Shown here: positions 1-42,614 of the stretch, one piece after another
Layout of the letters: each line of letters starts with the position of its first letter
Numbering within the stretch: the stretch's first letter is position 1
Source of the DNA: an uncultured Gallionellaceae bacterium
GTDB lineage: Bacteria > Pseudomonadota > Gammaproteobacteria > Burkholderiales > Gallionellaceae
Length of the DNA stretch: 42,614 bases
Assembly (NCBI GenBank): GCA_903913145.1
Contig: CAIWKC010000439.1
Span: forward strand, 1-42,614
Reading direction: 5' to 3'
Program-made: the position numbers and the translations under genes
Notes under the pieces: generated by a model
Told to the model about the DNA's origin: nothing
Database searches by the model: none
The model's input: only the letters and a program-made list of their open reading frames with translations

Positions 1-282
1 GAAAATTCTTATTATGATTTGTAAATCATTCCATTTCAATTTGATCTGGTAGATGTTTTTATTTATCCCGAGCATGTGCCTGCCATTGTAGAAAGCTGCA
101 TAAAAGTGGGAATTAAAAATCTTTGGTTGCAGGATGGCGTAATTCACGAAGAGGCTGCTTTGCTAGCGTTGCAAGCCGGAATTAACGTGGTGATGGATCG
201 TTGTATGGCTCGCGATTATGCCCAGTTGTTCAACACAACGGAACAAGCACGTATAATCTCCCCTGATCAAGCTAACGGTTAA
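1..282 (+). pseudogene. CoA-binding (YccU-like) protein, 3' part with in-frame stop
   Basis: The reading frame ending at 282 matches the C-terminal half of the small YccU-type CoA-binding (Rossmann) family: FDLVDVF, then PEHVPAIV, LWLQ.GVI, EEAA and VVMDRC, in the usual order. The frame stays colinear with the family up to the left edge, where NSYYDL stands where members have a KCYPSL-like stretch. A TAA codon at 22-24 replaces the acidic or small residue expected just before the I-P step. The gene therefore looks like a pseudogene with one nonsense codon, also cut by the window start. A GTG at 76 could start a 68-residue fragment, but that would lack the nucleotide-binding core. It lies 5 bp before dapF and may be transcribed with it. 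A sequencing error at 22-24 is the main alternative. Confidence 0.6.
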
Positions 283-287
283 TCTAC

Positions 288-1118
288 ATGTTGCTTAAAT
301 TTACCAAAATGCATGGCGCTGGAAACGACTTCGTCGTGCTTGACGGGGTTCGCCAGCACATCCATCTCACCCCTGAACAACTGCGATTATTGGCAGATCG
401 TCATTTCGGCGTGGGTTGTGACCAGATTTTATTAGTAGAAAAATCGCTTAATCCGGCGGTGGATTTTCGTTATCGCATTTTTAACGCTGACGGTGGTGAA
501 GTCGAGCAGTGCGGCAATGGTGCGCGCTGTTTTGTACGCTACGTGCATGACCACAAACTAACCACCAAACGCGAGATCGTGGTGGAAACCAAGAGCGGAC
601 TTATTTCACCAAGCCTTAATGATGACGGGCGGGTTACCGTCAATATGGGGACACCGATTTTTGAGCCGGCACGTATTCCATTTGTGGCCGATGGCGAAGC
701 GGTTACTTACTCGATTCAGATTGATACACAGACCATTGAATTCAGCATCGTCTCGATGGGTAATCCTCACGCTGTTCAGATTGTGGACGATGTTGAAGCT
801 GCCCCGGTGAATACTTACGGACCGTTAATCGAACGACATGAAAGTTTCCCCAAACGGGTAAACGCGGGATTCATGCAAATTGTTGATCGTGGCCATATCA
901 AACTTCGAGTGTATGAACGCGGCGCAGGAGAAACCCTGTCTTGCGGCACGGGCGCTTGCGCTGCAGTTGTAGCGGGCATTCGTCGCGGGGTTCTGGATAA
1001 CACAGTGCAAGTCGCTACGCGTGGCGGCACGCTCAGCATTAATTGGGCAGGTAAAGATGCGCCAGTTTTAATGACGGGCCCGGCGATCAGTGTTTTTGAA
1101 GGCGAGATCAATTTATAA
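288..1118 (+). CDS. dapF: diaminopimelate epimerase
   Basis: This 276-aa protein interconverts LL- and meso-diaminopimelate, the penultimate lysine step and the source of meso-DAP for peptidoglycan, without a cofactor, in the cytoplasm. Family hallmarks are visible: HGAGNDF near residue 9, the first catalytic cysteine in EQCGNGARC (Cys75) and the second in LSCGTGACA (Cys219). The length is normal. The ATG at 288 follows the preceding stop by 5 bp and has no clear Shine-Dalgarno, so translation may be coupled to the upstream frame. The order dapF, DUF484, xerC is the usual one in beta- and gammaproteobacteria. Identification is firm. Confidence 0.97.
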
Positions 1119-1127
1119 AAGGCATCC

Positions 1128-1748
1128 ATGAAAGCAGAAGACGTCGCAGAATATTTACAAAATACCCCGGCTTTTTTTGAGACCTACGCTCAAATGTTGT
1201 CGGAAATTGTCATTCCCCATCCTTACGGGGGTCGCACAATTTCTTTGAGCGAGCGGCAAATGCTCACTTTGCGCGAGAAGGCGAAAGATTTAGAGAAGAA
1301 GTTACAAGAATTGATAGAGTTTGCCAAAGAGAACGATGCACTTCAAAACAAGCTGCATCTGTTCACGGTTGCTTTGTTCAATGCACATGACTTGCTCAGT
1401 TTGCAGAACACCACGGTTAAAAACCTGCGTGCAATATTCAACGTTCCGCATGCTGCAATTCATCTATGGAAAGAAAATCCACCCAGCGTCGAATTATTGG
1501 CCTTTGCCGATCAACATGCCCAACCTGTCTGTTTACATCATGCGGTATTCGATACTGCAAAATGGTTCGGCGAAGCGGCAGACCATCTGCGCTCATTTGC
1601 CTACATGCCTTTGCGTGCAAATAATCAAACTATCGGGATGCTCATCATTTCCAGCGAAGATGCACAGCGTTTTTACCCCGGGATGGGTACGATTATATTA
1701 CAGCGAATCGCTGAAATCGTCAGCGCGGCATTGATTCAACACCTGTAA
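1128..1748 (+). CDS. DUF484 family protein
   Basis: This 206-aa protein belongs to DUF484, recognised from its N-terminus (EDVAEYLQNTPAFF, then PHPYGGRTISLSERQ), a charged coiled-coil-like stretch around residues 45-75 and a GAF-like C-terminal half. Its biochemical role is not established. In proteobacteria it sits between dapF and xerC, as here, and is probably a soluble regulatory or ligand-sensing protein. The stop codon overlaps the xerC start by one base (TAATG), so the two are co-translated. No enzymatic motif is visible. Confidence 0.9.
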   Translation: MKAEDVAEYLQNTPAFFETYAQMLSEIVIPHPYGGRTISLSERQMLTLREKAKDLEKKLQELIEFAKENDALQNKLHLFTVALFNAHDLLSLQNTTVKNLRAIFNVPHAAIHLWKENPPSVELLAFADQHAQPVCLHHAVFDTAKWFGEAADHLRSFAYMPLRANNQTIGMLIISSEDAQRFYPGMGTIILQRIAEIVSAALIQHL

Positions 1749-2650
1749 TGAACGATTCACTTGCACTTGACCCAGTCACTTTGCAAGGCTTCCTCGCTTA
1801 TCTGAATAATGAGCGCAACTATTCGCCACTTACCGCCGAAAACTATGCCCGTGATATTCGCCGGTTAATTGCATTAGCCGGAACAACGCCACTACCCGAT
1901 CTGAAAAGCCACCATATTCGTCGCTATATTGCACAGTTGCACAGTAACGGATTGGGTGGACGTTCACTGGCTCGGGTTTTGTCTGCCTGGCGCGGTTTTT
2001 ATTCTTACCTGATGCGTGACCACCTTTGCCAAAGCAATCCCTGTGTCGGATTACGTGCGCCCAAATCACCCAAGACTTTGCCGCATGCGCTTTCACCGGA
2101 CGAAGCAGTTAAGCTGGTTGAAATGCAGGTCATCACCCCGTTGGATATACGGGACAAAGCGATGTTCGAATTGCTGTACTCCTCAGGATTGCGTTTGGCT
2201 GAATTAGTGAACTTGGACCCGATCGACATGGATTTTGCCGATGCCTCGGTGCGCGTCACAGGCAAAGGCAACAAAACTCGAATTGTGCCACTGGGTAGCC
2301 ATGCTATCACTGCGTTAAAAGCATGGCTGGAAGTTCGCGATCCGATTGCCAAACCGGGCGAAGATGCGTTGTTTGTTGGCAAGAATGGCTCTCGCATCTC
2401 ACACCGCACGGTTCAACTGCAACTGCGACAATGGGGTATCAAGCAAGGCATTGCCAGCGGCGTGCATCCACATTTGCTGCGCCACTCCTTCGCTACCCAT
2501 GTGCTGCAATCTTCCGGCGACCTGCGCGCCGTCCAAGAAATGCTGGGCCATGCCAGCATTTCCACTACTCAAGTTTATACTCATCTCGATTTTCAATACC
2601 TCGCCAAAATTTACGATGGCGCGCATCCGCGTGCCAAGAGAAAACCATGA
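1748..2650 (+). CDS. xerC: tyrosine recombinase XerC
   Basis: This 300-aa recombinase acts with XerD at the dif site to resolve chromosome dimers at division. An N-terminal SAM-like core-binding domain covers about residues 10-95 and the catalytic domain about 110-295. All catalytic residues are present: Arg149 (SSGLRL), Lys173 (GKGNK), His242 and Arg245 (HLLRH), His268 (LGHAS) and the nucleophile Tyr277 (QVYTH). These positions match E. coli XerC within two residues. XerC is favoured over XerD by the dapF-DUF484 context. The ATG overlaps the previous stop by one base, and the 3' end overlaps the next start by four (ATGA). Confidence 0.95.
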   Translation: MNDSLALDPVTLQGFLAYLNNERNYSPLTAENYARDIRRLIALAGTTPLPDLKSHHIRRYIAQLHSNGLGGRSLARVLSAWRGFYSYLMRDHLCQSNPCVGLRAPKSPKTLPHALSPDEAVKLVEMQVITPLDIRDKAMFELLYSSGLRLAELVNLDPIDMDFADASVRVTGKGNKTRIVPLGSHAITALKAWLEVRDPIAKPGEDALFVGKNGSRISHRTVQLQLRQWGIKQGIASGVHPHLLRHSFATHVLQSSGDLRAVQEMLGHASISTTQVYTHLDFQYLAKIYDGAHPRAKRKP

Positions 2651-4011
2651 CCAGTTCCAAAACCAAGTCGCATTCCACGCCACATCGCCATTCACAAGGC
2701 GGAAAAGATTTTCGCCGGCGGGTAAATAATAAATTTCAGGCTGTTGACACTCCCGTTCCACATGGTTCTCCGCGCATCGGTGCCGCCTCCGGTCAACCTG
2801 CTCTTATTTTAAAAGCGGGCCGCGAAAAATCTTTGCAACGCCGCCATCCATGGATATTCTCCGGCGCGGTTGAGAGCATTGATGGCGCACCTGCCAGCGG
2901 CGACACTGTGCCAGTTCGTGATGCCGAGGGCCATTTTCTGGCGTGGGCAGCATACAATGCCGATTCGCAGATCACTGCACGCGTGTGGTCGTGGGACGAA
3001 AATGAAATCATCGATGCGGCTTTTTTCCACAAAAGAATTACCAATGCACTAAACACTCGTTCAACAAAGCAGTTTCCTCTCCCTCCGGGGGAGGGTTGGG
3101 GAGTGGGAAAACCCGGCAACGGCTCTCGCATCATTCATGCAGAATCCGATGGTCTACCGGGCCTCATCGTAGATCAGTACGGTTCAGTAATAGTTATGCA
3201 ACTGGGCAGTGCGGGCCCCGAACGTTGGCGTGAAACCCTGGCCGATATTTTGCAAGAATTATGTTCGCCAGTTTGCATTTACGAACGTTCCGATTCCGAT
3301 GGACGCGAACTAGAGGGATTGTCTCCTCGTGCCGGTGTGTTGCGTGGCGCGTTGCCAGATCAGGTTGAAGTCCTCGAACATGGTCTGCGCTTTACAGTGG
3401 ATGTGGCTGCCGGCCAAAAGACAGGCTTTTATCTTGACCAGTGCGACAACAGAGCTTTAACAGGCACGCTGTCACAAGATAAAGATGTACTGAACTGTTT
3501 TTGCTATACCGGCGGCTTTTCACTCTATGCTTTACGCGGTGGCGCCAAATCTGTACTCTCGATTGACTCGTCCAGAGAAGCACTTCAAATCGCCCGGCAC
3601 AATGTGGAAATAAACGTCCTCGACTCTTCTCGCACAGAATGGCAATGCGCCGATGTGTTCGAAGCTCTGCGCAAACTGCGCGATCAGAACCGCAAATTTG
3701 ATCTCATCATACTTGATCCCCCCAAGTTTGCGCCTACCGCAGCCTTTGCTGAAAAAGCTGCTCGAGCATACAAAGATATTAATCTGCTCGGATTCAAGTT
3801 GCTCAAGCCTGGAGGTTTGCTATTTACTTATTCCTGCTCTGGCGGAATCAGTGACGATTTATTTCAAAAAATAGTTGCCGGTGCTGCGCTTGATGCCGGA
3901 GTGACTGGCCAGATTATCAAGAAATTACATGCTGCGGCAGATCATCCTGTGCTACTTAGTTTTCCTGAGGGAGCCTATTTAAAAGGATTGGTATTACGTG
4001 TGGGGATGTAG
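2647..4011 (+). CDS. rlmI: 23S rRNA (cytosine-5)-methyltransferase, RlmI-like
   Basis: A class I SAM-dependent RNA methyltransferase matching RlmI, which makes m5C1962 in 23S rRNA. From the ATG at 2647 it has 454 residues: a basic Ser/His-rich extension (1-50), a PUA-type RNA-binding domain (about 52-130) containing RRHPWIFSGA, then the Rossmann domain with QKTGFYLDQ, LNCFCYTGGFS, DPPKF and the catalytic-type TYSCSGG. It is longer than E. coli RlmI (about 396) because of the extension and an insertion at residues 141-160 (FPLPPGEGWG) encoded by a palindromic repeat. Open frame extends upstream into xerC, but the ATGA overlap with the xerC stop marks the start. Specificity for C1962 is inferred from similarity. 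Confidence 0.88.
   Translation: MTSSKTKSHSTPHRHSQGGKDFRRRVNNKFQAVDTPVPHGSPRIGAASGQPALILKAGREKSLQRRHPWIFSGAVESIDGAPASGDTVPVRDAEGHFLAWAAYNADSQITARVWSWDENEIIDAAFFHKRITNALNTRSTKQFPLPPGEGWGVGKPGNGSRIIHAESDGLPGLIVDQYGSVIVMQLGSAGPERWRETLADILQELCSPVCIYERSDSDGRELEGLSPRAGVLRGALPDQVEVLEHGLRFTVDVAAGQKTGFYLDQCDNRALTGTLSQDKDVLNCFCYTGGFSLYALRGGAKSVLSIDSSREALQIARHNVEINVLDSSRTEWQCADVFEALRKLRDQNRKFDLIILDPPKFAPTAAFAEKAARAYKDINLLGFKLLKPGGLLFTYSCSGGISDDLFQKIVAGAALDAGVTGQIIKKLHAAADHPVLLSFPEGAYLKGLVLRVGM
3073..3110 (+). repeat. palindromic repeat inserted in frame (LPPGEGWG type)
   Basis: A GC-rich imperfect palindrome lies inside the rlmI-like gene. The left arm (tttcctctccctcc) pairs with the right arm (ggagggttggggagtgggaaa, with bulges) around a G-rich centre. 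It is read in frame as FPLPPGEGWGVGK, at a place where RlmI has only a short surface linker between the PUA and catalytic parts. The sequence resembles the dispersed c-t-c-c-c-c / g-g-g-g-a-g palindromes common in proteobacterial genomes, some of which insert within genes. Its copy number in this genome cannot be seen from one window. Confidence 0.7.
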
Positions 4012-4118
4012 TTTGGATGAGCGATTATTTCGCATTTATACAGTCTTTTTCCGCGGGGGAGTAACGGATTTTCTGTTTATTGGAAAATCTTGGTTGAGTG
4101 CTTCACAACGTCTTTAAG

Positions 4119-4236
4119 CCAAATTGTCCGGTACAAAAACGCCTTTGTAAGAGGCCGATTCATTGGGCGAAATAGGCCGCCATCGCCCGAAGAATCGGCC
4201 TCCTTCAAAGAGCGCACGGCCTAATGGACAATCTGG
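4119..4236. repeat. REP-like long inverted repeat, 118 bp
   Basis: A nested inverted repeat fills most of the gap between the convergent rlmI-like and DUF1304 genes. The outer arms are CCA-n-ATTGTCC (4119-4129) and GGACAAT-n-TGG (4226-4236). The inner perfect arms are GAGGCCGATTC (4151-4161) and GAATCGGCCTC (4192-4202), followed by GGGCGA/TCGCCC and a loop containing ggccgcc. The tract between outer and inner arms also pairs imperfectly. This is the architecture of REP or MITE-like elements. There is no T-run, so a simple intrinsic terminator is less likely, although it could stop convergent transcription. Confidence 0.75.
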
Positions 4237-4244
4237 GTTTAATA

Positions 4245-4595
4245 TTACATTAGCTCAATCAGAAAAAATGCTACCAAGGCTGGCATGGCTTGTATCCAAA
4301 GTATTTTTTTGCTTGCCGTCACAGCCCCATAAAGACCCGCGATAATGACGCAAATCAGGAAAAATATTTGCACGTGAATTTCACCTGTAAATAATCCCCA
4401 CAATAAACCTGCTGCCAGAAAGCCGTTATACAAACCCTGATTTGCCGCGAGCACTTTGCTGGCAGCGGCAAATTCTTTACTGATCCCAAATGCCCTCAGA
4501 CCCGCAGGTTTTTCCCACAGGAACATTTCGAGTACGAGAATATAGATGTGAATCAGGGCAACGACCGCTACTGCGATATTGGGAAACGAGCTCAT
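4245..4595 (-). CDS. DUF1304 family membrane protein
   Basis: This 116-aa integral membrane protein has about four hydrophobic segments and the DUF1304 pattern: an N-terminal HIYILVLEMFLW, a central AANQGLYNGFLAAGL with conserved NQG-YN, and a C-terminal segment ending in a polar tail. The function of the family is not known. It lies 30 bp downstream of the unknown 131-aa gene and converges on the REP-like element, which may bound its transcript. The ATG at 4595 gives the usual family length. Confidence 0.85.
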   Translation of the reverse strand: MSSFPNIAVAVVALIHIYILVLEMFLWEKPAGLRAFGISKEFAAASKVLAANQGLYNGFLAAGLLWGLFTGEIHVQIFFLICVIIAGLYGAVTASKKILWIQAMPALVAFFLIELM

Positions 4596-4625
4596 TCTTA
4601 TTGAATTGTCTGGTAGCGGGCGGGC

Positions 4626-5021
4626 TTATTCAGCACTCACGTCCTGCAACAATTTTTCTGCTGTTTCTGCAAGCAGTGCAACATCAAGTGTTCCGATGCA
4701 TTGCTCGGCTGCATTTATTCCGTCGAGCACCGTTATGCGCTGTTCTTCGGGAATTTCCCATACATTGGTTTCATCCCCTTTTTTGCGAACCTGCTGCAGG
4801 ACTCCGATCGCGGCATCGAGCAGTTCAATCGCATTTAGTATTTTTGTTTCGTGAGTGACCAATGCGGTGCGCACGACGGAAATAGCTGCCGCCAAACGGC
4901 CAAAGGCAGTGACATTGAATCTCCCGAGACAAGCTGCCTGGTAGGATGTGTGCATATCCATTGCATAAATATCTTTAAGCCCTTGTGTAACGGGGACGCG
5001 CAATAAGTTTCGTTTTTTCAT
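4626..5021 (-). CDS. uncharacterised 131-aa protein
   Basis: I do not recognise this protein. It has a basic N-terminus (MKKRNLLRVP), no signal peptide or membrane segment, and looks almost wholly alpha-helical, with an Ala/Leu/Val-rich central part (about residues 30-95) and an acidic C-terminus. It contains two separate cysteines (about positions 31 and 108) and no metal motif. A GAG about 10 bases before the ATG is the only candidate ribosome site. It lies 28 bp downstream of rlpA in the same direction and so may be the distal part of the mre operon. The length and normal-looking composition support a real gene. Confidence 0.7.
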   Translation of the reverse strand: MKKRNLLRVPVTQGLKDIYAMDMHTSYQAACLGRFNVTAFGRLAAAISVVRTALVTHETKILNAIELLDAAIGVLQQVRKKGDETNVWEIPEEQRITVLDGINAAEQCIGTLDVALLAETAEKLLQDVSAE

Positions 5022-5049
5022 ATCGGTGCTCTATTTAATTATGCAGCAA

Positions 5050-6081
5050 TCAACGCACGCTTACAAAAGGTTTGAACCCGAGTCGCACTTTCAATTTTTC
5101 ACTGGCTGCGCGAGCTTCGTCAGCCGTGGCATACGGCCCCAGATGCACTCTTTCCAGACCGTCTTTTTGATACAAACTTAGCGTTTTTCCAACGTCACCC
5201 AGCGTTGATTGCATTTTAGCCAAAAAGCTTTCTGCGCCCTGTGATGATTTGAAGGCACCCAGTTGCAGATATACATTACCTGCTACCGGCGGCGTTTCTT
5301 TTGTCGCAGTAGCCAGTGCTGGTTTTTGTATTTCCGGCACGACCACAACGGGTGGTGCCGGATCTGCAGATAGGGTGGCTGAAATAATCGGAGTGGAAGT
5401 CACCACTGCCGGAGTCAACGATTCAGAGTCATCGACTGCAATGCTTTCTACCAAGACCTCGGCACTACCATTATTTATAATGCCCAGTTTATATGCTGCA
5501 GTATAAGACAGATCAATGATGCGGTCATGGAGGAAAGGGCCCCGGTCATTCACTCGCACAATCACGGACTTTTTTGTAGCAAGATTGGTGATACGCGCGT
5601 AACTTGGTATTGGCAGGACTGGGTGTGCAGCTGTCATGCCGTACATATCATAAACCTCGCCGATAGAGGTGCGTTGGCCATGAAATTTTTTCCCATACCA
5701 GGACGCAATACCCATTTCTTTATAGTTGCCGGGCGCTTCAAGAGGCGTATAAGTTTTACCCAAAGCAGTGTATTGACGATTAGCATAACGATGCAGTGGC
5801 TCAGCCTTGGGAATGGCATCTGGGACTTCATTCAAATTTGCAGGTGCTTCAGCTCCGGGGCCGTCACCGGCAAGATAGCCGCCACTGGTTGGTTCGGGAC
5901 TTGTCGTTGCGGGAACAGTGGATTTAGTCTCCGCTTTGGGCTCACTCAAAGTTTGGAGGGTATTGCTTGGTCCTGCTGGCAGTTCTACTACTGGCGCCGG
6001 CTTTGCGTGTTGCACCGGTACCCCGGAACACGCAGCCAAGGTTGCCGTGACGAGTATCAGCAAAGTGATTTGCCTGTTCAT
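5050..6081 (-). CDS. rlpA: septal ring lytic transglycosylase RlpA family lipoprotein
   Basis: This 343-aa lipoprotein acts on peptidoglycan, and family members cleave denuded glycan strands at the septum or periphery. A signal peptide ends in a lipobox (LAAC, Cys18), predicting an outer-membrane lipoprotein. A Pro/Ala/Thr-rich linker follows. The double-psi beta-barrel domain (about 122-205) has ASWYG, FHGQRT, AAHPVLP and the catalytic-type RVNDRGPF. A second linker and a C-terminal SPOR domain (about 268-343) that binds glycan complete it. It lies 11 bp downstream of rodA in the elongasome operon, the usual position. Confidence 0.93.
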   Translation of the reverse strand: MNRQITLLILVTATLAACSGVPVQHAKPAPVVELPAGPSNTLQTLSEPKAETKSTVPATTSPEPTSGGYLAGDGPGAEAPANLNEVPDAIPKAEPLHRYANRQYTALGKTYTPLEAPGNYKEMGIASWYGKKFHGQRTSIGEVYDMYGMTAAHPVLPIPSYARITNLATKKSVIVRVNDRGPFLHDRIIDLSYTAAYKLGIINNGSAEVLVESIAVDDSESLTPAVVTSTPIISATLSADPAPPVVVVPEIQKPALATATKETPPVAGNVYLQLGAFKSSQGAESFLAKMQSTLGDVGKTLSLYQKDGLERVHLGPYATADEARAASEKLKVRLGFKPFVSVR

Positions 6082-6092
6082 CGTGTAACTCC

Positions 6093-7193
6093 TTATGTTT
6101 TTACCAACTGTTTGTGAGTGTGAATACTCATCAGCATACCAAATCCCAGCAATAAAGTGAGCATGGAAGTCCCACCATAACTGACCAGTGGCAATGGCAC
6201 CCCAACCACAGGCAAGATGCCGCTGACCATACCCATATTAACAAATGCATAGGTAAAAAAAGTAAGCGTAATGCTACCAGCCATCAAGCGCGTAAAATAA
6301 GTTGATGCGTTAGCGGTAATAACAAAGCCACGGCCGATTACAAAAATATACATGCTCAGCAATATGATATTCCCCAGAAATCCGAATTCCTCGGAATAGA
6401 CGGCAAAGATGAAATCGGTGGTACGCTCGGGTAAAAAATCCAAATGTGTTTGTGTCCCGTTCAAATAACCTTTGCCCAGGATTCCGCCTGAACCCACTGC
6501 TATCATGCCCTGAATGGTGTGATAGCCCTTACCCAAAGCATCTTGGGAGGGATCTAATAACATGAGCACCCTGTGGCGCTGATAGTCGTGCAGTGATGAC
6601 CACACGAAGGGTGCACTGGCAGCTGCGACCACACCCATTCCTAATATGATGCGCCAACTCAGCCCGGCCAGAAATAAAACGAAGAAACCACTGGCACCGA
6701 TCAATACCGAGGTGCCCAAGTCAGGCTGGCGGGTAATCAAGGCAACCGGGATAAGCAATAACAATGCAGCAATAAAATAATTTTTCAGTGTGAGCGTGGC
6801 TTCGTGTTTTTCAAAATACCAAGCCATCATTAAAGGCACGGCGATTTTCATCAACTCGGAAGGTTGAATGGTCGCGATACCGATGTTTAGCCAGCGACGC
6901 GCACCATGACTGATTTCCCCGAACAACGCCACACATACCAGCAACACCAGTCCCAAAATATAGATTGGTACGGCACTGCGCATTAAATAGTGCAACGGCA
7001 TATTGGCGACGACCCACATTGCGGCAAAGGCAATCAGAATATTGGTAAACTGTCCCAAGACTCGCATCCAGTTGCCATCACTGGCGGTATAAAGCAGTAT
7101 CAGGCTTACCAGCATCAGCAATCCGATGGCCATCAGTAAAACAGGGTCAAGATGAGCCATAAAACGACGCTGTATTTGCTTGGTATCAATCAC
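6093..7193 (-). CDS. rodA: peptidoglycan glycosyltransferase RodA (SEDS)
   Basis: This 366-aa SEDS-family polymerase builds glycan strands from lipid II during rod elongation in partnership with PBP2. About ten membrane spans are visible. SEDS signatures include the LGTSVL segment with preceding RQPDLG (catalytic-type Asp) and the C-terminal GVPLPLVSYGGTSM motif. The start is a GTG at 7193 (V-I-D-T-K), with GAGAG upstream, placed 18 bp after the mrdA stop. The length matches RodA rather than FtsW, and its neighbour is the PBP2 gene. Confidence 0.96.
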   Translation of the reverse strand: MIDTKQIQRRFMAHLDPVLLMAIGLLMLVSLILLYTASDGNWMRVLGQFTNILIAFAAMWVVANMPLHYLMRSAVPIYILGLVLLVCVALFGEISHGARRWLNIGIATIQPSELMKIAVPLMMAWYFEKHEATLTLKNYFIAALLLLIPVALITRQPDLGTSVLIGASGFFVLFLAGLSWRIILGMGVVAAASAPFVWSSLHDYQRHRVLMLLDPSQDALGKGYHTIQGMIAVGSGGILGKGYLNGTQTHLDFLPERTTDFIFAVYSEEFGFLGNIILLSMYIFVIGRGFVITANASTYFTRLMAGSITLTFFTYAFVNMGMVSGILPVVGVPLPLVSYGGTSMLTLLLGFGMLMSIHTHKQLVKT

Positions 7194-7211
7194 GCGAACT
7201 CTCGCAAACTG

Positions 7212-9107
7212 TTAGTCATGCTCTGAACTTTCTTTTTCATCTACTATTTCAAGCGGCTTGGGCACTTTTCCGAGTAAGTAGTAATCCAGCACTTTGCGCG
7301 CAATGGGTGCTGCAGTTGTACCGCCGTGGCCGCCATTTTCTACCAATACTGCCAGCGCGATGCGTGGTTTTTCAACCGGTGCAAATGAAATAAACCAAGC
7401 GTGATCGCGATTGTATTCCGAGACATTATTTTCGACATATTTTTCTCCTTGTTTCATGCCGATTACCTGGGCTGTCCCGGTTTTGCCTGCCATTCGATAG
7501 GGCGCACCTGCGCTGGCCCCGGCGGCCGTTCCTCCCGGATGGGTTACAGCTTCCATGGCCCGTTTGACCAGATCGATGTTCTCGGGATTAATGTGCATAT
7601 CGAGTATTGGTTTGGGTTCCGGTACGAGGGAATTATCGTTAGGGCGCTGAATCTGTTTCACAAAATGCGGTTTAAAGGCAATTCCGTCATTTGCCAAGGT
7701 TGCAGTTGCAGCAGCCAGTTGTAAAGGTGTTACCAGGTTATAACCTTGACCGATTCCTGCTGAAACAGTATCTCCGGGATACCAGATTTGGCTATGTCGC
7801 TTCATCTTCCACTCTTGCGAAGGAAGTAATCCCGGTACTTCGCCATCCATATCCACTCCGGTTTTTTTGCCAAAACCAAATTGGGAGAGGTAGCTGTGTA
7901 TCTTGTCTATCCCTAACTCATTTGCCAATCCGTAGTAGTAAGTATCACAGGAAATAACGATTGACTTGAACATGTCTACTTTTCCATGCCCCCCCTGTTT
8001 CCAGTCGCGGTACTGGTGCCTGTTTCCGGGTAACGTGTAATAACCCGGATCACTAATGGAATAGCTTGGCGAGCGTTGATAGTACAGACCTGCAAGTGCC
8101 ATAAATGGCTTTATGGTTGAACCCGGCGGATATTGGCCGCGCAGCGCGCGGTTATTTAACGGCACATCCGGCGAGTTATTCAGTTCGTCCCAGTTTTCAC
8201 TATCGATCCCGTCGATAAACAAATTCGGATCGTAGCCCGGTTTGCTGACGAATGCCAGAATGTCGCCATTGGTTGGATCAATGGCTACTAATGCGCCGCG
8301 ATATTTTCCGAAAGCCTGTTCTGCCACATCCTGTAATTTGGCATCAAGGGTCAAGATCAGGTTATTACCAGAAAGAGGGGCGCTCCTCGACAACGAACGT
8401 ACAGCCCGGCCACCGGCATCAACTTCAACTTGTTCAAAACCGGTTGTGCCGTGTAACTCTTTTTCGTAACTTTGTTCTATGCCGGTTTTACCGATGTAAT
8501 CCGAGCCGAGATAATTTGAGGCAGTGTCATCTTCTTCCAATTGTTCGACATCTTTTTCGTTGATACGGCCGATATAGCCGATCAGATGCGAAGTTCCTTC
8601 ACCATATGGATATTCTCGAAATAAACGCGCCTTGATTTCAACCCCAGGAAATCGGTAGCGCTGGGACGCAAAGCGCGCCACCTCTTCATCACTCAGCCGA
8701 TTTCGAATGGGCAGGCTGTCAAAATTTCGGCTTTCTGCCAATAGTTTTTTAAAACGTTTGCGGTCTTTAGGTTGAATATCGACCAATGTAGACAGCTCGT
8801 TTATAGTTGCCTCAAGATTTGCCACTTTGCGCGAGGCAATTTCCAGGGTGTAGCCCGAATAATTGCGCGCCATTATGACCCCGTTTCGGTCCAGAATTAA
8901 TCCACGGTTAGGTACGACCGGCACCACTGCAATACGATTGCTCTCTGCGAGAGTCTGAAAATATTCGTGTTTTATTATTTGCAGATAAATGAAGCGCAAT
9001 AGCAAGATGAATAGCATGACCAGCACAAAGCCAAGACTGAGCATCAGGCGCAGTCGGAAATAAAAAATTTCCCGCTGGTGATTTTTCAGCTCTACATGAC
9101 GCTTCAT
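7212..9107 (-). CDS. mrdA: penicillin-binding protein 2 (transpeptidase)
   Basis: This 631-aa class B PBP crosslinks new peptidoglycan in lateral-wall growth as the RodA partner. It has a cytoplasmic N-terminus and one membrane span (about residues 20-43), a PBP dimer/pedestal domain (about 60-240) and a transpeptidase domain. The SxxK motif is STIK with nucleophile Ser330, followed by an SCD motif and the KTGTAQ box near residue 545. The length is typical. Its start overlaps the mreD stop by 4 bp. The annotation is firm. Confidence 0.96.
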   Translation of the reverse strand: MKRHVELKNHQREIFYFRLRLMLSLGFVLVMLFILLLRFIYLQIIKHEYFQTLAESNRIAVVPVVPNRGLILDRNGVIMARNYSGYTLEIASRKVANLEATINELSTLVDIQPKDRKRFKKLLAESRNFDSLPIRNRLSDEEVARFASQRYRFPGVEIKARLFREYPYGEGTSHLIGYIGRINEKDVEQLEEDDTASNYLGSDYIGKTGIEQSYEKELHGTTGFEQVEVDAGGRAVRSLSRSAPLSGNNLILTLDAKLQDVAEQAFGKYRGALVAIDPTNGDILAFVSKPGYDPNLFIDGIDSENWDELNNSPDVPLNNRALRGQYPPGSTIKPFMALAGLYYQRSPSYSISDPGYYTLPGNRHQYRDWKQGGHGKVDMFKSIVISCDTYYYGLANELGIDKIHSYLSQFGFGKKTGVDMDGEVPGLLPSQEWKMKRHSQIWYPGDTVSAGIGQGYNLVTPLQLAAATATLANDGIAFKPHFVKQIQRPNDNSLVPEPKPILDMHINPENIDLVKRAMEAVTHPGGTAAGASAGAPYRMAGKTGTAQVIGMKQGEKYVENNVSEYNRDHAWFISFAPVEKPRIALAVLVENGGHGGTTAAPIARKVLDYYLLGKVPKPLEIVDEKESSEHD

Positions 9108-9622
9108 AACTCGTTAGGGTCAGACCGTGGACGGCGCAAGGTTTGCAATAATAGTGTCATGGGTATCCACATCGCTGCAGATACGACACAACCAAAAAAA
9201 TATTCCCATACAATGATTCCCCTCACTTGCCAATGCACTGCAGCATAAGTCGCATAACTGATCAGCAGTAATGGGAATATTTGAAAGGTCTGTTGCCGCA
9301 GGTCAAACATCTGAATGCGGCGATGCAATACAGTCCCGCCAAACGCAAGTACTGCGTAGGCCAGTGCATGCTGTCCGAACAGGCTGGCATCCGCAACATC
9401 GGTCAAAATGCCCACAGTCCAAGCGATGCCAATGCCTACGCGGTAAGGTTTGTGGGTACACCAGTACAACAAGACCAAAGCGACAAAGTCCGGTCTTAGA
9501 ATTAAGCCCCAACCATGCCACGGTAGCCAATTAAGCAGTATTGCGGCGAACAGACTGAGTGCTATAAATCCCGGATTTGCAGGCAGCAGAAATTCTTGGT
9601 CCCTGGGAAATTCTTTACTCAT
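9104..9622 (-). CDS. mreD: rod-shape-determining protein MreD
   Basis: This 172-aa inner-membrane protein has about five hydrophobic spans and MreD-like features: a hydrophobic start with LNWLPW and PDFVALVLLYW, and an HGxGIGxAW-type second span (RVGIGIAWTVG). It bridges MreC with the rest of the elongasome. It overlaps mreC by 4 bp upstream and mrdA by 4 bp downstream, indicating tight translational coupling. The call rests on membrane pattern and position more than on catalytic motifs. Confidence 0.92.
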   Translation of the reverse strand: MSKEFPRDQEFLLPANPGFIALSLFAAILLNWLPWHGWGLILRPDFVALVLLYWCTHKPYRVGIGIAWTVGILTDVADASLFGQHALAYAVLAFGGTVLHRRIQMFDLRQQTFQIFPLLLISYATYAAVHWQVRGIIVWEYFFGCVVSAAMWIPMTLLLQTLRRPRSDPNEL

Positions 9623-10533
9623 GGAGTCTTCCGCTTGAGGGTAATTTTAGGTTTTTCTTCGCTCAGCGCCGCTCCGGTTTCAGGACGCGGTGGTAACTCA
9701 GGGGAACCAGACACGATCAGCAAATAACGATGCCTGTCCACCCCTGCTATTGGCATACATACAATGCGCGCAAACGGATAAGCCGGATCCCGTTCTATTT
9801 TAATTACTTTCGCCACCGGCAATCCGGGCGGATAGGTACCGTCTATGCCTGAGGTTACCAGCACATCTCCCGGTTGAATGTCTGAACTGATTGGCATATA
9901 GCGCAAAGCAAGCTCGTTGATGTCACCTGAACCAAATACGACCGCACGAATGCCGTTGCGCAATATCTGAACCGGTACCGCATGATCTTTATCTGTTATC
10001 AAAGTTACTTCAGATAACCAAGGATAGACACGCGTAACTTGGCCCACGATGCCGATATCATCCATCACAACTTGACCTGCATGCACATTCGCTTTTGCGC
10101 CTTTGCTCACAAAGAGCTTGCGCTTGAAAATGTCCCTTTCGACATAAGCAATCTCTGCCATCTGCATCGGGAAATTTACGCGTTGTGCCACATCAAGCAA
10201 ATTGTGTAGCTGTATGTTTTCTGCTTGCAATACTTGCAGCAAGTTTAATTGTGCGGCATCACTACTGTGTTGTTCTCGCAAATGCGAATTTTCTTCAATG
10301 AGGTGGCTTTGCAATTCGAAGTAGTTGCCAACTTCCTGAAACACTGTGCCCGGTAATGTTGTCAAGCGTTGAAAAGGATAAACCAGAATTGAAATAACGG
10401 TGCGTGTTGATTCCAGGTATTTGAAACGTGAATCTACAAATAGAAGCAGCAAGGACAGGACGACAAAGAACACCAAGCGCACGACGGCACTTGGTCCGCG
10501 ATTAAAGAACCGGAAAGAACGTGTGCTGTCCAA
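9619..10533 (-). CDS. mreC: rod-shape-determining protein MreC
   Basis: This 304-aa bitopic protein has a short cytoplasmic tail with the betaproteobacterial NRGPSAVVRL pattern, one membrane span (about 18-35), a coiled coil (about 65-105) and the periplasmic beta-domain with VxxDxGIVGQV, ITDxxHAVPVQ and VLVTSGIDG. It scaffolds PBP2 and RodA in the periplasm. The start is a TTG at 10533, 6 bp after mreB, with no strong Shine-Dalgarno. The N-terminus aligns with the family from there, and translational coupling to mreB is likely. The C-terminal tail is Pro/Lys-rich. Confidence 0.94.
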   Translation of the reverse strand: MDSTRSFRFFNRGPSAVVRLVFFVVLSLLLLFVDSRFKYLESTRTVISILVYPFQRLTTLPGTVFQEVGNYFELQSHLIEENSHLREQHSSDAAQLNLLQVLQAENIQLHNLLDVAQRVNFPMQMAEIAYVERDIFKRKLFVSKGAKANVHAGQVVMDDIGIVGQVTRVYPWLSEVTLITDKDHAVPVQILRNGIRAVVFGSGDINELALRYMPISSDIQPGDVLVTSGIDGTYPPGLPVAKVIKIERDPAYPFARIVCMPIAGVDRHRYLLIVSGSPELPPRPETGAALSEEKPKITLKRKTP

Positions 10534-10539
10534 GGAAAA

Positions 10540-11616
<1,077 letters not shown>

Positions 11617-11628
11617 TTAAAGTCGTTT

Positions 11629-11657
11629 ATGATAACCTATTAAGCTCGTTTTGTTAA
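11629..11657 (-). promoter_or_regulatory. sigma-70-like promoter for mreB operon
   Basis: On the minus strand, TTAACA (11657-11652) and TATCAT (11634-11629) are separated by exactly 17 bp, about 45 bp before the mreB ATG. This is the shared intergenic region with the divergent gatC, so the two promoters must overlap or lie back to back. No equally good plus-strand promoter was picked out. Confidence 0.55.
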
Positions 11658-11671
11658 AGCGTTAAGCCATT

Positions 11672-11959
11672 ATGTCTCTGAATATAACTGATGTTGAAAA
11701 AGTTGCCCGTCTCGCCCGTCTGGCAATGACACCGCAGGAAATGCAAGCTGCCCAAGTGCAACTTTCCAATATTTTTGGTTTGATCGCTGAAATGCAGGCG
11801 GTTGATACCAGTGGCATAGCCCCGATGTCGCACAGTCAGGAGTTAAGCCAGCGCCTGCGTGAGGATGTGGTCACCGAGACCAATCAGCGTGAGGCTTTCC
11901 AATCTATTGCGCCGCAAGTTGAAGATGGCTTGTATCTTGTTCCACAAGTAATCGAGTAA
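11672..11959 (+). CDS. gatC: Asp-tRNA(Asn)/Glu-tRNA(Gln) amidotransferase subunit C
   Basis: This 95-aa subunit stabilises the GatA-GatB interface of the amidotransferase that converts misacylated Glu-tRNA(Gln) and/or Asp-tRNA(Asn). GatC features are the start ITDVEKVARLARLAM, a central FGLIAEMQAVDT and the C-terminal LREDVVTE then APQVEDGLYLVPQVIE. It is the first gene of gatC-gatA-unknown-gatB, 6 bp before gatA, and is divergent from mreB. Confidence 0.96.
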   Translation: MSLNITDVEKVARLARLAMTPQEMQAAQVQLSNIFGLIAEMQAVDTSGIAPMSHSQELSQRLREDVVTETNQREAFQSIAPQVEDGLYLVPQVIE

Positions 11960-11965
11960 ATTGCC

Positions 11966-13417
11966 ATGATCCAATCGAGTCTGACACAAATGGGCGCTGC
12001 ACTACGTGCCAAAAAAATCTCCAGCGTTGAGTTGACGCAAAACTATCTTGACCGTATCTCGACGCTTAACCCTGCGCTCAACGCCTACATTACGTTGAAC
12101 CCGGAAGTTTCGCTGGAACAAGCCCGTGCGGCTGATGTCCGCTTGGCTGCTGGCAAAACCGACGCGCTGACCGGCATACCTATCGCGCAAAAAGACATCT
12201 TCTGTGCCAAAGGCTGGCGCACAACCTGCGGTTCCAAAATGTTGCATAATTTTGTCTCGCCCTACGATGCACATGTTATTTCGCAATTCAACAGTGCGGG
12301 AGCAATCAATCTCGGCAAGACCAACATGGACGAATTCGCAATGGGTTCTTCCAACGAAACTTCGTACTACGGTACGGTAAAAAATCCCTGGGATACGGCG
12401 CGTGTACCCGGCGGATCTTCCGGCGGAACTGCAGCTGCAGTGGCCGCACGTTTGTGCGCTGCGGCTACAGGCACTGACACTGGCGGTTCGATTCGACAAC
12501 CAGCCGCTTTGTGTGGAATCTCCGGTTTGAAACCTACCTATGGCGTGGTATCGCGTTATGGCATGATCGCTTTCGCATCGAGTCTTGATCAGGCCGGCCC
12601 GATGGCGCGCAGTGCGGAAGATTTGGCATTATTGCTTAATACCATGGCAGGATTCGACGAACGCGATTCCACTTCACTGCAACGAGACAAGGAAGACTAC
12701 GCACGCGATTTGGTAAAACCGCTTAACGGTCTGCGTATCGGTTTGCCGAAAGAGTTCTTCGCTGAAGGCCTGGGCAGCGACGTTGCTCAGACTGTAGAAA
12801 CCTCTATTGGCGAATATAAAAAACTCGGCGCAACTATCGTTGACATTAGTCTGCCGAATACCAAATTGTCTATTCCGGTTTATTACGTATTGGCACCGGC
12901 AGAAGCCTCGAGTAACCTGTCTCGTTTTGACGGTGTGCGTTACGGTTATCGTGCACCGGAATACACCGATCTTGCCGACATGTATGAGAAAAGTCGCGCA
13001 CAAGGTTTTGGTGCCGAAGTTAAACGCCGTATCATGATTGGCACTTACGTGCTAAGCCACGGCTACTATGATGCTTATTATTTACAGGCACAAAAAATTC
13101 GGCGCTTGATCGCTCAAGACTTCGTTGAAGCATTTAAACAATGTGATGTCATTATGGGTCCGACTTCCCCATCTACCGCTTTCAAGTTGGGAGAGAAAGG
13201 TGACGATCCGGTGCAAATGTATTTGTCGGACATTTACACAATTGCCGTCAATTTGGCAGGCTTGCCCGGCATGTCTATTCCTTGTGGTTTCGGCGCTAAC
13301 AATATGCCTGTAGGTTTGCAAATTATCGGTAATTATTTTGATGAAGCGCGTATGCTAAATGTTGCGCACCAATTCCAATTGGCTACAGACTGGCATACTC
13401 GCGCTCCTAAACTTTGA
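11966..13417 (+). CDS. gatA: Asp-tRNA(Asn)/Glu-tRNA(Gln) amidotransferase subunit A
   Basis: This 483-aa amidase-signature enzyme releases ammonia from glutamine and channels it to GatB. The Ser-cisSer-Lys triad context is visible: Lys in PIAQKDIF (about residue 76), the [11 protein letters not shown] block (about 150) and the nucleophile block [11 protein letters not shown] (about 172). The length is standard. The stop codon overlaps the Shine-Dalgarno (GAGGT) of the next small gene, which suggests coupled translation. Confidence 0.98.
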
Positions 13418-13427
13418 GGTAATTCGC

Positions 13428-13757
13428 ATGAGAGAAGAATTGGCGATTCGTTACACAAATGTTCAATTGGAACAGATACTTGAAGAAGCCATGATTTATA
13501 TGTGTGCTTGCCCTGCTCAAGTTTCTGAGCATTTGCTACTTTTGCGCAATTTATTTGAATATCAAACCCGCTGTATCAGCAAAGGCAGTTTAATGGTTGA
13601 AGTCCATCGGCGAATTGCGGATGCCACGCGCATAGCACATGCTGAAATGGAGCTATGTCTTGGGGATGTAATGAAAATGGAAGGCTGGGATCCGCTAACT
13701 CTGATTATGCCCGCCGGTTTACGTGAGTTAAGGCAAAAATCAATCGATCAGGAATAA
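13428..13757 (+). CDS. uncharacterised 109-aa protein inside gatCAB
   Basis: I do not recognise this protein. The start chosen is the ATG at 13428, because GAGGT (13416-13420) sits 7 bases before it. The open frame runs further upstream only within gatA. The protein looks helical and soluble, with [21 protein letters not shown] at the N-terminus, a [10 protein letters not shown] stretch, three cysteines, and a C-terminal [11 protein letters not shown]. It lies 10 bp after gatA and 5 bp before gatB, so it should be made with the amidotransferase. gatA and gatB are normally adjacent in this lineage, so the position is unusual. Confidence 0.8.
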
Positions 13758-13762
13758 CAACC

Positions 13763-15214
13763 ATGCAATGGGAAATCGTTATCGGACTGGAAGTTCACAC
13801 GCAACTTTCTACCAACACTAAAATCTTTTCAGGTGCTTCTACCGCGTTCGGCGCAGAGCCCAATACTCAGGCTGACGCTGTCAGCATTGCGCTTCCGGGC
13901 GTATTGCCAGTACTCAATAAAGGCGCAGTGGAACGTGCTATTAAGTTCGGACTGGCAACCGGTGCTCACATTTCCAAGCGCTCCGTATTTGCCCGCAAAA
14001 ATTATTTTTATCCTGATCTGCCCAAAGGATACCAGATTAGCCAGTTTGATCTCCCGGTAGTCGGGCAGGGTGCGCTGACGATTCAAGTCGAACCCCTGGT
14101 TGGAAATGCTCAACCTTATGAAAAAACTGTTCGCATCACCCGCGCTCATTTGGAAGAAGATGCTGGTAAATCCGTGCATGGAAATTCCCAAGGTGTAACA
14201 GGAATTGACTTAAATCGTGCAGGAACTCCCCTTCTTGAAATTGTTTCTGAACCCGACATGAGTTCTGCCGCCGAAGCAGTAGCCTATGCAAAAACATTGC
14301 ATTCTTTAGTCCGCTGGATAGGCATTTGTGACGGAAATATGCAGGAGGGTTCTTTCCGTTGCGACGTGAACGTATCGGTGCGCAAACCTGGTGAACCTCT
14401 TGGCACCAGACGCGAGATTAAGAACCTTAACTCTTTCAAGTTTATGCATCAAGCGATTGACTACGAGGTTCAATGGCAGATCGATACCATTGAAAATGGC
14501 GGCAAGATTCAGCAAGCTACCGTCTTATTCAACCCCGAGACTGGCGAAACACGCTCAATGCGCAGCAAAGAAGACGCGCATGATTATCGTTATTTCCCGG
14601 ACCCTGATCTTTTACCTTTGGAAATTTCGACTGAATGGATTGATCAGGTTCGTCAAACCATACCTGAATTGCCCCAAGCCAAGATCAATAGGTATGTGAA
14701 CGAGTTGGGACTTTCAACATACGATGCCAGCATACTCACTGCGTCAGTCGAAACAGCTGTGTTTTTTGAAACGGTGTTAACTGCTGTTCCTACAGATCCT
14801 AAAGTAGGAGCAAATTGGATCATTGGTGAAGTGAATGCGCAATTAAATCGTGACGGTCTTGAAATGTCTCAATGTCCTATTTCTGCTCACCAATTGGGCG
14901 GCATGTTGAAGCGAATTTCAGATGGCACAATTTCCAATTCTGGCGCAAAAGAAGTTTTCCGCACCCTCTGGTCTGAAGGTGGCGATGCCGATGCAATCAT
15001 TGCTGCAAAAGGCCTAAAGCAAGTTTCTGATGTTGCTGCTATTGAATCACTGGTAGCTGATATTATCAGCGCAAATGCCGAAAAGGTTGCTGAATACCGT
15101 AGCGGCAAGGACAAACTGTTTGGGTTTTTTGTCGGCTTGGCCATGAAGGCAAGCAAAGGCAAAGCTAATCCGGCGCAACTGAACGATATTTTAAAGAAAA
15201 AGCTCGACGGCTAG
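13763..15214 (+). CDS. gatB: Asp-tRNA(Asn)/Glu-tRNA(Gln) amidotransferase subunit B
   Basis: This 483-aa subunit phosphorylates the misacylated tRNA and transfers ammonia to it. GatB signatures include [13 protein letters not shown] at the start, a [13 protein letters not shown] motif, the [12 protein letters not shown] block, REIKNLNSF and [15 protein letters not shown]-terminal helical YqeY-like tRNA-binding domain follows (about 330-483). The length is standard. Its TAG stop lies in a CTAG tetramer shared with the convergent SDR gene. Confidence 0.98.
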
Positions 15215-15984
15215 AAATCTCGAGGCTTGTAGGGTGCTTTCTTAAAGACAAAGTCGTATAACCAATTTGGAAGCAATTTCATTAAACGCCCTACAAGTCC
15301 CATCTGCCATGGGATTACAGTGAATGTTTTGCCTGCCTCAATTGCGCGCGCCATTCGCTTTGCAGCTTCTGCTGGTTCTAAAATAAACGGCATTGGATAT
15401 GGGTTGATTGCCGTCATCGGCGTCTTTATGTATCCCGGGCAGATTGTCACCACTTGCACGCCGCTGCCACTTAACTCCACGCGTAAACTTTCCAAGTAGC
15501 TTATCGCAGCTGCTTTTGATGCAGAGTAGGCACCTGCTCCTGGCAATCCTCGAAAACCTGCCACGCTGGCAATGCCGACAAACGTTCCTTGTTTTGCTTC
15601 ACGCATAGGTACAATAAATGGTTGAAAGGTCTTCACCATGCCTAGTACGTTGATGTCTATGACTTGCTGAAAAGAGTCAACATCTTCTGCATATTCGGTT
15701 AGTGTGCCGCGACTGACTCCGGCATTGGCTATGACAATGTCTGGCACTCCCGCACGCGACACCAAATCATGCGCGGCATTTTGAATGGCGAGTGCATCAC
15801 GTACATCGAGAGCATAGCAAAGAACTTTATCGGGAAACTCTGCTGCAAACGCTTGCAGCAATTCTCCACGGCGAGCGAACCCGGCAACGATGGCGCCGTG
15901 CTTTAAATAATGACGCGCGAGTGCAAGACCTATCCCACTCGATGCGCCTGAGATCACCACTAATTTGTTATGCGTCTTTTGCAT
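15211..15984 (-). CDS. short-chain dehydrogenase/reductase (SDR)
   Basis: A 257-aa classical SDR. The NAD(P)-binding TGxxxGxG-type motif is GASSGIG (residues 13-19), followed by the NAG motif (about 88) and catalytic Ser plus YSASK (about 155-159). An Arg pair after the second strand (FARRGE) suggests NADP(H), by inference. The C-terminal [16 protein letters not shown] stretch is hydrophobic and may associate with membrane. The substrate is unknown. I prefer the ATG at 15984; a TTG two codons upstream is also open. It is last in the argS-SPOR-dsbA-SDR run. Confidence 0.88.
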
Positions 15985-16021
15985 ATTCAAACTAGTGGTT
16001 TTCTAGAGACGACTACATTAG

Positions 16022-16645
16022 TCAATGTTTGCTGCGTTCTTTGCGCGCTTTGGCAACCACTGCATCCAGCACTTTGATCGTTTCTGCTGGCTCAAGTCCT
16101 GTAATGATGTATTTTCCTTCGACGACAAGTGTCGGGGTCCCGCGAATTTCGTAGTCATGCACCATCTGATTGCTGCGAGATACTTTGCTGCTCATTGCAA
16201 ATGAGTTGATTGCCGCGGAAAATTTTGCTCGATCAACGCCATGTTGGGTTACAAACTCCGTTACTTTCGCTTCATCGCTCAAGTCGATATTATTCACGTT
16301 CCAGGCGTTGAAAAGATCATCATGCAATCGACGTTGCTGGTTGAGCGCCTCCAAAGCGTAGAAGGTGCGCGCCATTCCTTCCCAGGAATCACGGAAAATA
16401 ACCGGCACATATTGCAACTCTACATCCTTTGGCATTTTCTTTTCCCATGCGCTAATCAGTGGATGCAGATGGAAACAGTGAGAGCATCCGTAAAAGAAAA
16501 ATTCCAAAACTTCAATTTTTTCCCCTGTATGAGTTGGTTGCGCCGGGCTGAGTATTTTATAGTCTTTACCTGCCTCCACATCTGCCAAAACTTGGGTAGA
16601 GAGTAATAATAGGGTTACCGCCATTAGTTGTTTGAAAAATTTCAT
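16022..16645 (-). CDS. dsbA: thiol:disulfide interchange protein DsbA
   Basis: This 207-aa periplasmic oxidase introduces disulfides into exported proteins. A Sec signal peptide covers residues 1-21 (cleavage after VLA), followed by a thioredoxin fold with the active site CSHC in FFFYGCSHCFHLHPL and the cis-proline loop RGTPTLV. A helical insertion lies between them. CSHC is a known variant of the more usual CPHC and may alter redox potential. It lies 18 bp after the SPOR gene and was probably co-transcribed with argS. Confidence 0.94.
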   Translation of the reverse strand: MKFFKQLMAVTLLLLSTQVLADVEAGKDYKILSPAQPTHTGEKIEVLEFFFYGCSHCFHLHPLISAWEKKMPKDVELQYVPVIFRDSWEGMARTFYALEALNQQRRLHDDLFNAWNVNNIDLSDEAKVTEFVTQHGVDRAKFSAAINSFAMSSKVSRSNQMVHDYEIRGTPTLVVEGKYIITGLEPAETIKVLDAVVAKARKERSKH

Positions 16646-16663
16646 TTCATTTCCTTATCTAAA

Positions 16664-17317
16664 TTATTGCACTTTGATCGGTGTGGCATTCGCTACACCA
16701 TTTTGCTTTAATAATTCTAATGTTTTATTCATTTCGCTGCTATTGGCGAATGGACCCAAACGTACGCGGTGGTAAGTCCCGCGGTCGGGTATGACAGCCG
16801 TTTGCAGCCCGGCTTCCAATCCCAAGAGCGCCAACTTTGCTTTTAGTTTTTCTGCATCATCCTCATTTGGAAATGAGCCTGCTTGAACATAGAATATTTC
16901 TTTAACACTCAGCGCGGGCTGGACTGGTTTTTCCAATTGCACTGCATGTGCAGAATGAGTTTCTTTTGGTGTAGCTACTGCTTTTTCAGTATTCTTCTGA
17001 GTTGCAACATCAGGCTTGTCTGTTAACACTTTGTAAAACTCAAAATGCTGTTTAGTGACGCCTACTGCGGATGCCGCCACTGGTCCACTTGCTGAAACAG
17101 GGGCGGGAACAGACGCCGGCAAGGGCACATTTTTAGTTTCCGCGTCCGGCTTGGGTGTTTCGTGATGTTCCTTGTTTTCAAATGCGGCTGGGTTCTTTTT
17201 GATGATATACCATGCCACCGCACCTGCCACAGCCAACCCCAGTACCATACCCAGCAAGATACCGGCGAATAGTGATCCACTATTACCAGAACCTGCGCTT
17301 TTGGGATTTTTACTCAT
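16664..17317 (-). CDS. SPOR-domain membrane protein (FtsN-like)
   Basis: This 217-aa bitopic protein has a short cytoplasmic start (MSKNPKSAGSGN), one Gly/Ala-rich membrane span (about 14-38), a Pro/Ala/Thr/Lys-rich periplasmic linker (about 40-140) and a C-terminal SPOR domain (about 143-217) with YVQAGSFPNEDDAEKLKAKL and HRVRLGPF. SPOR domains bind denuded glycan at the division site, so an FtsN-like divisome role is likely but unproven. It lies between argS and dsbA, as in many betaproteobacteria. Confidence 0.9.
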   Translation of the reverse strand: MSKNPKSAGSGNSGSLFAGILLGMVLGLAVAGAVAWYIIKKNPAAFENKEHHETPKPDAETKNVPLPASVPAPVSASGPVAASAVGVTKQHFEFYKVLTDKPDVATQKNTEKAVATPKETHSAHAVQLEKPVQPALSVKEIFYVQAGSFPNEDDAEKLKAKLALLGLEAGLQTAVIPDRGTYHRVRLGPFANSSEMNKTLELLKQNGVANATPIKVQ

Positions 17318-17335
17318 TTACGATCCTTAGATTAA

Positions 17336-19012
17336 TTACATTTTCTCTGGTGCAGAGACACCCAATATTGCCAAACCGTTCTTCAGTACTTGCGCTATCG
17401 CAGCGATCAAAGCTAAACGAGCCAGCTTTATTTTTTCATCCTCGACTAAAAAACGCGTTGCATTATAGTAGCTGTGAAAATCTGCTGCCAACTCTTTCAG
17501 ATAGAATGCGATGAGATGCGGCGCAAGTTCTTCAGCCGCCACTTCTATCACTTGCGGAAAGTCGATCAGACATTGTAGTAATTTTGTTTCATATTCACTA
17601 TTCAGCACTTCAGTTTCAGCTTTAAGCAACGCTGCATTATTTCCTCCCCACTGCAGCAAAACCGTGCAAATTCGTGCATGAGCGTACTGAATGTAATATA
17701 CCGGGTTGTCATTGCTTTGTGATTTGGCAAGGTCAATATCGAAAACCAGTTGTGAGTCTGGATGTCGAGCTGCAAGAAAATAACGCGTGGCATCACACCC
17801 CACTTCGTCTATCAAGTCTCGCAGGGTTACATAACTTCCTGCCCGTTTTGATATTTTTACCTCTTCGCCGTTTTTTAACACTGTCACCATCTGGTGCAGC
17901 ACGTAATCCGGCCAGTTTTTGGGTATTCCAGCGCTGAGCGCCTGTAAACCGGCACGCACGCGGGTGATAGTACTGTGGTGGTCGGATCCCTGTTCATTGA
18001 TAACACGCTCAAACCCTCGCCGCCATTTGTCCAAATGATAGGCAACGTCTGGTACAAAATAGGTATAACCGCCATCGCTTTTGCGCATCACACGATCTTT
18101 GTCGTCACCGAAATCAGTTGTGCGTAACCATAGCGCATCGTCTTGTTGATAAGTGTGTCCACTTGCGATGAGTTTATTGACTGTTTCTTCCACTTTGCCT
18201 TCGGTGTAAAGTGTTGATTCCAGTGAAAACACATCAAATTTGACTTGAAAAGCCTGTAGATCGAGATCCTGCTCGCGCCGCAGATAAGCAACAGCAAAAT
18301 GACGAATCGCTTCTGCATCGTCTACGTCTCCTTTACCGGTAATGTGCTGGTCATCAGATTCAACACGATCTTTTGCCATATAACTGCGTGCCACATCAAT
18401 GATGTAGTTACCCCGGTAACCTGATTCAGGCCAAGATGGGTCATCCGGTGTAATTCCCTTACAGCGCAGCTGCACCGATAGAGTCAAGTTGTCGATCTGC
18501 GCGCCCGCATCGTTATAATAAAATTCGCGGGTTACATCCCATCCCGCAGTTTTTAATACATTGCACAAACAATCACCCACTGCCGCACCGCGGCCATGAC
18601 CTACATGAAGGGGGCCTGTGGGGTTTGCAGAGACGAATTCCACTCCCACTTTTCTACCGTTTCCGACTTGTAAACACCCGTAATTATTTCCTGACTGCAA
18701 AACGCCTTTGACAACTGACTGTTTTGCAACCGTGGTAATGAAAACATTTATAAAACCTGCTCCGGCTACTTCAACTTTTTCTACTACTCCTGACTGCGGC
18801 ATTCTTGCAATAATTCCGTTTGCAATTTCACGTGGCGATTTTCGCATTGGTTTTGCCAACTGCATTGCCAAGTTGCAGGAATAATCTCCGTGTGAAGATT
18901 GTTTGGTTCGTTCAATATTTATAGTTGCGTTTAATTGATCGGGAGCGAAGTCACGCAAAGCATGCGTAAAGATTTCGTGCAATTGGGTTTTGAAATTTAG
19001 AACAACTGACAT
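17336..19012 (-). CDS. argS: arginyl-tRNA synthetase
   Basis: This 558-aa class I aminoacyl-tRNA synthetase charges tRNA(Arg). It has the ArgRS-specific N-terminal Add-1 domain (about 1-115), the HIGH-type motif in [15 protein letters not shown], the [15 protein letters not shown] region replacing a canonical KMSKS, and a C-terminal helical DALR anticodon-binding domain ending in [10 protein letters not shown]. The length is normal. It heads the minus-strand run with the SPOR gene, dsbA and SDR, with 18-bp gaps. Confidence 0.97.
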
Positions 19013-19334
19013 GTAACAGCACCATTAGCGTGAATCTCACTTTGCTATTTGTGCTCGTTCTTCCATTTAAGGAGACAGGCATGCAGAGAAACAGCATCGC
19101 GAATTAATTGGATGGATATTCTCCTTGTCCATTTGTTATTATAACATTTGGCCTAATTTAAAAAAAATTCACCAGTCATTATGTTCGAACTGGTTCTTTT
19201 TGTCCTTTACATTGTTTTACATTGAACAATTCAATTATTTTTTGAAACTAACTTCGACATGATAAAATCATTTTTAACTTAATACTTTTTTAATTGCAGT
19301 TCGGCTTTTCTAAATAATTATAAAATATTGCATC
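19013..19334. other. AT-rich intergenic region between argS and glycosyltransferase
   Basis: This 322-bp divergent gap carries no convincing gene or RNA. It includes AAGGAG (19069-19074) six bases before an ATG opening an 8-codon frame (19081-19107). TCTCCTT (19120-19126) can pair with that AAGGAGA, and GTTATTATAAC forms a short palindrome. The remainder is strongly AT-rich. Promoter-like pairs for the downstream gene include TTGAAA (19242-19247) with TAAAAT (19263-19268), but the 15-bp spacing is short. An alternative -10 TATAAA lies at 19319-19324. Confidence 0.5.
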
Positions 19335-20543
19335 TTGAACTCCCTGAATCAATTCCGTAGAACTATTAATCCGCTACTTCGGGGTCAGAATTTGAATAGT
19401 CGAACTTTTCAGCCAGACAGTCACTCCAAAACTATCCCAGAAAGTTCATATCACTTGATTCAAGTTGTTAGACGATATGGGCCGGTTGGAGGTATGGAGC
19501 GTTATGTTTGGGAATTAACGCTTCAACTTCATCAATTGGGACATCGTGTAACTGTAATTTGTGAGCGTTGTCATACTCCCAAACCCGAAGGAATTTCTGT
19601 CATTGAACTTGGTGAAGTTACCCCTCGCCCGCGTTGGGTGGCTGCTTTGCGTTTTTCCCACCGTGTCTCAGATTGGCTTGCTTCTAATCCGCAACCTGAT
19701 TGCATTGTGCACAGCCATGAACGTATCTATTCTCATGAAATCACCACGTTTCACGGTTCGATTTTTGCAACCGTTACTGAGAAGCCCTGGTGGCGTCTGA
19801 TTTCCCTACGAATTGCAATGCAACTTTATTTGGAAAGGCGCGAGCTTTCCATTGCCAAGGTAATCGTTCCCAATTCCCAATATATCAAGCAAAATTTGTC
19901 TTTTTATTATCCAGAATTCGCCTACAAATTGTCTGAGCCTATTACTCCGGGAGTAACTGCTGTTAACTTGCGTAATTTCCGTTCTGTTCCAAAAGACGGA
20001 GGTATTATCGGCTTTGTCGGTGAAGAATGGAAACGGAAAGGTCTTCCATTCGCGGTTGAGATTGTTAAGCGTTTGCGAGTAACTCGTCCAAATCTTACTT
20101 TTATGATTATTGGGCCTCCTGTTGCTTCAATTAAATATCTGTTTGCCGATTGGCAATCCGGTTTTATTTTGAAAGAGTGGTCTGGGCAAGTAAATTATTC
20201 TGAATTTGATGTGTTATTGCATCCCGCCAAGTCTGAACCCTATGGCATGGTAGTCAGTGAAGCAATGGCCTCAAAACTGCCCGTTGTTATTTCCGATGCC
20301 TGCGGATCTTGCGAAGATGTTTCAACTGATGCTGGCACCATTTTGCCACTGGATTCACCTATCGATTTATGGGTGAACGCGGTAAACAATCAATTAAACA
20401 GGTTTGTTGCAGTGCCCCAATTTTCACGCAATTGGGAAGAAGTTGCCATGCAATATGAAGCGGAATTTCGTTCGTTAGTAAGTCCTGCGCAATCAGAATT
20501 TAGTGATGCAACAATTTCACATCCGGTTGAACTCGTTTCTTAA
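19335..20543 (+). CDS. glycosyltransferase family 4 protein
   Basis: A GT-B fold retaining glycosyltransferase, probably adding a sugar to lipopolysaccharide or another surface glycan. The N-terminal domain has VRRYGPVGGMERYVWEL (acceptor side). The C-terminal domain has IIGFVGEEWKRKGL and the donor-binding EX7E motif in SEPYGMVVSEAMASKLPVV. From the TTG at 19335 it has 402 residues. A second TTG at 19392, preceded by GGGGTC, gives 383, and the start is not settled. It stands alone, without other surface-polysaccharide genes, and is flanked by AT-rich gaps. Acceptor and sugar are unknown. Confidence 0.85.
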   Translation: MNSLNQFRRTINPLLRGQNLNSRTFQPDSHSKTIPESSYHLIQVVRRYGPVGGMERYVWELTLQLHQLGHRVTVICERCHTPKPEGISVIELGEVTPRPRWVAALRFSHRVSDWLASNPQPDCIVHSHERIYSHEITTFHGSIFATVTEKPWWRLISLRIAMQLYLERRELSIAKVIVPNSQYIKQNLSFYYPEFAYKLSEPITPGVTAVNLRNFRSVPKDGGIIGFVGEEWKRKGLPFAVEIVKRLRVTRPNLTFMIIGPPVASIKYLFADWQSGFILKEWSGQVNYSEFDVLLHPAKSEPYGMVVSEAMASKLPVVISDACGSCEDVSTDAGTILPLDSPIDLWVNAVNNQLNRFVAVPQFSRNWEEVAMQYEAEFRSLVSPAQSEFSDATISHPVELVS

Positions 20544-20612
20544 GTAGTTCATCGTTCTTTGCAATTACCTCTTTCTTATCAAGGTTTATCGAAAACACAA
20601 CCGGCAAGTCGC

Positions 20613-21956
20613 TTATGTTTTTTTTACTGCATTTTTATCACTTCCTTTTTTAACGTCACCATGTTGAGCCAACAACACAGAAATCAGTCGCCGATCTGTA
20701 TCTTTAATTCGTGCAATCATCACATTTAAAAAAGCTTTTGCAAAACTTGCCTGTAGCCCGTCGCTTGCCAGTTTGAGCGATTCTCCCTGAATTTCTATCA
20801 GCCTCATATCTGTCAGCGCAGTTACTGAGGCGTGTCTAGTATGCCGGGTATCATCCAGATATGCTATTTCGCCAAAGCAACTTCCAATTTGCATTCGCGT
20901 CAGTTCCACTTCACTTTTCGTTACTTTTACTTCTCCATCGATTATGAGATAAAGGCTGCTGCTTTTCTCGCCTTCTTCAACAATATTTTCACCGCACTTA
21001 ACTTCTAGCCACTGGCTTATTCCAACTGTTTCCCACACCTCGTTGTCGGTGAAGTTTGTGAAGAACGAAAGGTTTCGCAACTCGTCGTAATGCGCGGAAT
21101 TAAAATGTACATTTTCTAGGGTTTCTATATCGGGCAGTGCTGTTGCAAGATCATCGCAAAATGCTTTCCATGTTGCATAACGCATATTTTTGTCACGATG
21201 CATGGCTCGATGTACTGCAAACCTCAAAGCTTGGGGAATATCTAAGCGCCGTTTTTCCAAGGGTAATGCATCTTCATGGAGTTTTTGATAGATCATTTCA
21301 TCATGAGATTTCGCCGTAAACGGCAGCATGCCGGATATCAGTTGATATGCCATGACCCCAACTGCGTATATATCTGACTGGACTGTAGGTCGCCCCTGCA
21401 TGAACTGTTCCGGTGGCATAAAAGGCAGTGTCCCAACTGTATCAACCTGCGTAGTATCCGAATTAAACAGAAAGGCTGCCCCGAAATCTGAGACTTTCAC
21501 TGAATCTTTTTCCCCAAGCAACACGTTACTTGGTTTGATATCACGATGAAGTATGCCCATTTTATGGGAATAATCCAAGGCATTGCACACTTTATAAAGT
21601 ATGTCGATTAGTCGATTCAATGGAAGTAAATTATCAAACGCCGTATATGGTTTTAGAGTTCCTCCTGGCACGTATTCCATTACCAGATAATCGAACTTTT
21701 CTGTACTGCATGCTTCAAAAATTTGAACTATAAATGGGTGTTGAAGTTTTCCGGCTAATCTTGTCTCATTTAGCCACATTTTACGATTTCGCGAACTATC
21801 CTTTAGCTCATTGAATAGTCCTGTGCGAGTAATCTTGAGTGCCACGTCGCGCTGCAGGTAGTTGTCAAATGCAAGGTGTACTTCGCTTGTTGCTCCTCTT
21901 CCAAGTTCTTTACGAATTTTGAAGCGATGTCCAAAATTGTCGTTTTGATTAGCCAT
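20613..21956 (-). CDS. Ser/Thr protein kinase with cyclic nucleotide-binding domain
   Basis: A 447-aa soluble fusion. The Hanks-type kinase domain (about residues 11-275) has the Gly-rich loop GRGATSEV, ATP lysine Lys41 (VALKI), a helix-C Glu near 64, catalytic HRDIKPSN (Asp139), DFG (157-159) and a PPEQF motif in place of APE. It is an RD kinase with all catalytic residues. The C-terminal domain (about 300-425) is a cyclic-nucleotide-binding beta-roll with YLIIDGEVKVT and CFGEIAYLDDTRHTRHASV, the phosphate-binding-cassette region. No membrane span or PASTA repeat is present. It lies 38 bp downstream of the carbonic anhydrase gene. Its substrate and ligand are unknown. Confidence 0.92.
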   Translation of the reverse strand: MANQNDNFGHRFKIRKELGRGATSEVHLAFDNYLQRDVALKITRTGLFNELKDSSRNRKMWLNETRLAGKLQHPFIVQIFEACSTEKFDYLVMEYVPGGTLKPYTAFDNLLPLNRLIDILYKVCNALDYSHKMGILHRDIKPSNVLLGEKDSVKVSDFGAAFLFNSDTTQVDTVGTLPFMPPEQFMQGRPTVQSDIYAVGVMAYQLISGMLPFTAKSHDEMIYQKLHEDALPLEKRRLDIPQALRFAVHRAMHRDKNMRYATWKAFCDDLATALPDIETLENVHFNSAHYDELRNLSFFTNFTDNEVWETVGISQWLEVKCGENIVEEGEKSSSLYLIIDGEVKVTKSEVELTRMQIGSCFGEIAYLDDTRHTRHASVTALTDMRLIEIQGESLKLASDGLQASFAKAFLNVMIARIKDTDRRLISVLLAQHGDVKKGSDKNAVKKT

Positions 21957-21994
21957 GTTTTAAGAAGGTTGAATACTTGGATACTTCAGTGCCA

Positions 21995-22630
21995 TTATAT
22001 ATCTTCAAATCTTTCATTTTCTTTGTTGTATTTTAATAATTGCCCATGTGCAATATCAAAATACCAACCGTGGATTGTTAGTTGACCCGATTCAACTTTT
22101 TCATGAACCCATGAAAAAGTCATCAAATTTTTTAACGAAATCAAAATGGCTCGCTTTTCACATTCTCGCGTTTGAACATCAAACGGTGCTTCTGGCATAT
22201 CTTTTAACACACTTGTTCTGGCACTTTCAACCAAGCACATCCAGTCATCTATAAAAGAACCCGGGACTGTAACTCCGGCAGTTTTCATCAATGTTCCTAT
22301 TCCACCACAATGTGCGTGACCCAGTACGATAATATGTTCAACACCCAGTATGCGTACGCCGTATTCGATGGCTGCTGTGGTGCCATGATGCCCCGCTCTA
22401 CCCTCAACTGGCGGAACTAAATTTGCAACATTACGAATAACAAACAAATCACCCGGCTCGCAATCTAAAACTATTGCCGGATCTACACGTGAATCGCAGC
22501 ATCCTACCACTAGCGTCTTGGGAGTTTGTCCTTCCTTCACCAATTGTTGAAACAGCCCGTCGTTTCGCTCGAAGTGTTGTTCACGAAAGCGCTGAAAGCC
22601 TTCCACTAGAGCTCGCGGGATTTTCTTCAT
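21995..22630 (-). CDS. can: beta-class carbonic anhydrase
   Basis: This 211-aa zinc enzyme interconverts CO2 and bicarbonate in the cytoplasm. The beta-class motifs are complete: CxDSR as CCDSR (Cys44, Asp46, Arg48) and HxxC as HAHC (His105, Cys108), with the [12 protein letters not shown] segment before the second motif. No signal peptide is present. Its ATG overlaps the purC stop by 4 bp. In this cluster it is likely to balance inorganic carbon for RuBisCO and for biosynthetic carboxylations, which is inference from neighbours. Confidence 0.95.
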
Positions 22631-23511
22631 GTTCCTGTCAGGAGCTGTTGTGCTTCACGATATTTATCTGCGGTCTTCTGCAAAACGTCTGAGGGAATGT
22701 GGGGTGCAGGCGGTTGTTTGTTCCAGCCGGAAGACTCCAACCAGTCTCTGACGAATTGTTTGTCAAAGCTGGGCGGATTGCTACCGACTTTATATTGATC
22801 TGCCGGCCAGAAGCGAGATGAATCTGGAGTCAGTGCTTCATCTATAAGATATAAATTTCCTGCGGTATCAACTCCAAATTCGAATTTCGTATCGGCAATT
22901 ATAATTCCTCTGGTCAACGCGTAATTTGCCGCTTCGGTGTACAGTCCTAACGTGGCTACTTTTACTTGTTCTGCGCGTTCATCTCCAAGCAATTTCTTTG
23001 CTTCTTCGAAGGAAATATTTTCATCATGATCTCCCACTGCGGCCTTGGTAGACGGAGTAAATATGGGTTGGGGCAATTTCTCAGCTTCCTGTAATCCTGC
23101 AGGCAATTGGATGCCGCACAATTTGCCCGTCTTCTTGTAATCTTTCCAACCGGATCCCACCAGATAGCCCCGAACAATTGCTTCTATTGGCAAAGGTTTT
23201 AATTTTTTTGTAACAAAAGCACGGCCGCGTACTTGTGCTCGCTCAGCTTCGGTCTTAACTACAGATTCAGGATCGATACCTGTCAAATGGTTTTGTATTA
23301 CATGTTCTAATTTCTTAAACCAGAAATTTGATACGGTCGTTAGAACTTTACCTTTACCTGGAATGGGTGAGGGCAACACCACATCGAATGCAGACAATCG
23401 ATCAGTTTGCACAATCAGCAAATGATCGGCGTCAACTTCGTATAGGTCACGTACTTTCCCCCGATGCAAAAACTTCAGGCTGGGTAAATTTGATTCTTGC
23501 AGTGCTGACAT
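22627..23511 (-). CDS. purC: phosphoribosylaminoimidazole-succinocarboxamide synthase
   Basis: This 294-aa SAICAR synthetase joins CAIR and aspartate using ATP in purine synthesis. Family motifs include [45 protein letters not shown] and the IADTKFEFG and [12 protein letters not shown] segments. It is the longer form (about 300 aa) seen in many proteobacteria and fungi. It follows purE by 12 bp and overlaps the carbonic anhydrase start. Confidence 0.97.
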
Positions 23512-23523
23512 TTTTTCCTCTAG

Positions 23524-24015
23524 TTACAAAGCGGGAAGGGTGGTTGCGGCAATTTGATCCGCTTGTTTCTTCCGATAATGGGTAAGCTTCTGGGCAAGCA
23601 CTTTGTCATTGGTTGCCAACATCGCCACCGCGAATAAACCCGCATTTGCAGCACCGGCTTCACCAATGGCAAATGTGGCTACGGGTATGCCTTTCGGCAT
23701 TTGCACAATTGATAGCAAGGAATCCATCCCTTTTAAATACTTTGAAGGGATGGGTACTCCCAATACCGGCAATATGGTTTTACCGGCAATCACACCGGCA
23801 AGATGAGCTGCGCCTCCGGCGCCCGCGATGAAGCATTGGACTCCTTTTTCACTCATTTCTTTGATGTATTCAAATAGCAGATCTGGAGATCGATGCGCGG
23901 AAATTACTCTTGCATCGAACTCGACACCGAATTCCTGCAGTGCATGTGCAGTCTGTTGCATAATTTCCCAGTCGCTGGCACTTCCCATCACAATAGCAAC
24001 AAGCGGTTTTGCCAT
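23524..24015 (-). CDS. purE: N5-carboxyaminoimidazole ribonucleotide mutase
   Basis: This 163-aa class I PurE converts N5-CAIR to CAIR, the step after bicarbonate-dependent PurK. Signatures are IVMGSASDWE, VISAHRSPD (catalytic His and Ser context) and AGAGGAAHLAGVIA, followed by PVATFAIGEAGAANAGL. The purK gene usually near it is not in this window. It lies 3 bp downstream of fbp and 12 bp upstream of purC, joining purine genes to the Calvin-cycle run. Confidence 0.97.
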   Translation of the reverse strand: MAKPLVAIVMGSASDWEIMQQTAHALQEFGVEFDARVISAHRSPDLLFEYIKEMSEKGVQCFIAGAGGAAHLAGVIAGKTILPVLGVPIPSKYLKGMDSLLSIVQMPKGIPVATFAIGEAGAANAGLFAVAMLATNDKVLAQKLTHYRKKQADQIAATTLPAL

Positions 24016-24018
24016 AAT

Positions 24019-25020
24019 TTATGCGCCCTTATGATAGCCGACAACACGTTCCACTTCATTTTTAGACCCGAGAATAACAGGTACGCGCTGATGTAAACCG
24101 TTTGGTTGCAATTCCATAATTCGTTCGCGTCCTGTTGAACTTATTCCACCTGCCTGCTCGACAATAAAAGACATTGGATTGGCCTCATACATCAAGCGTA
24201 ACTTGCCTGCTTTTCCCGGCTCCTTTGTATCAAACGGATACATGAATATTCCACCGCGAGTCAGAATACGGTGTACTTCTGCAACCATTGAAGCTACCCA
24301 GCGCATATTGAAATTCTTTTCACGGCCCCCGTCTTTACCCTTTACACACTCTTCTACATATCGTTGCACCGGCTCTTCCCAATAGCGCCGGTTAGAAGCA
24401 TTGATCGCGAATTCTTGCGTATCTTCGGGAATTTTCATATTCGGATGTGTCAGCATAAATTCGCCAATGTCACTATCTAAAGTGAAGCCATTTACCCCTT
24501 TGCCCGTGGTAAGTACCAGCATAGTAGATGGGCCATAAAGAGCGTAGCCTGCGCACACTTGTTTAGTGCCCGGCTGCATGAAATCTGCAGCAGTCGGGTT
24601 TGTCACCCCGGCTGGACAACGCAATATTGAAAAAATAGTACCTACAGAGATGTTCACATCTATGTTTGACGATCCATCCAGTGGATCAAACGTAAGCAAA
24701 TATTTTCCCTTGGGGTACTTTGCCGGGATAGGATAAATTTCATCCATTTCTTCCGAAGCCATTGCTGCGAGGTGCCCGCCCCATTCGTTTTCGGCGATAA
24801 ATATATCGTTGGTAATCACATCTAATTTTTTTTGTGTTTCACCTTGGATGTTTTCGCTTCCTGCACTGCCTAATACTCCGATCAATGCACCCTTATTAAC
24901 CGCATGGGCAATTTTCTTGCAAGCTATCATGATGTCATCAAGCAAGTCTGTAAAGTCGCCTGTGGCGCCTGGTATATGGCGTTCTTCTTCGATAATAAAT
25001 TGAATCAGATTTTTGTTCAT
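24019..25020 (-). CDS. fbp: class I fructose-1,6-bisphosphatase
   Basis: This 333-aa enzyme hydrolyses fructose-1,6-bisphosphate (some relatives also act on sedoheptulose bisphosphate), an irreversible Calvin-cycle and gluconeogenic step. The metal site is shown by ASEEMDEI and [20 protein letters not shown], and the C-terminal substrate site by [24 protein letters not shown]. The length is standard. It lies 78 bp downstream of cbbO and upstream of purE in the same direction. Confidence 0.97.
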
Positions 25021-25098
25021 GTTGCTCTCTCCCTTTATAATTTAAATTTAGTTACTCGTGAATTTTACCCGTTTTTGTTACTGCTCTCCATGCTTCTA

Positions 25099-27345
25099 TT
25101 ATTTAACTAAGGACATAAATAGTTGAGGCAATCGCTCCGGTAGCCGTGCAATGTTATCGATCACCGCATATTGTCTGCCAAAGATATCTGCCACATATTC
25201 GTCCGCTTTGGGATCCAGATTGATGCAATACGTGTAGATATTCTGTTGATCCAATTCGCGAACGGCGATACGCGCGTCTTCAATTAGTAGACGCGCATCA
25301 CTGGTATCAATATCTGCCGGTTCACCATCGGTCAACACTAGTAACAGTTTTTTATCGGCTTGCTGGTGGCCGAGATAGTGGCCTGCATGGCGAATCGCTG
25401 CACCCATACGTGTAGAATAATTTGCTTCCATCCCGGCCAAGCGGCCCTTAACGTCATCCCCCCAAGATTCGTTGTAGCCTTTAAAATGCCAGAAACGCAC
25501 ATTGTGACGCGTGTCGGAATGAAATCCTCCAATTGCCAAAGGGTCGCCCATCTGATCTATTGCCCAAGCCAGCAGTGAAACGGCTTCCTGGCTGAGTTCA
25601 AGTTTGGATTGTGTGCAACCTTCCGGCACATCAGCCAGTGACGCTGAAAGATCGAGCAATAGCGATACTGCGACGCTGCGTCCGTCGTGCCGGTGACTCA
25701 TATTTATCCGGGTATCAGGCTGAGCTCCGCTTTTAAAATCGATCAACGAACGGATCGCCACATCCAAATCCAGCTCCGCCCCTTCTTCCTGATAGCGAAT
25801 ACGAACTTTGTTTTGCGGCTTCAGCAGATCGATTATTTTTTTCAGGCGCTTTGCCAGTGCGCTATGCTTTGCGAGTAGTTGATCAATTTTCGCCGGATTG
25901 CCTTTGGGTTGCAGATGTTCATACAAACTTACCCAGTCCGGGCGGTAGTGCTCGGCACTGTAGTCCCATTCTGGATACATGCGTGGTGGTATTTTAAATT
26001 CGTCTTCTGACTCTTGTGGCGGACGCGGGCGCTCTTCATAAACCTCTTCGTCGCCTTCTTCGATGAACAGCCACATCAAGCGGTTGTCGTCGCGATATTC
26101 AACTTCAGTATTGTTGAAATATATTTTGCCGTATGAGTCGCTTGGCACTTTGCTTTCACTTATAAACTGTACTCCCAACATTTGAATGTCGGGTGTACGG
26201 GTATTACCCTTCTCCATTATTTCATTAAAGCGCGCAACGTATTTCAAAATGAGCGGATTGTCATATGTATGGCTAGGATCCAGTAACGCGCGCGACAAAA
26301 TGGCCAAGCGATGCCGAATGTACGAAACGTCAGCATCCTGTTGCAGGTTCTCATTCGGTATCGGATGCAGCTTGCGCCAGATAGAACGCATTCCCGGAAA
26401 TTCCTGTAGCGCCAAATATTCCACCCGCGCATCTTCAAATACTTCAACCGCCATACGTTGAAACGGACTGAGATTATCGGCGATCAATGGTGTCGTCCAA
26501 CGGCGGTGTGCACTCAAATGTGCCAACACGGCGCGATACCGGTCAATGCCGCGCACTCCATTGGGCAAATCATCAAACACATCCGGCAGGTGCAAACCCT
26601 GCTCGTTCAGGTAGGGAATAGGCTTGCGTAGTTCATCGAAATCCAGCGAATAGGGAATAAATTGCACATCATGCAACCACAGCCCGCGCATATATAAATC
26701 CAGCTTGCGTTCGGCATCGTAGAAAAGTGTGCCGTGGCGCTCACGTTGAATAACTGCACGGCTGTCCGCCGTTTTCAGTTGAAAATATTCCCGCTGATGT
26801 TGCGGATCGTTGGGGTAGGCGAGTACTCCGTAATCAACCCACTTTTTTAATCCACCGAGCGGCAGCAGGGATAGCAAATGAGGAACGCTATCCAGAAAGT
26901 CGGGCAAACATTCGCTTGTATACATCGAATCGATGCCATGTACTTTAGGACTGGTGCGAATTGCCGTTTGCACGACAAGATTCAGGTATTCGGTAAACAA
27001 CAAACGGCTTTCCAATGCGCGTGCCGCAGCCCCCAGGCTTTGCAAAAAGTTGGGAATAGCTTTGCTGTTCGGGGATTTAGCCAAGGTGCGAGTAAATGTT
27101 ACGACTTCTTCAATAACTTCCTCGCCTAGCTTTGCTGCAACCTGCGGCATTTCTTCCAGAAAGACCAGTACCGGTTCTTCACCGCGCCCGGTTTTGTTAA
27201 TCGTGTTGGCGCCCACGATGTAAGCATCAATACCGGCAGTACTCAAATACTTGCGGGCATCTGCCATGCAATCATCAAACACACTTTGAACCCGTTTGAA
27301 ATTACATTGCAGTTTTTGGCGTTCTTCTATCGTGGCGGTCATCAC
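25099..27345 (-). CDS. cbbO: RuBisCO activase accessory protein CbbO (VWA domain)
   Basis: This 748-aa protein is the adaptor half of the CbbQO RuBisCO activase, which removes inhibitory sugar phosphates from RuBisCO. A large alpha-helical N-terminal region binds the AAA+ ring. The C-terminal von Willebrand A domain (about 550-748) carries a MIDAS signature DLSAS followed by LVLTDGEPADID. An acidic, Pro-rich linker (EEGDEEVYEERPRPP) precedes it near residue 440. It starts directly after cbbQ with no intergenic space. The pairing with a form II enzyme fits known Q2O2-type systems. Confidence 0.93.
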   Translation of the reverse strand: MMTATIEERQKLQCNFKRVQSVFDDCMADARKYLSTAGIDAYIVGANTINKTGRGEEPVLVFLEEMPQVAAKLGEEVIEEVVTFTRTLAKSPNSKAIPNFLQSLGAAARALESRLLFTEYLNLVVQTAIRTSPKVHGIDSMYTSECLPDFLDSVPHLLSLLPLGGLKKWVDYGVLAYPNDPQHQREYFQLKTADSRAVIQRERHGTLFYDAERKLDLYMRGLWLHDVQFIPYSLDFDELRKPIPYLNEQGLHLPDVFDDLPNGVRGIDRYRAVLAHLSAHRRWTTPLIADNLSPFQRMAVEVFEDARVEYLALQEFPGMRSIWRKLHPIPNENLQQDADVSYIRHRLAILSRALLDPSHTYDNPLILKYVARFNEIMEKGNTRTPDIQMLGVQFISESKVPSDSYGKIYFNNTEVEYRDDNRLMWLFIEEGDEEVYEERPRPPQESEDEFKIPPRMYPEWDYSAEHYRPDWVSLYEHLQPKGNPAKIDQLLAKHSALAKRLKKIIDLLKPQNKVRIRYQEEGAELDLDVAIRSLIDFKSGAQPDTRINMSHRHDGRSVAVSLLLDLSASLADVPEGCTQSKLELSQEAVSLLAWAIDQMGDPLAIGGFHSDTRHNVRFWHFKGYNESWGDDVKGRLAGMEANYSTRMGAAIRHAGHYLGHQQADKKLLLVLTDGEPADIDTSDARLLIEDARIAVRELDQQNIYTYCINLDPKADEYVADIFGRQYAVIDNIARLPERLPQLFMSLVK

Positions 27346-28161
27346 TTACGCCACAAACACCGCATCAATTGCGTGATCCAGAGTATCGCGAATATCAGCA
27401 TCATCTGTAATCGGTCGAACTAATGCCATGCGACATGCATCGCGTGGAGCAATACCTTGTTTAATCAAGGTTGCCGCATATACTAGCAATCGGGTAGAGA
27501 TACCTTCATCCAGCCCGTGTCCTTTCAAGTTACGCGCAGTCTCACCGATTTTTACTAACTTGGCTGATATATCAGCCCCTATTCCAGTTTCTTTACTGAC
27601 GATGCCGATTTCAACTTCTGATTTTGCGTAGTCAAATTCCAAGCCGGCAAAGCGTTGTTTGGTTGACTGCTTCAGATCTTTCATCAAATTCTGGTATCCG
27701 GGATTGTAGGAAATCACCAATTGAAAATCCGGGTGAGCCTGAACGAGTTCCCCTTTTTTATCCAGAGGCAATGTACGACGGTGATCGGTTAGAGGGTGAA
27801 TGACAACCGTTGTGTCTTGACGAGCTTCAACGATTTCATCCAGATAGCAGATCGCACCGTAGCGCGCAGCGAGTGTAAGTGGGCCATCCAGCCATCGAGT
27901 TCCGTTTGCATCCAATAAATAGCGTCCGACCAAGTCGGATGCTGTCATGTCTTCGTTGCAGGCAACAGTGATGAGTGGTTTGCCGAGTTTCCATGCCATA
28001 TGCTCAACAAATCGTGACTTCCCACACCCTGTGGGGCCTTTAAGCATGACGGGTAAGCGTGCCTTATAAGCTGCTTCGTAGAGCGCTATTTCATTACTTT
28101 GCGCCTGATAATACGGCTCTTGCGTAATTTGATATTGCTTGATGTCGAACGTTTCGCTCAT
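27346..28161 (-). CDS. cbbQ: RuBisCO activase AAA+ ATPase CbbQ
   Basis: This 271-aa MoxR-clade AAA+ ATPase forms the hexameric motor of CbbQO. Walker A is GPTGCGKS (about 42-49), Walker B CYLDEI (about 107), with TRLLVYAA and CRMALVRPI in the C-terminal lid. The start was set at the ATG at 28161 because GGAG lies 8 bases before it. Another ATG four codons upstream (28173) overlaps that signal. It is downstream of cbbM past a terminator and immediately upstream of cbbO. Confidence 0.95.
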   Translation of the reverse strand: MSETFDIKQYQITQEPYYQAQSNEIALYEAAYKARLPVMLKGPTGCGKSRFVEHMAWKLGKPLITVACNEDMTASDLVGRYLLDANGTRWLDGPLTLAARYGAICYLDEIVEARQDTTVVIHPLTDHRRTLPLDKKGELVQAHPDFQLVISYNPGYQNLMKDLKQSTKQRFAGLEFDYAKSEVEIGIVSKETGIGADISAKLVKIGETARNLKGHGLDEGISTRLLVYAATLIKQGIAPRDACRMALVRPITDDADIRDTLDHAIDAVFVA

Positions 28162-28210
28162 GCTGTTCTCCATAATTTGATACTTGAGTATTTATGTCGG
28201 GCTGTTCGGG

Positions 28211-28248
28211 TTAAAAAAACCCCTGCAAGAGTTTCCGGCAGGGGCTTC
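28211..28248 (-). terminator. intrinsic terminator after cbbM
   Basis: On the minus strand CCCCTGC (28244-28238) pairs with GCAGGGG (28226-28220) around an 11-base loop, followed by seven T residues and TTAA. It is 20-odd bases past the cbbM stop, so most transcripts should end there, with cbbQO served by read-through or a separate promoter. Confidence 0.85.
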
Positions 28249-28267
28249 TTTTTACACAGCGTTCTGC

Positions 28268-29647
28268 TTACTTGTGAACGCCCAGTTTTTGACGCCATCC
28301 AGGGAATATCTTGTCGGCATCTTTTGGGAAAGACTCGAACGCGCGTGCAAATTCTTTGTGCTCTTTCGCAAATTCGATCGGATCCGCTCCTGCCTTCCAG
28401 CATTCATACGATTGACGAAGTGAAATCGCGCCAGCCGCCGGTGAATCGATGTGGCCGTAAGAACCACCGCCTGCAGTGTTGATCACGTTGCCGTGGCCCA
28501 GATTTTCAAAGAACCCTGGCAGACGCAGCGCATTCATACCGCCGGAGATGATTGGTGTCGTTGGTTTCATGCCATACCACTCTTGATGGTAGAAAGGGCC
28601 ATCAACTGAATCACGTTCAATCATGTAAGCAATGATACGGTCATCTTTGCCGCCTTCCATTTTACCGAATCCCATTGTTCCTACGTGGATGCCGGAAGCA
28701 CCTTGCAGACGGGACATTTTCGCCAATACAAATGCAGTGTAGCCACGCTTGGAAGAAGGTGATGTCACAGCACCGTGACCGGCGCGGTGATAGTGCAAAT
28801 ACTGATTTGGATATTGACGGCGTGCTGTCGTAATCATGCCGGGACCGCCCACATAACCGTCAACCAGGAACGCCACCTTGTCTGCATCCGGGCCAAATGT
28901 TTCAAGCAAGTAATCAGCACGCGCGCACATTTCGTAATGGTCGTCAGCGGTAATGTTAGCTGAAAATAATTTGGCTTGGCCAGTTTCATCTTGCGCACGC
29001 TTCATTGCGTCATAAACGAGGGGCATCACTTTCTTCATTGGGCAGAACACTTGGTTGCCTTGCGGCTCATCGTTCTTGATGAAGTCGCCACCTAACCAAA
29101 ATTGGTAAGCCGCATTCGCAAATGGCTCAGGTCGCAGACCCAGCTTGGGTTTAATGATGGTGCCTGAAATGTATCCACCGTCTTTAATAGGACGGCCAAG
29201 AATGCGCCACATATCAGAAATATCTTTTGCGGGGCCGTCATACAGTTGCAGCATGCGTTGCGGAACGTAGAAATCTTGCATTTGCAGATTTTCAACATCA
29301 CCCATACCTTGGTTGTTACCAATTGCCAAAGTCAGGAAAGAAACGATCATCGCACGGCCATCAGTCACGTTGCGATCAAACAAATCATTTGGATAGGCGA
29401 CTTTCATCACGCCTTTGGCTTCATCGATTTCATATACAAGTGCGTCTACGCCTTTGGTAAAGTCGTCTGTCGTACTCACTTCAACGTTGGTTCCTGTTGA
29501 AGACTCAGCAGCGATGTGAGCGGCCGCTTCCAGGTAACCAACCCCTTTTGCTGGTGTCATCGTATACGCCACCAGAATATGCTTGCCGTTCTTGATTAAA
29601 TCGGCTTCTTTTAAATCCAAATTTGAATAACGTGCTGACTGATCCAT
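28268..29647 (-). CDS. cbbM: ribulose-1,5-bisphosphate carboxylase/oxygenase, form II
   Basis: This 459-aa form II RuBisCO large subunit fixes CO2 onto ribulose-1,5-bisphosphate. Active-site landmarks match the Rhodospirillum rubrum numbering exactly: Lys166 in IIKPKLG and the carbamylated Lys191 in [10 protein letters not shown]. The HYHRAGHGA block and the loop-6 lysine in TMGFGKMEG are also present. No small-subunit gene is present, as expected for form II. A perfect AGGAGG precedes the ATG, suggesting strong translation. The gene is divergent from cbbR and ends at a strong terminator. Confidence 0.99.
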
Positions 29648-29690
29648 GTTTCCTCCTGATTAGTAATCAATGTATTTTCCAACTGGGTGA

Positions 29691-29719
29691 ACTATAGAGC
29701 CAACATATCATAAATAACA
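29691..29719 (-). promoter_or_regulatory. putative cbbM promoter
   Basis: On the minus strand a good -10, TATAGT (29696-29691), has a poor -35, TGTTAT (29719-29714), at 17-bp spacing. A better -35 hexamer, TTGACT (29724-29719), is too far at 22 bp. A weak -35 overlapped by a CbbR box fits an activator-dependent promoter. It lies about 45 bp before the cbbM ATG. Confidence 0.45.
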
Positions 29720-29723
29720 GTCA
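29711..29723. promoter_or_regulatory. putative CbbR box 1 (TNA-N7-TNA)
   Basis: TAA-ATAACAG-TCA fits the TNA-N7-TNA consensus of CbbR and other LysR regulators and overlaps the -35 region of the putative cbbM promoter. It is an imperfect dyad, as expected for a low-affinity activation half of a LysR operator. Confidence 0.5.
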
Positions 29724-29740
29724 ATTATTTTTATATGCAC

Positions 29741-29757
29741 CATAAGCGTTTCTTATG
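29741..29757. promoter_or_regulatory. putative CbbR box 2, perfect dyad
   Basis: CATAAG-cgttt-CTTATG is a perfect inverted repeat whose core TAA-GCGTTTC-TTA (29743-29755) matches both TNA-N7-TNA and T-N11-A. It is centred 32 bp from box 1, three helical turns, placing both on one face. It covers the -10 to -35 spacer of a possible cbbR promoter (TATGAT at 29754-29759), consistent with autorepression. Confidence 0.7.
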
Positions 29758-29771
29758 ATATAAATCGGATC

Positions 29772-30671
29772 ATGTTTCCAATTTCCCTGCGCCAACTTCA
29801 AGTCTTCGAAAGCGTTGCCCGCCATCTTAGCCATTCGCGTGCGGCGGCAGAACTGTATCTCTCCCAGCCCGCTGTGTCTATGCAAATCAAACAAGCCGAG
29901 TCTATAGTTGGCCTCCCCTTGTTTGAGCAACAGGGTAAAAAAATCTTTCTTACCGAAGCTGGCCGCGAAATGTTGCATTACAGCCGTAGTATTTTGCAGC
30001 TTGTTAATGAAATGGAATCGGTATTTGATGAGCTGAAAGGACTTGATCGTGGCCATCTGAATATCTCTGTTGTCAGTACTGCCAACTACTTTATGCCTCA
30101 GCTTCTGGCAACATTTATTCAGTCTCACCCTAAAATTCAAGTGAGCTTGTCTGTTGCTAACCGTGATGCGGTTATCAAGCAGCTTGCTGATAATAGTGCC
30201 GATTTGGCTATTATGGGTCAGCCCCCTGATGGCACGGAAATGCGGGCGGATGCCTTCATGCTGAATCCGCTTGTCGTCATCGCGTCACCTTCACATTCAT
30301 TGTCAAGCGCTAAATTGATTCAGCCACGACAGTTAGCAAATGAAATTTTTCTGTTGCGAGAACGTGGCTCAGGAACCCGCGGAGTGGTTGAGCGTTTTTT
30401 TTCCAAACACAAACTTGCTTTACCATTACACATGGAGATGGACACCAACGAAGCCATCAAACAATCCGTTCAAGCTGGAATGGGCATCGCCATCATCTCG
30501 CAACATAGCATTGAACTGGAATTGGAAACTAAGCGACTGGTTGTGCTCGATGTCGAACATTTTCCAATCCTTCGTCATTGGCACATCGTGCACCGTAAAG
30601 ATAAACGATCTTCAATCGCCGCGCAGGAGTTTGAGCGGTTCTTGCTGGATGCATCTCAAACGATAAAATGA
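29772..30671 (+). CDS. cbbR: LysR-family transcriptional regulator CbbR
   Basis: This 299-aa LysR regulator is expected to activate cbb genes in response to metabolites. The N-terminal winged helix-turn-helix (about 1-65) has LRQLQVFESVARHLSHSRAAAELYLSQPAVSMQIKQ, and the periplasmic-binding-protein-like effector domain covers about 88-299. Divergent placement from cbbM, with two CbbR-type boxes between, supports the name over a generic LysR. The ATG at 29772 lies 14 bp past box 2. Confidence 0.93.
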   Translation: MFPISLRQLQVFESVARHLSHSRAAAELYLSQPAVSMQIKQAESIVGLPLFEQQGKKIFLTEAGREMLHYSRSILQLVNEMESVFDELKGLDRGHLNISVVSTANYFMPQLLATFIQSHPKIQVSLSVANRDAVIKQLADNSADLAIMGQPPDGTEMRADAFMLNPLVVIASPSHSLSSAKLIQPRQLANEIFLLRERGSGTRGVVERFFSKHKLALPLHMEMDTNEAIKQSVQAGMGIAIISQHSIELELETKRLVVLDVEHFPILRHWHIVHRKDKRSSIAAQEFERFLLDASQTIK

Positions 30672-30748
30672 TAAACCGTATAAATTTATATTGAGTTGCC
30701 AGTAATGAGACTATTTAATAAAGACAGTAAATCACCCCTTGCATAAGT

Positions 30749-32839
30749 TCAACTCTTTGTGAGAAGCGCCTCAAATTCAACTATCGGCACGGGCTTGCTG
30801 AACAGGTATCCCTGATATGCCATACAACCTAAATGCTTGAGTAATGATTCCTGAGCTGCATTTTCAACCCCTTCCGCGATGATATTGAGGTGAAAGTTTT
30901 TTCCTAAATCAATCATGGTTTGCACCATAACGGCATCGTTTTGGTCGGATGTCATGTCGCGCACAAAGCTCTGGTCTATCTTTATTTGATCTAGCGGTAA
31001 TTGCTTCAAATACGATAGTGAAGAGTATCCTGTGCCGAAATCGTCCATTGACAACTTGACCCCCAATGCTTTCAGGGCATACATTTTGGATATAACTTCT
31101 GTAACATCCCTCAATACAACACTTTCAGTGAGTTCGATCTTTAAATGCGAAGCATCAAATCCATAAGTATGTAGCAGTGCCTTCACGGTCTCAACAAAGT
31201 CGGGTTGCTGGAATTGCTTTGCACTGACATTAACCGCCAGTGTGAGATGCATTGTTTTTTCTTGTTTTGACCAGATAGCAAGTTGTTTACAGGCAGTTTC
31301 GAAAACCCATTCACCAATTTCTAGAATCAGACTACTTTCTTCAGCAAGAGGAATGAAATCTGCGGGAGAAACTATGCCGCGTAGGGGATGAATCCACCTT
31401 ATTAGCGCTTCTGCTCCTAGCGCACGATGTTCGCTGTCCACCTGAATTTGATAATACAACTGCATCTGTCGCTCAGAAACGGCGCGACGTAAATCAGCTT
31501 CCATTGCTGCACGCATCTCAACTGCCAATTTCATTTCATTGTCAAAAAAACGCACAGCATCCCGACCCGACTCTTTAGCGCGATACATCGCCATGTCGGT
31601 ATGTTTTAGCAAGCTGCTGATCGATACTTCCTCGCCACGATAGATGCTTACACCAATGCTGGCGGAACTGGCATACTCCTTTTTATTGAGATCATAAGGT
31701 GAAATGAGTGCGCGTCGTATTTCTTCGGCAATCTTCGCCACTTTTTGGGTGGCTTGTTGGAAATCAACATCAACAGACTCAAGCAGTACTACGAAATCGT
31801 CTCCTCCCATACGCGCTACCGTGTCTCTGTTGCTCACGCAGTCTTTAATTCGTGTCGAAACTTCAACCAAAAGTAAATCTCCGTACTCATGCCCAAGTGT
31901 GTCGTTTACCGTTTTGAAATTATCCAGGTCGACAAAAAATACAGCGCCAAATAACTGACTAGTTGCTGACGCTGAAAGTGCTTTCTTGATTTTATCTAGC
32001 ATCAAGCGTCGGTTAGGCAGTTTTGTCAGCGTGTCGTGGTAGGCAAGGAAGTAAATTTCAGCGTCATCTATTAGCCGTTGATCATGTCCTATTTTTTCTC
32101 GACTGGATACCACTCCCAATCCAATGAGGCCAAACAGCCAAATCACACCATGGGTCAAAGATAATTCATATACCCGCTTTGATTGTTCTTCAGTGTACGG
32201 TCGCATTTTTACATAAGCACCGATTCCTCCACGAACTTCACCAGCCTTATAACCTTGTATAGCGTGACACTTGAGGCAGCCCTCCGTTATGAACAATGGT
32301 TTCATCAATCGTAAATAGGTCACATCACCTATGTTGGCAACTTCCATCAGTTCATTTGCACCTTGCTCAAAGCTTTTCAGCGCTTTGATTTCCCATTCGT
32401 CGGGTTTGTTATTGGGGTTTAAAAGCTTCAGGCTGGTAAGGTGACTCAAGTCCAATTTGTTTCCATTGAAATCATCCTGAACTTCCCTAATTACATAGGC
32501 AGGGTTCATCAATGTCAGCTTCATGCCAGTGGTGGTGACAACATCACGATCTGGGACTTTTAAATAGGGGTTGGGAGGAGTATGAGCCGACGGCTGAACA
32601 TAGATGCCACCGTGAGAGCCTACCCAATCGCGAAAACCTATATCTTTGGCAAGACTTGCGCGAGCAACTGCAGCAGCATTGTTTAACGTATTATGTTCGA
32701 GTTGATGGAGAGTCCATAGCAAGGAGCCTCCCAATAAGAGAGTCCATCCTACAAATATGTAAAGATATTTACGAAACATAATATTGTTTTCGTCGTTAGG
32801 CTTTATTTCCAAAATTGGTTGAGAATATTTGCCATTCAT
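30749..32839 (-). CDS. GGDEF-EAL c-di-GMP protein with DUF3365 haem-type sensor
   Basis: A 696-aa membrane signalling protein. A membrane span (about 24-44) is followed by a periplasmic DUF3365 domain with a c-type haem motif CLKCH (Cys188, Cys191, His192), a second span (about 240-256), a GGDEF domain (about 270-430, motif GGDDF) and an EAL domain (about 440-696). EAL catalytic residues look intact: EALIRW, VNVSAKQ, ELTES, DDFGTGYSS, IKIDQSF and AEGVE. The GGDEF motif is plausible, but the inhibitory RxxD site is replaced by SNRD. It may degrade and/or make c-di-GMP in response to redox or gas binding, which is inference. An alternative start at Met21 would remove a polar N-terminal tail. 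Confidence 0.93.
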   Translation of the reverse strand: MNGKYSQPILEIKPNDENNIMFRKYLYIFVGWTLLLGGSLLWTLHQLEHNTLNNAAAVARASLAKDIGFRDWVGSHGGIYVQPSAHTPPNPYLKVPDRDVVTTTGMKLTLMNPAYVIREVQDDFNGNKLDLSHLTSLKLLNPNNKPDEWEIKALKSFEQGANELMEVANIGDVTYLRLMKPLFITEGCLKCHAIQGYKAGEVRGGIGAYVKMRPYTEEQSKRVYELSLTHGVIWLFGLIGLGVVSSREKIGHDQRLIDDAEIYFLAYHDTLTKLPNRRLMLDKIKKALSASATSQLFGAVFFVDLDNFKTVNDTLGHEYGDLLLVEVSTRIKDCVSNRDTVARMGGDDFVVLLESVDVDFQQATQKVAKIAEEIRRALISPYDLNKKEYASSASIGVSIYRGEEVSISSLLKHTDMAMYRAKESGRDAVRFFDNEMKLAVEMRAAMEADLRRAVSERQMQLYYQIQVDSEHRALGAEALIRWIHPLRGIVSPADFIPLAEESSLILEIGEWVFETACKQLAIWSKQEKTMHLTLAVNVSAKQFQQPDFVETVKALLHTYGFDASHLKIELTESVVLRDVTEVISKMYALKALGVKLSMDDFGTGYSSLSYLKQLPLDQIKIDQSFVRDMTSDQNDAVMVQTMIDLGKNFHLNIIAEGVENAAQESLLKHLGCMAYQGYLFSKPVPIVEFEALLTKS

Positions 32840-33110
32840 AATCTCTATGGATTTATTTAAAGATTAGGCACAAATTCATAAAGCGCATCTTACATGCATC
32901 ATCATGCGCTTTTTCAAAAAGGGATGTTGCTCATTTGAGCAAATTAGACGTAAGGGACGGTGTGCCTTAAATGACACTTCTCGACAATATCTAAGGCAAA
33001 ACTGCCTGCTGTGAAACTGTTCTTCACGAACTCACCCCAGGAGCCACCTACAGAGATTACTCTTATTTTTTCTACCGCGAAACGGCCATTTGATTGATGC
33101 ATAAATCAAA
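32840..33110. other. dyad-rich intergenic region
   Basis: No gene is visible between the fba terminator and the GGDEF-EAL gene. Three dyads are: AAAGCGCAT (32880-32888) with ATGCGCTTT (32904-32912) followed by TT, shaped like a plus-strand terminator; the perfect palindrome TTGCTCA-TT-TGAGCAA (32927-32942); and TGCCTTA (32963-32969) with TAAGGCA (32992-32998). The second looks like a protein-binding site. A small transcript ending at the first dyad is possible, but no promoter was identified. Confidence 0.5.
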
Positions 33111-33134
33111 AAGCGACCCGAAGGTCGCTTTCTG
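33109..33134 (-). terminator. intrinsic terminator after fba
   Basis: On the minus strand AAAGCGACC-TTCG-GGTCGCTTTTT forms a stable hairpin with a UUCG-type tetraloop (stem 33128-33123 with 33118-33113) followed by T residues, about 20 bases past the fba stop. It ends the tkt-gap-pgk-pyk-fba block. Confidence 0.9.
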
Positions 33135-33154
33135 ACTTAAAGCTTACTGCAAAA

Positions 33155-34219
33155 TTACTTTACGATTGCCTTCAATTCGCCTTTGGCATAACGGCTTGCC
33201 ATGGCTTCCAGCGAGATCGGTTTAATCTTGCCTGCTTGCCCCGCAGCGCCGAATGCCTCGTAGCGCGCCTTGCATATTTCTTTCATCGCTTTGGTGGAAG
33301 CGGCCAAGAATTTGCGTGGATCGAAATCCTTCGGGTTCTGGGACAAGTAACGACGTACAGAGCCGCTTGAAGCCATGCGCAGGTCGGTGTCAATGTTGAC
33401 CTTACGTACACCGTGCTTAATGCCTTCGACGATTTCTTCTACCGGAACGCCATAAGTTTGTCCCATATCACCGCCGAATTCATTGATGATCTTGAGCCAC
33501 TCTTGAGGCACGGAAGATGAACCGTGCATGACCAGATGCGTATTTGGAATGCGCGCATGGATTTCTTTGATGCGGCTGATCGCCAAAGTATCACCTGTGG
33601 GTGGTTTGGTAAATTTATAAGCGCCGTGCGATGTGCCGATAGCAATCGCCAGCGCATCTACACCGGTTTGTTTTACAAACTGAGCTGCTTCTTCCGGATC
33701 TGTCAGTAATTGGTCATGGGTCAATACACCTTCGGCACCGTGTCCATCTTCTTTTTCACCCATGCCGCTTTCCAGCGAACCCAGGCAACCCAACTCACCT
33801 TCAACTGAAACGCCCACCGCATGAGACATATCCACCACACGGCGTGTTACTTCAACGTTGTATTCGAAAGATGCCGGTGTTTTCGCATCTTCTTTTAATG
33901 AACCATCCATCATCACACTGGAGAAATTCGATTTGATCGCGTTAATACATACTGCCGGTGACGCACCATGGTCCTGGTGCATGACGATTGGGATATGCGG
34001 ATAGGCTTCTACTGCCGCTTCAATGAGGTGGCGCAGGAACGCTTCACCGGCATACTTACGTGCACCGGCTGAGCCTTGCATGATCACCGGGCTGTTACAT
34101 TCGTCAGCCGCTTCCATGATTGCTTTTACTTGTTCCAGATTGTTGACATTAAACGCGGGCAAACCATAGCCATTTTCAGCCGCGTGGTCGAGAAGTTGAC
34201 GTAAAGATACGAGTGCCAT
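33155..34219 (-). CDS. fba: class II fructose-1,6-bisphosphate aldolase
   Basis: This 354-aa zinc aldolase (CbbA type) condenses dihydroxyacetone phosphate with glyceraldehyde-3-phosphate, and probably with erythrose-4-phosphate, in the Calvin cycle. Motifs: [10 protein letters not shown], the zinc and catalytic block VMHQDHGAS, the [11 protein letters not shown] block, GTSHGAYKF and [10 protein letters not shown], and NIDTDLRMA. The length and GSLESGMGE insert fit the class IIB proteobacterial type. A perfect AGGAGG precedes the ATG. It is the last gene of the second Calvin block. Confidence 0.96.
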
Positions 34220-34283
34220 TTTTTCCTCCTGATAGATACTTATCTAACTACAAAAAATAAACTCTTTAGCCTGATTGGCTTTC

Positions 34284-35723
34284 CTAATTTTTTCGATGAT
34301 CCCCAACACGTACAATCTTCAGAGTATTGGTATGTCCCGCTTGGCCGATTGCTTCACCCACTGTCATTACAATCAGGTCGTCGTCTTGTACCAATCCTAA
34401 TCGCACAAGTTCATCTTCGGCTTGGCGCAGTGTCACCGAATGATCCTTTGAATCGCTCTTGAAAGCGATTGGATGCACGCCACTAAACAAGGTGACTTTG
34501 CTCAAAGTTGCTTCCATCGGTGTCATGGCAAAAATCGATGCGCCTGCACTTATACGCGACATCCACAAAGCGGTTGAACCAGATTGTGTGAGTGCAACGA
34601 TTGCCTTTACCTTAAAGTGTGAAGCGGCATACAGCGCCGACATCGCGATGGATTGATCAATACGGGTGAACTTGGAGATTTCCAAACGGTGATTAACAGC
34701 GCTGTCTTCTGTTTCTTCTTCGGCATTGATGCAAATTCTGGCCATTGCTTCAATCGTTTCAACCGGATAGTCACCCACAGCTGTTTCTGCTGACAACATC
34801 ACCGCATCCGTTCCATCCAATACGGCATTTGCAACATCGGATACTTCCGCACGTGTTGGAATCGGATTATTGATCATTGACTCCATCATTTGCGTGGCGG
34901 TAATGACCAATTTATTTCTGGCGCGCGCCATTTTGATCATTTTCTTTTGTAGACCCGGTACAGCCGCATCACCGACTTCCACCGACAAATCACCGCGTGC
35001 AACCATGATAACGTCTGACGCATCAATAATTTCGCCCAATACCGGGATAGCTTCAGCACGTTCAATCTTGGCAACCAGCAAACTTTTCCCGCCGGCAGCA
35101 TGCATGAGTTCTCGAGCTAAATTCATATCATCCGAAGAACGCGGGAAGGACACTGCCAAAAAGTCTGCTTTGATGAGCGCTGCCGTTTTGATGTCTTCCT
35201 TATCTTTATCCGTTAAAGCAGGCGCGGTAAGGCCTCCGCCTTTTCGGTTGATACCCTTGTTATTGGATAAGACACCTCCACGCACGACAACACAGTGCAC
35301 TTCTGTACCTTTAACCCCTGTGACATGAAACTCAAGCATCCCATCATTAAGTAATAGTACGGTGCCGATATCTACATCATGTGGTAATTCTTTGTAATCC
35401 AGTCCTACCCGCTCCTGGTTTCCCAAACCGTCCAATGAAGCATCGAGAATAAATTTGTCACCCTTTTCCAAAGTGATTTTGTCGTTTTCGAATTTTCGCA
35501 CGCGAATTTTCGGACCTTGCAAATCAGCCAAAATACCGATGGTTCGGCCAGCTGCTTTAGCTGCAGCTCTGACTGTATTTGCCCGACCCATATGGTCCTG
35601 TGCAGTGCCATGAGAGAAATTCATGCGTACAACGTCCACCCCGGCACGGATCATTTGCTCCAGTACTTTTTGGTCGCTCGATGCGGGACCAAGTGTTGCT
35701 ACTATTTTTGTTCTACGCAGCAT
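34284..35723 (-). CDS. pyk: pyruvate kinase
   Basis: This 479-aa enzyme converts phosphoenolpyruvate and ADP to pyruvate and ATP, draining fixed carbon from the Calvin cycle into central metabolism. Motifs: RTKIVATLGPAS at the N-terminus, RMNFSHG, the active-site MVARGDLSVEVG, ATQMMESM and MLSAETAVGDYP, and a C-terminal allosteric domain. It lies 15 bp downstream of pgk and 64 bp upstream of fba, which includes a weak AGCC-AATCA-GGCT hairpin. Confidence 0.97.
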   Translation of the reverse strand: MLRRTKIVATLGPASSDQKVLEQMIRAGVDVVRMNFSHGTAQDHMGRANTVRAAAKAAGRTIGILADLQGPKIRVRKFENDKITLEKGDKFILDASLDGLGNQERVGLDYKELPHDVDIGTVLLLNDGMLEFHVTGVKGTEVHCVVVRGGVLSNNKGINRKGGGLTAPALTDKDKEDIKTAALIKADFLAVSFPRSSDDMNLARELMHAAGGKSLLVAKIERAEAIPVLGEIIDASDVIMVARGDLSVEVGDAAVPGLQKKMIKMARARNKLVITATQMMESMINNPIPTRAEVSDVANAVLDGTDAVMLSAETAVGDYPVETIEAMARICINAEEETEDSAVNHRLEISKFTRIDQSIAMSALYAASHFKVKAIVALTQSGSTALWMSRISAGASIFAMTPMEATLSKVTLFSGVHPIAFKSDSKDHSVTLRQAEDELVRLGLVQDDDLIVMTVGEAIGQAGHTNTLKIVRVGDHRKN

Positions 35724-35738
35724 GAGAGTCCTAGTTGA

Positions 35739-36920
35739 TTATTTCTTTGCGCGTTGTTCGAGAATTTCCACCGCTGGCAATGTCTTGCCTTCAAGGAATT
35801 CCAGAAATGCACCGCCTGCGGTGGAGATGTAAGACACTTTGTCGTAGATATCGTATTTTTGAATCGCCGCGATAGTATCGCCGCCACCTGCCAGTGTAAA
35901 TGCTTTGGTATTGGCGATTGCCATGGCGATGGTTTTGGTGCCTTCCCCAAACTGGTCGAATTCAAACACGCCAACAGGACCGTTCCAAACTACAGTTCCC
36001 GCTTTCATGATGATATCGGCAATTTCCTTGGCTGACTTCGGACCAATGTCAAAAATCATGTCATCGCTAGTCACATCACTTGCGTCCTTTAAAACCGCTG
36101 GCTCATTGGCATCAAATTTCTTCCCAACGACAACATCAACCGCGATCGGAATGTTCGCACCGCGTTTCTTCATTTTTTCGATCAGTGCTTGAGCTGTCGG
36201 CACGAGATCATCTTCACATAAAGATTTTCCGACATTTTTGCCGACTGCTTTGAGGAAGGTATTGGCAATGCCGCCACCAACCACGAGCTGTTCACATTTT
36301 TCGGATAAAGATTCCAGCACAGTCAGCTTGGTCGACACTTTTGACCCACCAACGATCGCAACCATCGGACGGGCAGGGCTCAGCAGTGCTTTAGTCAAAG
36401 CATCCAGTTCTTCAGTGAGTAAAATACCGGCGGCTGCAGTAGGTGCAAATTTCGCCACGCCGTGTGTTGAAGCTTCCGCACGGTGTGCGGTGCCGAATGC
36501 ATCCATTACGAACACGTCGCATAAGGCTGCATATTTTTTTGCAGTTTCGTCCGCGTTCTTCTTTTCACCCTTGTTGAAGCGGCAGTTTTCCAGCAATACT
36601 AATTCGCCTTCTGCAACCTGAAAGCCACCATCTACCCAATCTTTGATCAAGCGAACTGGTTTGCCTAACTTGCTGGCGATGACGTCGGCAACAGGCTTGA
36701 GAGAATTCTCTTCCGAGTACACACCTTCTTCGGGTCTACCCAAGTGGGAAGTCACCATCACCTTTGCGCCCGCCTTCAAGGCGAAATTGATCGTAGCCAT
36801 CGATGCAGTTATGCGTGCATCAGAAGTCACTTTGCCATCTTTAACAGGAACATTTAAATCTGAGCGGATGAAGACACGCTTACCTTTAAGCGCCAAATCG
36901 GTCATTTTGATAACAGACAT
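35739..36920 (-). CDS. pgk: phosphoglycerate kinase
   Basis: This 393-aa enzyme phosphorylates 3-phosphoglycerate, the RuBisCO product, for reduction. Motifs: [25 protein letters not shown], the KVSTKLTVL segment, DIGPKSA, and [13 protein letters not shown] with the C-terminal GGGDTIAA. The start is the ATG at 36920, preceded by AAAGGA. A longer in-frame start at 36962 would fall inside the gap terminator and adds residues absent from the family. It follows gap by 66 bp. Confidence 0.97.
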
Positions 36921-36944
36921 GTTTTTTCCTTTGTACGGGATTAA

Positions 36945-36978
36945 TGCTAAAAGGGCCGACAACTGTCAGCCCTTTACC
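36945..36978 (-). terminator. intrinsic terminator between gap and pgk
   Basis: On the minus strand AAAGGGCTGACA and TGTCGGCCCTTTT form a nine-pair stem with one G-T wobble and a very small loop, followed by TTTTAG, about 10 bases past the gap stop. It should reduce read-through into pgk, or mark a separate pgk promoter. Confidence 0.75.
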
Positions 36979-36986
36979 GATGCAAA

Positions 36987-38012
<1,026 letters not shown>

Positions 38013-38023
38013 TTATTGTCGTA

Positions 38024-40039
38024 TTACAAAACGCCCTTAATCGTCTTTACTACATTTTCTACTGTAAAACCAAAGTGTTTAAACAATTCCGGCGCTGGTG
38101 CGGATTCCCCAAAGCAATCCATACCAACGACGGCACCTTCAAGACCAACATATTTATACCAAAGACCTGTTACTCCAGCTTCGACTGCTACGCGCTTAAC
38201 CCCTTTAAGTAATACGCTATCTTTGTAGGCTTGATCTTGGCGATCGAACACATTTGTTGAAGGCATTGATACGACCCGGACATTAATTCCTTCAGTTGCC
38301 AGTGCCGCTTGTGCCTTAACTGCCAGATCAACTTCTGAACCTGTAGCAATAATGATTGCCTGCGGTTTTCCATTCGCTGCTTCAGACAATACATAGCCAC
38401 CCTTGCGGATGTTTGCAATTTGAGTTGCATCACGTTTTTGGAATGCCAAATTTTGACGACTGAAAATCAGAGAGCTTGGGCCATCTTTTCTTTCCACAGA
38501 TGCCACCCAAGAAACGATAGATTCAACCGTATCGCACGGACGCCAAGTATCCATATTTGGAATAAAGCGTAGCGTGGTTGTTTGCTCGACTGGTTGATGT
38601 GTCGGGCCATCTTCGCCCAGTCCAATGGAGTCATGGGTGAAGACAAATATCACGCGTTGTTTCATCAAGGCAGACATGCGCAGAGCATTGCGTGCATATT
38701 CCGAGAACATCAGGAACGTTCCACCGAATGGCAAAAATCCGCCATGTAATGCCATCCCGTTCATAATATGTGACATGCCAAATTCGCGCACGCCGTAACT
38801 AATATAGTTTCCCGGTTTTTTAGCGTTTACATGTTTTGCACCAGTCCAGTTTGTCAGGTTGGAACCTGTCAAGTCAGCTGATCCACCCAAAAACTCGGGC
38901 AATCCCGGTACTAAAGCGTTGATGGCATTTTGTGAAGCCTTGCGTGTGGCAATGGTTTCACCTTTTTCATTTATTGCCGCAATAGCCTTGGCTGCAAAAT
39001 CAGCCCAGTTTGCGGGAAGATCGCCCTTGGTACGACGTTCAAATTCTGCTGCCTCTTCCGGAAATGCTTTTTTATATTCAGCAAATTTATTGTTCCACAA
39101 CTTTTCCAGCCCTTCGCCCTTGGTACGAGCATCCCATGCCTCATACACATGTTTTGGGATTTCAAAAGGAGGATAATTCCAGCCGATATGTGCGCGGGTT
39201 GCTGCAATTTCTGCATCTCCCAACGCTGCACCATGAACATCGTGTGTACCTTCTTTATTTGGCGATCCTGCACCAATGATGGTTTTACAGCAAATCAATG
39301 TAGGTTTGTCAGTCACTGCCTTGGCTGCAACGATGGCTGCGTTGAGCGCTGCTGCGTCATGACCTTGCACATCGGCGATGACATGCCAGCCGTACGCTTC
39401 GAAACGTTTAGGCGTGTCGTCTGTAAACCAGGCGTCGGTATGACCGTCGATAGAAATATTGTTGTCGTCCCAGAATGCGACGAGCTTTCCTAGTCCCCAT
39501 GTACCAGCCAAAGCGCACGCCTCATGCGATATACCTTCCATCATGCAACCATCACCCATGAACACATAGGTATGGTGATTGACGATCTCATGGCCCGGCT
39601 TATTAAACTCATTTGCCAATAACTTTTCAGCCATTGCCATACCAACCGCGTTCGTTATGCCTTGTCCCAGCGGACCAGTGGTGGTTTCAACTCCGGCTGT
39701 ATATCCGTATTCAGGATGCCCCGGAGTTTTGGAATGCATTTGGCGAAAGCGCTTCAACTCATCCATTGGCAGGTCGTAGCCAGTTAAATGCAGTAATGCA
39801 TAAATCAGCATCGATCCATGCCCATTGGATTGCACGAAGCGGTCGCGGTCAGGCCATTTTGGATTAGTCGGGTTGTGGCGCAGATGATGATTCCAAAGTA
39901 CTTCAGCGATTTCAGCCATTCCCATTGGAGCGCCAGGATGGCCAGAATTGGCTTTTTGTACTGCATCCATGGCCAAAGCGCGAATCGCACCAGTAACATC
40001 ATTAAATTTGGGGGGAGTTACATTACGTGCTACAGCCAT
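38024..40039 (-). CDS. tkt: transketolase
   Basis: This 671-aa thiamine-diphosphate enzyme transfers two-carbon units to regenerate ribulose-5-phosphate. Motifs: [33 protein letters not shown], the ThDP site [13 protein letters not shown] followed by [10 protein letters not shown], and the pyrimidine domain [18 protein letters not shown]. The length is standard. AGGAGG sits seven bases before the ATG. It heads the second Calvin block. Confidence 0.97.
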
Positions 40040-40103
40040 TTTTCATCCTCCTATGAACCACACTGAATTTAAAATTTTAAGTATTTTGCCCGAAAGGGGG
40101 GTG

Positions 40104-40132
40104 ATTATGCCGCAGCGACATAATTAGGGCAA
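40104..40132 (-). promoter_or_regulatory. sigma-70-like promoter for tkt block
   Basis: On the minus strand TTGCCC (40132-40127) and CATAAT (40109-40104) are 17 bp apart, about 65 bp before the tkt ATG. The spacer and -10 contain an inverted repeat ATTATG (40124-40119) with CATAAT (40109-40104), which could be a regulator site. Confidence 0.55.
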
Positions 40133-40148
40133 TATAGAATCAAATCTA

Positions 40149-40790
40149 TTATTCTGTACTTTCTATGTTTTTTTTATTGGGTTTAATACCCAATTGCTTT
40201 AGTTTGCGATATAGATGCGTGCGTTCTATCCCAACTTTCTCTGCGACTCTGCTTATATTGCCACTTTCTTTCTGAATTTGGTAATTAAAGTACGCATTGT
40301 CAAAATGATCACGCGCTTCCCGTAATGGCAAATCTAAAGGTAGCGGCACCATCACCATACCATCAGAAATAATTGTTTCCTGCGGTTTTGCCACTTGAGG
40401 CGATTGAATATGCAACGGAGCGCCCTGTCTCATTGTAGTCATGACAGTTTTTAACAACTTTTGTAAAGCGATGGGTTTTTCCAGAAAATCGATAGCCCCG
40501 ACGCGGATAGCTTCTAACGCATTCTCTATAGTGCCATGACCGGACATCATTACCACAGGCATAGTAAGCAATTGCTGAGATGACCATTCTTTGAGCAAAG
40601 CCAGTCCATCCATATCCGGCATCCATATATCCAACAACACCAAGTCTGGCGAATGTCCCAAACGAAATGCTCTAGCCTGCGCTGCATTTTCTGCCAAATG
40701 TACGTGGTAACCTTCGTCAAATAATATTTCGGAAAGCAATTCACGAATTCCGATTTCATCATCAACTACCAGAATTTCTTTAGTGGACAT
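40149..40790 (-). CDS. NtrX-like response regulator without AAA+ domain
   Basis: A 213-aa regulator. The receiver domain (about 4-118) has acidic pocket Asp10/Asp11, phospho-acceptor Asp54 (LLDIWMPD), Ser83 and Lys105 (LEKPI). A short linker leads to a C-terminal Fis-type helix-turn-helix (about 170-205, NISRVAEKVGIERTHLYRKL). The sigma-54-interacting AAA+ domain of classical NtrX/NtrC is absent, so it should bind DNA but not remodel sigma-54 polymerase. The ATG overlaps the ntrY stop (TAATG). The targets are unknown. Confidence 0.9.
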   Translation of the reverse strand: MSTKEILVVDDEIGIRELLSEILFDEGYHVHLAENAAQARAFRLGHSPDLVLLDIWMPDMDGLALLKEWSSQQLLTMPVVMMSGHGTIENALEAIRVGAIDFLEKPIALQKLLKTVMTTMRQGAPLHIQSPQVAKPQETIISDGMVMVPLPLDLPLREARDHFDNAYFNYQIQKESGNISRVAEKVGIERTHLYRKLKQLGIKPNKKNIESTE

Positions 40791-42614
40791 TACGCTACCT
40801 CCAATTCCAACACCAACGGAAAATATATAATAACTTGTGCTCCAGCAGAGGCTTGATTCTGTATAGTAATTCGACCACCATGCTCTTCTACTATTTTTTT
40901 TACGATTGGCAATCCTAAACCGGTTCCCTTAATCTTGGTGGTCATATACGGTTCAAAAATTCTTGTCATAACATGTTCTGGTATTCCGCTTCCATTGTCA
41001 CTTACCACCAACTGAAACTCAGTCTCGCTGCTTGTGGTAATAATTTGAATTTGCGGATTTTCTATGTTTTGAAGAGCATCATGAGCGTTATGGAGTAGGT
41101 TATGCACAATTTGACGCAATCTGGTTGCATCCCCGTTTATCTTAAAGTGGCTTGCCTTCAGATCCAGATTTATTGGACTACTATTGGCTTCGTATAGTCC
41201 CATAACTTCATTCAATAATTGATGCATATCCAGCAATAGTAATTTGGGTGCGGGAGCTCGGGCATAATCTGAAAAGTCAGCGACCATGTTCTTCATGGCG
41301 TCAACCTGGCTTACTATAGTTTGTGTAGCGCGGTGTAAAAGTTTGGCATCCTGTTCATTCAATTTCCCGCTTAGTTTGAGTTCCATTCTTTCCGCTGACA
41401 ATTGAATAGGTGTAAGCGGGTTCTTAATTTCATGGGCCAATCGACGCGCTACTTCTCCCCATGCGGCTTGACGCTCTGCTTGCAACAAAGGAGTAATATC
41501 ATCAAATACAATTGCATACCCTCTTTCAGATGCGGTCGTTAATTTTGAACCTCTCAGTAAAAGCATTTGATTCCCGTTTTTACTTATCCTTTCTATTTGT
41601 CTTTGCCAATCGTCTACCTCTGAGTTTTTCACTGCACTTATTACCATATTCACGAATGGTCTTAATAACACATGTTGAGAAACGATTTCTGTTAGGGACT
41701 TACCTTTCATATGGCGCAGATCAGTGCCTAAAATATATTCAGCGCTTGTGTTAGTCAGTCTAAGATTAAACTGTTCATCAACCACAATCACTCCTGAGGA
41801 TAAATGCGTTAATATACTTTCCAAGTATCCCTTCGCATTCTCAACTTGACTTTGTTGCGTTTCACTCAGTATTTTTGCGTCAGCCAACTGTGCTGTCATC
41901 TGATTAAATAAACTTGTTAGTGCCCCTAACTCATCTTTACTTTTTACTGGATAATTACCCGAAAAATTTCCTTGGGCAACAGCCCTAGTTCCTTCGGCAA
42001 GGGCTGCAAGTGGGGAACTTAGGCGACCGCTCAAAATAAATGCCGCCGACACAGCACTTAACAAAACAATGAGCAAAGACAATGTAAGCGTTATTCCGTA
42101 CAAGCGTTTTAGCCCAAGACGTGAAAGCGTTAATTCCTGATAATCCCGATATACTTCCTGAACAATTTCTGCATTTGCTGAAAATTGCTGTGGAACGGGT
42201 TGAATAATTTGCAGCACTCGCTGCACACCGGCTCCGTTTCCCTGTTTTATAGGCACAAGCACATGCCAAACTAGCTGATTATTTGTAAGCACATCGACCA
42301 AACTATATTGACCATATTGAATTGCCTCTCTGATCATTTGTTTGTCTGGTATTTTTGAAGGTGGTTTATTTATTTTTGAATCAGAAGTGATCAGTTTGCC
42401 TTTCAAATCAAAAATAGCTGTTTCCTGCCCTTCATTTATTTTTTCCAGCCTTAACAGTGTTGCCCCATATTGTTCTGGAGTTTGATCTGCGAGAAACAAA
42501 CTTGTTATTTGCCCTTTATTTCCTAATTCTTTTAAACCTTCTTCCAATGAGTTACGTCCAAGATTTAAACCACCCTCCAATGCCTGTTCTACACGAATAT
42601 CAAACCACGACTCA
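40790..42614 (-). CDS. NtrY-like sensor histidine kinase, 5' end beyond window
   Basis: Partial: the frame is open through the right edge, and the visible first residues (SWFDIRVEQALEGGLNLG) match the periplasmic part of NtrY-type kinases. In order it has the extracytoplasmic sensor region, a membrane span (about 175-200 from the edge), a HAMP domain (SRL-type SGRLSSPLAALAEGTRAVA), a PAS domain, HisKA with RRLAHEIKNPLTPIQ, and a HATPase domain with DNGSGIP and GTGLGLPIVKKIVEEHGG. The TTG at 42580 is not the true start. It is translationally coupled to the response regulator. Confidence 0.93.
   Translation of the reverse strand, partial: ESWFDIRVEQALEGGLNLGRNSLEEGLKELGNKGQITSLFLADQTPEQYGATLLRLEKINEGQETAIFDLKGKLITSDSKINKPPSKIPDKQMIREAIQYGQYSLVDVLTNNQLVWHVLVPIKQGNGAGVQRVLQIIQPVPQQFSANAEIVQEVYRDYQELTLSRLGLKRLYGITLTLSLLIVLLSAVSAAFILSGRLSSPLAALAEGTRAVAQGNFSGNYPVKSKDELGALTSLFNQMTAQLADAKILSETQQSQVENAKGYLESILTHLSSGVIVVDEQFNLRLTNTSAEYILGTDLRHMKGKSLTEIVSQHVLLRPFVNMVISAVKNSEVDDWQRQIERISKNGNQMLLLRGSKLTTASERGYAIVFDDITPLLQAERQAAWGEVARRLAHEIKNPLTPIQLSAERMELKLSGKLNEQDAKLLHRATQTIVSQVDAMKNMVADFSDYARAPAPKLLLLDMHQLLNEVMGLYEANSSPINLDLKASHFKINGDATRLRQIVHNLLHNAHDALQNIENPQIQIITTSSETEFQLVVSDNGSGIPEHVMTRIFEPYMTTKIKGTGLGLPIVKKIVEEHGGRITIQNQASAGAQVIIYFPLVLELEVA

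Follow-up and report, generated by a model that had tools for sequence, protein, structure and literature searches.

A kinase with a C-terminal cyclic-nucleotide-binding domain behind a carbon-fixation and purine gene block in Gallionellaceae

A stretch of 42,614 nucleotides from an iron-oxidiser relative, an uncultured Gallionellaceae bacterium (the window; the genome has 3.6 Mb in 439 contigs) raises the question of whether a cyclic nucleotide may control a bacterial protein kinase and whether that kinase may act on carbon fixation. The range 20613-22630 consists of two genes. One encodes a Ser/Thr (Hanks) kinase that has a single cyclic-nucleotide-binding (CNB) domain at its C-terminus (20613..21956, minus strand, 447 aa from an ATG start), and the other a beta-carbonic anhydrase (CA; 21995..22630, minus strand, 211 aa from an ATG start) that stops 38 bp short of the kinase start. 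An earlier note had described a rare, PKA/PKG-like kinase directly after a CA in a carbon-fixation run, and had proposed a loop from inorganic carbon through a cyclic nucleotide to the kinase. From sequence we established the domains, the motifs, the gene position and its conservation, the cyclases of the genome and the cyclase neighbours of four related kinases. Judged on these, the chances are about even that the window protein would be an active kinase gated by a cyclic nucleotide.

The domain anatomy that the note gave, a catalytically complete Hanks kinase followed by a CNB domain, was confirmed by the open reading frame, by Pfam and by a motif check. Pfam places Pkinase at residues 13-255 (E 1.9e-48) and a single cNMP_binding stretch at residues 318-394 (E 3.2e-14), the latter being the PF00027 match at C439:20775-21005 on the minus strand. 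The catalytic motifs comprise a glycine loop from G19, K41, E64, HRD at 137-139, N144 and DFG at 157-159, with both D139 and D157 present and APE replaced by PPE; the catalytic Lys, HRD, Asn and DFG that mark Hanks-type bacterial Ser/Thr kinases are all in place. The label PKA/PKG-like fits less well. In PKA and PKG the CNB domains precede the kinase or belong to a separate regulatory chain, they number two or more, and a pseudosubstrate lies near them, whereas the window protein has a single CNB domain behind its kinase, the reverse of the PKG order. A basic pseudosubstrate (two basic residues, any residue, then A, S, T or G) was sought in the linker at residues 276-317 and none was present; the only such pattern in the protein is KKGS at 436, near the C-terminus. 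A structure prediction based on a two-sequence alignment reached a pLDDT of 29, and the model was unusable.

The layout is also not rare. The kinase finds a match at 1e-20 in 152 of 158 Gallionellaceae genomes, and in about 96 of them by hand count (about 60%) the best match is 2e-90 or better; the Gallionellaceae matches listed down to 2e-90 all cover both domains. Across the order, 165 of 399 sampled genomes have a match at 1e-40, and those listed, being the best of them, again span both domains. Since the matches in the family and across the order extend over both domains, the layout is common in the order. A class-wide sample of 369 genomes searched at 1e-100 gave no match besides the window's own genome, at a limit so strict that most of the sister clade described below would fall under it. 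Of the 874 records matched in a plasmid search, one covered 80% or more of the kinase in a single place, at 24% identity. The window genome itself has 12 kinase matches and 15 CNB matches, 14 of the latter over the cut-off. It encodes three kinase-CNB proteins (on the window contig C439, C336 and C412) and one with the CNB domain in front, on C207. This last protein (G000:C207, about 170-2795; L064, L084, L151) has about 875 residues, a C-terminal Hanks kinase and a middle part that by eye resembles a SpoIIE-type phosphatase; the contig also encodes a cyclase and a CRP-like protein, at a distance of about 8 kb.

In a tree of 58 kinase-CNB rows, the window protein falls in a clade of 24 rows (clade A, support 100/100), apart from the 34 rows of the common type (clade B); the tree program warns of long branches, among them those of L024 and one more row meeting the clade B rows. 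Within clade A, the window protein and seven orthologues, six from genus g1 and one from genus g9, form one group (100/100), in which identity to the window is 81-87% over the kinase and 58-67% over the CNB domain. The rest of clade A consists of ten rows from genus g2 and six others (G286, G023, G040, G052, G511 and G458). Paired genes of this type occur as well. At L132 (G001:C13:376113-378852) two clade A kinase-CNB genes stand in tandem on the same strand, about 190 bp apart, and in four other Burkholderiales (L127-L130, from G180, G195, G230 and G302) two facing kinase-CNB paralogues flank a stretch of 10-11 kb whose content matches only partly between genomes.

Whether the CNB domain could still bind a ligand depends on its pocket, and the key residues for cAMP or cGMP binding that the note wished to see checked are intact. 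The window retains F361-G362-E363 and R374 (in R-x-A-S-V), the phosphate-binding cassette of the ligand-binding subset of CNB domains. Glu363 and Arg374 are invariant in all 15 aligned CNB domains, and the corresponding Glu and Arg are present in 23 of the 24 clade A rows. In clade A row L053 (G003:C30) the Arg is lost and the Glu is changed to Asp, and this row is a natural candidate for a ligand-blind form. Among the eight orthologues, the CNB domain varies faster than the kinase, and its invariant positions are concentrated in the phosphate-binding loop and the C-terminal helix. When a profile of these CNB domains was compared with solved structures, PKG and PKA regulatory CNB domains came first (best E 6.3e-41). 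Compared with PKG, the phosphate-binding loop has two extra residues. The residue after the Arg is Ala, Ser or Thr in PKA, CRP and PKG; the window protein has His there, and the seven orthologues have Leu.

A second indication comes from the genes beside related kinases. In four of the 24 clade A kinases (L056, L057, L058 and L140) the adjacent co-directional gene encodes a CHASE2 class III cyclase, upstream of the kinase in G023 (L056) and downstream in G040 (L057), G052 (L058) and G286 (L140). The four kinases account for four of the six clade A rows outside the window group and genus g2, and none is an orthologue of the window kinase. Two cyclase types and both gene orders are represented: the cyclases of G040, G052 and G286 share 51-84% identity with one another, while that of G023 is about 26-31% identical to them and 42% identical to a cyclase of the window genome, L003. 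The chance of finding a cyclase within 2.5 kb in four of 24 cases is about 1e-4, or 2e-3 with L057 and L058 counted once, by a post hoc estimate from the cyclase density of the window genome. No cyclase adjoins the window kinase, its seven orthologues, the ten g2 kinases or L118/L119 within loci of unequal length, some of them cut by contig ends, and none occurs in the 15 loci fetched from the 34-row sister clade; the linked cyclases were themselves among the sequences that went into the cyclase profile used on the loci. The reciprocal test covered 20 other loci with relatives of the linked cyclases (16 of the 28 other L057-type matches listed and four L003-type relatives, several near contig ends), and in none of them was a kinase or a kinase-like CNB protein the neighbour. 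Nor does a kinase stand beside L003 in the window genome itself (L149, at a contig end). The linked cyclases carry Gln or Ser, by eye, in place of the usual substrate-specifying Lys, so their product is uncertain.

The surroundings of the window kinase bear out the placement given in the note, directly after a beta-CA (a gap of 38 bp, both genes on the minus strand) and within a carbon-fixation run. The CA has a Pro_CA domain at residues 39-198 (E 6.1e-46), CxDSR at 44 and HxxC at 105, as expected of a beta-carbonic anhydrase. Its start is overlapped by 4 bp by purC (SAICAR synthetase; 22627..23511, from the open reading frame and Pfam), which is preceded by purE (AIR carboxylase; 23524..24015, Pfam), fbp (fructose-1,6-bisphosphatase; 24019..25020, Pfam and named family profiles), a VWA protein (25099..27345, Pfam VWA) called CbbO-like from its position beside CbbQ, CbbQ (27346..28173, Pfam AAA_5 and CbbQ_C) and CbbM (28268..29647), all on the minus strand. 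CbbM was assigned by NF010002 (907 bits), which we take from its name to be form II RuBisCO. The gene order is thus cbbM-cbbQ-cbbO-fbp-purE-purC-CA-kinase, with the kinase at the 3' end, and genes for aldolase, pyruvate kinase, PGK, GAPDH and transketolase lie further upstream beyond RuBisCO. Between the RuBisCO and aldolase genes, at 30749-32839 on the minus strand, there is a GGDEF-EAL protein with a Tll0287-like domain, so c-di-GMP signalling is also present in the run. Counts of promoter-like sites (16 against 20.3 expected) and terminator-like sites (15 against 12.8 expected) in 19300-30800 were uninformative.

Comparison with relatives indicates which part of this arrangement is old. The block of cbb genes, fbp, purE, purC and CA is found widely across the family with no kinase behind it, and the kinase was added in one lineage. 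Around the 30 best CA loci, viewed with about 1.5 kb on each side (together with L131, which is the G114 contig again), purC adjoins CA in all 30, and the kinase follows CA in seven, all from g1 and g9. The kinase is absent from all 15 further block regions, G114 included; eight of them (L197-L200, L204 and L206-L208) have cbb genes, at least cbbQ-cbbO, ahead of fbp-purE-purC-CA, and the other seven hold a partial block, in which the window's cbb genes are missing or a contig end intervenes. In G123 a YKWVD protein and an exonuclease III-like gene come directly after CA, and the same two genes, matched by eye, lie beyond the kinase in five of the seven orthologue loci (L042-L046), which indicates that the kinase came in, together with a few further genes, between CA and these two; the insertion into the older block is placed most simply in the common ancestor of g1 and g9.

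Within these two genera the kinase stands in the block in eight of nine genomes. Counting the window, it lies behind purC in all eight orthologues, with CA in between in seven and without CA in G118, and cbbM lies upstream in six; the contig ends first in G117 (beyond cbbQ) and in G118 (in purC). In the ninth genome, G114 (80% complete), CA is followed by other genes, no kinase relic was detected within 6 kb (best hit 9 residues, E 5.7), and the best kinase match elsewhere in the genome is only 1.3e-87. The linkage in relatives therefore stands as far as the position behind purC goes, while the tie between CA and kinase is confined to two genera. We rejected CA and kinase as a conserved pair because, within the genus, G118 has the kinase but no CA, and G114 has CA but no kinase at that place. 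In view of the same two genomes the note's reading of CA as a meaningful partner of the kinase is not supported, and CA is better explained by the purine and carbon block than by the kinase.

As for the signal, the search for class III cyclases suggested by the note did find them, with eight cyclase domains in the window genome. Five of these (L003, L004, L005, L006 and L008) show by eye the Lys/Thr substrate pair that is typical of class IIIb cyclases, the type for which bicarbonate stimulation has been reported. Among solved structures, the L003 cyclase best matches CyaB 3r5g and 2w01, and it also matches 1wc0 (3.5e-27), which we take to be CyaC, and the human type 10 (soluble) adenylyl cyclase 4cm2 (3.2e-13). 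Weaker relatives of L003 (E 1e-60) occur in 117 of the 158 genomes; close ones (E 1e-170 or better) occur in just six, in g1 only in the window genome and G120, and an L003-type cyclase was rejected as a general partner of the kinase on that count. Contig C250 of the window genome holds a 525-aa open reading frame (L160:807-2381, minus strand) with a C-terminal kinase by Pfam, whose N-terminal stretch scores 66 bits against our custom cyclase profile and matches no Pfam cyclase family. Elsewhere in the same genome, a glucose-6-phosphate dehydrogenase carries a C-terminal CNB domain (G000:C104:39397-41220, plus strand, L080; Pfam G6PD_N, G6PD_C and cNMP_binding), and the fusion also occurs in G120 (L213). 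A relative of this enzyme at 1e-100 is present in 20 genomes, and in these two alone the match extends over the CNB part; for the relatives listed in the 18 others the alignment stops at about residue 470 of 608. Independently of the kinase, the fusion hints at a connection of CNB domains with central carbon metabolism here.

The reading that we favour joins these observations. A cyclic mononucleotide, cAMP or cGMP, from one of the genome's class III cyclases would bind the C-terminal CNB domain, and this binding would gate the single-chain kinase, whose gene joined the older cbbM-cbbQ-cbbO-fbp-purE-purC-CA block in one Gallionellaceae lineage. Having been added behind that block, the gene would probably be co-transcribed with the carbon-fixation and purine genes, and the kinase would phosphorylate proteins of that metabolism. 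Ligand binding, gating, co-transcription and the substrates of the window kinase are what we infer here, and they do not share one degree of confidence; that the substrates lie inside the carbon and purine block is doubtful. The CNB domain might instead be a structural or dimerisation module, or bind some other ligand, with the kinase regulated in another way. Its faster evolution, its longer phosphate-binding loop and the unusual residue after the Arg would suit such a role, and failure to bind cNMP is common among bacterial CNB domains. We nevertheless consider it rather unlikely, given that all but one of the 24 clade A rows retain the Glu and Arg, that PKG and PKA CNB domains are the closest solved relatives and that four relatives have a cyclase neighbour.

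A stronger competitor concerns the location, namely that a cyclic-nucleotide kinase landed behind CA in the ancestor of the two genera and was kept there by synteny, unrelated to carbon fixation. We give this a probability only slightly short of even. The block is widespread without the kinase (none in 15 regions, seven of 30 CA loci), the synteny on both sides of the insertion is kept in L042-L046, and in genus g2 the closest kinases have genes of no evident relation as neighbours (by eye recQ, pntA and rimO). On the other hand, gene order and strand are kept in all eight orthologues, even in G118, which lacks CA, and in the window and G120, whose downstream side differs, and the alignment ends of the kinase and of the preceding gene are 35-136 bp apart. 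Far less probable is the complete loop that the note envisaged, in which bicarbonate would stimulate a class IIIb cyclase whose product would drive the kinase to phosphorylate CbbM, CbbQ or CA. The Lys/Thr pairs and the structural matches of L003 are in its favour, as are passages of PMC10117731 that describe cAMP reporting carbon supply through SbtB in cyanobacteria; the linkage dispenses with CA in G118, the CA block occurs without the kinase, and close relatives of L003 are few. Inorganic carbon as the signal for the kinase is improbable in our judgement, and bicarbonate in that role is speculative. The gated kinase remains the reading we prefer. In its widest form, which is a long shot, single-chain kinases gated by a cyclic nucleotide would have arisen separately in Burkholderiales, with a sensor that follows the kinase domain and, for some of them, a CHASE2 cyclase as partner. 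One Gallionellaceae lineage would have put such a kinase into a carbon-fixation and purine operon, where inorganic carbon, through class IIIb cyclases, would raise a cyclic nucleotide that sets the phosphorylation of CBB or purine enzymes, and this in a genome with a second tie of the kind, the CNB domain fused to glucose-6-phosphate dehydrogenase.

The kinase-CNB type is common yet apparently uncharacterised. Among the CC-licensed PMC papers listed in our literature searches, no title or abstract reports an experimentally shown cyclic-nucleotide-gated bacterial kinase. A Gallionellaceae pangenome study describes form II RuBisCO as commoner in iron oxidisers and lists a CRP-like/MscK cluster (PMC10734462); in its main text the terms 'carbonic anhydrase' and 'cyclic nucleotide' are absent, and the one 'protein kinase' passage is the name of that cluster. 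With intact pockets, cyclase neighbours in one clade and a presence in about 60% of 158 genomes, a bacterial equivalent of PKA/PKG becomes directly testable, and the window member is a test case for such a kinase touching carbon fixation.

When compared with known systems, the window protein shares with PKG (for example 5dyk, 5ezr and 4rz7) the kinase and CNB on one chain and the Glu and Arg of the phosphate loop, and PKG CNB domains give the best score with the CNB profile (6.3e-41); it differs in its CNB domain being behind the kinase, in having one such domain instead of several, in a loop longer by two residues and in a linker without a basic pseudosubstrate motif. Its kinase domain has PknB as the closest solved chain (8.7e-42), but unlike kinases of the PknB/StkP type it has a CNB domain instead of PASTA repeats (Pfam), and it scores 247 bits with the PASTA kinase model, far below the cut-off of 450. 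The other Burkholderiales kinase-CNB proteins, C336 and C412 included, have the same domain order and a similar length and match in both domains, but are only about 33-42% identical to the window protein and form a separate clade (100/100), and the 15 loci fetched for them have no cyclase and no shared cbb, pur and CA cluster. In Planctomycetota, an association of CNB domains with Ser/Thr kinases is implied in a passage of PMC11032199, a likeness that consists of this mention in print. The cyanobacterial SbtB, as passages of PMC10117731 describe it, is a PII-like receptor and not a kinase, but it likewise ties a cyclic nucleotide to inorganic-carbon metabolism.
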